Shown here piece after piece: positions 1 through 64,000 of a stretch of DNA of 64,000 bases (its first letter is position 1; every line of letters begins with the position of its first letter). Below the pieces are notes generated by a model, which was given only the letters and a program-made list of their open reading frames with translations, was not told where the DNA came from and searched no databases. Source of the DNA: Photobacterium swingsii (GTDB lineage Bacteria > Pseudomonadota > Gammaproteobacteria > Enterobacterales > Vibrionaceae); NCBI RefSeq assembly GCF_024346715.1, contig NZ_AP024853.1, positions 62,001 to 126,000 on the forward strand. Reading direction: 5' to 3'. The translations under genes were made by a program, and so were the position numbers.

Positions 1-2396
1 ACAGGGTAGTGTGGGCGTAGACGCTCCATCACGTAGTTTGCGTTAAGGATAGCCAGCTTAGTGGCTTCGGTTAGCCCTTGTTCGCCCATCATTGCAATGT
101 ATGCGTAAGAAATTGGTAGGATGGATGAAGAGCCCATGTTAGCCGCAGAAACCGCATATTGCTGCTGATCATTTTCAGCATGCTCAACGTGACCTGGAAT
201 GAAAGGTGCTAGGTGAGATTTCACACCAATAGGACCCATGCCAGGGCCGCCGCCGCCGTGAGGAATACAGAAGGTTTTGTGTAGGTTAAGGTGTGATACA
301 TCTGAACCGATAAAGCCAGGGTTAGTTAAACCAACCTGTGCATTCATGTTCGCGCCATCAAGGTAAACCTGACCGCCAGCTTCATGTACAAGTTCACACA
401 CTTCACGTACAGCTTCTTCGTACACGCCATGTGTAGATGGGTAGGTGATCATGATGCATGATAGGTTTTCGCGGTGTTTTTCAATCTTCGCTTTTAAGTC
501 TTCAACATCGATGTTGCCTTGGTCGTCACAACCGACAACAACAATTTTCATTGAAACCATCGCCGCCGATGCTGGGTTAGTACCGTGCGCAGAGCTTGGG
601 ATCAAGCAGATGTTACGGTGGCTGTCACCATTGGCTTGGTGGTAACGCTGAATCGCGATAAGGCCTGCGTACTCACCTTGTGCGCCAGAGTTAGGCTGTA
701 GCGAGAATGCATCGTAGCCGGTTACTTCACACAGCATTTTAGATAGGTTAGTGGCGAGTTCGTCGTAACCTTTGGTTTGGTCTGCAGGTGCGAATGGGTG
801 TAGCGCACCAAATTCAGGCCATGTCACAGGGATCATTTCGGCGGCTGCATTGAGCTTCATGGTACAGCTGCCTAGCGGGATCATACCGTGCGTTAGCGAG
901 TAGTCTTTGTTTTCTAGCTTTTTCATGTAACGCATCATTTGCGTTTCACTGTGGTAGCTATTGAAAACAGGGTGAGTTAAGTATTCGCTAGTACGGCGAC
1001 AGCTTTCAGGAATAGCAGCATATTCGTCAGCTGCAATGTCAGCCGTGAACATGGAGGCTTTTAATTCATTGCCTGTCAAAATGTGAAGCAGCTCTTCAAC
1101 ATCTGCCACTTTGGTGGTTTCATCAAGGCTAACACCTAGCTGAGCATCGGCTTTACGAAGGTTAATGCCTGCATCGAGTGCTTTTTGGTAAAGCTCTGCA
1201 GTTTTCTTACCCGTGTTTAGCGTTAGGGTGTCGAAGAAGCTTTCGTGCGCGAGATCGATGCCTGAATTACGTAAACCAGCAGCAAGAATTGCCGTTAAGT
1301 GGTGTACTCGACGGCCGATTTTACGTAAGCCTTCTGGTCCATGGTAAAGGGCATAGAAAGCCGCCATGTTAGCCAGTAGTGCTTGTGCTGTACAAATGTT
1401 TGATGTCGCTTTTTCACGGCGGATATGTTGCTCACGCGTTTGCATAGCCATACGCAGTGATTGGTTACCTTTGGCATCTTTTGATACGCCAATAACACGA
1501 CCCGGCATCGTACGTTTGTGCTTGTCTTTAGTAGACATAAAGCCAGCATGCGGGCCACCAAAGCCCATAGGTACACCAAAACGTTGTGCGCTACCCACAA
1601 CCACGTCTGCGCCCATTTCGCCTGGCGCTTTTAGAATGGTAAGAGATAGTAAATCAGCAGCTACAGTAACAAGTGTTTTCTTGGCGTGTGCTTTTTCGAT
1701 GATTCCAGTAAGGTCTTTTATTTCACCCGTTGTACCAGGGTATTGCAGCAGCGCACCAAATACATCGTGGTTATCAAGTTCTTCTGCGCTGCCTGTGATA
1801 ATTTCAAAGCCAATGAATTCAGCACGTGTACGAACAACGTCGACGGTTTGTGGGTGAATGTCATTTGAGACAAAGAAGGCTTGGCTTTTGTTTTTACCTG
1901 CACGCTGACAAAGGGTCATGGCCTCAGCGGCTGCGGTTGCTTCATCAAGTAACGAAGCATTGGCGAGTTCCATGCCTGTTAAGTCCATGATCATTTGTTG
2001 ATAGTTCAACAGTGATTCAAGACGACCTTGAGAGATCTCTGGCTGGTAAGGCGTGTAAGCCGTGTACCAACCTGGGTTTTCAAGCACATTACGCAGAATA
2101 ACGTTTGGCGTAAGTGTATTGTAATAACCCTGACCGATAAAACTCCGGTTGATGATGTTTTTACTTGCGATTTTTCTCAGTGAAGCAAGCATATCTGCTT
2201 CGCTTTGAGGCAAGTCAAGCTGCATTGGCTCTGGTAAACGAATGTCAGCAGGGACAGTTTGTTCGATCAGCTTTTCAACGCTTTCAACGCCAATGGTTTC
2301 AAGCATGATTTTTTGTTGTGCTGAGTCTGGGCCATTGTGACGACCAGCAAAATCGTTGTCATCACTGAGTGCATGTAGCAGAGTCATATCGGTCAT
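1..2396 (-). CDS. gcvP: Glycine dehydrogenase (P protein), C-terminus cut by window edge
   Basis: This is the PLP-dependent decarboxylase of the glycine cleavage system. It releases CO2 from glycine and passes the aminomethyl group to lipoyl-GcvH in the cytoplasm. The reverse strand reads [20 protein letters not shown] from the ATG at 2396. It continues open through [10 protein letters not shown] and [11 protein letters not shown], both typical of GcvP, to the PLP-lysine region [17 protein letters not shown] near 240-300. About 798 of the usual roughly 955 residues are present, so the C-terminus lies outside the window. It follows gcvH on the same strand after a 167-bp gap that holds a hairpin terminator, so it may be expressed below gcvH. 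Confidence 0.97.
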
Positions 2397-2529
2397 GGTT
2401 CTTTCCTGAACAGTTGCTACCAGTATCGTGAGCTGATACTGGCTGGATAATCTTAAATTAATACCTGAGTTACACCGGTGAAATACAGCTCAGAGTGTTA
2501 TTTACGAGCAGTATTTACTGTGTGTTGGT

Positions 2530-2558
2530 ATAAAAACGGCTTTCCGAAGAAAGCCGAT
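2530..2558 (-). terminator. Hairpin terminator between gcvH and gcvP
   Basis: On the minus strand, CGGCTTTC-ttcg-GAAAGCCG forms a perfect 8-bp stem with a UUCG tetraloop, followed by TTTTTATA. It begins just after the gcvH stop codon. This looks like a Rho-independent terminator or attenuator that sets the gcvP:gcvH ratio. Confidence 0.8.
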
Positions 2559-2563
2559 ACGCA

Positions 2564-2941
2564 TTAATCTTCGATAGTCTCTAAGTATTTTTCACCGTCG
2601 ATAAGCTTAGCAAGCTCTTCAACGTCTTCAATTTTGATTTTTGCAATCCAACCGCCTTCGTACGGTTCTTCATTGACTAGTTCTGGGCTGTCTTCTAGCT
2701 CTTCGTTGATTTCAACAATTTCGCCAGTCACTGGTGCGTAAATGTCAGAAGCTGCTTTAACAGATTCAACAAGCGAGAAGGTTTCACCTGCTTCTGTTGA
2801 ATCGCCAACTTCAGGAAGATCCACGAATACCACATCACCTAATAGGCCTTGAGCGTGGTTAGAAATACCCATAGTGATAGTGCCGTCACCGTTATCGCGT
2901 ACCCACTCATGGCTTTCAGTGAACTTCAGTGTATTTTCCAT
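2564..2941 (-). CDS. gcvH: Glycine cleavage system H protein
   Basis: The 125-residue lipoyl carrier shuttles the aminomethyl intermediate between the P, T and L proteins. The lipoyl-domain signature is clear, and the modified lysine is K62 in [13 protein letters not shown]. Length and the N-terminal HEWV motif match the family. The start ATG at 2941 has a plausible upstream AAGGAG (minus strand, caaggagttataa). It is the first gene of a gcvH-gcvP unit. Its upstream region carries a PurR-like box and a TTTCCAATAG half-site shared with the promoter region of the neighbouring XRE regulator. Confidence 0.97.
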
Positions 2942-3094
2942 TTATAACTCCTTGCGCAATCTATCCGCTTTCAATGTTTGTATCTGCGTAAAAGCATTCA
3001 CGCCGACTTAATATTTTTAGGGTGTTGAGAACAGCTTAATAGCACCTAACAAGTGCGTAACATACAACGCTATAGAGAGGTTATCAAACGAAAA

Positions 3095-3104
3095 TTTCCA
3101 ATAG
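3095..3104. promoter_or_regulatory. Candidate half-operator of the neighbouring XRE regulator
   Basis: TTTCCAATAG lies about 150 bp upstream of gcvH. It is identical to the left arm and spacer of the inverted repeat at 3351-3368 in front of the XRE/cupin gene. The shared sequence between divergent promoters suggests one regulator binds both. Binding is inferred. Confidence 0.35.
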
Positions 3105-3137
3105 TGTATTATTGCCCACTTTAATCTTTGAATTTTT

Positions 3138-3153
3138 TAGCAAACGTTTGCGT
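3138..3153. promoter_or_regulatory. PurR-like operator
   Basis: TAGCAAACGTTTGCGT contains the perfect 12-bp palindrome GCAAACGTTTGC and differs from the enterobacterial PurR box ACGCAAACGTTTGCGT only at its first two bases. PurR represses glycine-cleavage genes in E. coli because they supply one-carbon units for purine synthesis. Its position about 200 bp upstream of gcvH fits the same logic here. Confidence 0.65.
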
Positions 3154-3350
3154 CACTGTTGGTGTTTGGTTATGCTTTGGTTGATTTCTACGCAGTAAAT
3201 ACACATGCGATAGATGAAACATTTTGAGTTCAAATTGATGTGCTAGGCTGAATTACAAGGCTCTACGGCTGGCTTTTTCATTGGTAATGGGTGCCAGGTA
3301 AAGAGGGTGGGTCAGAAAGGAATGTACTGTAGAGGCAAATGGGAAAGATG

Positions 3351-3368
3351 AGTTTCCAATAGGAAACT
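3351..3368. promoter_or_regulatory. Inverted repeat, candidate operator of the XRE regulator
   Basis: AGTTTCC-AATA-GGAAACT is a perfect 7-bp inverted repeat with a 4-bp spacer, about 110 bp before the XRE/cupin start codon. Such a site is typical of an autoregulated HTH protein. The left arm recurs before gcvH. Confidence 0.5.
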
Positions 3369-3476
3369 TTGTTGTGATTCTGTTAGTGAAGTCATAGTTT
3401 TTATCCCCTAAAGTGGTTTAGTTTTATGCTCACTATGACAGAATGAAGCCAGATTATCGCCAAGGAGGGGGACGTA

Positions 3477-4103
3477 ATGAGTGAGGATGCTCAGCAAGAT
3501 ATTTACCCATCAATGACGGTTGCCCGCGAGTGTGAGTCGACCAAAATTGAGCCTTTACAGTTGGGTAAGCGATTAAAAGAAATTCGAATGTCGCACGGTT
3601 TGACATTAGAAGAAGCCAGTAAAAGAACGGGATTAGCGCGTTCAACACTTTCTAAAATTGAAAACGAACAGATTTCACCAACTTTTCAAGCGATGCAAAA
3701 GTTGGCTGGTGGCTTAAATGTTGATATGCCTCAGCTTTTTGCACCTCCTCGCCAAACAAGAACAACGGGGCGACGTGATGTTACGCTGGCAGAACGAGGT
3801 AAACCACACCCAACGTCGACATACGAACATGAACTACTAGCAACCCAGTTAACCAATAAAAAAATGATGCCATTTAAGTCGCAAGTACGTGCTCGACATT
3901 TTAGTGATTACCCTGACTGGATTCGTCATGATGGGGAAGAGTTCTTGTTAGTATTAAATGGTGAAATTACATTTTTCTCTGAATTTTATGAGCCAGTCAA
4001 TTTAACCGAAGGTGATTCGGTTTATTACGATGCCAATATGGGGCATATGCTGATTTCAGTGAGTGAGAAGGATGCCAACATCTTATGGGTGACGGCCTCA
4101 TAA
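3477..4103 (+). CDS. XRE-family regulator with C-terminal cupin domain (gcv-linked)
   Basis: The 208-residue protein has an N-terminal Cro/C1-type helix-turn-helix at about residues 28-86 (LGKRLKEIRMSHGLTLEEAS, then GLARSTLSKIENEQISPTF). A cupin sensor domain spans about 120-205 (HDGEEFLLVLNGEITFFSE, then GDSVYYDANMGHMLISVS). A strong AAGGAGGGGG ribosome site precedes ATG 3477. It lies between divergent gcvH and codirectional gcvT, so it most likely controls glycine cleavage in response to a small ligand bound by the cupin. The ligand is unknown. A V. cholerae gcv locus has a comparable arrangement (from memory). Function as a gcv regulator is inferred from position and the shared operator sequence. 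Confidence 0.88.
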   Translation: MSEDAQQDIYPSMTVARECESTKIEPLQLGKRLKEIRMSHGLTLEEASKRTGLARSTLSKIENEQISPTFQAMQKLAGGLNVDMPQLFAPPRQTRTTGRRDVTLAERGKPHPTSTYEHELLATQLTNKKMMPFKSQVRARHFSDYPDWIRHDGEEFLLVLNGEITFFSEFYEPVNLTEGDSVYYDANMGHMLISVSEKDANILWVTAS

Positions 4104-4513
4104 TGACTAGCTCTTAGTATTAATCAGCGGATACTTTTAAGCATTTCAGAGCGCAATCAGGCTAGAAATATAGTGAATAAAAGCCAAGTGTTTCTTTAGG
4201 GTTCAATCTAGCGGCTAGCAAGACTGAAAGCTGTTTGTATATTTGAAAACATGATGGTTTGAGTGCTTTACTGAAGCCTTGCTTATGACAAGACTATCCA
4301 GATAATTGACTTTTCACCCATTAACAACTTTGTAATGCTAAATGTTAATGCTTTGATGTTTGCAGTTGTGTTTTATTAGCGTTGGTTTTTAATGTTTAGG
4401 TGTGAGGATTCGATCACAAAACTGTTTCTCAAAATTTGCGCTTTATATAAGACAAAGCCTCTTATATATGTTTTGGGTGTGATTTGCGGGGTAGAGCATC
4501 AACAAAAATTTAA
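4104..4513 (+). other. Non-coding stretch upstream of gcvT leader
   Basis: This 410-bp gap follows the XRE gene. I see no open reading frame with a ribosome site and no match to the glycine-riboswitch core. It must contain the gcvT promoter, but I could not pick one hexamer pair with confidence. Confidence 0.5.
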
Positions 4514-4631
4514 GAGGCTTTTGATTGAAGCCTCAGCGATACGTGACCTTGCGGCTATAACGTAAGGCAGTAAGTGTGATAAGTGGCGAAACCACTTCAC
4601 ATAATGAAATGGATAACATGGCCGCACGGCC
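4514..4631 (+). promoter_or_regulatory. Structured 5' leader of gcvT (four consecutive hairpins)
   Basis: Four short inverted repeats follow one another: GAGGCTT/AAGCCTC (4514-4534), CCTTGCG/CGTAAGG with one G-U pair (4547-4567), AAGTGG-cgaaa-CCACTT (4581-4597) and GGCC-gcac-GGCC (4620-4631). The last ends a few bases before the CGGAGAAAG ribosome site of gcvT. The layout suggests a regulatory leader. It does not match the glycine aptamer I know. Confidence 0.4.
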
Positions 4632-4646
4632 TACGGAGAAAGAAAA

Positions 4647-5765
4647 ATGTCTCAAGATCTTCTGGTTACACCGCTACACGCTCTTCATATTGAAATGGGC
4701 GCAAAAATGGTACCGTTTGCAGGCTATGATATGCCTGTACAGTACGCTCTTGGTGTACGTAAAGAGCATTTACATTGCCGTGAGCATGCGGGGTTATTTG
4801 ATGTATCGCATATGGGACAAGTTCGTCTTCATGGCGCTGGTGCTGCGAAAGCGATCGAAGCATTAGTACCTGTCGATATTATTGACCTACCTGAGGGTAA
4901 ACAGCGCTATGCTTTCTTTACTAATGAGCAAGGTGGCATCTTAGATGATTTGATGGTGACTAATTTTGGTGATCATTTGTTTGTTGTCGTTAATGCTGCA
5001 TGCAAAGAGCAAGATATCGCACACATTCAAGCGCATCTTCCTGCTGATGTTGAGTTGGAGATTATCGAAGATCGTGCATTACTTGCTTTGCAAGGGCCAA
5101 AAGCTGCCGATGTGTTGGTGCGTTTGAATCCAGCGGTCAGTGACATGGTATTCATGGATGCGACGAAGATCGAGCTATTGGGTGTTGAGTGTTACGTGAG
5201 TCGTTCAGGTTATACTGGCGAAGATGGTTATGAAATTTCAGTGCCAAACGATAAAGCGGAAGCACTGGCTCGTGAGTTACTTGCGTTTAGTGAAGTAGAG
5301 TGGATTGGCTTGGGGGCGCGTGATTCACTGCGCCTTGAGTGTGGTTTGTGCTTATATGGACACGATATCGACACAACAACCACACCTGTAGAAGCAAGCT
5401 TGTTATGGGGTATTAGCAAAGCGCGTCGTGCAGACGGTGAGCGTGCGGGCGGTTTCCCTGGTGCAAACTTGGTACTTGAGCAAATCAAAACCAAAGATGT
5501 TGCTCGTAAGCGCGTTGGTTTACTTGGTCAATCAAAAGCGCCTGTACGTGAAGGCAGTAAATTATTCGATGCAGCCGATAACGAAATTGGTATTGTCACA
5601 AGTGGTACATTTGGGCCTTCAAAGGGGTCACCTGTAGCAATGGCTTACGTGAAAACAGATTGTGCAGTGATTGGTACTGAAATATTTGCTGAAGTACGTG
5701 GTAAGAAACTGCCGATGACAGTTGAAAAAATGCCGTTTGTACCGCAGCGTTATTACCGCGGTTGA
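4647..5765 (+). CDS. gcvT: Aminomethyltransferase (T protein)
   Basis: GcvT moves the methylene carbon from aminomethyl-lipoyl-GcvH to tetrahydrofolate and releases ammonia. At 372 residues it has the usual length. Family motifs include the N-terminal LHIEMGAKMVPFAGYDMPVQ, YSRSGYTGEDGYE-like VSRSGYTGEDGYEISVP, and GLGARDSLRLECGLCLYGHD with the folate-site residues. The start at 4647 has CGGAGAAAG upstream. It is transcribed away from gcvH-gcvP, with its own leader and terminator, so the three proteins of the system come from two transcripts here. Confidence 0.97.
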   Translation: MSQDLLVTPLHALHIEMGAKMVPFAGYDMPVQYALGVRKEHLHCREHAGLFDVSHMGQVRLHGAGAAKAIEALVPVDIIDLPEGKQRYAFFTNEQGGILDDLMVTNFGDHLFVVVNAACKEQDIAHIQAHLPADVELEIIEDRALLALQGPKAADVLVRLNPAVSDMVFMDATKIELLGVECYVSRSGYTGEDGYEISVPNDKAEALARELLAFSEVEWIGLGARDSLRLECGLCLYGHDIDTTTTPVEASLLWGISKARRADGERAGGFPGANLVLEQIKTKDVARKRVGLLGQSKAPVREGSKLFDAADNEIGIVTSGTFGPSKGSPVAMAYVKTDCAVIGTEIFAEVRGKKLPMTVEKMPFVPQRYYRG

Positions 5766-5795
5766 TTCATAAGTTTCATGAATGAGAATTAGCAG

Positions 5796-5822
5796 AAGAG
5801 GGGCGTTTAACGCCTCTTTTTT
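5796..5822 (+). terminator. Rho-independent terminator after gcvT
   Basis: GAGGGGCG-TTTAA-CGCCTC followed by TTTTTT, 30 bp after the gcvT stop. The stem has one bulged G. Confidence 0.85.
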
Positions 5823-5981
5823 GCATTTAAACATTATTGTGTATTAGGTCATAACACGATATTAGCTTTGTATAGAGCTAATGATAAGCACGATAGTAAG
5901 TGTAGGGTGCTGATGAGGAGAATAGATAGGAATTGGCACTGTGATTGCTATAGCTATTTATATAGACTGTTACGAGAAGGA

Positions 5982-6024
5982 GAATAAAGTGAATACTGTA
6001 ATAGCCGAAATTACTGTATTCACT
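5982..6024 (-). terminator. Long hairpin, probable terminator of the 54-residue gene
   Basis: Two 15-nt arms (5988-6002 and 6010-6024) pair with one mismatch around a 7-nt loop. On the minus strand the stem is followed by TTTATTCTCC. It lies 30 bp beyond the stop of the small minus-strand gene. Confidence 0.55.
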
Positions 6025-6053
6025 CCTTCATTAACTGACGAAAAGCTTTATAT

Positions 6054-6218
6054 TTAAAGTGATACATTTTTGTACGCCGATTTAAACATAAGCTGAAAAC
6101 CGTCTTGGGTTAGGTCTTTCGCACTGATTCCAGCTTCTTTTAAACGGCGATAGCACTCACCGAGCGCAGCGATTGTTGCTTCTTGTTGTTGCGCTTTTAG
6201 TTGTCTTCTGTTCATCAT
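6054..6218 (-). CDS. Small conserved-looking hypothetical protein (54 aa)
   Basis: The protein begins MMNRRQLKAQQQEATIAALG and continues ECYRRLKEAGISAKDLTQDG. It is basic, helical in appearance, and has no signal peptide or membrane segment. The open frame extends 37 codons further upstream, but the ATG at 6218 follows an AGAGAGAAC purine stretch and gives a compact soluble protein. I do not recognise the family. It stands alone, with a likely terminator after it. Confidence 0.6.
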   Translation of the reverse strand: MMNRRQLKAQQQEATIAALGECYRRLKEAGISAKDLTQDGFQLMFKSAYKNVSL

Positions 6219-6683
6219 ATGTTCTCTCTGTGTTATTCGTAATGAGTTGAAATTATCTTTTGTGTCATGATTAACTCTTTCGCATGAATGTATGCTGAAT
6301 GGAGAACATAATTCATACATATAGAGCAATAAGCTTTAAAAACTAGCGTGGCATGAACTTAGATTAGTTATTAACTAAAATGTTAATGTCAACGAAGTGT
6401 CAGATTTTTATCAAAACAAAAAATAAAGCCAAAATTCAGCAAATATCATTTAGAGTTGATATCGAGCCTTTTGCCCGCTCGCTATTTTTATGAGCAATTT
6501 CTTGATGTTATTTATTCTTGTTTCTGTTCGCCTCTATCATCTTTCAAAAGTAAAAATGCGTCACTATGCAGAAGATGTCTTTTATGCATTATGGTGATTA
6601 AGATCCAAATAAAATAATGATTAAAGTTGATTTTCGCTTTCATATTGCGACTTGCTAGAGATGGAGGGGATGAATTGATTTCG

Positions 6684-6707
6684 TTCACAATGCATAGCTA
6701 TTGTGAA
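6684..6707. repeat. Perfect inverted repeat TTCACAAT-N8-ATTGTGAA
   Basis: Arms at 6684-6691 and 6700-6707 flank an 8-bp spacer. This is operator-like symmetry in an otherwise empty region. The bound factor is unknown. The arms do not match the CRP consensus well. Confidence 0.4.
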
Positions 6708-6880
6708 TACATGCTTTTTTAGGGTGATTAGCTGGTGTTCATCATTAAACTTGCTAAGTCAGTACGAACAGTACCACTAAAAAATTAATACTCATTGAGT
6801 AATGAGCGAGGCGCGTACCAGAATGAAGGTGGTATTCTTAAGCTTCGTTTAGATGGGATAGGTACGTGCTATTTGAAATT

Positions 6881-6910
6881 AACCGCGCCTATCGTGCAGA
6901 CGCGGTTTTT
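6881..6910 (+). terminator. Orphan terminator, possible 3' end of a small RNA
   Basis: AACCGCG (6881-6887) and CGCGGTT (6901-6907) form a 7-bp stem with a 13-nt loop, followed on the plus strand by TTT. No plus-strand gene lies upstream, and the minus-strand gene starting its stop at 6920 would read it with a poor tail. An extra pairing, GCGCGTACC (near 6810) with GGTACGTGC (near 6861), lies upstream, consistent with a folded RNA. Confidence 0.4.
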
Positions 6911-6919
6911 CCAAAGGTG

Positions 6920-7231
6920 TTACTTGTCTCGTTGGATATAAGTAACCTTACTGAGAGATTGGCCGCTATTGTTATCAGTCGCAGTGAATTTTACAGTCTG
7001 AGAACGAATTTGAGGAAGCGACACAAATACGCGTCCATACTCGTCTGTTTTTGTACTCCCTAAGCCATGAATATTAGTGGTAACTGTCGCTCCTTCGACT
7101 CCTTTACCGTTTTCACTGACTGTAATCCATGCACCATCATTAACAGATGACACATTCATACGGTATTCAGCGGCAGCGGTAAATGACATGGCTAACCCTG
7201 CCATAAGTAGACTAGCTTGAATAATTTTCAT
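6920..7231 (-). CDS. Secreted small protein with carboxypeptidase-regulatory-like fold (hypothetical)
   Basis: The 103-residue protein has a Sec signal peptide (MKIIQASLLMAGLAMSFTAAA, cut before EYRM). A beta-rich domain follows with NGKGVEGATVTTN and TDEYGRVFVSLP. This is the pattern of small transthyretin/carboxypeptidase-regulatory-like domains, in which a variable strand is followed by a TDEYG-type turn. It is probably periplasmic or secreted. I do not recognise a specific family. A GAGG-type ribosome site (gacgaggtaact) precedes the ATG at 7231. Confidence 0.7.
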   Translation of the reverse strand: MKIIQASLLMAGLAMSFTAAAEYRMNVSSVNDGAWITVSENGKGVEGATVTTNIHGLGSTKTDEYGRVFVSLPQIRSQTVKFTATDNNSGQSLSKVTYIQRDK

Positions 7232-7518
7232 AGTTACCTCGTCTTCTCGTTATACACGGAATCCTATTAATTGTGGCAGTAAAATCCTCATATGGCAGGT
7301 CATAATTATTCACTTTTATAATATTTAATTTAATTGCTATTTTCGGTGTTAATGCATGAGCGTAGATTCTTGTATAAAGTATTAAGAAGGGGAAACACGC
7401 TGTATTAATTGACTTCTAAGAGCGTTAAGATTGGGTAATTACACTGTTTACTCAAGTTTCATATGAATGAAATTTGAATAAATATTTTATGTTAATTTAT
7501 CTTGTTTTAGGAATGAGC

Positions 7519-9000
7519 ATGAAGAATTTGACTTATTTACCATTGATACTCGTTGCTAATTTTGCTGTTGCACATGATGCTAAGCCGAGTTTTGAGTGCG
7601 CTAATGCTTCCGGTGAAGTAGAGCATTTAATTTGTAATGATCAGTCATTAGCAAAGCTCGATTTGCAAATGAATGCTTTATATAAAACGGTATTGTCTAG
7701 CCTTTCTATTGATAAACAAGCGAATTTTAAAGCCTCTCAGCGAGGCTGGATCAAAGGACGTAATGATTGTTGGAAATCGGCGGATGTTTATCAGTGCACG
7801 AAAAATAGCTATGCATTGCAAACAGAAACCTTGGCAGAGAAGGGAGGATTGCTCGTAAATGACACCCCGACCTATTACCAATGTACTGGCGGCGTACACC
7901 CTGCGGTTGCAGTACGCTTCTACCAAGTCGACAATCAAGCAAAAGCGATACTCCACTATGGGCTAGATAATGAATTGTTAGATGTAACCGTAAGTGCCAG
8001 TGGCGCTAAGTACATCAATGATAGTGCTAGCTTTTGGTCACATAAACAAGAAGCAACAGCAAAAGTTGGGCAGGATACTCTTAGCTGTAAACTTGTTAAT
8101 AAAAAGCCTAGTCCAATGATCTCAGCACTTGATCTAGCGAATTTACAGCAGGCTGAAATTATAGGGGTGGGTGAGGGGAATGAACCTAAACGACTATGGC
8201 GTGGTATATGGGGAGAAGATTGGCAGAGCCCAAGTTCTTCAAATGCCGATGACGGTTATTACAAAGTGTCGCTAACCTTTGCAGGAAATCTCGCGGCTTA
8301 TGGTAGCGTGATGAACAATCAAAAAGTTCAAGCTGCTGTGATCACCGACTTTCAAACAAGTGGCTCAGGACGTTTTTCGTATCTATCGCTATTCGATGAG
8401 CACTTCGATGCGGAAGGTTATGGCGAAGCGAATAATGTTGCCACTGCGCTTATTGGCGATCGTGTTCAAGTCGTCGATCTCTATGTTGAGCCACCATTTA
8501 TTGTCGTGAAATCTATTCAGGCGGGTGAACAAGATCCAATGTGCTGTGGCGGTGATTTTGTGACGCAATTTTGGCGATATCAGAACGGTAAGCTAGAGCA
8601 AGATACGAGTAAGCTGCAACGTAGCCGCATTAGTTTGGATATAATCGCAGGGAAAACCTGGCATTTGATGCAGAAAGGGTCGTTACCTGCGTCTAAAACG
8701 CCCCTTTCTGCGAGTACTTTGAAGTTTGAGAAGGGGCAGTTTGTTGGTTCGACAGGCTGTAACAACTACTCTAGTAAAGTACAAAGCTCAGAAGGCAAAA
8801 CAGAGATAAAACTCGCTACAATTGGTACAACGCGCAAGGCATGCCGAAGTGATGCGGCTCAACAGCAGGAAAAACGGTTCCTTAAAGCGTTATCCAAAGT
8901 GGATCGCTATGGTTTTTATGCAGGGCAGCTACAGCTGTTTTTCGATGATGCAGGTAGCTCAAAAGTTTTGGCTTTTGAAACTACAAAAGAAAAGCCGTAG
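7519..9000 (+). CDS. LprI-like (DUF1311) and META domain exported protein
   Basis: An in-frame TTG at 7474 would give 508 residues. I prefer ATG 7519, which has AGGA at the right spacing and starts a clean signal peptide (MKNLTYLPLILVANFAVAHD), giving 493 residues. After it comes a LprI/DUF1311-type domain: FECANASGEVEHLICND, then LDLQMNALYKTVL and QRGWIKGRNDCW. The C-terminus carries a META/HslJ-like domain (GQFVGSTGCNNYSS, then TTRKACRSDAAQQQEKRFL). Both families occur in envelope proteins that protect against lysozyme or stress, but the role of the fusion is unknown. The middle 250 residues are not recognised. Confidence 0.82.
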   Translation: MKNLTYLPLILVANFAVAHDAKPSFECANASGEVEHLICNDQSLAKLDLQMNALYKTVLSSLSIDKQANFKASQRGWIKGRNDCWKSADVYQCTKNSYALQTETLAEKGGLLVNDTPTYYQCTGGVHPAVAVRFYQVDNQAKAILHYGLDNELLDVTVSASGAKYINDSASFWSHKQEATAKVGQDTLSCKLVNKKPSPMISALDLANLQQAEIIGVGEGNEPKRLWRGIWGEDWQSPSSSNADDGYYKVSLTFAGNLAAYGSVMNNQKVQAAVITDFQTSGSGRFSYLSLFDEHFDAEGYGEANNVATALIGDRVQVVDLYVEPPFIVVKSIQAGEQDPMCCGGDFVTQFWRYQNGKLEQDTSKLQRSRISLDIIAGKTWHLMQKGSLPASKTPLSASTLKFEKGQFVGSTGCNNYSSKVQSSEGKTEIKLATIGTTRKACRSDAAQQQEKRFLKALSKVDRYGFYAGQLQLFFDDAGSSKVLAFETTKEKP

Positions 9001-9040
9001 TCACGAATTTTTTCGGTGAGTTTTGATTTGTCGATAGATA

Positions 9041-9077
9041 AAATCGCCCAATGTGTGATGCATTGGGCGATTTTTTT
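9041..9077. terminator. Strong bidirectional terminator
   Basis: AAATCGCCCAATG (9041-9053) pairs perfectly with CATTGGGCGATTT (9061-9073), followed by TTTT. It ends the LprI/META gene and may also serve the convergent minus-strand gene at 9162. Confidence 0.9.
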
Positions 9078-9161
9078 CGATATTCACTGAGCCCCTTAAT
9101 TGTTAAGACTTAAACTAGTTATTCAAAGCGTTAAAAGCGTAGTGCAATAATAGAATAAGAG

Positions 9162-9497
9162 CTAGGTAATGGGAGGGCACTTGCATTTGCATGGAATATT
9201 AATATTTTGCCCACTAATTGTTACCGTTGACTGCTTCTTATCACTTAATATGACGTTGTAGCTTTCTTTAGGAGGTGTGAATTCATATTCCATGTAGTCA
9301 TTTAGCTTCCCCTTCTGTAAATGTTCGCCATTGAGCCTTACTATCTCCACCGTAAATTCCGCTACATCATGTTCTGATAGTACTTCACATAAAACAGTCT
9401 GATCGCAAGTTCCCGCACAACTGAAATCAATAGTCTCAGCGAGTAATGGTGCTGATAATAAACCAGAAATTAGCACCTTAAGGGTAAGATAACGCAT
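9162..9497 (-). CDS. Small cysteine-containing exported protein, unrecognised
   Basis: The 111-residue protein starts with a signal peptide (MRYLTLKVLISGLLSAPLLA, then ETIDFSCAGTC). The mature part has a CAGTCDQTVLC cluster near its start and a CKCKCPP tail, so six cysteines could form disulfides or bind metal. I do not recognise the family. It is divergent from the siderophore receptor at 9717, but no Fur site clearly points to it. Confidence 0.6.
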   Translation of the reverse strand: MRYLTLKVLISGLLSAPLLAETIDFSCAGTCDQTVLCEVLSEHDVAEFTVEIVRLNGEHLQKGKLNDYMEYEFTPPKESYNVILSDKKQSTVTISGQNINIPCKCKCPPIT

Positions 9498-9654
9498 GTT
9501 AGTACCTTATATATTGATGATGTATATGCATGTTTGTTTAGAAAATCATAGTGAAAGATGACGCAAGTAAAGAATGTAAATAGCTATGATTCTCAATCAC
9601 GAAATCTCTGGTTTTACGTTATACCAAGTGTTATAAAATAACAAGGTTTGACGT

Positions 9655-9673
9655 AATGCTAATTGTTTTCATT
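9655..9673. promoter_or_regulatory. Fur box upstream of the TonB-dependent receptor
   Basis: AATGCTAATTGTTTTCATT matches a Fur-box consensus AATGATAATTATTATCATT at 16 of 19 positions. It lies 44 bp before the receptor start codon, so iron-dependent repression is likely. Confidence 0.7.
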
Positions 9674-9716
9674 TGCGTCAGGGTTGAAATGCAACACATG
9701 AAAAATTTGGGGAAAC

Positions 9717-11804
9717 ATGTTCACGATTAAAAAGTCGGCTATGTTGGTCGCTTCGGCATTCAGTTCTATGGTTGTTTACGCTCATCAAGATGCAGTTCAA
9801 GAAGAGAATATGACTGTGATGGGGACTCAGCATGGCTACCAAGCTGATAATATCTCGGCAATGAAAATGGAGATGAATCAGCTAGATACACCAGGTTCAA
9901 TCGCAATTTATGACGAGGCACTGATTGAAGAGCAGGGGGCTGCTACATTAGGGGATGTTTTAAAGAATGACGCTAGTATATCTGCTGGCAATACCCGTCG
10001 AAATCGTGAACGCTTCTACATGCGTGGTTTTGAATTGAATCCAGATCAAAGTTATTTACGTGATGGTCAATTCCATTTAGCTAACTACGCTTTGCCATTA
10101 GAGCTATATGAGCGTGTTGAAGTATTAAAAGGCCCGTCGTCGCTGCTTTACGGTAAATCTACACCGGCAGGAATGATTAATTTAGTCACAAAAAAGGCGC
10201 ATGGTGACTTCCACCTTAATCTTAGCCAAGAGCTTGGTGCGTATAACCATACCAAAACAACACTGGATGTGGGTGGGGCATTAAATAGTAATGAAACGCT
10301 CCGCGCGCGTTTAATTGGCTCAACTGCAAAGAAAGAGAGTTACCGTCGTCATAAAGATGGTTCAGCACTTGAAAGTGAGCGTATGGTAGGTGCTTTAATC
10401 CTTGAAGCTGATCTTGGTGAGCGTGGTACGGTTCGCCTGAACTACGACCGAACGCAAGACGATGGTCATATCGATATGGGCTCTGCGTTTTTTCAAAATG
10501 GCGACCTAATCGGTACCAAAGAGTTCGTATGGGATATGCCTTGGGCGAAGCGTCATAGTACGGTTGAAAATTATGGTGTGAATCTTGACTTTGAATTGTC
10601 GCAAAGCTGGATGTTAACCTCGGGTTATAACCGCCAGAATGTTGATCGCCGTACCATTGAGAGCAACTGGGGTAAGGTATTCAACGAAAGTTCAAAAAAA
10701 CCGAATTACGATCCCAACACTCAAACTTGGAAAGTCATGGCACGTGATACGTTCGATACTTATAAAGTCGATACTGCTTACCTCGATTTTAAAGGTGAGT
10801 TTGAGTTAGCAGGTATGCAGCATAAGTTGCTGGTTGGCTCTAGTTATATTGACTACAAGAGGACGGAGCAACAAGATAAAAAGGGGAGTATTGGTAAGTT
10901 AAGCATTAACGATAATAAGGTTATTGCTAAGCCAACGGATCTTGATTATCGCAAAGGTAAGGTTACGGGGTTTGAACGCCAAACCCTTGGTCTTTACGTG
11001 CAAGATTATGTTGAGTTTAACCAAGAGTGGCATGCACTCGCCGGTGTTCGCTTTGATCAAGAAAAGACCAAAGATGAAACGCACAATAATGTGTTGCCTA
11101 AATTTGCAGTGATTTACCACCCTTCCGATGATTCTTCAGTGTATGCAACTTATTCGCAGAGCTTTGAGCCAAAAGATCCAGTTGCTGCGAAATATAACAA
11201 TGCAGGTGAAAAGTTGGATGCTGAACGAGGAGAATTGTACGAGCTAGGTGCAAAGAAAACGTTCTTTGAAGGCTTAATGCTGGTATCGGGTGCGTTATTT
11301 AATATAGAGAAGAACAATCTTGCTTACGATGATCGAAGCACGAATACCATGCATCAAGATGGTAAAGTGCGTCACCGTGGTATTGAATTAGCAGCTGATG
11401 GCCAAATGACAGATAGCCTATCGTTATCATCAAGTTTGATGTGGTTAGACGCCCGTTATCTAGATCATCCACGCCTTGAAGGTAAACGTGCAAAGGATGC
11501 TCCGAAATTTGCGATGGGCGCTTGGGCAAATTACCAAATTGATGAGAAGAACAACTTTCACCTTGGTGCGCGTTATGAAGGCCAGAAGTACGGTGATCCG
11601 TATGAGAAGTTCTCTAAGCCTGCATACACACTTGTTGACCTAGGCTATACCCATCGCGTAGCACTTAGTGATGATCTAGATGGTTTAGTGCGAGTGAATG
11701 TAAATAACCTTTTCAATGAACAATACTTGCGTGGTGGTTGTAACCACAATGCAATGTATGGTGATGACCGTACAGTAAAAGCAACGTTCCAGATTAATTT
11801 ATAA
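9717..11804 (+). CDS. TonB-dependent siderophore receptor
   Basis: A 695-residue outer-membrane receptor. A signal peptide (through MVVYAHQDA) is followed by a possible TonB box near ENMTVMGTQ. The plug domain reads TPGSIAIYDEALIEEQGAAT, then LGDVLKNDASISAG, RFYMRGFELNP and RVEVLKGPSSLLYGKSTPAG. A 22-strand-type barrel ends in a terminal aromatic-rich strand (KATFQINL). The plug motifs and length fit ferric-hydroxamate-type receptors (FhuA/FhuE/FcuA group), but the ligand cannot be told from sequence. A Fur box precedes it. No ABC transporter or biosynthesis gene is adjacent, which suggests uptake of a xenosiderophore (inference). Confidence 0.92.
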   Translation: MFTIKKSAMLVASAFSSMVVYAHQDAVQEENMTVMGTQHGYQADNISAMKMEMNQLDTPGSIAIYDEALIEEQGAATLGDVLKNDASISAGNTRRNRERFYMRGFELNPDQSYLRDGQFHLANYALPLELYERVEVLKGPSSLLYGKSTPAGMINLVTKKAHGDFHLNLSQELGAYNHTKTTLDVGGALNSNETLRARLIGSTAKKESYRRHKDGSALESERMVGALILEADLGERGTVRLNYDRTQDDGHIDMGSAFFQNGDLIGTKEFVWDMPWAKRHSTVENYGVNLDFELSQSWMLTSGYNRQNVDRRTIESNWGKVFNESSKKPNYDPNTQTWKVMARDTFDTYKVDTAYLDFKGEFELAGMQHKLLVGSSYIDYKRTEQQDKKGSIGKLSINDNKVIAKPTDLDYRKGKVTGFERQTLGLYVQDYVEFNQEWHALAGVRFDQEKTKDETHNNVLPKFAVIYHPSDDSSVYATYSQSFEPKDPVAAKYNNAGEKLDAERGELYELGAKKTFFEGLMLVSGALFNIEKNNLAYDDRSTNTMHQDGKVRHRGIELAADGQMTDSLSLSSSLMWLDARYLDHPRLEGKRAKDAPKFAMGAWANYQIDEKNNFHLGARYEGQKYGDPYEKFSKPAYTLVDLGYTHRVALSDDLDGLVRVNVNNLFNEQYLRGGCNHNAMYGDDRTVKATFQINL

Positions 11805-11820
11805 TTATCGCGATGAAAAC

Positions 11821-11848
11821 ATGGCCTGCACAAGTAGGCCATATTTTT
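11821..11848 (+). terminator. Terminator after the TonB-dependent receptor
   Basis: ATGGCCT-gcacaagt-AGGCCAT then ATTTTTAG, 17 bp after the stop. Confidence 0.75.
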
Positions 11849-11889
11849 AGTTAACTACGACTTGCTATAAGTGAATGCTAGCCCTTGCT

Positions 11890-12735
11890 TTAAAGGAATC
11901 GAGCCCATAGTGGCCGTAACGCCCAAAGCATGCAGAAAGTGATAGATGGTGCATATTTCTTTTTAGTGAAGAAAAAGCGAGCTTGAGCTTTTAAAAAAGC
12001 AGCACTCATAAAAGCATCAGCAAGCTGGACTGACTCCGAGGTGTTGGCTGCTTGAAGTGCTTTGAGAGAACTATTGGCTAAAAACTGACGTTCTTCTTTA
12101 TTTGTAATCCAATCTTGTGCAATACGGTTTGCTTCTTCCATTAACAGAGCTTGTGGCACAACCTTTTGTACTAACCCTACTGTTAGTGCTTCTTCTGCTG
12201 TTGGTTTCCAGCCTTCTTTACCTAACATACGTTGGCAATTCTCCTCACCGAGTAAACGAGGGAAGTGGTAGCTTGAACACCCTTCAGGTGTAATACCTAA
12301 TGCAGAGAAAGGTGTAGAAAATGTTGCGTTATCAGCTGCAACAATACAATTAGCTAGGGTAGCCGAGGTAACACTGGCTCCGATTGCTGGGCCATTAATG
12401 GCAACAAGTAAAGGCTTTTCACAGTTTAGAAACACTTCAAAAAGTCGTTGGTTATTCTTAACGATCAATTCATGTAATGCCTTAGGTGGCATGACTTTTA
12501 ATGTACCCGCTAAATTAACGCCTGCAGAATAGTACTTCCCCACACCTGTGAGAATAATCGCTTTTACATTCTCGTCGGTATTGGCGAGAGAGAAGGCTTC
12601 TTTAAGCGATTCCATCATATCCATTGTCCACCCGTTTAGCTTATTTGGGCGGTTCATCGTAATGGTGAGTACATCATCTTTGATGCTGGTGAGTAGATGT
12701 CTTGCTGCGATATCTGAAAGCGTTAGGGTAGTCAC
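11890..12735 (-). CDS. Enoyl-CoA hydratase/isomerase (crotonase) family protein
   Basis: The 281-residue protein has crotonase landmarks: an N-terminal ITMNRPNKLNGW segment, an oxyanion-hole motif GKYYSAGVNL, a second NGPAIGASVT, and ITPEGCSSYHFPRLLG. That last motif carries the glutamate typical of delta3,delta2-enoyl-CoA isomerases (ECI/PECI type). It probably isomerises unsaturated acyl-CoA in fatty-acid oxidation. The C-terminus, after about residue 255, is an unusual aromatic and hydrophobic stretch (FCMLWALRPLWARFL). It stands alone with no beta-oxidation partner. A 14-bp palindrome lies upstream. Confidence 0.87.
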   Translation of the reverse strand: MTTLTLSDIAARHLLTSIKDDVLTITMNRPNKLNGWTMDMMESLKEAFSLANTDENVKAIILTGVGKYYSAGVNLAGTLKVMPPKALHELIVKNNQRLFEVFLNCEKPLLVAINGPAIGASVTSATLANCIVAADNATFSTPFSALGITPEGCSSYHFPRLLGEENCQRMLGKEGWKPTAEEALTVGLVQKVVPQALLMEEANRIAQDWITNKEERQFLANSSLKALQAANTSESVQLADAFMSAAFLKAQARFFFTKKKYAPSITFCMLWALRPLWARFL

Positions 12736-12798
12736 TATGATACTTCCTGTTGAAAAATCACATTAAATAAGACTACGACAGGGTTTTCGTTATCACTA

Positions 12799-12812
12799 AT
12801 AATCATGATTAT
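12799..12812. promoter_or_regulatory. Palindrome upstream of the crotonase gene
   Basis: ATAATCATGATTAT is a perfect 14-bp palindrome 64 bp before the crotonase start. It is likely an operator. The regulator is unknown, and it is AT-rich enough that chance cannot be excluded. Confidence 0.35.
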
Positions 12813-12901
12813 ATCGAAGAGAGGATCACATAAAATATCTTATCTTGGTTGGAAGTGTGATTAATATCTATCTCATTAATGTTTATTTCTGAAGCAGAAC
12901 A

Positions 12902-12932
12902 GAAAAAGCCACCTCACTATTCGTAAGGTGGC
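12902..12932 (-). terminator. Terminator of the short-chain dehydrogenase gene
   Basis: On the minus strand GCCACCT-N11-AGGTGGC is followed by TTTTTCT, 30 bp after the stop. Confidence 0.85.
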
Positions 12933-12963
12933 TTGGTCTATTGATAAGTTATCAGTTAGAAAC

Positions 12964-13686
12964 TTAAGGTTGCTGACGAGTCGCAGCTAACACGATTTCA
13001 CGGATACATACATTTTGTGGTTGGTTATATGCGTAGCTGATAGCATTCGCAATATCTTGTGGCGCAAGAATACCGCCCATGTCTTGCTTCCAGTCTTCGT
13101 AGCCTGCTTTGATTTCTTCGCTAGTTGTGTGGCTTAGTAGCTCAGTTTCAACAGCACCTGGTGCAATTGTGATAACACGTACATCTTCACTTGCCACTTC
13201 TTCACGAATATTTTCGCTCATTGCATGTACCGCAAATTTTGTACCACAGTACGCGGCATGGCTTGGGAATGTTTTTCGACCAGCAACAGAACTGATGTTA
13301 ATGATGGTGCCGCCTTTACGTGCTTTCATATCGGCAAGTACACAATGGATACCATTCATTAGGCCAAGAATGTTTACGTTAACCATGTTTTGCCATTCAA
13401 GCGGGTTTTGCTCATGCACTAGACCAAGTAGCATGACGCCAGCATTGTTGATTAAGCAATCCACTTTACCGTATTGTGCTTCAGCTTCTTCAATTGCAGC
13501 TTTAAAGCTAGTTACATCTGTAACATCTACTTTGCGGCATAGGGTGTTTGGCAGATTCAAGGCTTCTAAGCGTTCAACGCGGCGTGCTAATAATAAAAGA
13601 GCGTATCCTTGCTCTGAAAGGTGACGTGCGGTTGCTTCACCAATACCTGAACTCGCACCTGTGATAACAACTAGTGGCTTAGACAT
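12964..13686 (-). CDS. Short-chain dehydrogenase/reductase (YdfG-like)
   Basis: The 240-residue classical SDR has the nucleotide motif VVITGASSGIGEATA (about residues 6-20), LINNAGVM, the catalytic serine in INISSVAG and the YCGTK catalytic pair. The PGAVETEL motif follows. The closest described group is the YdfG/serine 3-dehydrogenase type, which reduces 3-hydroxy acids or malonic semialdehyde with NADP. The substrate here is not certain. It is divergent from a LysR regulator at 15233. Before the IS insertion the two would have shared a roughly 230-bp promoter region, so LysR control is plausible. Confidence 0.9.
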   Translation of the reverse strand: MSKPLVVITGASSGIGEATARHLSEQGYALLLLARRVERLEALNLPNTLCRKVDVTDVTSFKAAIEEAEAQYGKVDCLINNAGVMLLGLVHEQNPLEWQNMVNVNILGLMNGIHCVLADMKARKGGTIINISSVAGRKTFPSHAAYCGTKFAVHAMSENIREEVASEDVRVITIAPGAVETELLSHTTSEEIKAGYEDWKQDMGGILAPQDIANAISYAYNQPQNVCIREIVLAATRQQP

Positions 13687-13855
13687 AAGATACTCTCTCT
13701 AAAAGTTATTTTATTACATGAGGTTACGCAACATAAATTGAATAGCTTGCTGCGTTCTGGTTGCTAATATAAGCCTAGGGGATGAAATTGAAAAATATCA
13801 ATTACTAAGGGTTATGATAAGTAAAAACTATGGATAGATAATTTGAAGCCCGTAA

Positions 13856-13864
13856 CCATAAGTG
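13856..13864. repeat. Target-site duplication, left copy
   Basis: CCATAAGTG, directly repeated at 15175-15183. The two copies flank the insertion sequence exactly, and the bases just outside each copy differ. Confidence 0.85.
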
Positions 13865-15174
13865 CTGGCGGATCCCCACATAATTTACGCACGATAATTG
13901 TTCCTTGCCATTAGAATTAGGGTGGATTGCGCCCAGCGTATTGCTGGTTCATTGATGTGATATTCCAGCCGTCGGAAGACCTCTTTTCCTAGCCTAACAA
14001 ATGATAAAACGCGTCGGTCTTTTACTGAATTTGCCTGAAAGTGGCGGTGCCAACCGTTATGTTCTGCAATTATTCCAAACCACCAATAGACCATAAAAGC
14101 GAGCAGACCAATGAGCAGTAAAATTTCGAAGCGCTTAGGGTCATGAGTGCGGCTTTGGCGTAAGCCAAAACCATATTGTGGACTTTTTAAGTCTCGGAAT
14201 GTTTCTTCAATTTGCATGCGTTTGGTATAGAGCCTGACGATACATCGAGATGAAAATATATTGGTTGGGATATTAGTCGCCAGCAGCCAAGGCTCTAGTG
14301 CTGACTTTTTATGGACTGCCTGGGCGGAGAAGTGTTCTCGACCTTTTGGCCTGTCTTTACGCTTTTTAGGTGTTTGTTTTTTATAGAGATGAAGATGACA
14401 TTGCAATGGGTTTCGCTTGGCTAGCTGTGTGAATCCGACATATTTAGGTTTGCTATTCGCTTGATTAAACAACTGCTTGATGTGTTGCCATTGGTTTTTT
14501 ATTAAGACGTTTACATCTCCTCTTACGCGTCCAAGATAACACCAACCCATGTCATTAACTTGTCTAAACCATGTATTACGAAAGCCAGCATCAGTCACGA
14601 TGATAGGGGTGACATGCGAGGGTAAAACAGCTTTAAAGTTATCGAGAAACTGTTGATGACTACGTGGAGAGTTGTAGTTTTTGAAAGTAAAAGTTTGCTC
14701 GAAAAGCGTAACAGAACGACCATCTACAGCAATAGATGCTCTTAGTACCATGAGTCGTTCGTATTCGCGGATATCAGCCCAATCGACTAAGACAATGGGC
14801 TGTGTATTAACCGAACAAAATTGATGACAGTGCCACCGATAAATATCGAGTCTGTCGTGGTGCAGGTGATTATTACCTAATAAACGGTCAACTCGCTTAA
14901 TACAGTGTTTCGTTTTGGCCTTTGAAGGAAGAGAGCGCCCAAGCAAAGTAAGCGTAAGTGCATCATTGCTAAGCAATGATTGCACCGAGTCCATGAGTGA
15001 TTTTAGTCTCTTTTTGTGAATGTTAGGGCATTGATTTTCCAGCGACTCGTGTAGAATTTGAATATCACGCATCTTGCTTTCAATCTTTTGTGTTTGTGGT
15101 GAATTCATTAGATCAGAAGGTAAGGTGCGTGTCTACTTATTGAACTACAAAGGTATTTTGTGGGGATTCGTAAG
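13865..15174. mobile_element. Complete IS4-family insertion sequence (1310 bp)
   Basis: The element begins CTGGCGGATCCCCACATAAT and ends with the complement of CTTACGAATCCCCACAAAAT, giving terminal inverted repeats of about 20 bp that match at 15 positions. A 9-bp direct repeat CCATAAGTG flanks it, and an intact transposase fills it. The intact ends and identical target duplication suggest a fairly recent insertion. Confidence 0.92.
13885..15108 (-). CDS. IS4-family transposase
   Basis: The 407-residue DDE transposase looks intact. The three acidic catalytic positions appear in VLVDWADI, IVTDAGFRNTWF and the YREK-type segment MQIEETFRDLKSPQYGFGLR. That last segment is diagnostic of IS4-type enzymes. 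It fills almost the whole element, between the terminal inverted repeats. It was inserted in the intergenic region between the short-chain dehydrogenase and the LysR gene, so it breaks no coding sequence but displaces the LysR promoter region. Confidence 0.95.
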   Translation of the reverse strand: MNSPQTQKIESKMRDIQILHESLENQCPNIHKKRLKSLMDSVQSLLSNDALTLTLLGRSLPSKAKTKHCIKRVDRLLGNNHLHHDRLDIYRWHCHQFCSVNTQPIVLVDWADIREYERLMVLRASIAVDGRSVTLFEQTFTFKNYNSPRSHQQFLDNFKAVLPSHVTPIIVTDAGFRNTWFRQVNDMGWCYLGRVRGDVNVLIKNQWQHIKQLFNQANSKPKYVGFTQLAKRNPLQCHLHLYKKQTPKKRKDRPKGREHFSAQAVHKKSALEPWLLATNIPTNIFSSRCIVRLYTKRMQIEETFRDLKSPQYGFGLRQSRTHDPKRFEILLLIGLLAFMVYWWFGIIAEHNGWHRHFQANSVKDRRVLSFVRLGKEVFRRLEYHINEPAIRWAQSTLILMARNNYRA

Positions 15175-15183
15175 CCATAAGTG
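15175..15183. repeat. Target-site duplication, right copy
   Basis: CCATAAGTG, identical to 13856-13864. Confidence 0.85.
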
Positions 15184-15232
15184 TTATTTATCATGCTGTG
15201 TTTTTACGATGAATGAAAATTAGGAACTTGGT

Positions 15233-16060
15233 ATGGATTTACGGTTATTGCGTTTTTTTGTTGCCGTGTATGAAGAGCAAAACATCACCGCAGCTGCAAA
15301 CCGATGCTATGTTTCTCAGCCTTCAATTTCAAATGCGATCAAGCAACTGGAAGAAGAGCTAGGAGTAACCTTGTTTGAGCGTCACAAGAAAGGAGTGACA
15401 TTGACAGAAGAATCACATCATTTGTACCCAAAAGCCGTACAGTTGATGAATGAAATTCATGCATTACCAGATTTGTTTACTCAACGCCGGCAGACTACAC
15501 CGATTAAAATAGCGAACTTTCCCGATTTAAGTCAGACTGAATTAGCTCGAGTAATGGCTAGGTTAAGCGAAAACTGTCCTGAACTACGGTTAGAGCTGGT
15601 GGATGCCAACGATCCTCATGCCGACTGTGCTATCACGCTTGATATTCTTAAAGCGGAAGATGAAATCTTTTTGCCTCTATGGGAAGAAGACTATGTGCTA
15701 TGCATGCTACCCGATCACCCATTAGCGCAGTTAACGGAAGTGAAGCCACGTGATCTTCACCAGTATGATTTTATTGAATGCCCACCGTGTGAAGCGCATC
15801 AGCAAACCATCAGCTTATTAGCTTGCGATGGTTTATCATTGAATTTACTCGCTAGGGCTGAACATAAAATGCAAGTGATGCATTTGGTGCAAGCTGGAAT
15901 AGGTATTTCTTTTTTACCAACAGGAGTATTGGAGCAATCGAAGCAGTTGATAACTGTGCCTTTGGTTGGGCCTAGAATGTTCCGACGATTAGGGTTGACT
16001 TACGCAGCAAGCAAGGCCAACAGCCAAGCACTGAATTCAGTGATTAGAGCGTTGCGTTAA
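15233..16060 (+). CDS. LysR-family transcriptional regulator
   Basis: The 275-residue protein has an N-terminal winged HTH (MDLRLLRFFVAVYEEQNITA, then YVSQPSISNAIKQLEEELGVTLF) and a truncated-looking periplasmic-binding-type effector domain. It is about 20-30 residues shorter than most LysR proteins. The family usually regulates the divergent gene, here the short-chain dehydrogenase, but an IS4 element now separates them. Only about 50 bp of native sequence remains between the IS end and the start codon. Its expression may be lost or driven from the IS. Confidence 0.88.
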   Translation: MDLRLLRFFVAVYEEQNITAAANRCYVSQPSISNAIKQLEEELGVTLFERHKKGVTLTEESHHLYPKAVQLMNEIHALPDLFTQRRQTTPIKIANFPDLSQTELARVMARLSENCPELRLELVDANDPHADCAITLDILKAEDEIFLPLWEEDYVLCMLPDHPLAQLTEVKPRDLHQYDFIECPPCEAHQQTISLLACDGLSLNLLARAEHKMQVMHLVQAGIGISFLPTGVLEQSKQLITVPLVGPRMFRRLGLTYAASKANSQALNSVIRALR

Positions 16061-16108
16061 TTGAATTTATATAGGTGTAAGTTACGAGTGATTCACCTTG
16101 AGTTGGTT

Positions 16109-16363
16109 TTATCTGTTTGATTTGAAATGTTGTGTTGTCAGTAGTATCAGTATGTTTAAGAGGGCGAAAATGAGCAACCAAAATACACTTGTGGTGATTA
16201 GCCGATCTGGGAAAAACTGATAAGAGTCCGTTTTCGCAAAGTAAGAAACGTAATTCAATGGGAAACCAATAATCTTATGTTGGGTTAAGTATTGATAAAA
16301 TTGTGATGTAATCATAACAGTAGTCATGATCAAGTTTGCGCGGATGCTTGTTATCGAAGGCAT
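16109..16363 (-). CDS. Small two-helix membrane protein, hypothetical
   Basis: An 84-residue frame with a hydrophobic stretch near residues 10-22 and a clear C-terminal transmembrane helix (FWLLIFALLNILILLTT) followed by a basic tail. I see no strong ribosome site for the first ATG, and internal ATGs exist. It could be real because of the well-formed helix, but no family is recognised. Confidence 0.4.
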   Translation of the reverse strand: MPSITSIRANLIMTTVMITSQFYQYLTQHKIIGFPLNYVSYFAKTDSYQFFPDRLITTSVFWLLIFALLNILILLTTQHFKSNR

Positions 16364-16412
16364 ATATACTGGTTTGCTGTTTCATTTGGTTTTACATTGT
16401 ACTGCTTTGCTG

Positions 16413-16443
16413 GAAAAATAAAAGCACGCGAGTACGTGCTTTT
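16413..16443 (-). terminator. Terminator after rof
   Basis: AAAAGCACG-N6-CGTGCTTTT, followed on the minus strand by ATTTTT. Confidence 0.8.
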
Positions 16444-16453
16444 GATCACTAAA

Positions 16454-16714
16454 TTAGAGATTTACTTCACCAAAGATAGCATTGGCTGATTTAGAGTACA
16501 TTTTACGTATCTGATCTAACCTAATTTTTAGGTATTGATACTGTGTTTTACATACTAGCCATTCTGATTTATCAGGATGCGTTTCTGTTGTTATGCATTC
16601 ACCTTCGATAATGCTTTGATCGCGTAGTTTAAGTGTCACTTGGTAGTGATATAAACAAGCAATTTCAAAACAATCATGTAATGCACAGTCGATAGGTTTA
16701 TAAGTATGTGACAT
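16454..16714 (-). CDS. rof: Rho-binding antiterminator (Rof/YaeO family)
   Basis: The 86-residue protein starts MSHTYKPIDCALHDCFEIAC, close to the YxPIxCxxxDxxExAC pattern of E. coli Rof, and continues with HYQVTLKLRDQSIIEGE. Rof binds Rho and inhibits transcription termination. The open frame starts 17 codons upstream, but the ATG at 16714 has TTAGGAAATAAT before it, which gives the family length. It stands alone with its own terminator. Confidence 0.85.
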   Translation of the reverse strand: MSHTYKPIDCALHDCFEIACLYHYQVTLKLRDQSIIEGECITTETHPDKSEWLVCKTQYQYLKIRLDQIRKMYSKSANAIFGEVNL

Positions 16715-16902
16715 ATTATTTCCTAACGCTGTTATAGCTATATGTTCATCACTAAAGGATATCATTGTGTAATGAACAAGCTATTTCCTGTTTCCAGATA
16801 AGTATAACTAGAAACTACGGTACTAATAGGATAGTCAATAGATGAGAGCTTGTCTCAAAAATGGGATAGATGCGGTAACTTAAATAAGAAACTGAGATAC
16901 TC

Positions 16903-16925
16903 AAAAGGCCGTAAATACGGCCTTT
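16903..16925 (-). terminator. Terminator after relV
   Basis: AAAGGCCGT-AAAT-ACGGCCTTT, with a minus-strand TTTTGAG tail, about 35 bp past the stop. Confidence 0.65.
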
Positions 16926-16958
16926 AGTGAGAGGTAGGGGGAGTTTCTATTTTTCAGC

Positions 16959-17741
16959 TTAGATAGCAACTGTTTCTGGCTGTAGGTATTGCTGCCATGC
17001 ATCTTGATACAGTTCTTGTGATTCAGAACGAAGTTGCTTGATTTGTGCAAGTTCAAATTCTGATAGCTCACGCTCTTGTTCTAGGCCTTTACGCTCAATC
17101 TTCTGAATTTTTTCGTATATTTCATGTTCTGCACCATTTTTAATATCCGAAATACCTTTTAGATGGAGCTGAACTTCTGCAATGATGTTTGTTTCTGGTA
17201 ACTGTACCAACATTTTTAAATCACGGTAGCCAGATGCTGTTGGTTTTTTGAATCTGTTTTTTACCGCAACAACAGTCACTTCTTTATTCATTAATTCAAA
17301 CGCTTGCACCAAGCTTGGAATATCGTCGGCAACGATAGAGCCACGGGCTAGGTCAGTGATGCGACTAGCATCGCCTTGAAGCTCTGTTGCAACTTTCTTT
17401 TGTGCACGTGCTTCTGATTTTACTCCAGGGATAATTGCCTGGGTTTGCGTGACAAGACTGATTTCTTTAATCAGCGCGTCAAGTTCAGTTTGAGCATGAG
17501 TTGCTGCAGTGTAAAGCATGCCAAACTCAGAATAAGGTTGAGTGATTGCTGGCTCTTGCCAACTTTCAATGCTGTAAAGACCACTCAGGCTGCGTTGAAA
17601 CGATTTTTTACTTTGAACCGTTTCTTTGGAAGATGGCTCGAAGTCTGTGTCAGTAAATTGAGGTAGCGGTGCAGCAACAGAGCCGCGACCTACAACACAT
17701 AAAAGAACACAACAAGCACGAATAACAGATTTAATATCCAT
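16959..17741 (-). CDS. relV: RelA/SpoT-domain (p)ppGpp synthetase, RelV-like
   Basis: The 260-residue protein carries a RelA/SpoT synthetase fold without hydrolase or regulatory domains. Visible core residues are K108 in PGVKSEARA, D130 and R133 in RITDLARGSIV, the YRDLKMLV substrate segment and E189 in IAEVQLHLKG. This matches the small alarmone synthetase RelV of Vibrio in size and motif spacing. It should make (p)ppGpp from ATP and GTP/GDP. The N-terminus (VIRACCVLLCVVGRGSVAAP) looks like an export signal, which is odd for an enzyme that needs cytoplasmic nucleotides. It is monocistronic. Confidence 0.85.
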   Translation of the reverse strand: MDIKSVIRACCVLLCVVGRGSVAAPLPQFTDTDFEPSSKETVQSKKSFQRSLSGLYSIESWQEPAITQPYSEFGMLYTAATHAQTELDALIKEISLVTQTQAIIPGVKSEARAQKKVATELQGDASRITDLARGSIVADDIPSLVQAFELMNKEVTVVAVKNRFKKPTASGYRDLKMLVQLPETNIIAEVQLHLKGISDIKNGAEHEIYEKIQKIERKGLEQERELSEFELAQIKQLRSESQELYQDAWQQYLQPETVAI

Positions 17742-18225
17742 TCAACAACTCCAATGATGGCTTATGTGACAGCAGCTAACTGTCACGTAAACAATCTACA
17801 ACTTACATAAAACGGTGTATCCAGCATCATCTTCACAATGATGAAGGGTAAAGAAGTAAAGTATGTTGTTAGGTTGTCTTCTTGTTGGTCTCTTTGTTTA
17901 CGGTTGCTATCTTATCAAAGCTAACTGAACTCAAAATGAATATTAGCCGTTCATACAGCATATATATGGGAGATATGAGCCATTTCAAGGGTGATTTAGT
18001 GGCTTTCTCCAATAATTAAGCAGAAAGTGTGACATGCTCTACAAACTATCACTATAGCCACACGACTTGGTCTGTTTAAGATAGATGTTATTGAGTTGCC
18101 ATAACAGAGTGATAGGTACTGTTTGCATGAAATGTTTATCTTTGTGGCCCTGTTCAATTACTCGATCATCGTAGGATAAAATCAGTTACACTGCCCATTA
18201 AGCACGATATATAAGGTAGAGTATT
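17742..18225. other. Intergenic region between divergent relV and a membrane-protein gene
   Basis: This 484-bp gap must hold the relV and 18226 promoters. I see only a 14-codon frame with a GGAG-type ribosome site near 17975, which is too short to call. No repeat, RNA or clear operator was recognised. Confidence 0.4.
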
Positions 18226-18558
18226 TTGCAGCAAGAGTTATTGATTATTTTAGTTGTGATTTGGTTAGGCCTGTCGGTAGGCAGCATGATGCTTTTTCAG
18301 CGAGGAAAAGACGCTGCTCGCAAACGTAAGCTTTGGCCTAAGTATACTATTTTTAGTAATACAGTTTTGGCTGCTTTCATTGTGTACATGCAACCGCCGC
18401 TCCCTATGCTGATAGGTTTGTTGGTGTTTATGATCCCATTAACATTGTTGACGATTCGTTCTACTAAGTTTTGCGATGCCTGTGGGAATGCTAGTCGTTC
18501 TCCCTTTTTTATGAAGCCACCGACAGCGTGCAGTCATTGCAAGAAGCCACTGAAATAA
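18226..18558 (+). CDS. Small membrane protein with C-terminal zinc-ribbon
   Basis: The 110-residue protein seems to start at a TTG (18226) with an AAGGTAGAG ribosome site 9 bp upstream. The first in-frame ATG would cut the first helix. It has about three hydrophobic helices (ELLIILVVIWLGLSVGSMML; NTVLAAFIVYM; LPMLIGLLVFMIPLTLL). A CDAC...CSHC pair in the last 40 residues could bind zinc. The family is not recognised. It faces convergent DUF2750 and has no operon partners. Confidence 0.65.
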   Translation: MQQELLIILVVIWLGLSVGSMMLFQRGKDAARKRKLWPKYTIFSNTVLAAFIVYMQPPLPMLIGLLVFMIPLTLLTIRSTKFCDACGNASRSPFFMKPPTACSHCKKPLK

Positions 18559-18611
18559 ATTAAGAAGTGGATGCTGAAAAGCGTAATGATATTCAGCTTA
18601 ATCAATGAATA

Positions 18612-18636
18612 GAAAAAGGGGCGATTAAGCCCCTTT
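18612..18636 (-). terminator. Terminator of the DUF2750 gene
   Basis: AAAGGGGC-GATTAA-GCCCCTTT, with a minus-strand TTTTTCTATT tail just after the stop codon. Confidence 0.85.
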
Positions 18637-18640
18637 ATCA

Positions 18641-19033
18641 TTATTTGGTTTTACGAGCTTGTTGTTTCAGCTCAAAATCAAACTCATCAGGGAAGATCAC
18701 AAGCCCTTCTTCGTCTTGATTTGGGAAGATAGCAACAGCCAATTCATCATCTTCAAGGCCATGGCTCCAGCGGCTGTGCCACTTATTGAGTGAGATAGAT
18801 TCTGCTTTGCAGTGATCCCAATCGCCAGTTGCCCATGATTCAGCGAATTCTTTGTTTGGCCATACAGGCACACAATCTTCATCTTCGCTGTTTAGCATCA
18901 CACAACCGTGTTCATCGGTTAGGATCCAAATTTCACGATTTGCAACGACTTCTTTGATCAGATACTTGTAGCGCTTCTCTGCATCATACTGGTTGATGTT
19001 GTCGATTTGAGTTTGATCTAATGGGGTTGCCAT
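18641..19033 (-). CDS. DUF2750 domain protein
   Basis: The 130-residue acidic soluble protein has the DUF2750 layout: an N-terminal helix (RYKYLIKEVVANREIWILTD), CVPVWPNKEFAESWATGDW in the middle and a C-terminal ELAVAIFPNQDEEGLVIFPD. The function of the family is unknown. The ATG at 19033 has an AGGAATACCC ribosome site. It is single and ended by its own terminator. Confidence 0.85.
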   Translation of the reverse strand: MATPLDQTQIDNINQYDAEKRYKYLIKEVVANREIWILTDEHGCVMLNSEDEDCVPVWPNKEFAESWATGDWDHCKAESISLNKWHSRWSHGLEDDELAVAIFPNQDEEGLVIFPDEFDFELKQQARKTK

Positions 19034-19149
19034 GGGTATTCCTGATACGGGACAAATAATTGGCTATAGGATAGTGCAATTTTGTAACAGAGTTAAGCGA
19101 AACTCGGTTGATGAAGGGGGGAAGGTACAGATGGTGAGTGTGAAGAAGG

Positions 19150-19184
19150 AAAATCAGCGTGTCTGGCAGGCAGTAGACACGCTG
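19150..19184 (-). terminator. Terminator of the FapF-like gene
   Basis: CAGCGTGTCT (19155-19164) pairs perfectly with AGACACGCTG (19175-19184). The minus-strand tail is ATTTTCC. It sits directly after the stop codon of the barrel gene. Confidence 0.7.
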
Positions 19185-19189
19185 TTGGG

Positions 19190-20209
19190 TTATTTTAGAG
19201 TGATAGGAATACGCAATGATAATTGGAAGTCGGGCGCATCGGCTGTTAACCCTGCGGTTGCACCAATATTGATTGTGGTATCCCGACTAATAGCATAGTT
19301 AGCGCCAAAAGAGAGTGAATCTAATTGCAGTAACTTGGCATTGTCAGGTGTGACGCCGTTGATTTTAGATTTCAAAATGGTTTTATGGCTAAGTCCCATA
19401 CTAAATGAAAACTTAGGGTTAACCGCAAAGCCCATTCCTGCACTAAATGAAATCGTATCGCCTAAATCGATTGTTTGACTGCCTGCTTCTGTATCTACGT
19501 CATCTTCTATGTTCCAGATATAACTGGTGCTTGCATAGATAACAGCGGGATCAATCGGCAATATCATCGTGATTCCTGGCTCAATACTGGCGAAGCCCGA
19601 GCCTGTAGGCAAAGTTTCAAACTCATTGGTTTTAGGATCGATATTGACATCGTATGGTGATTTACCTGTTGTGCTTTTAAAACGTAAACTACCAATCCAA
19701 TAAGGTGCTGTTTTCATATTGAATTGGTATTTAAATGCCGCTTCAATATCACCTAAACCGCTGCCATCAAGATCAATGAGTTCATTATTATTTGCTCCTG
19801 TCTGTGCTTTTCGTTTAGAAATGGAATCCGTTCGGTAAACCAGTGGAATACGGGTTTCGACTTCAAATCGGTTAGTAATGCCGTAGCGACCAGTGAAACC
19901 AACGGTCAAAGTTGTTCTATCTACGTCACTGGCTTCAATTAGCCCAACAATTAATGACGGTAGAACAGTGTAGCCTACAACTGAAACCGAGTTTGAAGAG
20001 TTCTGTGTATACGAGAATGAAGTGTCTAAGACAAAAGAACCTCGCGGTGTGAGTACACCTGGTTGCTCAAAAATATCTGCAACGGTTTGAACTCTTTTTG
20101 GCTTTTCCTTTTTATCGTCGGTTTGATCTGCAGAGGGTTCCTCGGCAAAAACAGCGCTAGAACAGAGTGTTAGTAGCGCTACTAAGCTTTTATATTTGAA
20201 TGTATTCAA
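19190..20209 (-). CDS. FapF-like outer-membrane beta-barrel channel
   Basis: The 339-residue protein has a signal peptide (MNTFKYKSLVALLTLCSSAVFA) and a short charged linker. The body resembles the barrel of FapF and the related phenol-MetA-type transporter family: GVLTPRGSFVLDTSFSYTQN, LIVGLIEASDVDRTTLTVGF, RYGITNRFEVETRIPLVYR and SGLGDIEAAFKYQF. In Pseudomonas, FapF exports amyloid subunits through the outer membrane. The long N-terminal coiled coil described for FapF is missing; only about 20 charged residues stand there. It is divergent from the subunit-like genes and shares their palindrome-rich promoter region. Assignment as FapF-like is from motif recognition, not a search. Confidence 0.78.
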   Translation of the reverse strand: MNTFKYKSLVALLTLCSSAVFAEEPSADQTDDKKEKPKRVQTVADIFEQPGVLTPRGSFVLDTSFSYTQNSSNSVSVVGYTVLPSLIVGLIEASDVDRTTLTVGFTGRYGITNRFEVETRIPLVYRTDSISKRKAQTGANNNELIDLDGSGLGDIEAAFKYQFNMKTAPYWIGSLRFKSTTGKSPYDVNIDPKTNEFETLPTGSGFASIEPGITMILPIDPAVIYASTSYIWNIEDDVDTEAGSQTIDLGDTISFSAGMGFAVNPKFSFSMGLSHKTILKSKINGVTPDNAKLLQLDSLSFGANYAISRDTTINIGATAGLTADAPDFQLSLRIPITLK

Positions 20210-20255
20210 AACTTCCTCACTTTAACGCAAATTAATCCCAAAAAAGGTCGGAGAG

Positions 20256-20353
20256 TTAGACGTCTTTGACCATAAAAAAAGAGTAGTAGAGTGAGACATA
20301 ACGTCTAATGAGACGTCTCATTTAATGTCTTAATCCTGAGATGCTTATAAGAC
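20256..20353. promoter_or_regulatory. Cluster of AGAC/GTCT half-sites with a 16-bp palindrome
   Basis: A perfect palindrome AATGAGACGTCTCATT lies at 20307-20322, and a second core AGACGTCT at 20258-20265. Further AGAC or GTCT half-sites begin at 20294, 20303, 20327 and 20350. Eight half-sites fall in 96 bp, where fewer than one is expected by chance. The array sits between the divergent FapF-like and subunit-like genes. A near copy, GAGACGTTTC, lies before the VpsR-type gene at 24126, so that regulator is the likely ligand. Confidence 0.65.
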
Positions 20354-20581
20354 CCTCTCAGAATTGATAATTTGCTTCGCTATTAATATTAATTAGCCAA
20401 ACTGGAACTTGAATAAATTTATTTAAATAAAGTAAAACTTAACCGCCTGTTTATTTAAAGGAAAATAAACTTATTAAAATTAATACAGTTCAAAAGTTGG
20501 TGGTGACTAGATTTAATGTATCTCGCAGAAATATTGCGAGTTACTAGAAAAATAACAAGACAACATATTTGGAGTAATACC

Positions 20582-21355
20582 ATGCGTAAAACAAATCTCG
20601 CACTATTAGTAGCAGTACTTGTTAGTTCGCCGTTAGCTCTAGCGGATGGTCACCAAGGTGGATATGACGACAGTGGTAGTGATGGCGGTTACCAAGGCGG
20701 CGGTAGTGACTATGATGACGGTTATGGTGGTGGCCCAGTAGCGGCTGGTGATGTAACCAATAAAAACGATGTGGGTAATGAAATTTATACCATAGATAAC
20801 AGTGGTAATTACGATAAAACAGTAACCTACACATCTTCACATGATAAAGACCTTTCTGTTAAAGACTCGTTTAACTATGACGCAAATTATGATGCAAAAC
20901 ATACTGTTGATCATTCTTACACAGTAAAAGACAGCTATAACCAAGACAACGATGCATTACTAATGCATAACATCGACAACGATCGTAGTCATCGTTATAC
21001 CGATAACAGCGATAACAGTAAGCACTGGGAAGATAATAGTACCCATGATTACAGCCAAGATTGGAATATCGATATGGATACCAATCACTTTGTTTCTAAA
21101 GCTGAACTTGATGGCTCTGTCGCACAAAGTTCTGTGAAATACGGTGGTGGCTGTTGTGATAGCGGTTACGGTGAACGCGGTGGTCGTTACGGCAGTGGTG
21201 GTAGCGGTGGTGGTATGAGCGAAGTCATGGTGACACAATCAAATGAAATGAATAACTCATTTGCTGGTGCATCTGGTATTAATATGGCAGGTCAAAATGC
21301 GGGTAATAACTCGTTGGTACAACAAAGTGCTAGTACAAATGCCATTTTATACTAG
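20582..21355 (+). CDS. Fap-like secreted subunit A (Gly/Asn/Asp-rich, CC motif)
   Basis: The 257-residue protein starts at ATG 20582 with TTGGAGTAATACC before it, and has a clean signal peptide (MRKTNLALLVAVLVSSPLALA). The mature part is low in hydrophobics and rich in Asp, Asn, Gly, Ser and Tyr: a Gly/Tyr/Asp-rich N-terminal stretch, then repeats of NYDxxYDxKxTVDxSYTVKDSY type. A YGGGCC double cysteine (about residue 195) precedes a Gly/Arg-rich linker. The tail is NNSFAGASGINMAGQNAGNN then SLVQQSASTNA. This is a candidate fibre subunit, a FapB/FapC counterpart. It is paralogous to the gene at 21964, including upstream sequence. Amyloid behaviour is inferred. Confidence 0.75.
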   Translation: MRKTNLALLVAVLVSSPLALADGHQGGYDDSGSDGGYQGGGSDYDDGYGGGPVAAGDVTNKNDVGNEIYTIDNSGNYDKTVTYTSSHDKDLSVKDSFNYDANYDAKHTVDHSYTVKDSYNQDNDALLMHNIDNDRSHRYTDNSDNSKHWEDNSTHDYSQDWNIDMDTNHFVSKAELDGSVAQSSVKYGGGCCDSGYGERGGRYGSGGSGGGMSEVMVTQSNEMNNSFAGASGINMAGQNAGNNSLVQQSASTNAILY

Positions 21356-21387
21356 TTAATATTTAACTTCGGCCGGTAACAAACAAG

Positions 21388-21421
21388 CTGAGAGTTGCTG
21401 GTAAATATAAGTAACTCTCAG
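21388..21421 (+). promoter_or_regulatory. Hairpin abutting the ribosome site of subunit B
   Basis: CTGAGAGTT (21388-21396) pairs perfectly with AACTCTCAG (21413-21421). The second arm overlaps the first bases of the AGGAGG ribosome site of the next gene. It could modulate translation or mark an mRNA processing point. Confidence 0.5.
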
Positions 21422-21430
21422 GAGGATGTT

Positions 21431-21763
21431 ATGAAATATTTAACGCTGATTGCTGCTGTTTTATTATCTAGTGGGGCAGTTGCAGATGAGTTGGATATTC
21501 TAACAAGCTCTGACATGATTTCTGATGATTTAATGGGTCAATCTCGGGGAACGAATTACGAGATTCAAATTGACAACATGCAGGCTCATTCAGAGATGGA
21601 CGGCGATGTTGCAGGTAATAGTGCTTACCATAATACGACAGGCGACAATATTATTGATTCTGGCTCATTTGCCGATTCGTCTGGGGTTTTTAGTGTAGTG
21701 CAAAATACGGGTAATAATGTATTGATTCAGAATGCAACCGTTGTAAACCTGACATTGAAGTAA
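21431..21763 (+). CDS. Fap-like small secreted protein B
   Basis: The 110-residue protein starts at ATG 21431 with a perfect AGGAGG ribosome site, after a hairpin. A signal peptide (MKYLTLIAAVLLSSGAVA) leads into an acidic, Asn/Asp/Ser-rich mature part. The tail FSVVQNTGNNVLIQNATVVN follows the same QNxGNNxLxQ pattern as the two larger neighbours. It may be a minor subunit, nucleator or chaperone-like partner (compare FapA or FapB). The exact correspondence cannot be set from sequence alone. Confidence 0.7.
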   Translation: MKYLTLIAAVLLSSGAVADELDILTSSDMISDDLMGQSRGTNYEIQIDNMQAHSEMDGDVAGNSAYHNTTGDNIIDSGSFADSSGVFSVVQNTGNNVLIQNATVVNLTLK

Positions 21764-21782
21764 CCTGTTAGTTTATCTATGT

Positions 21783-21804
21783 GCTGGCATGAGGCTGTGC
21801 CAGC
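21783..21804 (+). terminator. Weak hairpin after subunit B
   Basis: GCTGGCA-N8-TGCCAGC forms a 7-bp stem 20 bp after the stop but has no good T run (CCGTTTACT). It may be a transcript-stabilising or partial termination structure in the 200-bp gap before subunit C. Confidence 0.35.
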
Positions 21805-21963
21805 CCGTTTACTCAACATTTATTGAGTTGCGCCTTTCGCAGGGACTAACAACATTACTTCGGTCATTTATCAATGACTACAGATAATAAGCTGAAATAA
21901 CTCAGCGCTTAGATGTGATGTAAATAATAAAAACAATGCACACAACATATTTGGAGTAATATC

Positions 21964-22638
21964 ATGCGTAAAACTAATATCGCACTAGTAGTAGCAGTAG
22001 TAATGGCATCTCCATTTGCTTTGGCAGATGAAGAAAATACCCAAAATGCAAATAATGTTGATGTATTAGTTCAAGATTCTTTTAACAAAGATGCGACCTA
22101 TGATTTCGACAAATCTAAATCTGAATATGCAGATATTGATGGTTCAGGCAATGTTAATGTAGACAAATCCTACACAGCAGAATATAGCAAATCAAAAGAA
22201 ATTAATTACAGTGGTAATCAAGATAATGATCTGCTTTATATGTCAGACATTGGCAACGATGAAAGTGTAGTAAAAACTGACAATAGTGATAATTCTCATA
22301 TGTACTACGACAATAGTCAGTGGGATGCATCAAAAGCAGTAGATATTGATATTGATATCGACCACTACCTAGCTGAAAGTAAACTCGAGGGTGATGTGAT
22401 GGGGGCATCTGTCACTTACGGTGGTGCATGTTGTAGCGAACATGGTGATAAAGGTTACCGTGGTCGTGGAGGCAGCAGCGAAGGTAGCGACTCTGTCGTA
22501 AAAGTTGAGCAAATGAACTCAATGAATGACTCATTCGGTGGCGCATCAGGTATTAGCATCGCTGGTCAAAACGTTGGTAATAACTCATTAGTGCAACAAA
22601 CAACAAGTACCAATGCAGCGTTGGTTGGCTCACAATAA
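21964..22638 (+). CDS. Fap-like secreted subunit C (paralogue of subunit A)
   Basis: The 224-residue protein has a signal peptide (MRKTNIALVVAVVMASPFALA) nearly identical to that of subunit A. Shared blocks are NQDNDxLxMxxIxND, TDNSDNSxxxxDNS, DIDIDIDHYLAESKLEGDV, the YGGACC double cysteine and MNDSFGGASGISIAGQNVGN then NSLVQQTTSTNAAL. The N-terminal Gly-rich stretch of subunit A is absent. The upstream sequence CAACATATTTGGAGTAAT is also shared, so the pair arose by tandem duplication with its ribosome site. It is the best candidate, with subunit A, for a major fibre protein. Disulfide linking through the CC pair is inferred. Confidence 0.75.
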   Translation: MRKTNIALVVAVVMASPFALADEENTQNANNVDVLVQDSFNKDATYDFDKSKSEYADIDGSGNVNVDKSYTAEYSKSKEINYSGNQDNDLLYMSDIGNDESVVKTDNSDNSHMYYDNSQWDASKAVDIDIDIDHYLAESKLEGDVMGASVTYGGACCSEHGDKGYRGRGGSSEGSDSVVKVEQMNSMNDSFGGASGISIAGQNVGNNSLVQQTTSTNAALVGSQ

Positions 22639-22646
22639 GATTGAGA

Positions 22647-22674
22647 AAGGGCCTAGAAGTAGGCCCTTCTTTTC
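22647..22674 (+). terminator. Terminator between subunit C and the C39 peptidase
   Basis: AAGGGCCTA-gaag-TAGGCCCTT followed by CTTTTC, 9 bp after the subunit C stop. Partial read-through would give high subunit and low protease levels. Confidence 0.8.
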
Positions 22675-22725
22675 ATTACTTTAGCGGGCAAAATTGGTGT
22701 ACTGAAAGTCTTGGGTGTTGTTGTT

Positions 22726-23400
22726 ATGAATAAATCGATAGCGATATTATTAGGCATAACCAGCAGTTTTTCTGTTTTAGCGTTAGATTATTTTCCAAGT
22801 CGAGGAGGGTATAACGTTAAAGTGAAAAGCTACCAAGAGCAGTTATTTGGTGATGTACTTCGCCAACAATATGATTTTAGTTGTGGTTCAGCGGCTGTTG
22901 CTTCATTAATGACGTTTCATTATGACATTGAAATTAATGAAAGCGAAGTGTTTGATTTTATGTTTAAACATGGGGATAAAGAAAAAATAGAGAAACAAGG
23001 CTTTTCCTTGCTCGATATGAAAAAATATATTAATTCAATAGGCTTAGAAGCAAACGGCTATAAACTACCTCTAGAGAAAATAAAGAAACTCGGCATACCA
23101 GCAATCACCATAATAAACTTTGATGGGTATATGCATTTTGTGGTAATAAAAGGCATAAATACTAAGCAAGTTATTTTAGGTGACCCATCACGCGGAACTA
23201 TTGTTATGGATATTAAAGAGTTTGAAGAATACTACAAAGGGTTAGTTTTACTTGTGAAAAGCCATATTGATGTCGCAAGAAATGGTTTTATAAAAAAAGA
23301 AAATTATAGTGTTTATGCGGCATCGCCAACGGCAGAGGCGGTATCGCGCGATTCGCTTGCAACCTTCAGCATTACCTTGCCAGGAGCAAACGATTATTAG
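22726..23400 (+). CDS. FapD-like exported C39-family peptidase
   Basis: The 224-residue protein starts at ATG 22726 (a TTG 15 bp upstream is weaker) with a Sec signal peptide (MNKSIAILLGITSSFSVLAL). It carries a complete papain-like C39 core. The glutamine and cysteine lie in QQYDFSCGSAAVASL, the histidine in GYMHFVVIKG and the aspartate in LGDPSRGT. No ABC transporter domains are attached, unlike bacteriocin exporters, so it acts in the periplasm. In the Pseudomonas Fap operon, FapD is exactly this kind of protein. The next gene encodes a protein with a double-glycine motif, a possible substrate. Confidence 0.85.
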   Translation: MNKSIAILLGITSSFSVLALDYFPSRGGYNVKVKSYQEQLFGDVLRQQYDFSCGSAAVASLMTFHYDIEINESEVFDFMFKHGDKEKIEKQGFSLLDMKKYINSIGLEANGYKLPLEKIKKLGIPAITIINFDGYMHFVVIKGINTKQVILGDPSRGTIVMDIKEFEEYYKGLVLLVKSHIDVARNGFIKKENYSVYAASPTAEAVSRDSLATFSITLPGANDY

Positions 23401-23408
23401 AGGCTAGT

Positions 23409-23933
23409 ATGAAAAAGTTATCCCGATTATCCATAATATCTGCGATTGGTGGTGTGGCTTTTGTTGCCCATGCCTCTATCGGATTTTTATCTTTAGATGA
23501 GAAAAAGCATAACCTTGTCACCATGAGTGAGCAAGAAATGGCAACGGTCAGAGGTGGTTTTATATCTATCAATAACACCTTGATAAATATAGGACTAACT
23601 ATCTCGACGGCATTAAATGGCAGTAAAGTTTATACCTCTCAAATAGCGAACCTTACTATAGATAACGGGGTATTAACGACAGTCGGCGTTGATGAGGTAG
23701 CAGACCCTATAAAAGTGGTTCAGAATGATAACCCAGGAACAGGCGAGAACACAGTAAGCCCTTCGTTAAGTTTACAGGACGGCAGTATTGCCAATATTAT
23801 TCAAAATACGGTAGATGGTGCGAATATTAGCATTCAAACAGAGCTGAATATAGAAGCGGATGTCGAGGGGTTTCTACGTGAGCAAGGTAATATAAACCGC
23901 TTAGAAAATGCTATTTTAAGTCATAGTTACTAG
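23409..23933 (+). CDS. FapE-like exported protein with double-glycine leader
   Basis: The 174-residue protein starts 8 bp after the peptidase stop. It has an N-terminal hydrophobic signal (MKKLSRLSIISAIGGVAFVA). Residues about 37-51 then read VTMSEQEMATVRGG, a close fit to the double-glycine leader pattern LSxxELxxIxGG that C39 peptidases cut. The mature part would begin FISINNTLINIGLTIS. It contains QDGSIANIIQNTVDGANISI and several Asn/Thr-rich beta-prone stretches. By order and character it resembles FapE of the Pseudomonas fap operon. The leader processing is an inference. Confidence 0.7.
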   Translation: MKKLSRLSIISAIGGVAFVAHASIGFLSLDEKKHNLVTMSEQEMATVRGGFISINNTLINIGLTISTALNGSKVYTSQIANLTIDNGVLTTVGVDEVADPIKVVQNDNPGTGENTVSPSLSLQDGSIANIIQNTVDGANISIQTELNIEADVEGFLREQGNINRLENAILSHSY

Positions 23934-23954
23934 AGACCCTCTTTAAGTTAATAT

Positions 23955-23987
23955 AAAGGTATAGTACTCGCTACTATACCTTTTTTG
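23955..23987 (+). terminator. Terminator of the Fap-like operon
   Basis: AAAGGTATAGTA-ctcgc-TACTATACCTTT with a TTTTTT tail, 22 bp after the FapE-like stop. Confidence 0.92.
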
Positions 23988-24125
23988 TTGTGTTTTTTTG
24001 TCATTTGATGTTAGTTGTAATTAGTTTTTGAACTTTATTGTACTAATGAAAATATTACTAAGTTCTTGAAAAAGAAATGAACTTATCTTAAATGAATTTA
24101 GGTATATGCTATTTTTGAACTCTTT

Positions 24126-24135
24126 GAGACGTTTC
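24126..24135. promoter_or_regulatory. GAGACGTTTC site before the VpsR-type gene
   Basis: It matches the GAGACGTCTC core at 20310-20319 in 9 of 10 positions and lies about 90 bp before the regulator start codon, suggesting autoregulation. Confidence 0.5.
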
Positions 24136-24224
24136 TTATATCTGATACCCTGCAAACTTATCATTTCTCACCTATATTCTTAATACATTATAAAAAATGC
24201 ACATTGATATAGAAGGTGACTTCG

Positions 24225-25577
24225 ATGGTGGCTCAATGTCAAAATAAATCTTTTAATGGTCGCTTAGTTGCAATTGGATGTAACTATGAACCTTGGATTG
24301 CGCTTTTAGAACAATCAGGCTGGAAAACACACTGTTGTTACGACCTCCGCACGGCTGACTCAATCTTGGATGAATACAGCCCATGTATTTGTATTGTTGA
24401 TTTAAGCAATAATGATTTTAGCTTGAATAGCATTGCTTTGAGGGCAAATAAAACCAAACATGTAAAATGGATTGCTGTTATTAAAAAAGAGCAGCTACAA
24501 ACAGATGCGATATGCCAATTTATTAATAACTTCTGCGTCGATTACTTTTCAGTGCCGATTCCGAGTAACCATTTACTCGAGACTGTAGGGCATCAGCTGG
24601 GGATGTTAGAAATAGAAGCCAGCTCTTGGGTGGAAATTACATCGCAGCATGATATGGGATTATTTGGCGAATCTAAATCAATAAAGCAGCTACGAGACAT
24701 GGTACGTAGAGTGGCCTCTACGGATGTAAATGTATTTTTAACAGGCGAAAATGGTACAGGTAAGGAGTTGATTGCTAAATCAATTCACAATTTATCTAAA
24801 CGCAAGAATGCCGCTTTTGTTACTGTTAATTGTGGTTCTTTATCGAAAGATGATGAGAAAGTAGCATTTCTAAGAACATCAACAGCAGACCTAAAAGAAG
24901 ATGGTGAACTTCGTGCAACAGGCACTATCTTGCTTGATAACGTTGAAGAACTATCGAAAGAGCTTCAAGACGAGCTGTTGAATTACTTACAAGCACCCGC
25001 GAATGATACTTTAGAGGATGACTCTCATTGTGATATTCGCATTGTTGCTTCTTCAAGCTCAGATCTTGAAAATGCTGTTTTGAATGGTGAGTTTAGTAAG
25101 GAATTGTTTTACCGCCTTAATGTGTTCCATATAAAAGTACCAACCTTGCGCGAGCGTGGTTCGGATATTTTTATGCTGGCGGAAAAATTCCTAGCCAAGT
25201 TTGCGACGGAATACAGCACCATGGCATCGACATTCTCTGAAGATTCGAAGCAGCTATTGTTACGTTATAGCTGGCCGGGTAATGTTCGTGAATTGATCAA
25301 TCAAGTTAAACGGGCAGCATTATTGGCAGAAGGCAATGAAGTAAGGGCGGAGCACTTTGATTTACCTAGTAAAGCGAACTTAAAGCAGAGCTTGCGTAAT
25401 ATTAAAGATGAGGCTGAAAAAGATGTTTTGGTGGCTGTGCTAGAAACGCATCGTGGGCAAGTTGCATCAGCAGCGAAAGACCTAGGTGTATCACGTGCGA
25501 CTATGTATCGCTTGCTCAACAAACACAATATCGTACCAGATGTAAGGCACTACAATAGCAGTTTTATGCGTGAGTAA
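24225..25577 (+). CDS. VpsR-type regulator (degenerate AAA+, Fis HTH)
   Basis: The 450-residue protein starts at ATG 24225 with AAGGTG before it (a GTG 9 bp upstream lacks room for a ribosome site). The N-terminal REC-like domain has D59 in CICIVDLSNNDF, aligned with D59 of VpsR. NFCVDYFSVPIP and HQLGMLEIE also follow VpsR. The AAA+ domain has Walker A GENGTGKE, a degenerate Walker B (ILLDNVEEL) and RLNVFHIKVPTLRER. The GAFTGA sigma-54 loop is absent. A Fis-type HTH ends it (GQVASAAKDLGVSRATMYRL). VpsR binds c-di-GMP and activates biofilm-matrix genes without sigma-54. Here it sits beside a Fap-like cluster and probably controls it. Confidence 0.85.
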   Translation: MVAQCQNKSFNGRLVAIGCNYEPWIALLEQSGWKTHCCYDLRTADSILDEYSPCICIVDLSNNDFSLNSIALRANKTKHVKWIAVIKKEQLQTDAICQFINNFCVDYFSVPIPSNHLLETVGHQLGMLEIEASSWVEITSQHDMGLFGESKSIKQLRDMVRRVASTDVNVFLTGENGTGKELIAKSIHNLSKRKNAAFVTVNCGSLSKDDEKVAFLRTSTADLKEDGELRATGTILLDNVEELSKELQDELLNYLQAPANDTLEDDSHCDIRIVASSSSDLENAVLNGEFSKELFYRLNVFHIKVPTLRERGSDIFMLAEKFLAKFATEYSTMASTFSEDSKQLLLRYSWPGNVRELINQVKRAALLAEGNEVRAEHFDLPSKANLKQSLRNIKDEAEKDVLVAVLETHRGQVASAAKDLGVSRATMYRLLNKHNIVPDVRHYNSSFMRE

Positions 25578-25603
25578 TTTTGTGGCCATATAGCCTAATA
25601 AGT

Positions 25604-25631
25604 AAAAATCCAGCCATTGGCTGGATTTTTT
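25604..25631. terminator. Bidirectional terminator
   Basis: AAAAATCCAGCC-att-GGCTGGATTTTTT lies between the convergent VpsR-type gene and the first trypsin gene. Confidence 0.88.
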
Positions 25632-25642
25632 AATTGCTACGC

Positions 25643-26716
25643 TTATTTATTACGGCGAAGCCAGCCGAATAGACCCAGCACAAGTAAACCAGAAAGTGGC
25701 ATAGTACCACCACCACCATTGGAGCCTGATGTTGGTTGCTTAGGTTTTACGGTTTTCCAATGCGGATTGAAAGGGTCATATTTGTAGCTTGCTTTTGGCA
25801 GTGAAGATAATGACAAGCCCGTTTTTCCTTCTATCCATGTACGGTAGTATGGAACCTGAGTGTATAAGCCGTTGTTATCGACTATCCCTTTGTTTTTTAA
25901 ACTACATAATGCCCCATTACTTGTCGCACCGATAAGGCGAAGACCTTTATCTGTATCAGCACTATTTGCTGGATTTTGCCAAACAAGCGGGCCACCTGAA
26001 TCGCCACGACAAACATCTTTTTTTACATTGGCTTTATTAGAGTCAGCACATACGAAGAAGTTACCTGTTTGGCTGTAGGTATTACACTGATTGTCAGGAA
26101 TACCTGCTAGTTCAACAACTTGTAGCTCGTCAGCAATTTTATTTTGTGTACCTAAATGGCCCCAGCCAGAAGCAATTAGCGTTGCCTTAGAGTCTTGATT
26201 TTTCACATAGTATTGTTCAAAAGATTTATCAGCGTCACTTTGCTCTTTGGCTGTCGCGATTGAAATCGCTTTGCCACCCTGAGCAAACAAAGAGTTTTTT
26301 ACACGAACAACAGCGATATCATCATTAAAGTTAGTTGAGCTGTCATTCTCATCGTATTTGAAGTTGCTATGATAAATGACTTCTTCAACGCTTATTGCAT
26401 TTGATATATCGAGAATGCCATTACTGATCGGGGATTTAGTTTGGCCAACAAAAACATAGTCGCCTTTGTTGAGTACCGCAGTTGAGGTGCCACTATCATT
26501 TTTTACCGCGCAATGAGCCGCCGTTACAATCCAATGATCAGAGATAATTGAGCCACCACACAGAGAGCCTTGGCTGCTAACGAGCATAACTTGCCATGGT
26601 AGTAGATCTTGGATGGCAGTATCACCATTCATTACTTTTGCTTGTGGTGTTGAGGCGTAAGACTGTGCTGCGCTAAGTATGCAGAGCGCAGTCATAAGGA
26701 ACTTCATCTTTTTCAT
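25643..26716 (-). CDS. Secreted trypsin-like protease with GlyGly-CTERM anchor
   Basis: The 357-residue protein begins at ATG 26716 with a signal peptide (MKKMKFLMTALCILSAAQSYA). The chymotrypsin-fold domain has the triad in VTAAHC, NDDIAVVRV and CRGDSGGPL. The activation-like site is AKVMNGDTAIQDLLPWQVML. The C-terminus has a Gly-rich linker (GSNGGGGTMPL), a hydrophobic helix (SGLLVLGLFGWL) and RRNK, which is a GlyGly-CTERM sorting signal processed by rhombosortase, as in VesB-type proteases of Vibrio. Export is expected by the type II pathway. It is a tandem paralogue of the next gene. No rhombosortase gene is in the window. Confidence 0.9.
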   Translation of the reverse strand: MKKMKFLMTALCILSAAQSYASTPQAKVMNGDTAIQDLLPWQVMLVSSQGSLCGGSIISDHWIVTAAHCAVKNDSGTSTAVLNKGDYVFVGQTKSPISNGILDISNAISVEEVIYHSNFKYDENDSSTNFNDDIAVVRVKNSLFAQGGKAISIATAKEQSDADKSFEQYYVKNQDSKATLIASGWGHLGTQNKIADELQVVELAGIPDNQCNTYSQTGNFFVCADSNKANVKKDVCRGDSGGPLVWQNPANSADTDKGLRLIGATSNGALCSLKNKGIVDNNGLYTQVPYYRTWIEGKTGLSLSSLPKASYKYDPFNPHWKTVKPKQPTSGSNGGGGTMPLSGLLVLGLFGWLRRNK

Positions 26717-26879
26717 GATATCGGCTTCTTGTATGTGAACGGTGTTTTTTATTCTGAGTGGATAATATACAGCTGAAATTAAAAAGCGAATAAATGCTAA
26801 CAAAATGTGATCTAGATCTTGTTTTGGTTTGATTGTGCCGAACTGTGTTGCTGTTTATATTTCTGCTTAAGCTTATAAA

Positions 26880-26917
26880 AAGTAGAACACCCAAATAGTA
26901 TTACTGTTTGGGCGTTC
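26880..26917 (-). terminator. Terminator of the second trypsin gene
   Basis: GAACACCCAAA pairs with TTTGGGCGTTC except for one mismatch. The minus-strand tail is TACTTTTTATA. Confidence 0.6.
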
Positions 26918-26954
26918 GTACTTAGTGTTAAACGACTTGTGTAATATGGGCGTA

Positions 26955-28082
26955 TTATTTGCTACGACGCAACCAAGCAAATATACCTAGCGTAAGCAAA
27001 CCAAATAGCGGAACGCTACCACCGCCGCTAGAGTTTGTATCTGGCTTCTTCGGCTCTTTGGGTGGGGTATTTTTTACCACTTTGAAAGGGTCATATTTAT
27101 AGCTAGGCATAGGAATCGAATCTAAATTTAGACCTGTTTTCGTTTCTATCCAATCTCGGTAGTAGGATACTTGCGTATATAAGCCATCACCATCTGTTAG
27201 CCCGTCTTTTTTAGCGCTGCACAGCGGACCATTACTGGTAGCACCTACTAGACGTAACCCTTTGTCGGCATCATTCACATTTGCAGGATTCTGCCAAATT
27301 AAAGGGCCGCCTGAATCACCGCGGCATACATCTTTTTTCACCGCGGCACGGTTAGAGTCAGCACAGACAAAGTAATTGCCTTTGAACTGAGGGCTATCAC
27401 ATTGGCTATCTGGAATACCAGCAAGTTTTATAACTTGAAGAGTCTCTGATGTTTTGTTTTGTGTACCTAAGTGTCCCCAACCTGATGCAATCAAGGTTGC
27501 TTGAGAGTCTTGACCGCTCACATAGGTGTTCGCAAATTGCTGGTCAGCCTGTGTTTGCTCAGCGCTTGCTAGATCTGGTTTTTTATATGTTGCAATTCGA
27601 ATGGCTTTACCACCACGATCATATAAAGACGCGTTTACACGGATGAGGGCAATATCGTTATCAAACCGTGTCGCCTGAATCTCAGGATTGTAATCTTTAT
27701 GGGTGATGACTTCTTCTATTACTGTGCCTTTATTAAGGTCTAGGTAGCCACCAAAAAGGTGAGGGTTAGTAGTGCCTGCAAAAATATAGTCACCTTTTTC
27801 AAGCATGACTTTACGGCTACCAAGTTCCACTTTAAACGTACAGTGCGCAGCGGTTACGATCCAATGTTCAGATATGATTGAACCACCACACATAGTGCCG
27901 TAATTCTGCCCATACACCATGACTTGCCACGGTAGTAAATCTTGAATAGCTGCTTCGCCATTCATAACACGTGGTAGTACTGAGGGGGAGTCTGCTGCAA
28001 TCGAGTCTGTTGTTGATGCGGCTAAGGTCGCGCTGGAACCTAACAAGCATAACGTTGCAATAATGGTTTTTGTCTTTTTCAT
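26955..28082 (-). CDS. Secreted trypsin-like protease with GlyGly-CTERM anchor, paralogue
   Basis: The 375-residue protein closely parallels the downstream copy: signal peptide (MKKTKTIIATLCLLGSSATLA), VMNGEAAIQDLLPWQVMVYG, the triad in VTAAHCTF, NDIALIRV and GDSGGPLIW, and an ASGWGHLGTQNK block identical to the other. A propeptide of about 17 residues (DSIAADSPSVLPR) precedes the activation site. The tail is SSGGGSVPLFGLLTLGIFAW then LRRSK, again GlyGly-CTERM. Each copy has its own promoter region and terminator, so they are tandem duplicates rather than one operon. Confidence 0.9.
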   Translation of the reverse strand: MKKTKTIIATLCLLGSSATLAASTTDSIAADSPSVLPRVMNGEAAIQDLLPWQVMVYGQNYGTMCGGSIISEHWIVTAAHCTFKVELGSRKVMLEKGDYIFAGTTNPHLFGGYLDLNKGTVIEEVITHKDYNPEIQATRFDNDIALIRVNASLYDRGGKAIRIATYKKPDLASAEQTQADQQFANTYVSGQDSQATLIASGWGHLGTQNKTSETLQVIKLAGIPDSQCDSPQFKGNYFVCADSNRAAVKKDVCRGDSGGPLIWQNPANVNDADKGLRLVGATSNGPLCSAKKDGLTDGDGLYTQVSYYRDWIETKTGLNLDSIPMPSYKYDPFKVVKNTPPKEPKKPDTNSSGGGSVPLFGLLTLGIFAWLRRSK

Positions 28083-28327
28083 TTATCACCTTAATGTACG
28101 GTGTTTTTATATATACGGGCAATATACAGGCATTTTTGTGCTGTTGATATGCGGCCTTAATGAAACGTGATGATTATCACTAATAGTAATGATTCTTGAT
28201 TAGGTTATAGGTTGCTTTCGGTTGTTATCTGATCGAAGACAAATAAGCGATGACTAACTATCGAATCTGTCGATGTTGCTCGTTACTATAGAAGGGTATT
28301 TCTTATTATGGTGTTAGGTTTGAAGTT

Positions 28328-29152
28328 ATGGCATTTAAAGATGTAATTGGATTTGGTGTAGCAGGTAACTTTGCTGGGCATTTAGAACAGGCTGGTGAAG
28401 CCAAAGACTTTTTAGCTGTAGAGGTAAAAGAAGCAATTCAGCCTAAAGCTATTTTTCCTTTTTATGTTCCTGCGAAAGAAGCAGGTTTTCTTTCTACTTA
28501 TCCTTTGTCGTCAGACACTATTGTGCCACCCAACGATGCTGATAACTTACAGATTGAACCTGAAGTAGCACTCTTGTGTGATATCGAATATCAAGGCACG
28601 CAGGTTGTTGGCCTGAAGCCAGTAAAATTTGCAGCTTATAACGATTGTTCTATTCGCAAACCAAATGCGAAGAAGATCAGTGAAAAGAAAAACTGGGGTG
28701 CGGACACCAAAGGTATTGCTGCTGAACTGTTTGACCTTGACCACCTTGCTGAAGGGGGCATGCTTGATGATTATCGTATAGCAAGCTTCCATAAACGTGG
28801 TGATACTACTGAGCGTTACGGTGAAGATAGCCCTGTTATTGGTTACAGTTATTTTCATCAACAACTTTTAGATTGGATTGTTGATCGTATGAATAATCAG
28901 CAAGACGTAGGCCCTACAGAAAACATCGCTGAGTTATTGTCGCACGCAGATTATCCTTCTCAAGCATTAATCAGTATAGGTGCTACACGTTATACCGAGT
29001 ATGGGGAAACACACTTCCTGCAGTCGGGTGATACAAGCATTGTTGTTGTTTATAATGGCAAGCAGTATCAGGAAGATGAAATTGCAACAATGGCAAAAGA
29101 GAATAACTTTGCTGAAAGTGGCTTGTCGGCACTTGTACAGCATGTGGCCTAA
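28328..29152 (+). CDS. DUF5718 family protein
   Basis: The 274-residue soluble protein has MAFKDVIGFGVAGNFAGHLE at the start, PKAIFPFYVPA, EPEVALLCDIEY and AYNDCSIRKPNAKKISEKKN. I recognise this as the DUF5718 family, of unknown function, whose fold resembles fumarylacetoacetate-hydrolase-type enzymes. No signal peptide. It is flanked by convergent LpxR and divergent trypsin genes, so it stands alone. Confidence 0.8.
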   Translation: MAFKDVIGFGVAGNFAGHLEQAGEAKDFLAVEVKEAIQPKAIFPFYVPAKEAGFLSTYPLSSDTIVPPNDADNLQIEPEVALLCDIEYQGTQVVGLKPVKFAAYNDCSIRKPNAKKISEKKNWGADTKGIAAELFDLDHLAEGGMLDDYRIASFHKRGDTTERYGEDSPVIGYSYFHQQLLDWIVDRMNNQQDVGPTENIAELLSHADYPSQALISIGATRYTEYGETHFLQSGDTSIVVVYNGKQYQEDEIATMAKENNFAESGLSALVQHVA

Positions 29153-29253
29153 ATTTCATGACTGAATGACCTTGCTCTGTTTACTTGTTTTCGTTTTTAT
29201 AACAGACACATTAAACAGAGCTTGATTTGGCATTTTGTGGCAGAGATTGGCTT

Positions 29254-30294
29254 TTAATAACGATAAAAGATTTTAAAGGCGCCGTAAGGGCTAATATCTT
29301 GGGAATCTTCTTCAAAGCTTCTTGTATCAGCTGCCATACTTAAACTGATCCCCCACCTTGGGCGATATAATACGACCCCAGCAGTGATGGTAGCTTGCCA
29401 ATGCTGTAAGGTCACATCATACACTTCGTCTGGCTTATTACCCTCGATGGTGATGTCATTAAATCGATATCGACCTTCAAGGCCCGCATATAAAAAGTAT
29501 CCTGAGCGACTAGATGAGAGGAGCCCGAGATCTGTTGTTTGGTTGGGTGTGAAGCCTGTAGAACCGAAGGTTTCTGATAATTGACTTCCCCAACGCACCA
29601 CGCTACCTAAAGCAGCTTCACTCCGGTAATTTCCAGCATCTAAGCGACCGACTGCACTCCATTCCCATTGTTTGTCTTTAATGGAAGAAAAGCGATTAAA
29701 GAGTTGATGCCCTTCGTAATTTACGTTTGCAATGATCTGGTTTTCAATTTGATAAGCCCAACCTTGCGGGGCTTTTGATGGTGTCACGCTGTGAACGAAT
29801 TTTTGTGCACTTTCAGCCAGTGAATTAGGTCCAACTGTTCCTAAACGGAAGGTGAGTTTATCGGCTCTGCTTGCTGTGTACTGAAATATGCCAGTATCGA
29901 GAAATAGTAGACCGGCATAGGGCCGTTCATTGGGTTGAGGTTGTTCTAGTGTAATATCGCTGGGAGTCCACATTTGCTGTCCCAACTTTAGACGCCAGCC
30001 TTGCCAAGCATGACTCTGCAATGGCAGCCAATTAGCAATAGTCGAGATAGGAAAAGGGGTTTGGTTAGCAAGATCTGTTGTTACTGCAGAATTGTAGTTA
30101 AGGAAAATACCATTGGTATAGTTTTGATCATTTTGAACAATACCATCGTTCTCCATTGAAAACGAAATGCTGCGAAGGGTATTCGAATCTTGTATTGTGG
30201 CAGCTTGTACGCTACTGGTTAGAGTACTGGCGAAGAGTGTTGAGGCAATTGCGATGCTGCAAAAAAATGCGTGCTCTTTATTCTGTGTTCTCAT
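29254..30294 (-). CDS. lpxR: LpxR-like lipid A deacylase
   Basis: A 346-residue outer-membrane beta-barrel protein with a signal peptide ending near SVQA. Family motifs are SMENDGIVQNDQNYTNGIFL (Asn/Asp/Thr active-site region), NERPYAGLLFLD, GTVGPNSLAE and the catalytic histidine in QKFVHSV, followed by APQGWAYQIENQ. LpxR removes the 3'-acyloxyacyl group of lipid A and can lower endotoxin recognition. The C-terminus ends FKIFYRY with a terminal aromatic, as in barrels. It overlaps the extended frame of the next gene but not its real start. Confidence 0.88.
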   Translation of the reverse strand: MRTQNKEHAFFCSIAIASTLFASTLTSSVQAATIQDSNTLRSISFSMENDGIVQNDQNYTNGIFLNYNSAVTTDLANQTPFPISTIANWLPLQSHAWQGWRLKLGQQMWTPSDITLEQPQPNERPYAGLLFLDTGIFQYTASRADKLTFRLGTVGPNSLAESAQKFVHSVTPSKAPQGWAYQIENQIIANVNYEGHQLFNRFSSIKDKQWEWSAVGRLDAGNYRSEAALGSVVRWGSQLSETFGSTGFTPNQTTDLGLLSSSRSGYFLYAGLEGRYRFNDITIEGNKPDEVYDVTLQHWQATITAGVVLYRPRWGISLSMAADTRSFEEDSQDISPYGAFKIFYRY

Positions 30295-30419
30295 CGACAG
30301 CCTTATTGATAATTCACATACATCCGAATTATAAAATTTATACGATATGCTATTTTAAAACACTGACGTATCTGTCAAATTTACGATTAAGGCAGCATGA
30401 AGAGATAAAAGGAACTACT

Positions 30420-31271
30420 GTGGATATACCTTCATCCGTTATTTCGGCTAAATGGCTTAGTCAGCATATTGATCACCCATCGATAACCGTCTTGGATGCC
30501 AGCTGGTTTATGCCAGGATCAGAGCGTTTCCCTCAACAAGAGTGGGCAGCTAAACGTATACCTGGCTCACTCTTCTTTGATTTTGATAACAAGATAAAAT
30601 CACATGAGTCACAGTTACCACACATGCTACCTACAGCTGAAGACTTCGCACATGAAGTATCAAAGCTTGGTATTAGTAACGATAGCACCTTAATTGTTTA
30701 TGACAGTGTGGGGCTATTTTCATCGCCTCGTGTGTGGTGGATGTTTAAAGCGATGGGGCATAATAACGTTGCTGTACTTGACGGTGGGCTGCCAGCTTGG
30801 ATTGCGGCTGGTGGCGCAATAGCTACACAAGCACCAGCAACAGAAATATCCGTAACCACTTATATAGCTAAGCTTCAAACCCGTTGGATTGCGAGTGCTG
30901 ACGATGTAAACCAGCAACTGACGAATGAAGCTGTCACGGTAGTCGATGCAAGGCCAGCTGAAAGGTTCGCCGGCAAGCAAGTCGAGCCTCGACAAGGAGT
31001 ACGTAGCGGACATATGCCGAACGCAAAAAATTTACCATTCCCTAAAGTTGTGTTCGATGGCAAGTTGGCTGATAGTGAACGGCTTAACAAATCTTTTGAT
31101 GAGTTAGCGCCCATTCAGCAGCGTTATATTTTCACATGTGGCTCAGGGATCACTGCGTGTATTCTTGCGCTGGCAGCGGAGCAAACAGGCCGTGAGAATA
31201 TTGCGGTTTATGATGGCTCATGGACGGAGTGGGGAAGCAATGAAGAGTACCCAGTTGTTAAAGATGAGTAA
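30420..31271 (+). CDS. sseA: 3-mercaptopyruvate sulfurtransferase-like (tandem rhodanese)
   Basis: The 283-residue protein has two rhodanese domains. The inactive N-terminal one has VLDASWFMPGSERFPQQEW and RIPGSLFFDFD. The C-terminal one carries the active cysteine in TCGSGITACILAL, the CGSGxTA loop of mercaptopyruvate sulfurtransferases. The start is a GTG at 30420 with AAAAGGAAC upstream. The longer frame from 30156 is antisense to the lpxR signal-peptide region and is not real. It transfers sulfur from 3-mercaptopyruvate to thiophilic acceptors. Confidence 0.9.
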   Translation: MDIPSSVISAKWLSQHIDHPSITVLDASWFMPGSERFPQQEWAAKRIPGSLFFDFDNKIKSHESQLPHMLPTAEDFAHEVSKLGISNDSTLIVYDSVGLFSSPRVWWMFKAMGHNNVAVLDGGLPAWIAAGGAIATQAPATEISVTTYIAKLQTRWIASADDVNQQLTNEAVTVVDARPAERFAGKQVEPRQGVRSGHMPNAKNLPFPKVVFDGKLADSERLNKSFDELAPIQQRYIFTCGSGITACILALAAEQTGRENIAVYDGSWTEWGSNEEYPVVKDE

Positions 31272-31327
31272 GTGTCTGTATTAACTATAGCGATATGGCT
31301 TCATTGACTTAGGTAGCAGTCATATAG

Positions 31328-31391
31328 CAGGCTGATTTGAATTCCTTTTAAAGTGATATCACATTAAATAGAGTTCAAGTCAGCCTGTTTA
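31328..31391 (+). terminator. Long inverted repeat after sseA, probable terminator
   Basis: CAGGCTGATTTGAATTC (31328-31344) and GAGTTCAAGTCAGCCTG (31371-31387) pair along 17 bp with G-U or single mismatches around a 26-nt loop, then TTTATTATTC. Confidence 0.55.
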
Positions 31392-31433
31392 TTATTCTGT
31401 ATCAATGAGGCTATATAGGTTTTGATGCCTGCT

Positions 31434-32261
31434 TTACTGTATTTTAGACGCTAAATACCCTTGTTCATCAATAATTGATTGTCCTTGCGGAGATACGATG
31501 TAATCAACAAAATTCTTCGCTGTTTTGTCAGCTTTTAATGTTTTGTCTTTATATAGCATTAAAAAAGGTCGTGAGATTTTATATTCTCCTGATTCAAGGT
31601 TATCAAGCGTTGGCGATACACCTTCAAAATCAAGTGCTTTTATTGACTGATCAATTGATCCCAAAGAGACATAGCCAATGGCATGTTGATTACCTGAAAC
31701 CAAACTTTTCACCATACCGTTAGTGTTAACGACAATAGCTTGAGGGTTGATGTCAGAAACGCGAATCCCCTTGATATCTTTGGTTAATTCCATGAAATCT
31801 TCAAAAGAAAATCGTGAGCCTGAAGCATTTTCACGGCTAACAACCGCGATTTTTTTATCGGGGCCATTAACTTGGTTCCAGTTAGTGATTTCACCATGGT
31901 AAATCTGAGAGACTTGTGTTTTTGTTAGGTTTTGCACTGGGTTATTTTTGTTAACAACCAAAGCTATACCATCATGCGCAAAGGTTACGCTTTTTAGCTC
32001 GGTCTTGATTTCCTCGTCACTTAAATAACGAGAACTCATACCTAGTTTTGCAGCGCCTTTTTGAACGGCAGTAATGCCCGCAGACGACCCAATCCCTTGT
32101 ACGGCAATTTGATTGCCCTGATTTTGTGCTGAATAGGTTTCAGCTAACACTTCAACAATGTGACTTGCTGACGTTGAACCTGACACCGTCAGCGTTTCTG
32201 CTTGTGTGTTGAATGCCAAACCAGCACACAGTGTTAGCAGGGTGGTAGCCTTTGGGAACAT
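31434..32261 (-). CDS. PstS-family phosphate-binding-like periplasmic protein
   Basis: The 275-residue protein starts at ATG 32261 with GGAGAAA upstream; the frame runs 23 codons further back but without a ribosome site. A signal peptide (MFPKATTLLTLCAGLAFNTQA) is followed by the PstS-type core: TVSGSTSASHIVEVL, GIGSSAGITAVQKGAAKLGM, the SRYLSDEE phosphate loop and SRENASGSRFSFEDF. No pstCAB genes adjoin it. Such orphan PstS-like proteins occur in Vibrio and Pseudomonas, where some have roles in adhesion. Its ligand is likely phosphate (inference). Confidence 0.87.
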   Translation of the reverse strand: MFPKATTLLTLCAGLAFNTQAETLTVSGSTSASHIVEVLAETYSAQNQGNQIAVQGIGSSAGITAVQKGAAKLGMSSRYLSDEEIKTELKSVTFAHDGIALVVNKNNPVQNLTKTQVSQIYHGEITNWNQVNGPDKKIAVVSRENASGSRFSFEDFMELTKDIKGIRVSDINPQAIVVNTNGMVKSLVSGNQHAIGYVSLGSIDQSIKALDFEGVSPTLDNLESGEYKISRPFLMLYKDKTLKADKTAKNFVDYIVSPQGQSIIDEQGYLASKIQ

Positions 32262-32778
32262 AGACTTTCTCCATATTGAAATAATTTTGCGACATCTTAT
32301 TACGGAGATGTGACATTTATGTGAAAACAAAACAGAATGTGATTCTAGTGCTGTATCACGACCTACTTATACAGAGGTGTAATTAGTCTGTTTAAAATGA
32401 ACTTAGATTATTAGCTCTGCGATCTGAGGCTAGCTTGACTTCATTGGTTTCTTGTTTACATGCTCTTTGATGGTGATGGCATAAGTCTGTGATTAAGTTG
32501 CAAAGATTATTCCCAGCAAATGATAATTTGCCTGTACATAAAGAGATATTGAGCGAATTTTGAAGCATACCGCACTTTGTTATGCTCACTGTTGCAATTG
32601 CTGTTTAAAACGATATATATGAAACTATAGGCATTAATTGTGTCTGGGTTTATGCTGATGTGTCATCTTTTTAGAGAGGGGATTGGCAAAGGGAATATAT
32701 TATTGGTGCAGCTGAGTGTGTGAGTAACAGGATGTTGTCGCTCACTGAAAGAGTTGAGATATGTGGTAGGGGCAAACT
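32262..32778. other. Intergenic region upstream of the 55-residue gene
   Basis: The 517-bp stretch has no well-supported gene. A 65-codon GTG frame on the minus strand (32392-32589) has no ribosome site and an unlikely composition. No RNA or repeat was recognised. Confidence 0.4.
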
Positions 32779-32946
32779 ATGGAAAAAGTTGAATTTGTCG
32801 AATTACTATCAAAAATTGATTCGTTGGATAATGAACAATTAAAGATGCTGTATTTGCAATCTAAGCAAGCCTATAACTTGCATAAAATGTCCGAAGTGAG
32901 TGAAATAATCACTCAAGAGGAGCTTGAATTACTGCTACAGCGGTAA
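32779..32946 (+). CDS. Small hypothetical protein (55 aa)
   Basis: ATG 32779 with a GTAGGGGC ribosome site opens a 55-codon frame. It encodes MEKVEFVELLSKIDSLDNEQ followed by LKMLYLQSKQAYNLHKMSEV and an acidic Glu/Leu-rich tail. It is helical and charged, with no signal or membrane part. The composition is coding-like. Family not recognised. A putative regulatory or adaptor microprotein; it is convergent with the diguanylate cyclase gene. Confidence 0.5.
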   Translation: MEKVEFVELLSKIDSLDNEQLKMLYLQSKQAYNLHKMSEVSEIITQEELELLLQR

Positions 32947-33061
32947 AAGGGCAGTTTTAAGACGTAACACCAATCCAACGAGTCGCTGATCGTTCTTATT
33001 GATGAAAAGCACTGGCAACTGCGCTGTAGATTTATATAGATAGAACAGCTTGCTAGTGCCT

Positions 33062-33949
33062 TTAGTATCTTGTGTGTTCAGCGTGCTTGTTCTTTTCTGC
33101 TTTTTTCTTATACCTTTCTTTATCTGCATGGGCCAATATGCCATCAGGGTCGGATAAGTTTCCAGCGTGGTAGGGCACAATGCTGATACTTAGATCTATA
33201 TCAAAGCTTTGACGCATCAAACTTGTGGTTTGGTATAAATACTCGACCCATTGGTGAGTTGCTTCATTATTATCTGTTGGCAAGAGTACGACAAATTCAT
33301 CCCCACCAATACGATAAATTTTACTGCCATCTGGGCTAGTTGAACTCAGTATAGTTGCAAGCTCAATCAGTAATTCGTCGCCACGTTTGTGTCCAAAGCG
33401 ATCATTTACTTTTTTAAAGTTATCAATGTTTATATATGCCAGCACACCACGCTGAAGCTGAATAGCAATAGCATCGAAACGGCGAAAGAGTGCGCGTCGA
33501 TTTTCCAGCTGGGTTAAGTCATCCTGAAAAGCGTGTTTACTGAGCTCTTCTTCTAAGTGGTGGGCTTTTTCTATCTGGGTATTTAAATGGGCGATCAAGT
33601 TTTGGCGTTGCTGCAACATTTTTATAAAACAGAGGCACATCAGAAAAACGCCAATGTGCATAAATACATCATCAGAATTATCAATCAACCAGTGATCATT
33701 GAGTTCAGGCACCTCATCAAGTAGATCAGCAATAACACCAATCGAATAAGTACCGAAGGCTAGTAGTAGCCACCCTTTCATTTCGCGACCAAAATCTTCT
33801 CTTAGTAGCATAATAATCAGCACTAACGTCATTATTGAGGTCATTACTTCAAGCATGCCGCTTGATGGGACAAAAGCAGAAAACAGGACGCCGATACAAA
33901 CGACAATAGCTAATCGTGCTGGGAGTTGAGAGACTTTGTTCATATGCAT
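33062..33949 (-). CDS. Membrane GGDEF diguanylate cyclase
   Basis: The 295-residue protein has four to five N-terminal transmembrane helices (to about residue 112), a short coiled coil (LNTQIEKAHHLEEELSK) and a GGDEF domain. The domain begins DDLTQLENRRALFRRFD and has the intact active-site loop RIGGDEFVVLL. The inhibitory RxxD site usually five residues before GGDEF is absent (SPDGSKIY), so no product inhibition is expected through it. It would make c-di-GMP at the inner membrane. Nearby c-di-GMP effectors are the VpsR-type protein and PelD. Confidence 0.92.
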   Translation of the reverse strand: MHMNKVSQLPARLAIVVCIGVLFSAFVPSSGMLEVMTSIMTLVLIIMLLREDFGREMKGWLLLAFGTYSIGVIADLLDEVPELNDHWLIDNSDDVFMHIGVFLMCLCFIKMLQQRQNLIAHLNTQIEKAHHLEEELSKHAFQDDLTQLENRRALFRRFDAIAIQLQRGVLAYINIDNFKKVNDRFGHKRGDELLIELATILSSTSPDGSKIYRIGGDEFVVLLPTDNNEATHQWVEYLYQTTSLMRQSFDIDLSISIVPYHAGNLSDPDGILAHADKERYKKKAEKNKHAEHTRY

Positions 33950-34368
33950 CGGCTTACTTTATAAAACTGGCATTATCTTCGCAAAGTTAATAAAGCTGAA
34001 CAAGCCTACTATTTAATTATCATAAGAAACGCTATACGAGTCTTTTTTGACACGAATATTAAGGGTTTTTATGAGTTAAATGTGACCCTTAAGTTGTTTA
34101 ATTAAAAAGCGTTTTAAAGAATAGGTGCAGTTACAGCACTGTAAATCTGCGCGCCAATACTAAATGTGATTTAACTCTCAGAATTGGAAACATAGATTTC
34201 AAGCTACATTGTAGAAGCAGGGTTTGGTATATAGGTATGTAACAAAATATTTCCATTTACAATGCTGTAACATTTAATGTTTATGTCTATCCTTGAAATG
34301 ACTAGGAATTGTTGTGCATTACTGCAAGTAGTATACGCACAGGGACATAACAATAGAGGTCGGACAAT
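33950..34368. other. Intergenic region before ravA
   Basis: The 419-bp region between the divergent GGDEF and ravA genes holds a good sigma-70-type promoter (34047-34075) pointing to ravA. I see no small gene or repeat. Confidence 0.5.
34047..34075 (+). promoter_or_regulatory. Candidate sigma-70 promoter for ravA-viaA
   Basis: TTGACA (34047-34052) and TATGAG (34070-34075) are separated by 17 bp. It is 294 bp before the ravA start, which would leave a long leader, so another promoter may exist closer. Confidence 0.4.
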
Positions 34369-36018
34369 ATGTTAACTATGGCTAGAACAACACAGCCCAA
34401 TGGTGCTTTAGTATCAGAGCGGATCCAGAAGCTTATCAAAGCGTTATCGAATGGGGTCTATGAGCGCGAAGAAACGATTAAACTCTGCTTACTGGCTGCA
34501 TTGGCAGGAGAAAGTGCTTTCTTGCTTGGTCCACCTGGTATAGCAAAGAGCCTGATTGCGAAACGCTTAATTCAAGCATTTGATAACAGCCGTTTTTTTG
34601 ATTACCTGATGACCCGTTTTTCCACGCCTGAAGAGGTGTTTGGTCCCCTTTCTATTCAGGAATTAAAAGACAACGGAAAGTATGTTCGTCTTGTCGATGG
34701 TTACTTACCGACGGCAGAGGTGGTCTTCCTTGATGAAATATGGAAAGCCGGCCCTGCTATATTGAATACATTATTGACTGTTGTGAATGAGCGCACTTTT
34801 AAAAATGGTCAGGATATTCTACCTGTTCCTATGCGAGTCTTGATCACGGCATCGAATGAATTACCAGATGAAGACAGCGGCTTAGAAGCACTTTACGATC
34901 GCATGTTAGTTCGTGTGTTTGTTAATCGCATTCAAGAAAAGCAAAACTTTAAAGCTATGTTGATGGGCGAAAGCACTATTCAAGATATTGATCCTAGTCT
35001 GACGATTAAGGATGAAGAATACCAGCAATGGCAAGCACACCTTGAAAATGTTGAGTTAGATGAAGCTATTTTTGAAAAGATTTATCAGCTAAAAAGCATG
35101 ATCGAAGAGAAAGTTGAAGCGGGTGATGGTATTGCCGAAGACAGTGAGTTGTATATTTCTGATCGTCGATGGAAGAAGTCGGTACGTTTACTGAAAGCGA
35201 GTGCTTTCTTCAACGGACGTAGGGCGATTAATCCGCTGGATCTGTTGTTGTTACAAGACTGTTTATGGCATAGCCCTGAATCTCGTCATGTGGTGCGCAA
35301 TATCACACGTGATTTTGCAACTCAAAAAGCATTCAACCAAGAAGCGTCTCAAACCGATGCCAATGAAGCACAAGCAATTCTTGATAACATCAACAAAGAA
35401 GTGGCTGATGCGTTGAGCATGTCGTTTTCGCGTGAAACTATGATGCGAAAAGAATGGTTTAAATACGACTTCTCTGGCGCTAAGCGTTACACCGTTAACC
35501 ATAATCCACGCATGATTAAATTGGTAATGTTGCAACAAAATCCATCGGTTTCTGAACAAGAAAAAGGCGATGGTCGTTGGGTTTACGTCGATGGTGATGA
35601 GTTCGAAAAGAAAATCAAAACGGGTCAATGCGATATCTACGGTTTCGTGAATAAAAACACCAACCTTTGTCGATTGCAGTTTGAAGTTGATGCCAATCTA
35701 CGCCTAGTGATTAAAGATATTGCTAATCGCTCCGTATTCGTTGGCATTGCTGGATCGCGTGGGATAAGTGCAAGCCAGAAAGCTGATTGGCAGAAAGAGC
35801 TTGATCGCGCCTCAGAGAAGGTTGTTGATGCAGAGCACAACATTAAGAAGTCGCGTAGCTCTTTCCATGGCGCATTACCGCATAACTTCGTTGAATCAGA
35901 GTTGCCTGAACTTATAGAGCACAGCATAACAACGGCGTCAGATGCAGTGACAGAGTTAAAGCACTTAGTAGAGAAAGGTGCATTTCGTATTGCCCACCTT
36001 TCAGACTACTTTGCATAA
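34369..36018 (+). CDS. ravA: MoxR-type AAA+ ATPase RavA
   Basis: The 549-residue protein has Walker A GPPGIAKSLIAK, RFSTPEEVFGP, Walker B VVFLDEIWKAGPAILNTLL and sensor-1 ITASNELP. These define the MoxR AAA+ group, and the length and C-terminal region fit RavA, which acts as a hexamer with ViaA. In E. coli, RavA interacts with the lysine decarboxylase CadA and the RavA-ViaA pair modulates respiratory and stress responses. The VWA partner is the next gene, 40 bp downstream, so they form an operon. Confidence 0.93.
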   Translation: MLTMARTTQPNGALVSERIQKLIKALSNGVYEREETIKLCLLAALAGESAFLLGPPGIAKSLIAKRLIQAFDNSRFFDYLMTRFSTPEEVFGPLSIQELKDNGKYVRLVDGYLPTAEVVFLDEIWKAGPAILNTLLTVVNERTFKNGQDILPVPMRVLITASNELPDEDSGLEALYDRMLVRVFVNRIQEKQNFKAMLMGESTIQDIDPSLTIKDEEYQQWQAHLENVELDEAIFEKIYQLKSMIEEKVEAGDGIAEDSELYISDRRWKKSVRLLKASAFFNGRRAINPLDLLLLQDCLWHSPESRHVVRNITRDFATQKAFNQEASQTDANEAQAILDNINKEVADALSMSFSRETMMRKEWFKYDFSGAKRYTVNHNPRMIKLVMLQQNPSVSEQEKGDGRWVYVDGDEFEKKIKTGQCDIYGFVNKNTNLCRLQFEVDANLRLVIKDIANRSVFVGIAGSRGISASQKADWQKELDRASEKVVDAEHNIKKSRSSFHGALPHNFVESELPELIEHSITTASDAVTELKHLVEKGAFRIAHLSDYFA

Positions 36019-36058
36019 ATCAGCATTGTATTTAATGTGAGTAACGAGGACCTGACTT

Positions 36059-37507
36059 ATGCCAGTATCTGAAAGTTTTAACCTTGCAATGATGGTGGCA
36101 GAATCTGGCATGGTCGATTCTGCTATTCATGAACTATTAATGCGTCCGCAAATCATTATGGCGGCAGAAGCGAACCCTGGTATTAAGGCTGCGATGAAAA
36201 ACCAGATCATGAAATGGCGTGGTCAGGTCCAACAGCGTATTACCAAAGTCAGTATTGAAGATCGTTTTAAGCAGGAAATTGCACTGTATGAAGAGGTCAT
36301 TAATTGGGACGAAGATTACTTCATAAGCCAGGCTGATGAAGTAGTACAGCAACTAGAAGGGCACTCAGCTTTTTATTTTAAAGCGAAGTCGCTTGTTACC
36401 AAAGAACATGCGAAACATAACCCTATGTTTCAAAGCTATTTCTGTAGTCAGTGGTATCAGCATTTAAGTGCAACGCTTAAACAAGCTCAACTTGATGAAT
36501 TAGAGCAGAATAAAGAGCAGTTGCTTACAGATCTTTACCAACGTATAGAAACCATGCAACAAATGGAGCAAGTGACTGAGGCGGGTGATGAAACGAAAGT
36601 CGGTCGCTTATGGGACATGGCGAAAGCTAAATTAACCCGTACTGATATTGAATCGATGAAATCAGTTGCTCGTTTTTTAAAACGTAATGACGGCTTAAAA
36701 GATATTGCTGAAAAGCTTGGCCGCATGGCAAATGAAATTGATGACCCCAATAAAGAAAGGGTGCGCTCTGAAGATTTACGTATGGTGGAAGAGTGTAGCG
36801 ACAACGTTTCTGATGACATTGTTGGCGTGCATGAAAGTGATGATTTAGCAAAGTTGTTGCCCAATGAAACCATGTTTTTGGCTTACCCTGAATTGGAAGT
36901 TGTGTTCTACAAGCACTTAGTTGATAAACGTTTAATGAATTATCGCGTGCAGGGGACGCAGCGTAAACTTCGAAAAGTGAAAGCGTATAAGCGCCAGAGT
37001 AAGCAAGTAGAACAAGACAAAGGCCCATTTATTGTTTGTATTGATGCCTCTGGATCTATGTCAGGATTTCCAGAGCAATGTGCGAAGGCATTGGCTTATG
37101 GTTTGATGCAAATCGCTTTGGCTGAAGATCGTGATTGTTTTGTTATCATGTTCTCAACTCAGCAGATTACTTACGAACTCACTAAGCAAGACGGCTTGAG
37201 TGAAGTATTAAACTTCTTGTCTTATTCATTTCATGGCGGTACCGACCTGTCGCCAGTGTTAGATCAATCCATTGATTTGATGTGTGGTGAAAAGTATAAA
37301 AATGCAGACTTAGTGGTGCTATCTGACTTTATCGCGCCATCACAACCAGAAGAAATGCTACGTCGAATAGATAAACTGAAAGCGAGCCGTAATCGCTTTC
37401 ATGCCGTCACTTTGTCTAAATATGGTAACCCGGCATTAATGGACATCTTTGATCATTGCTGGTCATATCATCCATCAAAGTTCAGCCGTTTAATGAAATG
37501 GCGTTAA
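36059..37507 (+). CDS. viaA: VWA-domain protein ViaA
   Basis: The 482-residue protein ends in a von Willebrand factor A domain with a full MIDAS: FIVCIDASGSMSG (about residue 325), HGGTDLSPVLD and VVLSDFIAP. The N-terminal two thirds are helical and interact with RavA in known systems. Spacing to ravA is 40 bp with a GAGGACC ribosome site, so it is co-transcribed. It is about the family length. Confidence 0.93.
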   Translation: MPVSESFNLAMMVAESGMVDSAIHELLMRPQIIMAAEANPGIKAAMKNQIMKWRGQVQQRITKVSIEDRFKQEIALYEEVINWDEDYFISQADEVVQQLEGHSAFYFKAKSLVTKEHAKHNPMFQSYFCSQWYQHLSATLKQAQLDELEQNKEQLLTDLYQRIETMQQMEQVTEAGDETKVGRLWDMAKAKLTRTDIESMKSVARFLKRNDGLKDIAEKLGRMANEIDDPNKERVRSEDLRMVEECSDNVSDDIVGVHESDDLAKLLPNETMFLAYPELEVVFYKHLVDKRLMNYRVQGTQRKLRKVKAYKRQSKQVEQDKGPFIVCIDASGSMSGFPEQCAKALAYGLMQIALAEDRDCFVIMFSTQQITYELTKQDGLSEVLNFLSYSFHGGTDLSPVLDQSIDLMCGEKYKNADLVVLSDFIAPSQPEEMLRRIDKLKASRNRFHAVTLSKYGNPALMDIFDHCWSYHPSKFSRLMKWR

Positions 37508-37546
37508 CCGCCATGAATCCCTGCGTTTAGTGGTTTTAGTCATGTA

Positions 37547-37576
37547 CAAAAATCGGCTGATTGGCCGATTTTTGTT
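37547..37576 (+). terminator. Terminator of ravA-viaA
   Basis: CAAAAATCGGC-tgattg-GCCGATTTTTG, then TTTATT, 40 bp after viaA. The symmetrical A run means it may also end the convergent gene at 37620. Confidence 0.85.
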
Positions 37577-37619
37577 TATTGGTGCTTGCCTATTACTTTT
37601 TTCTTATTCGTGACAAGGG

Positions 37620-38723
37620 CTACCTTTCTGCAAAGTATTTACTGAGTGCTTGTTTCCATTCGGGGCTTTTTCTTACTTTGAGTAAGGCACGATTTAGTTC
37701 TTCCTCATACGGGCTATTATCACCAATGGCAAAACCATAATTTTGCTTTTCAAACTGGTAAGGCAGCACAGAAAGATCGGTGTATTTCCCATCTTCCTTA
37801 GATTTTTTAATCAGGTATTTTAAAACAGCGTCATCAGCAACAATCGCATCTACTTCTCGATTATCTAAAGCGGTTAGCATTTGCTCTGTGGATTCATAGG
37901 TTCTGTGCACGATACTGTGATTCGTTAAATATACAGACGATGTTGAAGCCAATTTAGCCCCTACATTGAGGTTAGCTAAATCGTTGGGGCCTTTTATGTC
38001 ACTGCTTAGCAGCCCTAATGTAAAGGTGCTAGCCAATATTGCCGTAATACTGGCAATGAAAAGGGTTGTCGTGATAGCAAGTAATACGGTAATAAATCGA
38101 CCCGTTAATGTTTTAAATTCATAGTAGTTAAAAGGGCCTTTGGTTATAAAGAGTAATCCTAATAAGAACCCCTCCAGTAACCGTGCTGCGCGTGATGGCA
38201 TTGAATATAACTTGTCATTCACTTTGTGCTCTAGCAGGTAATAAATCCCCCCCACAAACGCGGCTGCTGCAAAGACAACACCTAATATTAATGACAGTTT
38301 TTTGTTAGTGATAATATTGAGTAAGGTTGCAAAGTGTCCTTGTTCTTTGACTGCGATGGCCAGTGAGGTTTCGTAGAAAGAATGTGTGAAATCGAGGACT
38401 AATTCACGCTCTTCGGTGATTGAAATACAAGACACGGCAATATCAATTCTTCCAGCGGTGACATCATCAAGTAATTCTTTTAACTCATGGCTTGATATTT
38501 CGAATTTCACATTGAGGTTTTCTGCTATTTGTTGCCATAAAAATATGCTCAGCCCACTATAGCTACCATTTTCGTTACTCATTACAAAGGGGGGGCACTC
38601 ATAGCTCCCAACTTGCACAGTTTCTGCTTGGGCATGACGGGAGAGAAAACTAATGCTTAATAAGAGTAAGAACACAGAGAGTGCTATGTGATGCAGGGAA
38701 AAGAATTTACAAGCATCCTTCAT
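37620..38723 (-). CDS. Bacterial ionotropic-glutamate-receptor-like channel
   Basis: The 367-residue protein starts at ATG 38723 with a GGAGGTAAA ribosome site; the nine residues before it are not needed. A signal peptide ends near HAQA. A split amino-acid-binding domain (S1: VGSYECPPFVMSN, ISITEERELVLDFTHSF; S2: STSSVYLTNHS, DNREVDAIVADDAVLKYL) is interrupted by TM1 (LSLILGVVFAAAAFVGGIYY), a re-entrant-loop-like segment and TM2. TM2 ends ASITAILASTF, which resembles the SYTANLAAF signature of ionotropic glutamate receptors. The K+ filter TVGYG of GluR0 is missing, so ion selectivity is unknown. It may sense amino acids in the periplasm. Confidence 0.8.
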   Translation of the reverse strand: MKDACKFFSLHHIALSVFLLLLSISFLSRHAQAETVQVGSYECPPFVMSNENGSYSGLSIFLWQQIAENLNVKFEISSHELKELLDDVTAGRIDIAVSCISITEERELVLDFTHSFYETSLAIAVKEQGHFATLLNIITNKKLSLILGVVFAAAAFVGGIYYLLEHKVNDKLYSMPSRAARLLEGFLLGLLFITKGPFNYYEFKTLTGRFITVLLAITTTLFIASITAILASTFTLGLLSSDIKGPNDLANLNVGAKLASTSSVYLTNHSIVHRTYESTEQMLTALDNREVDAIVADDAVLKYLIKKSKEDGKYTDLSVLPYQFEKQNYGFAIGDNSPYEEELNRALLKVRKSPEWKQALSKYFAER

Positions 38724-38997
38724 TTTACCTCCAAGCAGTTTCAAAGCCATGGCTGTAGTATAAAAGTGATTTTAATCAAAGGGTGGTGTAACAGTGAGAC
38801 GTTTACCTTTAATGTTCACCCGCGATTAAGCTGCTAGTCTATCCTTACTACTAATAAGGTTAATTTGTGGCCACAGTCGATAACATTAATCACATTCGAT
38901 AAAAGCACTTCATTCGCGTGTATTGAGGATAATTAAAGAAGGTTTGTACCCATTCTGGCTTCACTATGTTGTTCCTGTGGTGGCTTTGGAGCATGAG

Positions 38998-40497
38998 ATG
39001 AAACGGTTGTTATTGTGTTGTTGGATCGTTTTGCTTTGGTTTTCGCATTCAGTTCGTGCCGACGATGTGTGGGTCATTGAAATTAAAGGGGGGATTGGCC
39101 CAGCTATTAGTGATTATGTATCACGAGAGATTGCTTTGGCCCAAGAAGAGCAAGCAAAGTTTATCGTGTTGAAAATGGATACCCCTGGTGGGCTTGATAC
39201 CTCGATGCGAGAAATCATTCAAGCCATTACCATTTCCCCCATTCCTATCGCAACTTGGGTTGGCCCTGCTGGATCGCGTGCTGCGAGTGCTGGGACATAT
39301 ATATTGCTTGCGAGTCATGTTGCGTCAATGGCCCCCGGTACGAACCTTGGTGCCGCAACTCCGGTTTCGCTTGGTGGGCCGCAGAGAGATAAAGATCAAG
39401 ACAGTAATAATCCATTTGCCCCTAAACAAGATCAATCTGATAAATCACGCCCGTCACAGCAAGACTCGCCACAAAAATCTCAACCGGCACCATCTGCAGA
39501 GGATGAGTCTATAGCTCCCTCAGACCAAGCTAAGAAAACGCCAGATGAAGATGCTAAAGCCGATAATACGGATAACGCCTCGGGAGAGAGTGAGAAAATT
39601 GCAGCCAAAACGGCGATGGAGAAAAAGGTCATGAATGATGCCGCGGCTTATATCCAGAGTTTAGCTAAGTTGCATGGCCGTAATGAAGTCTGGGCTGAGA
39701 AGGCAGTAAGAGAAGCGGCGAGTTTAGATGCAGAAAGTGCTTTAGCTGAAAATGTCATAGATTTTATCGCGCCTAACCTTGATCAGTTGATAGCACAGGC
39801 GAATGGTCGCCAAGTTGTTGTGAATGGTGTTCAAACTGAGATCGCCCTTTCTAATGTGGCTTATGTAGAGCGACAGCAAGACTGGCGATTTAAGCTACTC
39901 ACTGTTATTACCAATCCGAATGTTGCCTACATTTTGATGCTGATTGGGATCTATGGCTTATTGCTTGAGTTCTATAACCCAGGAGTCGGGCTTCCCGGCG
40001 TACTCGGCGGGATCTGCCTCATCTTAGCCATGTATTCGTTACAATTGTTGCCTGTTAGCTATGCTGGGCTTGGTTTGTTGTTATTAGGAATAGCATTGAT
40101 GATTGCGGAAACTTTCAGTCCGAGTTTCGGTATTTTAGGGCTGGGGGGCATTGTTGCCTTTGTGTTGGGGTCAGTCATGCTGATGGATACAGAAACACCA
40201 GGATTCCAAATTGCTGTTCCTCTTATTGTGGGGTTAACCGTTGTTTCTGCACTGTTTTTCTTTGTCATTATTGCATTACTGCTCAAAGTACGCCGTCGCC
40301 CAGTAACAACGGGCGTACAACTTATCCAAGGGCAGATTGCCACCGTGATCTGTGGCTTTCCTGGCGAAGGGAAAGTCATGGTTGATGGTGAGATTTGGCA
40401 AGCTCGTTCTAACATGCAATACCAACAGGGAGACCATGTTGTGGTGACAAACATTTCAGGTCTATGGCTCGACGTAGAGAGTGTTAATAAGGAATAA
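38998..40497 (+). CDS. NfeD-type membrane protease with Ser/Gln/Asp-rich insert
   Basis: The 499-residue protein starts at ATG 38998 with TTTGGAGC upstream (the frame opens at 38923 without a ribosome site). A signal peptide leads into a ClpP/SppA-like domain with [15 protein letters not shown] and the nucleophile loop [15 protein letters not shown] low-complexity hydrophilic stretch of about 90 residues ([20 protein letters not shown] onward) interrupts it at about residues 125-210. Four transmembrane helices and a C-terminal OB-fold NfeD domain follow ([20 protein letters not shown]). Such proteins cleave stomatin-like partners. The slipin gene 4 bp downstream is that partner. Confidence 0.9.
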
Positions 40498-40501
40498 GAT
40501 C

Positions 40502-41317
40502 ATGTTTACCTACTCGTTAGCGACCATCATAGTGCTGGCAGTTGCCTTGATCGCCAGCATGTTCAAAGTATTACGAGAATATGAGCGGGCCGTTGTGTTT
40601 TTGCTTGGGCGCTTTTATGAAGTGAAAGGACCGGGTTTGATCATTATTGTGCCGATTATCCAACAAATGGTGAGAGTTGATTTACGGACAATCGTGCTAG
40701 ATGTGCCAACTCAAGATTTAATTACTCGCGATAATGTGTCGGTAAAGGTGAACGCCGTGGTCTACTACCGTGTGGTTGACCCTAAGATGGCCATCAATAA
40801 CGTTGAGAACTACCATGAAGCAACCAGTCAGTTATCACAAACAACCTTACGCTCAGTGTTAGGGCAGCATGAGCTTGATGAGCTGTTATCTGCTAGAGAT
40901 GATTTGAACAATGATTTGCAAGGGATCCTCGATCAACACACTGACAATTGGGGGATAAAAATTGCGAATGTTGAGATAAAGCATGTAGATCTGGATGACA
41001 GCATGGTCAGAGCGTTAGCACGTCAAGCTGAGGCTGAACGTTCTCGTCGCGCTAAGGTTATCCATGCGACGGGTGAGCTAGAAGCGTCGGCGAAATTGAG
41101 CGAGGCCGCTAAGGTGCTGAACCAGTCTCCCAATGCCGTACAGTTGCGCTATATGCAAACATTAACGGAAATTGCGAATGACCGCACTTCAACCATTATC
41201 TTCCCTATGCCTATCGATATCGTTGATAAGTTCTCATCGTGGATGGATGTGAGTGCACAATCCGGTAGACATAAAACAACACAACCACGTCAAAGTAGCG
41301 ATAGTGACAATAGTTAA
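40502..41317 (+). CDS. Slipin/stomatin-like SPFH protein
   Basis: The 271-residue protein begins 4 bp after the NfeD stop at ATG 40502 (AAGGAATAAGATC ribosome site). It has one N-terminal membrane helix ([17 protein letters not shown]), the SPFH/band-7 domain ([36 protein letters not shown]) and a C-terminal coiled coil ([20 protein letters not shown]). Slipins scaffold membrane microdomains and are substrates of NfeD proteases, and the two genes commonly form an operon. A strong hairpin terminator follows. Confidence 0.93.
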
Positions 41318-41345
41318 GTATAGAGCTGCTTGATTGCTATTGAGT

Positions 41346-41379
41346 AACAGCGCCATGGCTGAACGGCCATGGCGCTGTT
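41346..41379. terminator. Bidirectional hairpin between slipin and pelG
   Basis: AACAGCGCCATGGC pairs perfectly with GCCATGGCGCTGTT (14 bp) around TGAACG. The flanking T tracts are short, but it lies between two convergent stop codons and is the only candidate terminator for both. Confidence 0.7.
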
Positions 41380-41402
41380 AAATTGTGTACACTGTAGGCG
41401 CT

Positions 41403-42779
41403 TTAAGAGCGCTGTAACATAAAGGTTTGGTATTCTAAATCGTTAAACTGCTTATCAAGCATCACTAAGCCAATAATGGTTGTCAGTAACATGGTCACAG
41501 CGAAGCCATAGCCATAGAAAACAGGGCCAAGTTCAATACTGACATGTGCAAAGATGTAGTTCCCCACCGCCATGAAAACAGTTAGAGCAAGTGCTGAATA
41601 GCGCTTATCAAGGTAGTACATCACGTTAAGTATCGACATGACCAACACTTGTAAACTTACCCCCACTAAATCGACATACAGTAAGTGGAGGTAGGAGAGG
41701 TCAATGTTTAATGCTACTAGAATATCTTCAGCCCAAAGTAGTAATAGGGCGAGGGTCATGCCTTGTACTTTGAATATCTCATAAATACTTTGGCGACATG
41801 CCAGAACCATACGATCTTTGAGCAGGTAAATCGATTGAAGGGTCGCTCCTTCTCGCACTGAATCATAAAATTTTAAACAGGCATCAGCGAAGTCCGTTTC
41901 CATTCGCAGCATAAATACTGCCATACCAGGTACAATAGCAAGGTAAGCGATGAATATCGGCAAGTCGTAGATATAGGATGCGCGAAATAAATCAATGACT
42001 TGGTGAGAGGTTTCCTCTCTAAACCAAAAGACGAACTTATCAAGCCACACGCCCAGATTGTAGAAAAAACCACACAGTATTAATGAAAAAAAGGTTTTTT
42101 TACGGTCTAAAAATTCGAACGAGACCAGTTGGTTGGCTGGGAAGTCGCGAATAACGTGATAGAGAAACGCAAAAGTCAGTAATGCTTGGCACGAGGTGAA
42201 AATAAGCATCAAACCCAGTAAGCCATCGGAGGTATAAACGAAACTTAATCCGACCATTAAGCCATAGCTGATCATCATGGTGATGAAGATACGGTAATAC
42301 TCTTTCATACCACTTAAGAAGATCAAGATTAACCACTGATTACAGAGCAGTACCAGAGAGGTGAAGATGGTGACTTTGACCGCCGGCTCTATATGATCAG
42401 AAAAAGTCATAATCCCGCCGCCGATCAGGGCTGCCAACACACTGGTAACAAGCATTGATCCTAATAAGTTAGGGACAATTCGGTGCTCTTGCTTGGCAAA
42501 AATGAGATCTGAGATAAAACGTGTCAGTAATAACTGGAATAAGCCACTAATGATGAGCGAGCCAGCCATCAAATAGGTAACTAAGACTAAGAACTGGACA
42601 ATGACGTAGGTGGGAAAGACCCAGCCGACGCTCAAAATACCGATCGCGAGCAATGCGAGGATCGACAGTACCCAAGGCCCAGAGCTGATCAACCCCGCTA
42701 GGCCGTATGCCTCTAGCATTGAAAGGATGGTGTTCTTTTTTAGAATCTTCCTTAATTCAAACCCGATTCCTGCCATCAA
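41403..42779 (-). CDS. pelG: PelG, inner-membrane polysaccharide transporter
   Basis: The 458-residue protein has the conserved PelG start MAGIGFELRKILKKNTILSM and about twelve transmembrane helices with few soluble loops. PelG belongs to the flippase-like superfamily and, with PelD and PelE, moves the growing Pel polymer across the inner membrane. It is the last gene of the seven-gene operon. Its start overlaps the pelF end by 23 bp, implying translational coupling. Downstream there is a strong palindromic terminator. Confidence 0.93.
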   Translation of the reverse strand: MMAGIGFELRKILKKNTILSMLEAYGLAGLISSGPWVLSILALLAIGILSVGWVFPTYVIVQFLVLVTYLMAGSLIISGLFQLLLTRFISDLIFAKQEHRIVPNLLGSMLVTSVLAALIGGGIMTFSDHIEPAVKVTIFTSLVLLCNQWLILIFLSGMKEYYRIFITMMISYGLMVGLSFVYTSDGLLGLMLIFTSCQALLTFAFLYHVIRDFPANQLVSFEFLDRKKTFFSLILCGFFYNLGVWLDKFVFWFREETSHQVIDLFRASYIYDLPIFIAYLAIVPGMAVFMLRMETDFADACLKFYDSVREGATLQSIYLLKDRMVLACRQSIYEIFKVQGMTLALLLLWAEDILVALNIDLSYLHLLYVDLVGVSLQVLVMSILNVMYYLDKRYSALALTVFMAVGNYIFAHVSIELGPVFYGYGFAVTMLLTTIIGLVMLDKQFNDLEYQTFMLQRS

Positions 42780-44283
42780 TGGCCTCCTGATAGAGTCTTC
42801 GGTACGAGTCGTACATCATTTTTTCATCGTAATAACGTACAACACGGGATTTTCCAATATCACCCGCTTTACGCCATTGTTCTGCATCGCCGAGCACTCG
42901 TGTTATGGCATTAGCACCATCAATCGGGCTCGCTATCGGAATAATTTCGCCGCATGATCCTAATGCAGCGTCTTCACCTGCTGCGCCATCAATAATTTCA
43001 CGGCAGGCACCGACTTCGGTCGCAATACAGGGAATGCCAGCAGCCATTGCTTCAAGTAAAACCAGTGGCTGCGCTTCACTGATAGAGGTCAGCATCATGA
43101 CCCCCAGTTGAGGCATGATTTCAGCGACATTTTGGCTGCCGAGCATTTTCACGTTATTCTCTAGCCCTAAACTTTCAATGAGGAGCTCACATTCATGAAC
43201 ATAATCCTCATCTTCTTCAGTTGGGCCGATAATCCAGCCTTCAACATCTGGCAGCGTTTCGACGGCACCTCGAATTGTACGGATAAAAGTTTTAATGTCT
43301 TTGATAGGCACAACACGACCCACAAGGCCAACGACCATAGGTGGTGTATCAGGACGTAATTTATAAGCTTCGCCAAATCGCGTCGTATTGATGCCATTTA
43401 CAATGACTTGAGTGCGGGTATCGGGCGCACCGTCTTTATGCTGTCTTTGTCGGTTTCCCTCAAACAAAGAGACGATTTTATTGGCTTGATGATAAGCCGT
43501 AAGCCCCAGCTGCTCAAAGAAGCGAATCCATGTCTTACGGGTTAAATCCATGCCTTTATGCATGCTGATATCGATGAGCTTATGGCGGTCTTTTATCCAT
43601 GTAGCTTGTGCTAAATCGATTTTACGTTCTTTGGTATAGATACCGTGCTCGGTTAACAAATATGGATTTTCTGTCTGTTTTTGACAGAGCGCTCCCAGAA
43701 AACCGGCATAGCCCGTAGAGACGCTGTGGAAGACCTTAGCATCAGGTAAATTTTGTGATATCTGCGATAAGATAAATAAAGGTTGATAGATATTGCGATA
43801 GGTCCAAAAGTAATCCACAAAGGATTGATGCTCGGCAGACGCCATATATCTATTAGTTAGCACTTCCCACGAAGCTTCGCTGTACAAGAAATCGCTAAGC
43901 GTTAGCTGATTATTTTTGCCTAAGAACTCAGATACGTCTTTCAGTAAGTCTTCAGGGATCGGCGTGTCATTTTTTTCAAAGAAGGATAAAAATTTCCCCC
44001 AAGCGTCGAAGAGTTTACTGTTTCCTTTACGCGCTTTAGGTTTCAAATTGCCGTTATTTGCAAGTAAGAAGTGGACGTCAAACCCCACGACATTATCAGG
44101 GAAATCATAAGCGGGTTTATCATAAAAATCGGGATGCCCGCCTAAAAAGATTAAGTGAAAGTTAAACTCGGGTAAGCCGCTGATAATTTGATGTACCCAG
44201 CTCGATACACCTCCTCGAACGTAGGGGTATGTGCCTTCAAGTAGCAGGCATATATCTATGTCACTCTTTTTTTTCATGCCCAA
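42757..44283 (-). CDS. pelF: PelF, GT4-type glycosyltransferase
   Basis: The 508-residue cytosolic enzyme shows the GT-B fold of PelF: an N-terminal LLLEGTYPYVRGGVSSWVHQ and a C-terminal nucleotide-sugar domain with VVGLVGRVVPIKDIKTFIR and EAQPLVLLEAMAAGIPCIA (the EX7E motif). It polymerises the cationic Pel polysaccharide of N-acetylgalactosamine and N-acetylglucosamine from UDP-sugars. It overlaps pelE by 10 bp and pelG by 23 bp. Confidence 0.95.
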   Translation of the reverse strand: MGMKKKSDIDICLLLEGTYPYVRGGVSSWVHQIISGLPEFNFHLIFLGGHPDFYDKPAYDFPDNVVGFDVHFLLANNGNLKPKARKGNSKLFDAWGKFLSFFEKNDTPIPEDLLKDVSEFLGKNNQLTLSDFLYSEASWEVLTNRYMASAEHQSFVDYFWTYRNIYQPLFILSQISQNLPDAKVFHSVSTGYAGFLGALCQKQTENPYLLTEHGIYTKERKIDLAQATWIKDRHKLIDISMHKGMDLTRKTWIRFFEQLGLTAYHQANKIVSLFEGNRQRQHKDGAPDTRTQVIVNGINTTRFGEAYKLRPDTPPMVVGLVGRVVPIKDIKTFIRTIRGAVETLPDVEGWIIGPTEEDEDYVHECELLIESLGLENNVKMLGSQNVAEIMPQLGVMMLTSISEAQPLVLLEAMAAGIPCIATEVGACREIIDGAAGEDAALGSCGEIIPIASPIDGANAITRVLGDAEQWRKAGDIGKSRVVRYYDEKMMYDSYRRLYQEAIDGRNRV

Positions 44284-45245
44284 TACTCCTTTATCTGGCT
44301 TAGCTTTTCGCCTTTTTGTTCAGGGAAATAGCTAATGTAATATTTCGCAGTTTCGTAATCGCCAGCTTCGTAAGCCGCTTCTGCAAGGTAAGGGGCGACT
44401 TGCTTGACTCTTAAGCCACCATCCATGGCTTGCGTTAGGCATTGCAATGCATCCTTTGGTCGTTGTTGTTCTAACATGACTCGACCAAGTAATAGATAGC
44501 TGGATGCGTTGGGTGAAATATTATTGGCAAGAGTGAGGTAATGCTCAGCTTGATCTAAGTAGTGTTTACGTAAAGCGCCCTCAGCAATCCCTAAATAACA
44601 TAACTCCCAATACTGTTGTGCTATCTCATAGGCTTTACTGGCTTGCTCACGGTATTGGAATTGGCCTTTGAAAAGGGATATTGCTTCGTTGATTTGGGAT
44701 TCTATGGTTTCAAGTGATGCATAGGCTAATAGGCGAACATCATCAGACAAATCTTTCAGCGCAAGCTGCAATAAAGGTACGGCTTGGGGTTTGGGTAAAT
44801 GACGAATGGCACTGACCGCTAATAAGCGACGCTCTGGGTCGTCGTTATGCAGCAGAATTTCGCGTAGGGCACCCGCACCAAATTGTGTACCAGACAAGTC
44901 GCCAGGACTTTGTGGTAGTGGGGCCTCTTCACACTCTTGCCAAGTGATTAGGCTTTGTTTTCTTGGTATGTATAAGGCAACTAGCAAGGATGCCGCTGTG
45001 CCTATCATGCCAAATAGTGGTAAGAAAAAGTTAAAGAAAAACAAGAAGCTTACCGAACTAATGACGGGCGTTTTGTATTTCTTTGGTAGCAGAATCCAGC
45101 ATAAAAAGGTAAAACTGGCGCAGGCGATGGCATGGCTTGAAATAAATCCAACCCAATGCATCTGCGTCATTTCTTTATCGAGCAGAATATAAAAGCCGAT
45201 TGTCTCAAACGCTAGGGTTTGAAGAAATAGCCAAGCTTTCATCAT
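44274..45245 (-). CDS. pelE: PelE, membrane protein with HEAT/TPR repeats
   Basis: The 323-residue protein has two to three N-terminal transmembrane helices (to about residue 95; FYILLDKE, HAIACASFTFLCWILLP, FLFFFNFFLPLFGMIGTAAS). A HEAT-like segment follows (NDDPERRLLAVSAIRHLPKP), then TPR-like repeats (LDQAEHYLTLANNISPNASS). Length and topology match PelE, part of the PelDEFG inner-membrane synthase complex. It overlaps the end of pelD by 41 bp. Confidence 0.88.
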   Translation of the reverse strand: MMKAWLFLQTLAFETIGFYILLDKEMTQMHWVGFISSHAIACASFTFLCWILLPKKYKTPVISSVSFLFFFNFFLPLFGMIGTAASLLVALYIPRKQSLITWQECEEAPLPQSPGDLSGTQFGAGALREILLHNDDPERRLLAVSAIRHLPKPQAVPLLQLALKDLSDDVRLLAYASLETIESQINEAISLFKGQFQYREQASKAYEIAQQYWELCYLGIAEGALRKHYLDQAEHYLTLANNISPNASSYLLLGRVMLEQQRPKDALQCLTQAMDGGLRVKQVAPYLAEAAYEAGDYETAKYYISYFPEQKGEKLSQIKEYWA

Positions 45246-46548
45246 AAGCTCCTAGTTCATCCATGAAGGCTGTGATTTCTGCGTTATCCGTGTCTAAAGA
45301 GAGTGGCCCTAGGATATCAATATCACTGATAGCCTCTCCGATATTGTTTTTGAGTAAATCGGTGACACGGGCAATGTATTGCTGGCTGTCGTAAGTTGTG
45401 GTTAGCGGGAGTAGTACCACTAACACCGGGTTGTTCGTCAGGGACTTACAAGTCCAGTAGACGTCAGCACCACGACGGAAATTCACTACGCTACTCAATA
45501 CATTACCATGTTTACCTGAGCTATCAACAAAGGCGACAACATTACTATCAGCACCGTAATGGCGTTTATTGTATTTAGCGCGCGCCATGTATTTCAAAAA
45601 GAGGTCGCTTTGATTTGCTTTCAGAACAGGGGTGAGTAAAGCATCACTGAGCAAGTCAGCCGCATGGTTAGCAACCAATGATAATAGGGCAACATTGGCT
45701 GGTGTTAGCATGAAGAATTTTGCATTTTCAGCTAGCGCAACGGCTTGTAAATTGCCCATAGTATCGAGTAAAGGGATACAGAGTTGGTAGCGGGATTTGT
45801 GAATCTCATTTTCACCTATGGTTGCAGGTGATAGTAATTTTTTAGATGCCAACATATCTTGTAGCATCGGGTCTTTGATTATGAGCTGGTGGTGATCCCC
45901 GATGATGGCGTGAGGCTGTTTGTCTATTTTATTTTTGGTCACTTTGTACAGACCAGCCACTTGCAAACCACCTATTTCGGCGAGAAGGTTTAGCAGTGGA
46001 TGCCCGATGTTCTCAATACGCTTATCTGCATGAGCGGAGGCAATCTTTTGTAAGGTGTTAATACTTGCCCGCAAGCTGATTGTTTGACCAGCAGTGCGTT
46101 GTTCTAACTGATCATGTGAGACTTTAAGCAAGTGATAGTTTTTTGTAAAACTATCGAGTTTCTGGCTCATATACTGATGATCAAGAATATGACGTTGATT
46201 AATATTGTGCCAATAGTCTCGAAACTCTCCCGCAATCATAGCTGTTAGTATGGTTCCAACGGCTAATGAAAAGGGGTAGAACTCAAGTACGCCAGTGATA
46301 CGCATCGCAGTGGCTAAGCCAGCTGTTGTGATCAATGCGCAAATGAATCCTTTGGCAAAGCCATAGCGTAACGATATTAGCAGTGGACCAAAAAGAGGCC
46401 AGAAGAAATTATGATCCGTAGAAGTGGGGGCTAACGAATCTGACTTCATCCAAATAAATATTGCCAGCAATGCAATAACGGCCGTTTCCAGCCATGCAAA
46501 GCCCTCTTCTTTAAAGCCAATGATGAAGCGTTGCCATAGTTTATTCAT
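45205..46548 (-). CDS. pelD: PelD, c-di-GMP receptor of the Pel synthase
   Basis: The 447-residue protein has four N-terminal transmembrane helices, a coiled coil (about residues 125-160), a GAF domain and a degenerate GGDEF domain at the C-terminus. The inhibitory-type RxxD motif is intact as R359-G-A-D362 in VNFRRGADVYW. In Pseudomonas PelD this site binds c-di-GMP dimers and switches on Pel synthesis. Conservation here indicates c-di-GMP control of the operon product at the protein level. Confidence 0.93.
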   Translation of the reverse strand: MNKLWQRFIIGFKEEGFAWLETAVIALLAIFIWMKSDSLAPTSTDHNFFWPLFGPLLISLRYGFAKGFICALITTAGLATAMRITGVLEFYPFSLAVGTILTAMIAGEFRDYWHNINQRHILDHQYMSQKLDSFTKNYHLLKVSHDQLEQRTAGQTISLRASINTLQKIASAHADKRIENIGHPLLNLLAEIGGLQVAGLYKVTKNKIDKQPHAIIGDHHQLIIKDPMLQDMLASKKLLSPATIGENEIHKSRYQLCIPLLDTMGNLQAVALAENAKFFMLTPANVALLSLVANHAADLLSDALLTPVLKANQSDLFLKYMARAKYNKRHYGADSNVVAFVDSSGKHGNVLSSVVNFRRGADVYWTCKSLTNNPVLVVLLPLTTTYDSQQYIARVTDLLKNNIGEAISDIDILGPLSLDTDNAEITAFMDELGAYDESLAISSNPSV

Positions 46549-46598
46549 AAGCCTACTCGCAGAGTTTGTTTCTTTCTATATCAACAATCGCTGCCATG

Positions 46599-47120
46599 CT
46601 ATTCAAGGTTTTCAACGTTGACCCCATCTAGCAGTTCATCGATCACGATATGCCCAGTGCCACTAACACTTTCTCGACCCCAGCCACCACGCGAGCCCGT
46701 CGCACGCCAAAGTGTTGTTTTACTTTTCGCCGATTTTATTTCGAGCGTAATACCAACAGCAGGCTCACCATCTAACCCGCTTTTATAGTGCCACTCTTCC
46801 ACTGAGCCTGTAATAATGTAATCAGCAGGTTGTGATGCTAACCACGTCTGCGCTTGTCTTCGTTTGGCTGAATCATCAATGATCACAGCAAGATCATTTG
46901 TGTTTAGCTCTGGATATATAGTGGCACGGATCCCTTTGGCGTAAAGCTGAGCATTGAGAATCTCCTCTACTTTCTCTGCTGCCATGGGGGTATTTGAGTG
47001 GTTTGCCATTGGCATGATGACCCAATGACTATTTGCCGCAAAAACTGGGCTATCTGGTACTTGGTAACTAGAACAGGCGCTTAACCCTGCAATGGAAGCA
47101 GCAAGTAAGATGCGTTTCAT
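46599..47120 (-). CDS. pelC: PelC, outer-membrane lipoprotein
   Basis: The 173-residue protein has a lipobox, GLSAC-SS, after MKRILLAASIA. The mature part begins VIMPMANHSNTPMAAEKVEE, close to PelC, which forms a dodecameric ring on the periplasmic face of the PelB export channel. It is 15 bp from pelB and is followed by pelD after 50 bp. Confidence 0.9.
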   Translation of the reverse strand: MKRILLAASIAGLSACSSYQVPDSPVFAANSHWVIMPMANHSNTPMAAEKVEEILNAQLYAKGIRATIYPELNTNDLAVIIDDSAKRRQAQTWLASQPADYIITGSVEEWHYKSGLDGEPAVGITLEIKSAKSKTTLWRATGSRGGWGRESVSGTGHIVIDELLDGVNVENLE

Positions 47121-47135
47121 CCGGCTTCTCCTTAA

Positions 47136-50100
47136 TTAGAAACTGTAGTAATAGCCAAAAGCTACTTTTAGCGACTCATCGCCATTTCGGTCTTGGCTTT
47201 GCCAATCAACACCCATGTAGAGTTCGTCATTTCCGATAATTCGCCAACCGAGGCCGGCACTTAACGTCATATCAATTTGTTGGGCTTCTACGTTATAGCC
47301 CACAGAACTATCTAGCCAGTAACGAGGTGAGGGTGCTGTTGGCCCAGGAACTCCTGGTTCCCCGTGCCACACTCGGTGACCAATTGATAATCTTTGGTAG
47401 CGCTCAGCAATAAAATCACTGGGGGCAAGTGGCCTAGATCCTTGTTGCCAGCGGTTAACTCCCCTCATTGGGGCGTTACTGTGGCTGACCTGTTGCATGC
47501 TAAATTCGCTATAAACTTGCCATGCTGGGTCATTAAAGAAAAATTGTTCGCTGGCGCGGATATTCATGTCCCAGCCACGGCCGATATCATCACCAAAGCG
47601 CGTTGATAAATCATGAAGACTGACTTGCATTGCTAGATTTTCACGCGCTGTAGGTTGATAGTTCACGTTTATACCGAGAACATTATCTTGCCCAGCGAGG
47701 GTCATTAATTGGCTGGCCTCGAGATGATTGTTAATGCCTAATTTAATCCCACCAGACCAATAGCTTTTCAGTTGGGTGTTAAATTCGGCTAATACACCAA
47801 GGCGTTGATCGCCAACACCTTGTGCAAGATCCGCTTTAACAGCCCATGTACTTTCATTCTGCTGCCAATAAAAACCGCCTCGTAGTCGAAATTCATCATC
47901 GATGGGCGTTTTACCTAATAGCTCAGGAGTATCTGCTTGTTGGTAATCACTACCTAGGCGGTAATAGCCGTTGTAGTGTGGAGCGTAGTAATCCAGACTA
48001 AAGCGATTGATATTCCACTGAGTGATGGATGTTTGTTGGGCGCGAACGCTGTGTGTTTTATTCGGGTGTTGATTTACATGATTCTTACGTAGTTGCTTTT
48101 CGGCCACTTCATCTGCAAGTACGCCAATTTCTTGTTGAGCTTGCTGCCATGCTTGTTGATGCCTACCTACAGCTTGTAGTGCGTAATTTTTATCAGCAAC
48201 GGGTAAGGTCAGCGATTCAATGAGAAGTTTTTCCATAGCTTCACGATCGTGTTTCTCTATCGCAAAAGAAAGTTGTTGCCAATCTGGTAGCTGGTATTGG
48301 CTGAGTGCCGTTTTTTCATGCCAATAAAGTGCAACATCAGGGCGACCTTGAGCAAGGTAGTATTGGATCAGTTCGGCGACATTATTCGTGTTTGGTTGAG
48401 CGAGGGTATTGGCTTCGACCAATTTCAGTGCTGTTTTATCACCAACGAATAATGCGATTAAGGCTCGATGTGAAATGTCACCATCGGGCAGCGCCAGTAA
48501 AGATGTTGCCATATTTTTAGCGACATACTGGCGTAATTGATAAGCGCGATCATATTGTTCACGTAACTCCAAGAGAGAAGCGTAGTTCAGCAATAATGCT
48601 GCATCGGGTTTATCTGTCGCTTGGATTTGGCGGCGATACCAGAGATCAGCTTCATCATTTCGGCCAAGCTGTTGTGCGCTTGCGGCAAAAACAGACCAGA
48701 AGTCAGCATTATTCGCCAGTGGCAGGCGATAACTCTCATAAAGGGTACGCAGCTTGTCTTGATCATTAGTGGCAATTAACCACCACATATAGCCATTGAT
48801 AGCAGGCTGAAAACCAGTGTTAGTTGAGATAGCTTGCTGATAAAGTTGATGCGCACGTGCAGTTTGCCCTTGTTTAACGGCAAGTTGTGCACGGTAATAA
48901 GTCACTTCGGCATTACTTTTCAAATAGCGATCTTTGCTAGCAAGAGTAAAAAGTGCGGGCATTTGATCGAATGACTGAGCATCATTGCTGACTCTGATGG
49001 CCAAGAGTAAGAATTCACTATTACCAGACTCTTGATATAAGCGTGTGAGCTCATCGATATCCTTGATGGTAAAGGGGGCATGCAGCTGGATATAACGATA
49101 AACATCAATATTCGCCGTTGAGCGCTGCATTAAATATTGTTGGCTACGTTGTGCTAATGCTTTATTGCTGCTATCCCATGCTAAGGCTGCCACCATCTTA
49201 AGGTAATCATCGTCAGCAAGTTGCCAATCAGATGGCTCGATCAAAACCTCTAACGCTTGCTCGGGTTGATTGAGGTAGATATAGGCGTTGGCAAAACGTT
49301 CTGCTTCCTCTGTGGTTGGTTGGCGCAACCGCTTGAGGGCTTTTCTTTGTTTTATTACTTGTGCATGATCACTGTTATAAGAGTACAGACGCGATTTATG
49401 GCTCACTAAAGCGCTGTCATACGGTCGCTTCGCAGACAATGATTTAACACTACGCAATGCTGCAGGTGTGCCTTTGGCCTTTTCTAATGCATTTAGCCAC
49501 GCATCGTATTCGCTAGCTTTAAGAACATTAGCATAGGCGAGTGCATCAAAGAAAACCCCCTCATGGTAGATGTCACCTAAGGCTTTTGATTCTTCGATAC
49601 CAGCTCGAATTTGTGGTTCAGTTGCACTTTTCTTTAGTAATGCCAAGCTGGTCTTAAAGGCATTCGGGATATCACCTTGCCAGCGGTAAACCTTGTGCAA
49701 CTTATCCAAAGATGCTGATGTAGGGTTCTGACTGGTTGCTTGTGCTAATAACTCAGTTGCTAACGGCAAATTACCCAGTGAAATGGCAAGATCCGCGGTT
49801 TCTACTTGTAGCGCTGGTGAAGGCGCAATAGCTAACAACTGCTGTGATTTTTGCATTGCCAATTCGAGCTCACCTGCCTCTTTGGCTTGCTCGATCACTA
49901 GCATTAAATATTGTGGTTCATTAGCCAGTTTTCCCTCGTAATGTTTGTAAAATTCAAGGTTGGCAGCTGAGTTGTTAGAGCTTTGATTCAACGTGATGAG
50001 CGATGCGAGAGTTTCGTAACTTTGGTACTCCATGAATGCTTCACGTTGCAGTTTAGCTGCGTTTTCATAATCAGACGTTTGTAAGGCTAGTTCAATCAAC

Positions 50101-50660
50101 TCTTTATAACTGGTCTCTCCACTTTGTAGGTGAGGAGAAAGAAATTTAAAGGCGTAGTTAGGCATGGCAAGCGAGATGGCAGCATCGGCAAATTTTCGCG
50201 CAGTTGTTGCTTCTGGAATGTAATCAATATCCGAGAAAAAGTTCGCTATTTCTACATTTGCGGTTTGCTTTTCCTTAGTATTGTCGGAGTATGACTGCTG
50301 CAATAAAATATCCAAAAACAAAGTATGGCTATGCCAATCACGACGATTGTCTGAATAAAATAGGATAGGAGAGAGTGATTGTAAGGCGTCATCAACCTTG
50401 CCTAATTCATACTGATTTTGGGCTTGCATGAACATAATGGTGCGGTTTTGTGGCTCGTGGCTTTCTAACTCGTTCAGAAATGCGAGAGAGACTTCAGGTG
50501 ATGTTGAGCGAGAGATTAACTTAACCAACATGCTTTTTGTTGGCGCAACCAGCCATAACGCCCAAAGTGATGTGAGCGTTAATATAACCAGAGATAACCG
50601 ATTAACCAGTCGTATTCTTGGCGGATTCTTATGCGTGTCTTCTGACTCTCGTTTTTTCAT
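47136..50660 (-). CDS. pelB: PelB, TPR-barrel outer-membrane export channel
   Basis: About 1174 residues. An N-terminal membrane anchor (LVILTLTSLWALWLV) is followed by many TPR repeats over about 780 residues (for example NAAKLQREAFMEYQS, ARAHQLYQQAISTNTGFQPA). The C-terminal beta-barrel ends VAFGYYYSF with the terminal Phe. It is about as long as Pseudomonas PelB. I place the start at ATG 50660; a TTG at 50675 would add five residues and neither has a strong ribosome site. PelB guides Pel through the periplasm and exports it with PelC. Confidence 0.92.
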   Translation of the reverse strand: MKKRESEDTHKNPPRIRLVNRLSLVILTLTSLWALWLVAPTKSMLVKLISRSTSPEVSLAFLNELESHEPQNRTIMFMQAQNQYELGKVDDALQSLSPILFYSDNRRDWHSHTLFLDILLQQSYSDNTKEKQTANVEIANFFSDIDYIPEATTARKFADAAISLAMPNYAFKFLSPHLQSGETSYKELIELALQTSDYENAAKLQREAFMEYQSYETLASLITLNQSSNNSAANLEFYKHYEGKLANEPQYLMLVIEQAKEAGELELAMQKSQQLLAIAPSPALQVETADLAISLGNLPLATELLAQATSQNPTSASLDKLHKVYRWQGDIPNAFKTSLALLKKSATEPQIRAGIEESKALGDIYHEGVFFDALAYANVLKASEYDAWLNALEKAKGTPAALRSVKSLSAKRPYDSALVSHKSRLYSYNSDHAQVIKQRKALKRLRQPTTEEAERFANAYIYLNQPEQALEVLIEPSDWQLADDDYLKMVAALAWDSSNKALAQRSQQYLMQRSTANIDVYRYIQLHAPFTIKDIDELTRLYQESGNSEFLLLAIRVSNDAQSFDQMPALFTLASKDRYLKSNAEVTYYRAQLAVKQGQTARAHQLYQQAISTNTGFQPAINGYMWWLIATNDQDKLRTLYESYRLPLANNADFWSVFAASAQQLGRNDEADLWYRRQIQATDKPDAALLLNYASLLELREQYDRAYQLRQYVAKNMATSLLALPDGDISHRALIALFVGDKTALKLVEANTLAQPNTNNVAELIQYYLAQGRPDVALYWHEKTALSQYQLPDWQQLSFAIEKHDREAMEKLLIESLTLPVADKNYALQAVGRHQQAWQQAQQEIGVLADEVAEKQLRKNHVNQHPNKTHSVRAQQTSITQWNINRFSLDYYAPHYNGYYRLGSDYQQADTPELLGKTPIDDEFRLRGGFYWQQNESTWAVKADLAQGVGDQRLGVLAEFNTQLKSYWSGGIKLGINNHLEASQLMTLAGQDNVLGINVNYQPTARENLAMQVSLHDLSTRFGDDIGRGWDMNIRASEQFFFNDPAWQVYSEFSMQQVSHSNAPMRGVNRWQQGSRPLAPSDFIAERYQRLSIGHRVWHGEPGVPGPTAPSPRYWLDSSVGYNVEAQQIDMTLSAGLGWRIIGNDELYMGVDWQSQDRNGDESLKVAFGYYYSF

Positions 50661-50706
50661 ATCAATAAACTTCAACCCTGCTACGGTGGAGGCAAAAATG
50701 CATTAA

Positions 50707-53433
50707 TTACAGGTTATTGCAATTGAGTGTGCCTTGAAAAACACCGTTCTTGTTCGATTGATACCGCACCCTATTTGGCGGTAATTGCGTTTTAGCAAGT
50801 GTTTTATTGCTACGTAAGGTGCAGTGATTCATATTGGTCAATTCCATTTCGAATGGGACATGGCTGTTAAATGCCCAGTGAATGGTACTTCCTTGTGCTA
50901 GCCACTTTGTAAGTTGTGCATTGGCACTCTGTAGCCTGGGGGCGTTCGATTGTGTTGTTGAAAACTGTAAACGCGTTCTTGTTTTAGTCAGCATTAAATA
51001 ATTGCCATCGGGTCCTTGATTCCAGCCAGCTAATTCAGACGTTGGCGTGACAGGGTAACCAAGTCTGTAGGGCGCTCGAATACTTTTAATGCCTGTTGAT
51101 GTGATGAGCCATTCACCAGATAAGGTTTTTGATAGTCCTGTTTCATACAGCGTGCGAGCACGTTCTGCATACTCACTTAAATACAATGGCGTGGCTTTTT
51201 GTTTAATGGCCCAGTCATATACATTGGTTAGCCCTTTGAGTGAGGCAGGGTAAGCGCCAGAGTACATGTGGTAGTAGATCGAAATGGTTTTTAACCGACG
51301 TGGTTCGCCCAATAATTGGAAAGTTTCTACTGCACGACCATACCCATCATGATGTTCTGTCCAAAGGTTGGTATATAAATTTTCGTTGAGTACCGGGGCG
51401 TAGACGTGAACCGCTGAAGGGTACCAAGTGATGGTTGGCGAGACTTGGGTAAAGTTATCATTGCCTCGTACTACATAGGTATTGCCACCATTTACATTAA
51501 GTAAGTTGGCTTTTTCAGCGATAGCGAGAATATCTTCTTTAGGATCGGCTTTGCCCGACCATAAAACCAATCGCGCTTTTTTATTTTTAGGGGCTAAATT
51601 TTTGTTGATGTAGTCGATGCTGCCAATTATTTCATTGTTGTAATCGACGGTATAACCAGGGATAGGTAAGTTTTCACCGTACGCACTGGAATCGACCACT
51701 TTATCAAAATCCCAGAAAAATGGATGACTAAAGGTATGCGAAGCAATTTCGACATGTGGTAATTTAAATATTTTGCGCGCAATGGCTTCTAGTTGTGGAC
51801 TCTCTTTAGGGTATAGGCCACGTTCACCTACTTCACCTTCAATCACTGAAACAGTTTGAGGTAAAGTGTATTTCTTAAATACATGTTCAAGTAAGACCTC
51901 GGCTGTATAGGGCTTGCCGGGAAACCATCCTTTAGAAGGAAAACCATCACCATCGACATGGCTGGTTAGAATACGTCGCCCAGACTCTGTGGTGGCGTCT
52001 GCTGCTGGAATAACGGGTAGTTGCAAGGTTTCATCGACTAAGCGAAAAGGATCAATTTGCCAGACTTCGGTCTCATTCGCCAAGCTTGCCACAGGCAGTG
52101 GGTTTAAAATCGCACCTCCCCAGCCAGCTTTAAAAAATAGCGTGGACGTGTTTTGTTGTTGATCCTCTATGGTGATCAAAGGTGTGATTGTGTTTTTATC
52201 TATGGTGATTTTCGCTTGAGTTTCAAACTGACTAAAACGCAATGGGTAACGATTTCTAAGCCAAGCATGGCCTACTTTTAACGTGATTTTCCCACTTAAA
52301 TCACCACTGTTTTGAATGCCAAGCCGAGCTAACAGTGCATTATCAGTAGGAAGTTGATTGATAAACAAAACGGGTGTTTTAAATATAACAGTATCTAGCC
52401 ATAGGGATAGCGCAGGTACGCGCTGGAAAGAGGCTTGTTCTAACCATGTATAAACCGCAGCGTAGCGGCTTATGTCTACCTGAGAAAAGTTGAAATTATT
52501 TACATCTTGGCAATCGGGGACATAACCTTTGTATTCAATTGGCATCGCCATCATACGGTGGCATTGTGAGCTATTCATCGCACCATATTGGCTATCGTAA
52601 AAGCCAAGTACCCGTTTAGCGACAGGTTGGATCGTGCTAGTGCCAAATTCATACAACAAACCATCACTAATATATGGGGTGTAACCTTCATCGAGTAAAC
52701 GTTGCGCAGCATCTTTTTGGCGTTCACGTTCTGATGCGGGGATATAGTCGATAGCGATGGTTTCGATATTACGTGCTTTTACCTCTGCTAACTTACCAGC
52801 AAGCCAATTACGATCGCTTTCACTGACCTTATGATACGTTTGGTCAACAGGGTGATAACTATCGTAAAGTGACTCCGCTGCAACTGCATAGATAGGGGCT
52901 TTAATTTGTGGAATCACTTCAAAGCCGCGGTTAAGTATTAATTTGGGGTGAGTCGGGAGTTGGTAAAGGCTATCAATGATCTTAGCCAATGCTTGTTGCT
53001 GAAGGGTTTGCTCTTTTTCAGAGTCAGTGAACAGATAGTAACTATCTAGAGTATCGAGGAAAAGTCCATCAAAGCCTCTTTTTGTCACTTTTTTTGCTTC
53101 AGCAAGCAGGTGTTTTTGCCAAGCTGGGCTTGAGAGCATCATGGCATGGCTTTGCCAGTTTTCATTTTTGGCAGGTGAGGCACTGGCCAGTGTACTTGGC
53201 AGTATTTCCCCATCATATTCCCCTACGCTGAGATAAGCGAAAACGAGTGAACCTGCAGTATGTAGGGTTTGTATTTGCTTGTCGGTAATTAGATTGGCAT
53301 TTACAACCACGCGATCGTAGTTGATTAACTCACGCACAGAATCGACATCGTTATAGTAGAAAACGATGGAAGGGGGAGTTTTTGCGAATACATTGAAAGT
53401 AATGCTTATCAGCAATAACAGTGTCAATCGCAT
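50707..53433 (-). CDS. pelA: PelA, deacetylase/hydrolase for Pel polysaccharide
   Basis: About 908 residues, starting at ATG 53433 with AAGGATT before it and a signal peptide (MRLTLLLLISITFNVFA). Domain order fits PelA. A GH114-type hydrolase runs about 22-275 (PSIVFYYNDVDSV, GFDGLFLDTLDSY). A Rossmann-like region follows. A CE4-like deacetylase has its metal site in TSHVDGDGFPSK and EIASHTFSHPFFWDF, then a beta-sandwich C-terminus. PelA partially deacetylates Pel before export. It is the first gene of the operon, so the 255 bp to rlmF hold the pel promoter. Confidence 0.95.
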   Translation of the reverse strand: MRLTLLLLISITFNVFAKTPPSIVFYYNDVDSVRELINYDRVVVNANLITDKQIQTLHTAGSLVFAYLSVGEYDGEILPSTLASASPAKNENWQSHAMMLSSPAWQKHLLAEAKKVTKRGFDGLFLDTLDSYYLFTDSEKEQTLQQQALAKIIDSLYQLPTHPKLILNRGFEVIPQIKAPIYAVAAESLYDSYHPVDQTYHKVSESDRNWLAGKLAEVKARNIETIAIDYIPASERERQKDAAQRLLDEGYTPYISDGLLYEFGTSTIQPVAKRVLGFYDSQYGAMNSSQCHRMMAMPIEYKGYVPDCQDVNNFNFSQVDISRYAAVYTWLEQASFQRVPALSLWLDTVIFKTPVLFINQLPTDNALLARLGIQNSGDLSGKITLKVGHAWLRNRYPLRFSQFETQAKITIDKNTITPLITIEDQQQNTSTLFFKAGWGGAILNPLPVASLANETEVWQIDPFRLVDETLQLPVIPAADATTESGRRILTSHVDGDGFPSKGWFPGKPYTAEVLLEHVFKKYTLPQTVSVIEGEVGERGLYPKESPQLEAIARKIFKLPHVEIASHTFSHPFFWDFDKVVDSSAYGENLPIPGYTVDYNNEIIGSIDYINKNLAPKNKKARLVLWSGKADPKEDILAIAEKANLLNVNGGNTYVVRGNDNFTQVSPTITWYPSAVHVYAPVLNENLYTNLWTEHHDGYGRAVETFQLLGEPRRLKTISIYYHMYSGAYPASLKGLTNVYDWAIKQKATPLYLSEYAERARTLYETGLSKTLSGEWLITSTGIKSIRAPYRLGYPVTPTSELAGWNQGPDGNYLMLTKTRTRLQFSTTQSNAPRLQSANAQLTKWLAQGSTIHWAFNSHVPFEMELTNMNHCTLRSNKTLAKTQLPPNRVRYQSNKNGVFQGTLNCNNL

Positions 53434-53700
53434 AGCAATAATCCTTTTGCGTGAAATGACATTTTTGAGCATATTCACCATGCCTCATAGTTATGATAGT
53501 AAGCCCATCATGATGAATTTGCTATGTATTTGTTAATTTCTTTAAGTCGATGTGGAAGAAGTGTGTCGTACCTAACACAATGATTTTGAGTGAACTTGCG
53601 CGATTACCTTTTAATAATTGAATCAATCTCCCCTTATAATCATGACAAGGTTACAATAGCGATATAAATGGCTTTGTGCCGACAGTGATTGGTAAGTGGA

Positions 53701-54705
53701 ATGACACAGAAGAAAAAACAGACAACAAAACCGAGTAAAGGATTGCACCCAAGAAACCCGCATCGTGCACGTTACGATTTTCCTGCTCTTATCCAATGTA
53801 GTCCAGAGTTGGCACCTTTTGTTGCAGAAAACCGCTTTGGTGACCTCTCTGTCAACTTTTCCGATCCTATGGCTGTGAAAGTGTTAAATAAAGCATTATT
53901 GCGCCAATTTTATCAGGTTGATTACTGGGACATTCCTGCTGGGTTTTTATGTCCACCTATTCCTGGGCGTGCGGATTATCTTCATTATATTGCGGATTTA
54001 TTAGCAGCCTCTAACGAGGGAGAGATCCCTCAAGGTCGCTTTGTCTCTGGGTTAGATATAGGTGTCGGTGCGAACTGCGTTTACCCAATCGTTGGACACC
54101 GTGTTTATGGCTGGCGATTTGTTGGTGCGGACGTTGATCCTTTGTCGATTAAATCTGCTAAGTTTATCGTAAGTAGTAACAAGACATTGAAAAATGGTGT
54201 GAAATTACGTTTGCAAAAAAATGCAGACCATATTTTCACCAATATGATTCAAGATGACGATCTGTTTGATTTCACCTTATGTAACCCTCCATTTCATGCT
54301 TCAGAGGCAGAAGCACTGGCAGGCAGTGAACGTAAAGTACGTAATTTAGCGGCCAATTCGGCGAAAAAAGGCGGGAAGGTGTTAACGCCGTCTAGTAAGG
54401 TGTCTGCATCGCTTAACTTTGGTGGCCAAAAGGCTGAGCTTTGGTGTGATGGCGGTGAAGCGGCTTTTATTCAACGTATGATCAAGCAGAGTGCGGAATG
54501 TGCTGATCAAGTCTTTTGGTTTACAACTTTAGTGTCGAAGAAAGAGAATTTAGCCGCAATTTACCAACAGTTAAAAACGGTAAATGCTGCTGATGTTCAG
54601 ACGATTGAAATGGCACAAGGGCAAAAAATCACACGTGTTGTTGCTTGGACTTTCTTAGAGAAAGAACAGCAGCAAGCATGGCGAGAAACGCGTTGGTTAA
54701 AATAA
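53701..54705 (+). CDS. rlmF: 23S rRNA (adenine-1618-N6)-methyltransferase
   Basis: The 334-residue SAM-dependent methyltransferase has [18 protein letters not shown] at the start, a [19 protein letters not shown] loop and the catalytic CNPPFHAS tetrad. These are diagnostic of RlmF (YbiN), which methylates A1618 of 23S rRNA. I use ATG 53701; an in-frame TTG at 53689 is weaker. TATAAT at 53635-53640 is a plausible -10 hexamer. It is divergent from pelA. Confidence 0.93.
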
Positions 54706-54733
54706 TACCTTTGTTCTAGCTAGATTGATGATT

Positions 54734-54759
54734 AAAAAAAGCGGCCTCGGCCGCTTTTT
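54734..54759. terminator. Terminator after rlmF
   Basis: AAAAAAAGCGGCC-tc-GGCCGCTTTTTG, symmetric and so active in both directions between convergent genes. Confidence 0.9.
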
Positions 54760-54802
54760 GTGTCTTTGTTGCATGGACATTACGCATACCTAAGTAAGAT
54801 CG

Positions 54803-55249
54803 CTATGCTTTGTCACTTAAATTTGCGTAAGCGTGCAGTAATTCAGTAAGCACTGAAACCCAACCAAATGCATTTTCTGGCGCATTTTTTAATATTTTCT
54901 CTACTTCTTCGCAGTGTTGCTCAAGCGTAACGGCTTCTTCTAAATTGAATGATAAAGCGTAGAAGTGCCACAACAGTAGGCGAGTCATGCGTTCTGTGTT
55001 TTGATGTGCATTTTCAGACGATTCAAACGCACCTTTTACTTCACCAAGCGCAATGGCTGTCATACGGAGCATGGCATCAAATTGTGCTGACTTCAGGCGG
55101 TCTTCACTGTCGATTTCTTCTTGATCAAACGTGAATAGCTCTTCCATCATTTCTTCAGGTACCATGCGGCTGAGTACACGCATACTGAATTCTTCCAGTT
55201 CGTGTCGTGGCATAGTAACAAGGCATTCAAATGTGTAATCGCGTTCCAT
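54803..55249 (-). CDS. Conserved-looking soluble protein, unrecognised
   Basis: The 148-residue acidic, helical protein starts at ATG 55249 with CGGAGAAGT upstream; the frame runs 26 codons further back with no ribosome site. Segments include MERDYTFECLVTMPRHELEE, RMVPEEMMEELFTFDQEEID and EEAVTLEQHCEEVEKILKNA. It has no signal, membrane part or known motif. It sits between rlmF and mrcB and is transcribed opposite to both. It could be a regulatory or adaptor protein, but I cannot assign a function. Confidence 0.7.
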   Translation of the reverse strand: MERDYTFECLVTMPRHELEEFSMRVLSRMVPEEMMEELFTFDQEEIDSEDRLKSAQFDAMLRMTAIALGEVKGAFESSENAHQNTERMTRLLLWHFYALSFNLEEAVTLEQHCEEVEKILKNAPENAFGWVSVLTELLHAYANLSDKA

Positions 55250-55476
55250 AATACTTCTCCGAAGTGTCAACTTATCCAGACGGACTGCGTGATAAAAAGA
55301 GCGGGCGCGTATTCTGAGTGATTTCATTACGAATTACCACCGCTGTTTCAATAGTTGGTAAAGAGCAACGGGTTTGTTAGCCGATAGGATTCGCACAATC
55401 CTGACAATGGGATGACATCTCATTATGGGGCCTTTCATATAGTCGCTGTTTTTTGTGACCTATTCAGCGTATTCCT

Positions 55477-57882
55477 ATGTCAGATCGTCAGTCATCCTCC
55501 GAGCCCCATAAAGCAGCGTCTTCTTTTAGTGACAAGCCTTCTGGCATCTCGCACTCAGAAGGGGAGGTGCCAGAGGCTCAAAAAGATCCTAAGTTCATTC
55601 GAGGAGCCGGTAAGCGCAAGCGTATTATGTATGCTTTGCTAGCGGTGGGGCTGATTGTGGTCACTGCGATGACATTACTTGGTTTTAGGCTGCAACAAGT
55701 GGTGAGTGATAAGTTCACGGGGCAGTTGTGGCAGTTACCTTCGGTTGTGTATGCCCGCGAGTTGATTTTGCAGCCAGGGGCAAAGGTGCGTTATGAAGAA
55801 GTTCTTAATGAATTAAAGCAACTGAAGTATCAGCAAGTCGATGCTCCTAGTCGGTCGGGTGAGTATAAAGCTTCACGTTTGAAGCTTGAGTTTGTCCGTC
55901 GTCCTTTTACGTTTAAAGAAGGTAAAGAAGACGAGCGACATGTGGTGGTGGAATTTGATTACAGTGCGGTGAAACGTATTTCTGAATGGGTTGAGCGCGG
56001 TGGAAAGAAAGAACTCAAGCAACTTGGGATCATTCGTATTGAACCTAAAATGCTTGGGATGCTGGAATCGCAAACAACGGAGCAACGGATTTACCTACCT
56101 AAGGATCAAATGCCTTCCGCGTTAATTGATGCTTTGATAACGACAGAAGATCGCGACTTTTATCAGCATGATGGCGTTTCGATTGTGGCTATTGGTCGCG
56201 CATTTATTGCGAATGTAAAAGCAGGGCGAACCGTTCAAGGCGGCAGTACCTTAACCCAGCAGCTGGCGAAAAACTTGTTTTTATCGAGTGAGCGCAGTTT
56301 ATGGCGCAAGATCAAAGAGGCTTATATGGCGCTGATCATTGACCATAACTACGATAAAGACCAAATCCTCGATGCTTACCTTAATCAGGTTTACCTTGCG
56401 CAGAGTGGTAAGCAAGCTATTCACGGTTTTGCGATGGGGGCTCATTTCTATTTTGGTCGACCATTGTCTGAACTTCGCGTTGATCAGCAGGCCATGCTGG
56501 TGGGGTTAGTCAAAGGGCCGTCTTATTATAATCCTTGGCGTTATCCTGAGCGTGCCACTGCCCGCCGTAATTTAGTGCTACGTATGATGCACGATAACCA
56601 AATGATAGATAGCGCCAGCTATGAGCGAGCGATACAGCGTCCATTAGATGTGCAAGAAAAAGGGCAGCTCTCTCGTCGACAACCGGCCTATTTTGATCAG
56701 TTACGTCGTGAGCTGACCGAAGAGGTGGGCGATAAGTTTGAATCGGGTAAAGGGCTACGATTATTTACAACGCTTGATCCTTTGTCACAAGAAAAAGCAG
56801 AAGAAGCAGTACGTGCTACCATGCCTAAAATGGCTAAAAAAGCGGGTGCTAATATAGAGAATGCTATCGTTATTGCTGATAGGAACACAGGTGAAGTTCG
56901 CGCTATGGTTGGCGGTAGTAAGCCGGGCTATGCGGGGTTTAATCGTGCTATTGATGCAAAACGTCAAATTGGCTCTGTGGTAAAACCTGCGATTTATTTA
57001 GCGGCATTGTCACAACCAGAGCGGTTTTCTTTGGCAACTAGCCTAGAAGATAAACCGCTAAAGTTAACAGGGGAGCGTGGCGAGACTTGGTCGCCACGAA
57101 ATTATGATCGTCAGTACCGTGGTGCAGTGCCCCTCTATCTAGCGTTGGCTAAGTCTTATAATATTCCAACGGTAAATTTAGGTATGGCTGTTGGTCTGGA
57201 CGATGTGATTGATACCATGGCGAAGCTGGGTGTCGATCGTAAGGAAATTCCGCCATTGCCTTCCATGTTGTTAGGTGCGTTCACCTTGACGCCGTTCGAA
57301 GTGACACAGATGTACCAGACCATAGCAAGTGGTGGGCGTAAAGCACAGTTGAAGGCCTTGAGTGCAGTGGTTACTAATGATGGCGACGTCTTGTTCCAGC
57401 AGTTACCTGTTGCATCACAAGTTGTGCCAGAGCAAGCGGCTTGGTTGACTATGTATGGTCTGAAAAAAGCGGTGACAGAAGGTACGGCGCGTTATCTTAA
57501 TAGCCAATTCCCCTCATCGCGTTTAGCTGGTAAGACGGGGACATCAGATAAAGGACGTGACAGTTGGTATGTGGGCATTGATGGCCGTGAAGTTGTTACC
57601 GTATGGATGGGTAAAGACGACAATTCCAACTCTAATCTAACGGGATCATCTGGTGCATTGCGTTTATATACCGATTATATATTACGCCGCGATCCTGAGC
57701 CGCTTGTTCAGCAACAGCCTTCTGGGATCTCGACCTTTGACTATCAACGCAATCAAAATGGTACCTATAGCCAGCGTTGTTTAGGGCAAGACCATTTTCC
57801 TGCTTGGGATCCAAACGGCACTTTGAAAGTGACGTGTGTGAAAAAAGTGCAGCGTTTCTTCCAGAATTTATTTGATTGGTAA
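55477..57882 (+). CDS. mrcB: Penicillin-binding protein 1B
   Basis: The 801-residue bifunctional class A PBP polymerises and cross-links peptidoglycan. It has a cytoplasmic tail, one transmembrane helix (YALLAVGLIVVTAMTLLGF) and a UB2H-like domain. The GT51 transglycosylase carries ITTEDRDFYQHDGVS and QGGSTLTQQLAKNLFL. The transpeptidase has the serine in GSVVKPAIYL, SYN and the KTGTSDKG motif. Length and domain order fit PBP1b rather than PBP1a. It is a single gene with a terminator. Confidence 0.95.
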   Translation: MSDRQSSSEPHKAASSFSDKPSGISHSEGEVPEAQKDPKFIRGAGKRKRIMYALLAVGLIVVTAMTLLGFRLQQVVSDKFTGQLWQLPSVVYARELILQPGAKVRYEEVLNELKQLKYQQVDAPSRSGEYKASRLKLEFVRRPFTFKEGKEDERHVVVEFDYSAVKRISEWVERGGKKELKQLGIIRIEPKMLGMLESQTTEQRIYLPKDQMPSALIDALITTEDRDFYQHDGVSIVAIGRAFIANVKAGRTVQGGSTLTQQLAKNLFLSSERSLWRKIKEAYMALIIDHNYDKDQILDAYLNQVYLAQSGKQAIHGFAMGAHFYFGRPLSELRVDQQAMLVGLVKGPSYYNPWRYPERATARRNLVLRMMHDNQMIDSASYERAIQRPLDVQEKGQLSRRQPAYFDQLRRELTEEVGDKFESGKGLRLFTTLDPLSQEKAEEAVRATMPKMAKKAGANIENAIVIADRNTGEVRAMVGGSKPGYAGFNRAIDAKRQIGSVVKPAIYLAALSQPERFSLATSLEDKPLKLTGERGETWSPRNYDRQYRGAVPLYLALAKSYNIPTVNLGMAVGLDDVIDTMAKLGVDRKEIPPLPSMLLGAFTLTPFEVTQMYQTIASGGRKAQLKALSAVVTNDGDVLFQQLPVASQVVPEQAAWLTMYGLKKAVTEGTARYLNSQFPSSRLAGKTGTSDKGRDSWYVGIDGREVVTVWMGKDDNSNSNLTGSSGALRLYTDYILRRDPEPLVQQQPSGISTFDYQRNQNGTYSQRCLGQDHFPAWDPNGTLKVTCVKKVQRFFQNLFDW

Positions 57883-57971
57883 ACCTTGGCTATAGACAAG
57901 CCTTGTCTGTAAATTACTCGGAATATAGATAGCGGGTAATAAGTCGCTTGGAGATAAACGGATAGAATAAG

Positions 57972-58006
57972 AAAGCCGCAGTGTAATAATAACACTGCGG
58001 CTTTTT
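57972..58006. terminator. Terminator after mrcB and tenA
   Basis: AAAGCCGCAGTGT (57972-57984) pairs with ACACTGCGGCTTT (57992-58004), then TT. Both outer arms carry T/A runs, so it works for convergent mrcB and tenA. Confidence 0.88.
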
Positions 58007-58053
58007 AGTGAATGGCGGGTATAGATTTATGTAGTTACTTAGTTAGATTGGTA

Positions 58054-58719
58054 TTAGCTGGCTGCATTCAAGCCTTGTTGCCAAAACGCCACTTCCATAC
58101 GTGTTGCGGTTTTAAAAATTTCACACAAACGTTGACCACGGCTGCTGCTAAGCTCAACTTCAGCTAACATCTTGTTTAGGCGTGTTATAGTTTTTTGCGC
58201 ACCTTGCTGAAAATCTTCGCTGCCGTACATCTCGATCCAACTGGCATACGCGTTTCCTTCTATTTTGGTTGCTGGCGACTGGATAAGTTGCTCACCAATA
58301 ACGGCATAGCCAATCGCACAAGGCGCAAGGGCAACGTAGAGATCGAGTAAATCACCAGCCATACCAGTATCAAGCACGTAACGGGTATAAGCGACTGTAC
58401 CGAAATCTTCGAGTTCGGCTTCCATGTCCAGCTCTGTTAAGCCCCATTGACCACAATACGTCACATGATGTTGAATTTCAGTCTCTAACAACGCCGAGAG
58501 GCTCGGCAGAGGTTCACGCATATCGGCTAATGTCGGTGCTTTGTAAACGGCCAGTGCATAAGCACGTGCATAGTGTTTTAAAAACAGAAAATCTTGCTTT
58601 AAGTAATGCAAATAAGCGGCTGCATTTAAGCTGCCGTTAGCAAGCTCTTGAACAAAGCGATGTTGGGTGTAGTCCGTCCAATCTTGTTGGCAAGCGGTAA
58701 TAAGATCCTGATAGTTCAT
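58054..58719 (-). CDS. tenA: Aminopyrimidine aminohydrolase (TenA, thiaminase II)
   Basis: The 221-residue helical protein has the TenA pattern: HRFVQELANGSLNAAAYLHY, QDFLFLKHYARAYALAVYKA, the active cysteine in ALAPCAIGYAVIG and a C-terminal ASWIEMYGSEDFQQ. TenA hydrolyses degraded thiamine (formylaminopyrimidine products) to give HMP for salvage. It is the last gene of the thiamine-salvage operon, after thiY. Confidence 0.93.
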   Translation of the reverse strand: MNYQDLITACQQDWTDYTQHRFVQELANGSLNAAAYLHYLKQDFLFLKHYARAYALAVYKAPTLADMREPLPSLSALLETEIQHHVTYCGQWGLTELDMEAELEDFGTVAYTRYVLDTGMAGDLLDLYVALAPCAIGYAVIGEQLIQSPATKIEGNAYASWIEMYGSEDFQQGAQKTITRLNKMLAEVELSSSRGQRLCEIFKTATRMEVAFWQQGLNAAS

Positions 58720-58733
58720 GGTTGTCCTTTTGT

Positions 58734-58757
58734 ACCCGCTTACTTTAATAAGCGGGT
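58734..58757 (-). other. Intercistronic hairpin between thiY and tenA
   Basis: ACCCGCTTA-cttaat-TAAGCGGGT forms a perfect 9-bp stem in the 120-bp thiY-tenA gap. It lacks a T run and may protect the upstream transcript or attenuate tenA. Confidence 0.5.
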
Positions 58758-58842
58758 GGAATGTGAAAGTAGTGAGTGCCTGAAAGCAATAACTGGGTGA
58801 AGGCGAGCCTGTTTATAATGTACCTTGTAGCGCCTAGGCTGC

Positions 58843-59823
58843 TTATAAACTCGGAACGTAATCTTGCGCTTTTGGCGCATGGCTGATGATTTTGTGTTTA
58901 AACATGAACTGTGCGAAGTTATCGTAACGCACAGGATCAATTGCTGCAGGACGCAGTGCGAACCTTGGCAGCGTGTCTTGCCATGCACGGCGGTTTAATT
59001 CGTTGTTTAGTGTATCGGGTGCATAGGCAACAAATTCTTTCCAGGCTTGGTCCGGATGATTCACAATATACTGTGTCGCCAGTTCAATCGCGGTGTTGAA
59101 TTTCTTCAACGCGTCAGCGTCATAGCTGTTTTTATTCGCGACAACGACAAGCTCATCGTATGACGGTACGCCATGTTCTTCTGGGAAGAAGGCCTTCGCT
59201 TGGTAACCTTCGAGGGCTAACTGATTCGTTTCAAAGTTACGTAAGCCGCCCCAGATTGCATCGACTTTGCCAGATGCAAGTGAAGATGAAAGTGCCCAGC
59301 CAACATTGATGATTTGTACATCGTCAAATGCAACGCCTTCGCTTTGAAGCATGGTGCCTATGGTTGCTTCTTCGTTACCCGCAATCGCAATACCAATTTT
59401 TTTGCCTTTTAAATCAGCAAGTGTTTTGATTTTGCCATTATCCAATGTCATTAGTGTATTGAGTGGTGTGGCGATGAGTGTTGCAGAGCGAATAAGCGGC
59501 AAGCCAGCAGCCACATCGGTTGTTAGGCTTGTCTGATACGAAATAGCCATATCAATTTTACCCGCAGCAACCAGTTTAGCTGGGACACTCGGATCGGCAG
59601 GCTCTTGGATCTTTATGGTTAAACCTTGATCACTAAAGAGTCCTCTTTCTTGGGCAATTACTATAGGGCCGTGGTTAGGGTTAACAAACCAATCTAGCAT
59701 TAAGGTCATTTCTTTTTTTGCTGTGTCAGCTGCTGAAGCCGCTGTGCTCGCGATGGTTGTAATGGCTAAGCCTAGTGCGAAAGCAAACTTAGTAAGTTTT
59801 TGTTGTGTAAGCCAATTTTTCAT
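58843..59823 (-). CDS. thiY: ThiY, periplasmic pyrimidine-precursor binding protein
   Basis: The 326-residue protein has a signal peptide (KFAFALGLAITTIASTAASA) and an NMT1/THI5-like binding fold: LMLDWFVNPNHGPIVIAQER, GKIDMAISYQTSLTTD and KIGIAIAGNEEATIGTML. In ThiXYZ systems it binds formylaminopyrimidine or related HMP precursors. It is the fourth gene after the TPP riboswitch and provides the substrate specificity for ThiXZ. Confidence 0.92.
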   Translation of the reverse strand: MKNWLTQQKLTKFAFALGLAITTIASTAASAADTAKKEMTLMLDWFVNPNHGPIVIAQERGLFSDQGLTIKIQEPADPSVPAKLVAAGKIDMAISYQTSLTTDVAAGLPLIRSATLIATPLNTLMTLDNGKIKTLADLKGKKIGIAIAGNEEATIGTMLQSEGVAFDDVQIINVGWALSSSLASGKVDAIWGGLRNFETNQLALEGYQAKAFFPEEHGVPSYDELVVVANKNSYDADALKKFNTAIELATQYIVNHPDQAWKEFVAYAPDTLNNELNRRAWQDTLPRFALRPAAIDPVRYDNFAQFMFKHKIISHAPKAQDYVPSL

Positions 59824-59899
59824 ATTAAGCCTTTATCGTAATTGTTATCTAGGTAGTAACTTTTTTGGGTAAATACGGGTTAAAATTAAGGACACACGA

Positions 59900-60718
59900 T
59901 TAATGAGTGTGATCCGTGTTTTGCCAAGGGATAAGGCGTTTAAGTGCTTTATCCGCAAAAAAATAGAGCGCAATTGAGAATGACGCGAGAATAAAGAGCG
60001 CAGCGAACATTTCATCGATCAACATACGCGCGTTAGCTTGTAACATTAGGTAGCCTAAGCCTTCGCTGGAGCCAACCCATTCACCAACAACCGCACCAAT
60101 AGGAGCCACAACTACTGCAACTCGAATACCTGATGCTAATGCTGGTAAAGCCGCAGGCAGACGAATGTGACGTAACAACTGCCATTTGTTGGCTCCCATT
60201 GTTTTTGCCAGATCTAAATAGCCCGTTGGTGTGTGACGTAATCCGTCGTAACAGCAGGTAGTAACAGGAAAGAAAATGATGAGTGCAGCCATGACGACTT
60301 TGGACGCAATGCCATAGCCCAGCCAAAGCATCAAAATAGGGGCAATGGCAAAGACAGGAATTGCTTGGCTTGCGATTAAAATAGGCAATAACCAACGTCT
60401 TAGGGGATCAAACAATAACATCTGCAGTGCAAACATTAGTCCCATAGAAAGCCCAAGCAACAGCCCCAATAAGACTTCAGATGCGGTGACTGATGCGTGA
60501 TAAAACAAGACGTCATAACGCTGAAGTAATTTTTCAAACACGGCCATTGGTGTCGGTAGAATAAAGCTAGGCAAGTCAAATAAAACAACGGCTAATTGCC
60601 ATAACCCGAGGATGATAGCCATACTAATCAGCAGGCGGATCACTGGGTGTGATACTGTATTTGACCATGATAGGGTTCGCTCACTTGCCTGCAAAGCAAG
60701 CTGAGGGTGATTAGCCAT
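59900..60718 (-). CDS. thiX: ThiX, permease of thiamine-precursor ABC transporter
   Basis: The 272-residue protein has six transmembrane helices and the EAA-type loop: FPVTTCCYDGLRHTPTGYLD then LAKTMGANKWQLLRHIRLPA. This is the standard binding-protein-dependent permease fold. It overlaps the end of thiZ by 8 bp and shares the operon with thiY, tenA and thiD. Confidence 0.93.
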   Translation of the reverse strand: MANHPQLALQASERTLSWSNTVSHPVIRLLISMAIILGLWQLAVVLFDLPSFILPTPMAVFEKLLQRYDVLFYHASVTASEVLLGLLLGLSMGLMFALQMLLFDPLRRWLLPILIASQAIPVFAIAPILMLWLGYGIASKVVMAALIIFFPVTTCCYDGLRHTPTGYLDLAKTMGANKWQLLRHIRLPAALPALASGIRVAVVVAPIGAVVGEWVGSSEGLGYLMLQANARMLIDEMFAALFILASFSIALYFFADKALKRLIPWQNTDHTH

Positions 60719-61502
60719 AATCTTGTTCCAAACGCGTGATGATATTTTGCTGATGCTGTGCGAGCTCTGCTGTGTAATCTCGTGGGGTTTGCCCTTGTGG
60801 TGTCGGTAGTGAAACCATCGCGGCAGGTGAGCCAGACATGAATAGGATTTGATCTCCTAATCGCAATGCTTCTTGCGGATCGTGGGTAATTAACAATACG
60901 GTCTTCCCTTTTAGTAAGGTGGCCGCAAGTGTTTGTAATTTATGACGTGTTACGGCATCTAATGCCGAAAAAGGTTCATCCATTAATACGATAGGCTTGT
61001 CTTGTAACAGCGTACGGGCAAGTGCAACACGTTGTCGCATACCGCCTGATAAGCTATCGGGGCGGGCATGGATGTGCTCACCAAGGCCGACATGGTTAAG
61101 TAATTCGCATGCGCGTTCTAGGCTATTTTCTGTTGGTTGCTCTGGGCTAAAGCGAGTGCTTAAACAGACATTATTAAGCACAGATAACCAAGGTAATAGT
61201 AGATCCTGCTGTGCCATGTACGCCACACGCCCTTCAATGGGAAGCTGATCTGAGACGGTGAGAGAACCTTGCCAATCTGCTTGCTCATTTAATAAGCCCG
61301 CCAATAAACGCAATAAGGATGTTTTGCCGCAACCACTTTTGCCTAGAATACAACTCCACTGACCTTGAGGTAGTGTGAGGTTGAGCTGTGAAAAAAGTGG
61401 TTGTTCACTGCTGTGGTAGCGAAGTTGGCATTGTGTCAGTGCGACAGCGACGCCTGCTTGCTCTCCTGCGCGGTGACTCATGGGTTGACTCATAGGGGGC
61501 AT
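60711..61502 (-). CDS. thiZ: ThiZ, ATPase of thiamine-precursor ABC transporter
   Basis: The 263-residue protein has Walker A LGKSGCGKTSLLR, signature LSGGMRQRVALARTL, Walker B PIVLMDEPFSALDAVTR and the switch histidine in LLITHDPQ. I place the start at ATG 61502 just after thiD; a frame to 61547 would overlap thiD by 29 bp. It energises ThiX and belongs to the nitrate/taurine/thiamine-precursor ATPase group. Confidence 0.92.
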   Translation of the reverse strand: MPPMSQPMSHRAGEQAGVAVALTQCQLRYHSSEQPLFSQLNLTLPQGQWSCILGKSGCGKTSLLRLLAGLLNEQADWQGSLTVSDQLPIEGRVAYMAQQDLLLPWLSVLNNVCLSTRFSPEQPTENSLERACELLNHVGLGEHIHARPDSLSGGMRQRVALARTLLQDKPIVLMDEPFSALDAVTRHKLQTLAATLLKGKTVLLITHDPQEALRLGDQILFMSGSPAAMVSLPTPQGQTPRDYTAELAQHQQNIITRLEQDYG

Positions 61503-61518
61503 TGTTCTGTCCGTATTT

Positions 61519-62349
61519 TTATGCGGTTGGATCAAAATGACCAGCAAAGAAGTGATGAACAGGGCCGTGACCAGAGCCGATGTCTAATGAATCTGCATGA
61601 TAGATAGCATGGGAAATGTAACCTTTTGCGTGAGTGACTGCCTCGACCAAATCGTAGCCTTGAGCGAGGAAAGATGCGATAGCAGCAGAAAGGGTACAAC
61701 CCGTACCATGGGTATTTTTGGTCTGAATACGATGGGTACTAAAGCGAAACACATCATCGGCAGTAATGAGTAGGTCGGTACTGTTTTCGCTTTGCTCTAG
61801 ATGGCCACCTTTTAGTAATACAGTTTTTGTATTGAGTTGGCGAAGATCCTCGATTAACGCATCCATTTCAGAATCAGTTTGAGGCACAGCGCAGCCTAGT
61901 AATGCCGCCGCTTCTGGTAGGTTGGGGGTAATAACATCGGCGAGGGGAAGAAGCATGTCTTTAAGTGTAGAGATAGCATCTTGTTGGAGTAATAAATCAC
62001 CGCTAGTGGCGACCATTACTGGGTCGATCACCAAGTGGTTAGGTTGATATTGTTGTAGCTTTTTAGCAACCATAGCGATGATCTTGGTATCGCTTAACAT
62101 GCCAATTTTAACGGACTTCACGTCTAAATCTGAGAAAATAGCATCAAGTTGTTGTTCAACGAATTCCGGTGAAATAGGTAAGATACCACTGACACCAAGG
62201 GTGTTTTGTGCTGTCAGCGCTGTGATAGCGGAACACGCGTAGCCACCAGTGGCAGAGATTGCTTTTATATCGGCTTGAATGCCCGCACCACCGCCACTGT
62301 CAGAGCCTGCGATGGTTAAAGTGATTGGTGTTTTAGATGGCGTTACCAT
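61519..62349 (-). CDS. thiD: Hydroxymethylpyrimidine/phosphomethylpyrimidine kinase
   Basis: The 276-residue kinase starts PITLTIAGSDSGGGAGIQAD, the ThiD signature, with VKIGMLSD, HLVIDPVMVATSGD and the anion-hole loop TKNTHGTGCTLSAAIAS. It phosphorylates HMP twice to HMP-PP, using HMP made by TenA. It is the first gene after the TPP riboswitch, so thiD-thiZ-thiX-thiY-tenA form a salvage operon repressed by thiamine pyrophosphate. Confidence 0.95.
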   Translation of the reverse strand: MVTPSKTPITLTIAGSDSGGGAGIQADIKAISATGGYACSAITALTAQNTLGVSGILPISPEFVEQQLDAIFSDLDVKSVKIGMLSDTKIIAMVAKKLQQYQPNHLVIDPVMVATSGDLLLQQDAISTLKDMLLPLADVITPNLPEAAALLGCAVPQTDSEMDALIEDLRQLNTKTVLLKGGHLEQSENSTDLLITADDVFRFSTHRIQTKNTHGTGCTLSAAIASFLAQGYDLVEAVTHAKGYISHAIYHADSLDIGSGHGPVHHFFAGHFDPTA

Positions 62350-62432
62350 AATTTATCCCTAAAATTGATGTAGGGATAACAGGTGCCAATAGTGCGATCT
62401 TAAGCGATCGGAATAGGGGACACAGCTGTTAG

Positions 62433-62516
62433 TTCCCTACGCCAGTGTTAACTGGATCAGGTTCAACGGGTCCCGCTTGGTATGTATACCTTGCAGTCTC
62501 AGCCTAAGGCTCCCCG
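62433..62516 (-). promoter_or_regulatory. TPP riboswitch (THI element)
   Basis: On the minus strand the core reads GGGGAGC, GGCTGAGA, then ACCCGTTGAACCTGATCCAG and GCGTAGGGA. These match the conserved thi-box blocks, including CUGAGA and the ACCUGAUC pyrophosphate-helix region. It lies about 85 bp before thiD and should repress the salvage operon when TPP is high. Confidence 0.95.
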
Positions 62517-62744
62517 ACTAACTTTCAAACACACTGAAAATATCAATATGTTTAGCATTTTGTATGGCAGGGATTATAACGCAATCACGTGGATCATCTA
62601 CCCCTATTCGAGATTATTTAAGATTTAGTCACTGTGTAAGTATTATAAGGTGATGAAATTATTGGAATAAAATCGTGTTAAGAATGGGGCAGATAACCAA
62701 ATAGAAAGGTGGTGGGGGAGCCCATATCATAAATGTTGGATAGC

Positions 62745-62771
62745 AAAAAGGCGCTAAATAAGCGCCTTTTT
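62745..62771. terminator. Terminator of the phnA-family gene
   Basis: AAAAAGGCGCT-aaata-AGCGCCTTTTT, symmetrical, 21 bp after the gene at 62792. Confidence 0.92.
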
Positions 62772-62791
62772 GAGTCATGCATTCGAGTGAA

Positions 62792-63367
62792 TTACATTTT
62801 TTTACAGTAAGCTGCGATAAGTACCATAGTTGTACCCGCTGCTTTACCGCTGATGTGTAGTGGGTTGTCGTTTAGACGAATACCACGAACAGCAGTACCT
62901 TGTTTAACAACAAGGCTAGAACCTTTAACTGGAAGGTCTTTAATCACAGTAACGTTATCGCCAGCTTGTAGCGGTGTACCGTTAACGTCAACAGTTTGGA
63001 TTGATTCAAGCTCTTCAAGTGCGATGCCTTTCTCAGCCCATTCAACCATGTCTTCTTCCATGTACATCATGTCTTTAAGGTCTTGAGCCCAAGATTCTGA
63101 TGCCGCAAGACGGTTAAGCATGCGGTAAGCCATGATTTGAACAGCTGGAGTTTGGCTCCACATGCTGTCGTTAAGACAACGCCAGTGGTTAGCTTCAACT
63201 GTATCTGCATCTTCGATTTGTCCACGACAAGTATCACAAACCATTACACAACAACCAGCAGTTTGATCCGGTGATGCTGGCACTTCATAAACACTTAGGT
63301 TGCTGTCTGAAGAACAAAGCTCACACTTAGATTCGCTGCGTTGTTTTAGAATATTTTCAATAGTCAT
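62792..63367 (-). CDS. PhnA/YjdM-family zinc-ribbon protein
   Basis: The 191-residue protein starts at ATG 63367 (the frame runs 24 codons further back). The N-terminal zinc ribbon has CELCSSDSNLSV and MVCDTCRGQI. The C-terminal PhnA domain reads VDVNGTPLQAGDNVTVIKDL then PVKGSSLVVKQGTAVRGIRL. The family was named for alkylphosphonate use, but its biochemical role is not settled. This longer type, with about 80 residues between ribbon and PhnA domain, is common in Vibrio. It is a single gene with its own terminator. Confidence 0.88.
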   Translation of the reverse strand: MTIENILKQRSESKCELCSSDSNLSVYEVPASPDQTAGCCVMVCDTCRGQIEDADTVEANHWRCLNDSMWSQTPAVQIMAYRMLNRLAASESWAQDLKDMMYMEEDMVEWAEKGIALEELESIQTVDVNGTPLQAGDNVTVIKDLPVKGSSLVVKQGTAVRGIRLNDNPLHISGKAAGTTMVLIAAYCKKM

Positions 63368-63604
63368 TAGAAATTGTCCGTAGATTTTGTGAGGCCGTAT
63401 TATGCCACCATTTAGTGAATTTGGAAGGCAAATGGGCATATATCACACAATTATATTGTAGCGACATACGGTTTAGTACAGCAAAAATAGCGCAAAAGTA
63501 AAAAAACGCAATTAATTATAGTTACAGCTATAAAGAAAAAGCATAATTAGCCGATGTTTAGTAGCATGCAAACAACATAATTAGAACATACATAAAGGAT
63601 GATT

Positions 63605-64000
63605 ATGAAAAAGGCCATTGCACTTATTAGCTTAGTAGCCCTGTTTGGCTGCACGGAAGAAGAAATCAAAGACACGCTGTCAGGCAAAACCAAGGTGTTT
63701 GCGGTTGAAAGCGTCGAAGTTGCGGGCTTAAGTGGCTTAGCGGACGGCACGCACTCTGTGACAGATAGCAAATTGGCGAGCCTTTTACCCGATGTATTCC
63801 CTAATGGGACTAAAGCTGATTTAGATAATTACGGAATTGGCACGCATGGGTCATCATGTGCGAAGATCGATACTACAACACCAGTATGTTTTGAAGATGG
63901 AAAAAGCTGTACGCCATCTGAAATGAAACAACTGAACTTGAAAGTGTATAAAATTGATCTTACAGATATCAAGTCAGCCTATGAGAACGCTAAGTTTTTC
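63605..64000 (+). CDS. Lipoprotein, partial (runs off the window)
   Basis: ATG 63605 with AAGGATG upstream starts a lipoprotein signal MKKAIALISLVALFGC, with the lipobox cysteine at residue 16. The mature part (TEEEIKDTLSGKTKVFAVES, then LSGLADGTHSVTDSKLASLL) continues open to the window end. It has a CAKIDTTTPVC pair that could form a disulfide. I do not recognise the family. Confidence 0.75.
   Translation, partial: MKKAIALISLVALFGCTEEEIKDTLSGKTKVFAVESVEVAGLSGLADGTHSVTDSKLASLLPDVFPNGTKADLDNYGIGTHGSSCAKIDTTTPVCFEDGKSCTPSEMKQLNLKVYKIDLTDIKSAYENAKFF

Follow-up and report, generated by a model that had tools for sequence, protein, structure and literature searches.

A Fap-like gene cluster of Photobacterium swingsii and the double-glycine leader of its FapE-like protein

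Does a cluster of genes for exported proteins in the marine bacterium Photobacterium swingsii belong to the Fap amyloid systems, and if so, what might its exported peptidase cut? The cluster lies at positions 19190..25577 of a stretch of 64,000 nucleotides that was analysed as a whole (the window). The initial annotation had listed a barrel, three Asn/Asp/Gly-rich exported proteins, a stand-alone exported C39 peptidase, a FapE-like protein and a VpsR-type gene; every one of them was found in its claimed place, and all reading frames are open.

19190..20209, minus strand: FapF-type outer-membrane barrel without coiled coil, divergent from the rest (NF058560, PDB 5o67)
20582..21355, plus strand: S1, exported Asn/Asp-rich subunit with a CC motif and a C-terminal FapB-repeat-like module (24-row S1/S3 alignment; FapB comparison)
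21431..21763, plus strand: S2, small exported FapB-like protein of 110 aa (FapB terminal repeat comparison)
21964..22638, plus strand: S3, paralogue of S1 with 46% identity (S1/S3 alignment)
22726..23400, plus strand: FapD-type exported C39 peptidase (NF058616, Pfam C39, PDB 6mpz)
22882-22884, plus strand: FapD catalytic Cys53
23134-23136, plus strand: FapD catalytic His137
23182-23184, plus strand: FapD catalytic Asp153
23409..23933, plus strand: FapE-like protein, predicted FapD substrate (hhalign against canonical FapE)
23409..23474, plus strand: Sec-like signal peptide of FapE, residues 1-22, ending in AHA (boundary judged by eye)
23475..23558, plus strand: predicted FapE propeptide, residues 23-50, ending in MSEQEMATVRGG, with the predicted cut before Phe51
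24216..25577, plus strand: VpsR-type regulator without GAFTGA (Pfam VpsR PF20161; present at 20/20 Photobacterium loci)

A conserved cluster with Fap-type machinery

The sequence comparisons confirm the cluster as a real and conserved unit, not a product of chance, and show its homology to the Fap amyloid system. The barrel matched the NCBIfam FapF model NF058560 (E 2.4e-48) and the FapF structure PDB 5o67 (E 1.2e-38), and the peptidase matched the FapD model NF058616 (E 9.2e-40), Pfam C39 (E 1.9e-23) and PDB 6mpz (2.7e-12). The scores stay below the curated cut-offs (165 bits against 700 for the barrel, as at all 17 listed places, and 136 bits against 330 for FapD), which were reached by no match in a class sample of 369 genomes either. 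In NCBIfam, peptidase and barrel had their next-best matches in the Acinetobacter Fil models (FilB, FilC), which were weaker than the matches to the Fap models. Among the matches listed for nine window proteins there was no curli family (CsgA/CsgG), and a scan of the nine gave no FapA family match. Barrel residues 24-335 cover model positions 88-417 of 420. The first 87 positions thus have no match, and the roughly 40 residues that separate the signal from the barrel match are too few to hold the FapF coiled coil, in line with the initial annotation.

FapD-class matches were present in 20 of 35 congeners. All 20 loci fetched around these matches contain S2, an S1/S3-type gene, the C39 gene, FapE, the barrel together with a DUF2750 gene, and the VpsR-type gene. 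A pattern scan recovered all three subunit genes in 19 of 21 Photobacterium loci and fewer at L083 and L096. At one congener locus (L023/L052) the C39 gene is split over two frames. The proposed relationship to Fap is thus supported, because the profiles place the barrel with FapF and the C39 protein with FapD and because the gene order is kept across congeners; profile-profile comparison ties FapE and the subunits to Fap as well.

The exported subunits

The CC motif proposed for the subunits was recovered, with the CC pair at 90% or more in the 24 aligned S1/S3 proteins. Their C-terminal module resembles the last FapB repeat (E 1.1e-5), as does the module of S2 (E 1.5e-4), and the subunit module scored 27.6 against the FapB terminal repeat, with a maximum of 14.4 in 40 column shuffles. 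Against pooled canonical Fap repeats the matches of S1/S3 and S2 were weak (E 0.0096 and 0.024); the signal came from the FapB terminal repeat and not from the pool.

A Fap-derived machinery might also export a non-amyloid adhesin or matrix protein, with S1 and S3 forming no cross-beta fibres. S1 to S3 gave no match to the FapB and FapC models, although the FapC of L127, used as positive control, passed the cut-off; each was seen with a single C-terminal module, and AlphaFold gave no fold for S3 (pLDDT 36), a result that lends no support either way. The kinship of the module with the FapB terminal repeat and the retention of both FapD and a FapE with its site argue against this reading, and we regard a non-amyloid product as possible but rather doubtful.

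The FapE leader and its probable peptidase

The most informative feature of the cluster is the double-glycine leader of FapE, which was absent from the initial annotation. FapE of the Photobacterium type (branch II, see below) aligned with canonical FapE (branch I) in hhalign with a probability of 95.8 and an E of 7.6e-9, over the signal, the leader and about 16 residues past it. Of the 51 branch II rows, 13 matched the curated FapE model, the best of them at 6.6e-4; the model gave no match at E 1 or better for the window FapE. Behind a Sec-like signal, the leader reads R-G-G/F in branch II and R-G-[RK]/[YF] in branch I, the slash marking the predicted cut. The consensus described for C39 substrates is L(-12)xxxE(-8)L(-7)xxxxG(-2)G(-1) with a hydrophobic residue at -4 (PMC6959990, PMC6363468); MSEQEMATVRGG of the window FapE meets it, with Met at -12 and -7, whereas Arg or Lys at -1, as in branch I, is unusual for C39.

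Alignment A1 comprises 51 branch II FapE proteins and has a mean column identity of 24%; every row has R48 and G50, while G49 and F51 reach at least 90%, the rows having been chosen with a pattern that demanded residues of this type at these four positions. Outside the positions of that pattern, hydrophobic residues occupy -4 in 74 and -15 in 63 of the 76 rows, whereas -5 is hydrophobic in 4. The 76 rows comprise 72 distinct proteins, kept from 88 loci with FapE among 95 considered, and 4 added by hand; the collection missed L117, L138, L140, L147, L150, L155 and L156, among them the four added by hand as well as L155 and L156, which are not Fap. The leader was found in the ORF after fapD at 92 of 93 branch I and II loci (once as RAGF, and with some loci from the same genomes), and at the 93rd (L147) it lies within a longer ORF. 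In an early leader scan the match at L130 was not the leader, which was later found there, and the match at L160 was not a FapE. The leader pattern had no match in 1136 other ORFs, a control in which the FapE rows used for comparison came from a selection with a related pattern, and in the window the motif occurred in one of 62 ORFs, FapE itself. A crude rule assigns a Sec-like N-terminus to 64 of 72 FapE proteins, but not to all. Of 329 Vibrionaceae genomes, 76 have a branch II FapE, and these are exactly the genomes that have a branch II FapD. The canonical leader rows come from bacteria other than Pseudomonas; the nearest named stand-in for Pseudomonas FapE is that of Aeromonas caviae (L166), a species among the fap carriers listed by Dueholm 2013 (PMC3792158).

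One of the 51 FapE relatives showed a weak curlin-repeat match (E 0.0091). Weak family matches of the FapE rows included many unrelated families besides leader families. A FapE match was not found in the plasmid search, and the AlphaFold model of FapE (pLDDT 51) gives no support either way.

The peptidase on its side has kept Cys53, His137 and Asp153 in all 79 rows compared (16 of branch I and 63 of branch II). Periplasmic FapD with its active-site Cys has been described as required for FapC secretion (PMC5557850), and its target or role was called unclear in papers of 2017, 2018 and 2020 (PMC5557850, PMC6173800, PMC7764130). From the sequences, R-G-G/F of FapE is probably where the protease of this system cuts. 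FapD position 131 is mostly Asp in branch I and Asn in branch II, but it does not strictly follow the FapE residue at -1 (Arg/Lys or Gly): L126, L138 and L166 in branch I and five cases in branch II are exceptions, so that no covariation is claimed.

We consider it improbable that FapD cuts FapF or another component instead and that the FapE leader is an uncut binding or targeting signal. FapF cleavage was discussed by Rouse et al. (PMC5557850), one canonical FapF (L125) carries a leader-like VPDSELERLAGR, and some C39 domains are inactive; the window barrel, however, showed no leader-like motif in two ORF motif scans, the catalytic residues of FapD are invariant, and in the mass spectrometry of the same report FapE alone among the Fap proteins showed complete N-terminal processing. 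As to further substrates of FapD, S2 has a leader-like motif whose last residues are RGT in the window and in P. jeanii; of the 15 Photobacterium S2 rows listed (window included), 12 have RGG there. It is possible that S2 is a second substrate in related species.

Proposed route, control and relation to known systems

As an explanation of the whole, we consider it likely that the cluster is a fibre-export system of a second branch of the Fap family in which FapD cuts FapE. Built on what can be read from the sequence directly (homology of barrel, peptidase, FapE and subunit module, gene order, Sec-like N-terminus and the C39 leader in FapE), the route might run as follows. Sec would export all components, and periplasmic FapD would bind the leader helix of pro-FapE and cut after R-G-G, giving a mature FapE that begins at Phe51. 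This cut would license S1 and S3 (FapC-like), S2 (FapB-like) and FapE for export by way of the FapF-type barrel, and S1 and S3 would then polymerise on the cell surface. That the strain has kept no more than a degenerate remnant of the cluster, as the RGT ending of S2 in the window and P. jeanii and the C39 gene in two frames in one congener might suggest, is very improbable with all window genes open and the gene set kept in 20 of 20 fetched congeners.

The operon may be controlled by the VpsR-type protein without sigma-54: the protein matched PF20161, the VpsR N-terminal domain, with an E of 5.8e-48 (162 bits, cut-off 23.7), and GAFTGA was found in none of 21 rows of VpsR-type regulators. 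The initial annotation spoke of the cluster's own regulator, but such a gene is not peculiar to this locus, since 18 of 20 canonical loci have a sigma-54-activator or VpsR-type gene nearby (VpsR domain confirmed in 3/3 checked). At the Vibrio locus L102 a VpsT/CsgD-type gene with a VpsT-like receiver domain takes the place of the VpsR-type gene. A candidate operator, the palindrome GAGACGTCTC upstream of S1 with a half-site ahead of the regulator gene, was rejected as not conserved across 21 loci, and other 8-mers shared at these loci gave no convincing site.

With Pseudomonas fapABCDEF the window shares the FapF-type barrel, the exported C39 peptidase FapD, FapE and the FapB-type terminal module, and in canonical loci of other bacteria the FapE leader occupies the same position. 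In contrast to the Pseudomonas operon, fapF is divergent and lacks the coiled coil, no fapA was seen, and two Asn/Asp-rich FapC-like paralogues have no canonical repeats; the FapE site is RGG/F rather than RG[RK]/[YF]. In a quick FapD tree of 149 columns the window row falls into branch II (63 rows, SH-aLRT 99), apart from the canonical branch I (16 rows, 92). A separate canonical fap operon was found in four Vibrionaceae genomes (L173, L175-L177), one of which, the Vibrio genome G575, has both branches; this operon has the same machinery as the window and likewise a VpsR-type gene, but its FapC has 1276-1431 aa with canonical repeats and it belongs to the other clade. The proposal of an undescribed branch is likely to be right but not certain, because a paper of 2013 described Fap from Vibrio (PMC3792158), although the canonical operons of the four genomes fit that report better and are probably what Dueholm 2013 described.

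The window FapD belongs to the same sequence family as the C39 domains of ABC transporters (LahT, PCAT1, ComA) and shares their catalytic residues and the consensus of the leader, but it is exported, lacks transporter domains and would act after Sec export. Near other stand-alone C39 genes (L154, L159, L164, L169) lie genes for exported proteins whose leaders are related (LSDxxLDxxTAG, LSRQEMKDTQGA and MSSAEIESVQGK types). Stand-alone exported C39 peptidases could represent a general Gram-negative two-step route, in which a protein carries a bacteriocin-type double-glycine propeptide behind its Sec signal and loses it in the periplasm before being exported; we see the chances of this as evenly balanced, and FapE of both Fap branches appears to be the clearest case.

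FapD is needed for Fap secretion, and a leader at exactly the same position of FapE in both branches makes its target testable. The finding suggests that a bacteriocin-type processing code has been reused behind the Sec pathway. Branch II adds a branch to Fap that a survey requiring canonical repeats, on which a Fap survey was filtered (PMC12392863), would probably miss. It also places VpsR- and VpsT-type regulators, known from the biofilm regulators VpsR and VpsT of Vibrio cholerae, beside fibre clusters.

The cluster and the two fap branches

The cluster lies in a genome of 5.65 Mb on two contigs, and its genes and their neighbours are arranged as follows:

19190-20209, minus strand, divergent barrel gene
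20582-21355, S1, exported Asn/Asp/Gly-rich protein
21431-21763, S2, exported Asn/Asp/Gly-rich protein
21964-22638, S3, exported Asn/Asp/Gly-rich protein
22726-23400, exported C39 peptidase (FapD-type)
23409-23933, FapE-like protein
24216-25577, VpsR-type regulator
25643-28082, minus strand, a pair of neighbouring exported trypsin-like proteases; the GlyGly-CTERM match of the first is just under threshold (14 of 15.5 bits)

The trypsin-like proteases have relatives adjoining the cluster in a P. jeanii-like locus (L041); in the remaining 19 Photobacterium loci, inspected as 13-kb stretches, none was present.

The NCBIfam search placed FapF first for the barrel (E 2.4e-48) and FapD first for the peptidase (E 9.2e-40), whereas the Acinetobacter-type Fil models were weaker runners-up (FilC, E 6.6e-17; FilB, E 1.4e-34). 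Both proteins scored below the curated FapF and FapD equivalog cut-offs, as did every match in a sample of 369 genomes of the class. The barrel sequence matched solved FapF structures at E 1e-38, and the peptidase, whose closest named relative is that of P. jeanii (91%), matches the C39 domains of peptidase-containing ABC transporters.

FapD-class matches of at least 124 bits were found in 20 of 35 congeners, and all 20 Photobacterium loci fetched contain S2, an S1/S3-type gene, the C39, FapE and barrel genes and a DUF2750 gene. A scan of the genome collection gave 43 loci, from Photobacterium, Vibrio and Thaumasiovibrio. Across the family, FapD matches of E 1e-20 or lower occur in 79 of 329 Vibrionaceae genomes, and the bit scores split into 114.8-144.2 (76 genomes) and 251-264 (four genomes). 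The high-scoring loci are canonical fap operons with FapB, FapC of 1276-1431 amino acids, FapD, FapE, a VpsR-type gene and a FapF whose N-terminus is long and rich in Gln. Only one genome (G575) has both score classes, as a canonical operon and a separate low-scoring locus. A quick FapD tree (93 C39 domains, 149 columns, SH-aLRT support only) grouped 16 canonical rows (branch I, support 92) and 63 rows including the window locus (branch II, support 99), the latter from Photobacterium, Vibrio and other families, with Cupriavidus metallidurans and the alphaproteobacterium Croceicoccus among them. A profile search for branch II FapE (alignment A3) recovered 77 of the 329 genomes, namely the same 76 that carry branch II FapD and one with a fragment of 58 amino acids. 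In one congener (L052/L023) fapD is split over two frames with the neighbouring genes present, through decay or sequencing error.

Vibrio Fap with a FapC of 16 repeats was reported in 2013 (PMC3792158, in the text accessible); this fits the canonical loci seen here better than branch II, although only seven repeats were counted with a strict repeat pattern in one such canonical FapC. According to the accessible text of a 2018 review, fapD and fapF homologues are colocated in five further phyla (PMC6173800). A 2025 GTDB survey is described, in the part accessible, as requiring the FapBC repeat and three more genes (PMC12392863), criteria that branch II would probably fail. Our literature search, which covered few subscription papers, found no paper on a fap operon in Photobacterium, and the papers found on functional amyloid in this genus were, judged by title, unrelated.

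A double-glycine leader in FapE

The window FapE begins with a signal peptide followed by SIGFLSLDEKKHNLVTMSEQEMATVRGG and FISINN. The C39 leader consensus, as given in the accessible text of two papers, is L(-12)xxxE(-8)L(-7)xxxxG(-2)G(-1), with the hydrophobic residues -4, -7 and -12 seated in the peptidase groove (PMC6959990, PMC6363468). The survey covered 104 loci, some sharing a genome, with 93 from branches I and II. In 92 of these 93 the leader is found in the ORF that follows fapD, including a RAGF variant in L104; in the 93rd (L147; 3472-4683, minus strand) the motif stands at residue 276 of a 403-aa ORF downstream of fapD, which may be a fusion carrying extra N-terminal sequence. 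No FapE was seen in the remaining 11 loci (L154-L164).

Rows were picked using positions -12, -7, -3, -2, -1 and +1, so that -4, -15 and -5 are independent of the picking: -4 is strongly hydrophobic in 74 of 76 FapE rows and -15 in 63, compared with four for -5. At -1, glycine occupies all 61 branch II rows and Arg/Lys all 15 branch I rows. The predicted cut falls after residue 35-78 overall and 44-78 in branch I, start codons being guessed. When the profile of 51 branch II FapE was compared with that of 14 branch I FapE, the signal, the leader and about 16 further residues aligned (probability 95.8, E 7.6e-9). The curated FapE model matches all 14 branch I and 13 of the 51 branch II rows, the window protein not among them. 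Branch II FapE also gave weak matches to the double-glycine leader families TIGR04149 (11 of 51, best E 0.033) and PF10439 (3 of 51, best 0.12), amid many unrelated weak matches and none probative singly.

The pattern RG[GRK][FY] occurs in 66 of 72 FapE, whereas the window and loci contain 1136 further ORFs, all without it. A crude rule predicts export for 475 of these 1136 and a Sec-like N-terminus for 64 of the 72 FapE. Because a related pattern had served to select the FapE rows, this control shows rarity, not discovery. A looser pattern was found in seven of the 475 exported ORFs; five of these adjoin low-scoring C39 genes or belong to a FapF, one of them, in L154, appearing twice. Searched at any place in any ORF, the published consensus hit one of 62 window ORFs, FapE, and 39 of 1496 in the loci, of which 34 are FapE, one is S2-like and four are other proteins.

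Subunits and regulators

S1 and S2 had no family match and S3 a single weak, unrelated-looking one (E 0.07). S1 and S3, paralogues of each other (46%), have a CC pair that hardly varies and share a C-terminal module with S2 (hhalign E 1.2e-15). This module resembles the FapB terminal repeat (12 sequences), for S1/S3 at E 1.1e-5 and score 27.6 (maximum 14.4 in 40 column shuffles), for S2 at E 1.5e-4 and 22.7 (shuffles 17.1). A motif related to the leader is present in S2. Of 15 Photobacterium rows, 12 read RGG, the window and P. jeanii have RGT, and one row has RAG; the 21 Vibrio/Thaumasiovibrio rows comprise 15 with RGG, 5 with RGK and 1 with RGQ. Since the rows inspected have no hydrophobic -4 residue, S2 is a weaker candidate FapD substrate than FapE.

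A profile built on the full-length VpsR-type protein, by which ordinary sigma-54 activators are caught as well, matched 20 of 20 Photobacterium, 18 of 20 branch I (L125-L139, L166, L173, L175-L177), 7 of 14 other branch II (L140-L153) and none of 22 Vibrio/Thaumasiovibrio loci, of which some are short. With the N-terminal domain only, few loci outside Photobacterium matched; the Pfam VpsR domain scored above cut-off in all five others tested, three from branch I and two from branch II. The neighbouring regulator in the Vibrio locus L102 has a VpsT-like receiver domain with CsgD as best match, and L109 and L174 have putative LuxR-type genes at the corresponding place. GAFTGA is absent from all 21 Photobacterium VpsR-type rows and kept in six of seven Fap-linked regulators elsewhere (GSFTGA in the seventh). 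V. cholerae VpsR acts independently of sigma-54, and with GAFTGA lacking the Photobacterium protein is likely to act in the same manner; VpsR may have descended from a sigma-54 activator of a fibre cluster. The operator search found none: GAGACGTCTC-like palindromes in both window promoter regions (20280-20330, 24125-24135) were not conserved in relatives.

FapD and its probable target

Leader-like sequences were also seen in other exported proteins. Near stand-alone C39 genes, L159, L164 and L154 encode exported proteins whose leaders are of LSDxxLDxxTAG or xxAE[IM]xxVQGK type, and on an Acinetobacter plasmid (L169, 2525-6621) such a gene lies near three exported proteins, all with the LELSRQEMKDTQGA motif. 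The canonical FapF of L125 (2564-3865, minus strand) contains VPDSELERLAGR, a possible second FapD site; cleavage of FapF was suggested by Rouse et al. (PMC5557850, accessible text). Structure prediction of FapE and S3 was of no help.

In Pseudomonas, FapC secretion requires periplasmic FapD with an intact Cys, and the same accessible text describes the FapD target as unclear. It names FapE as the sole Fap protein whose N-terminus was completely processed, its first ~70 residues yielding no peptides (PMC5557850). Later literature, in the parts accessible, still leaves FapD open (PMC6173800, PMC7764130, PMC9268375). Aeromonas caviae, listed as a fap carrier by Dueholm 2013 (PMC3792158, accessible text), has LADGELAHLRGRY at the leader site of its FapE. 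With the branch I reading based on FapE of such bacteria other than Pseudomonas, we infer from these sequences that FapD would cut FapE at its leader site in both branches.
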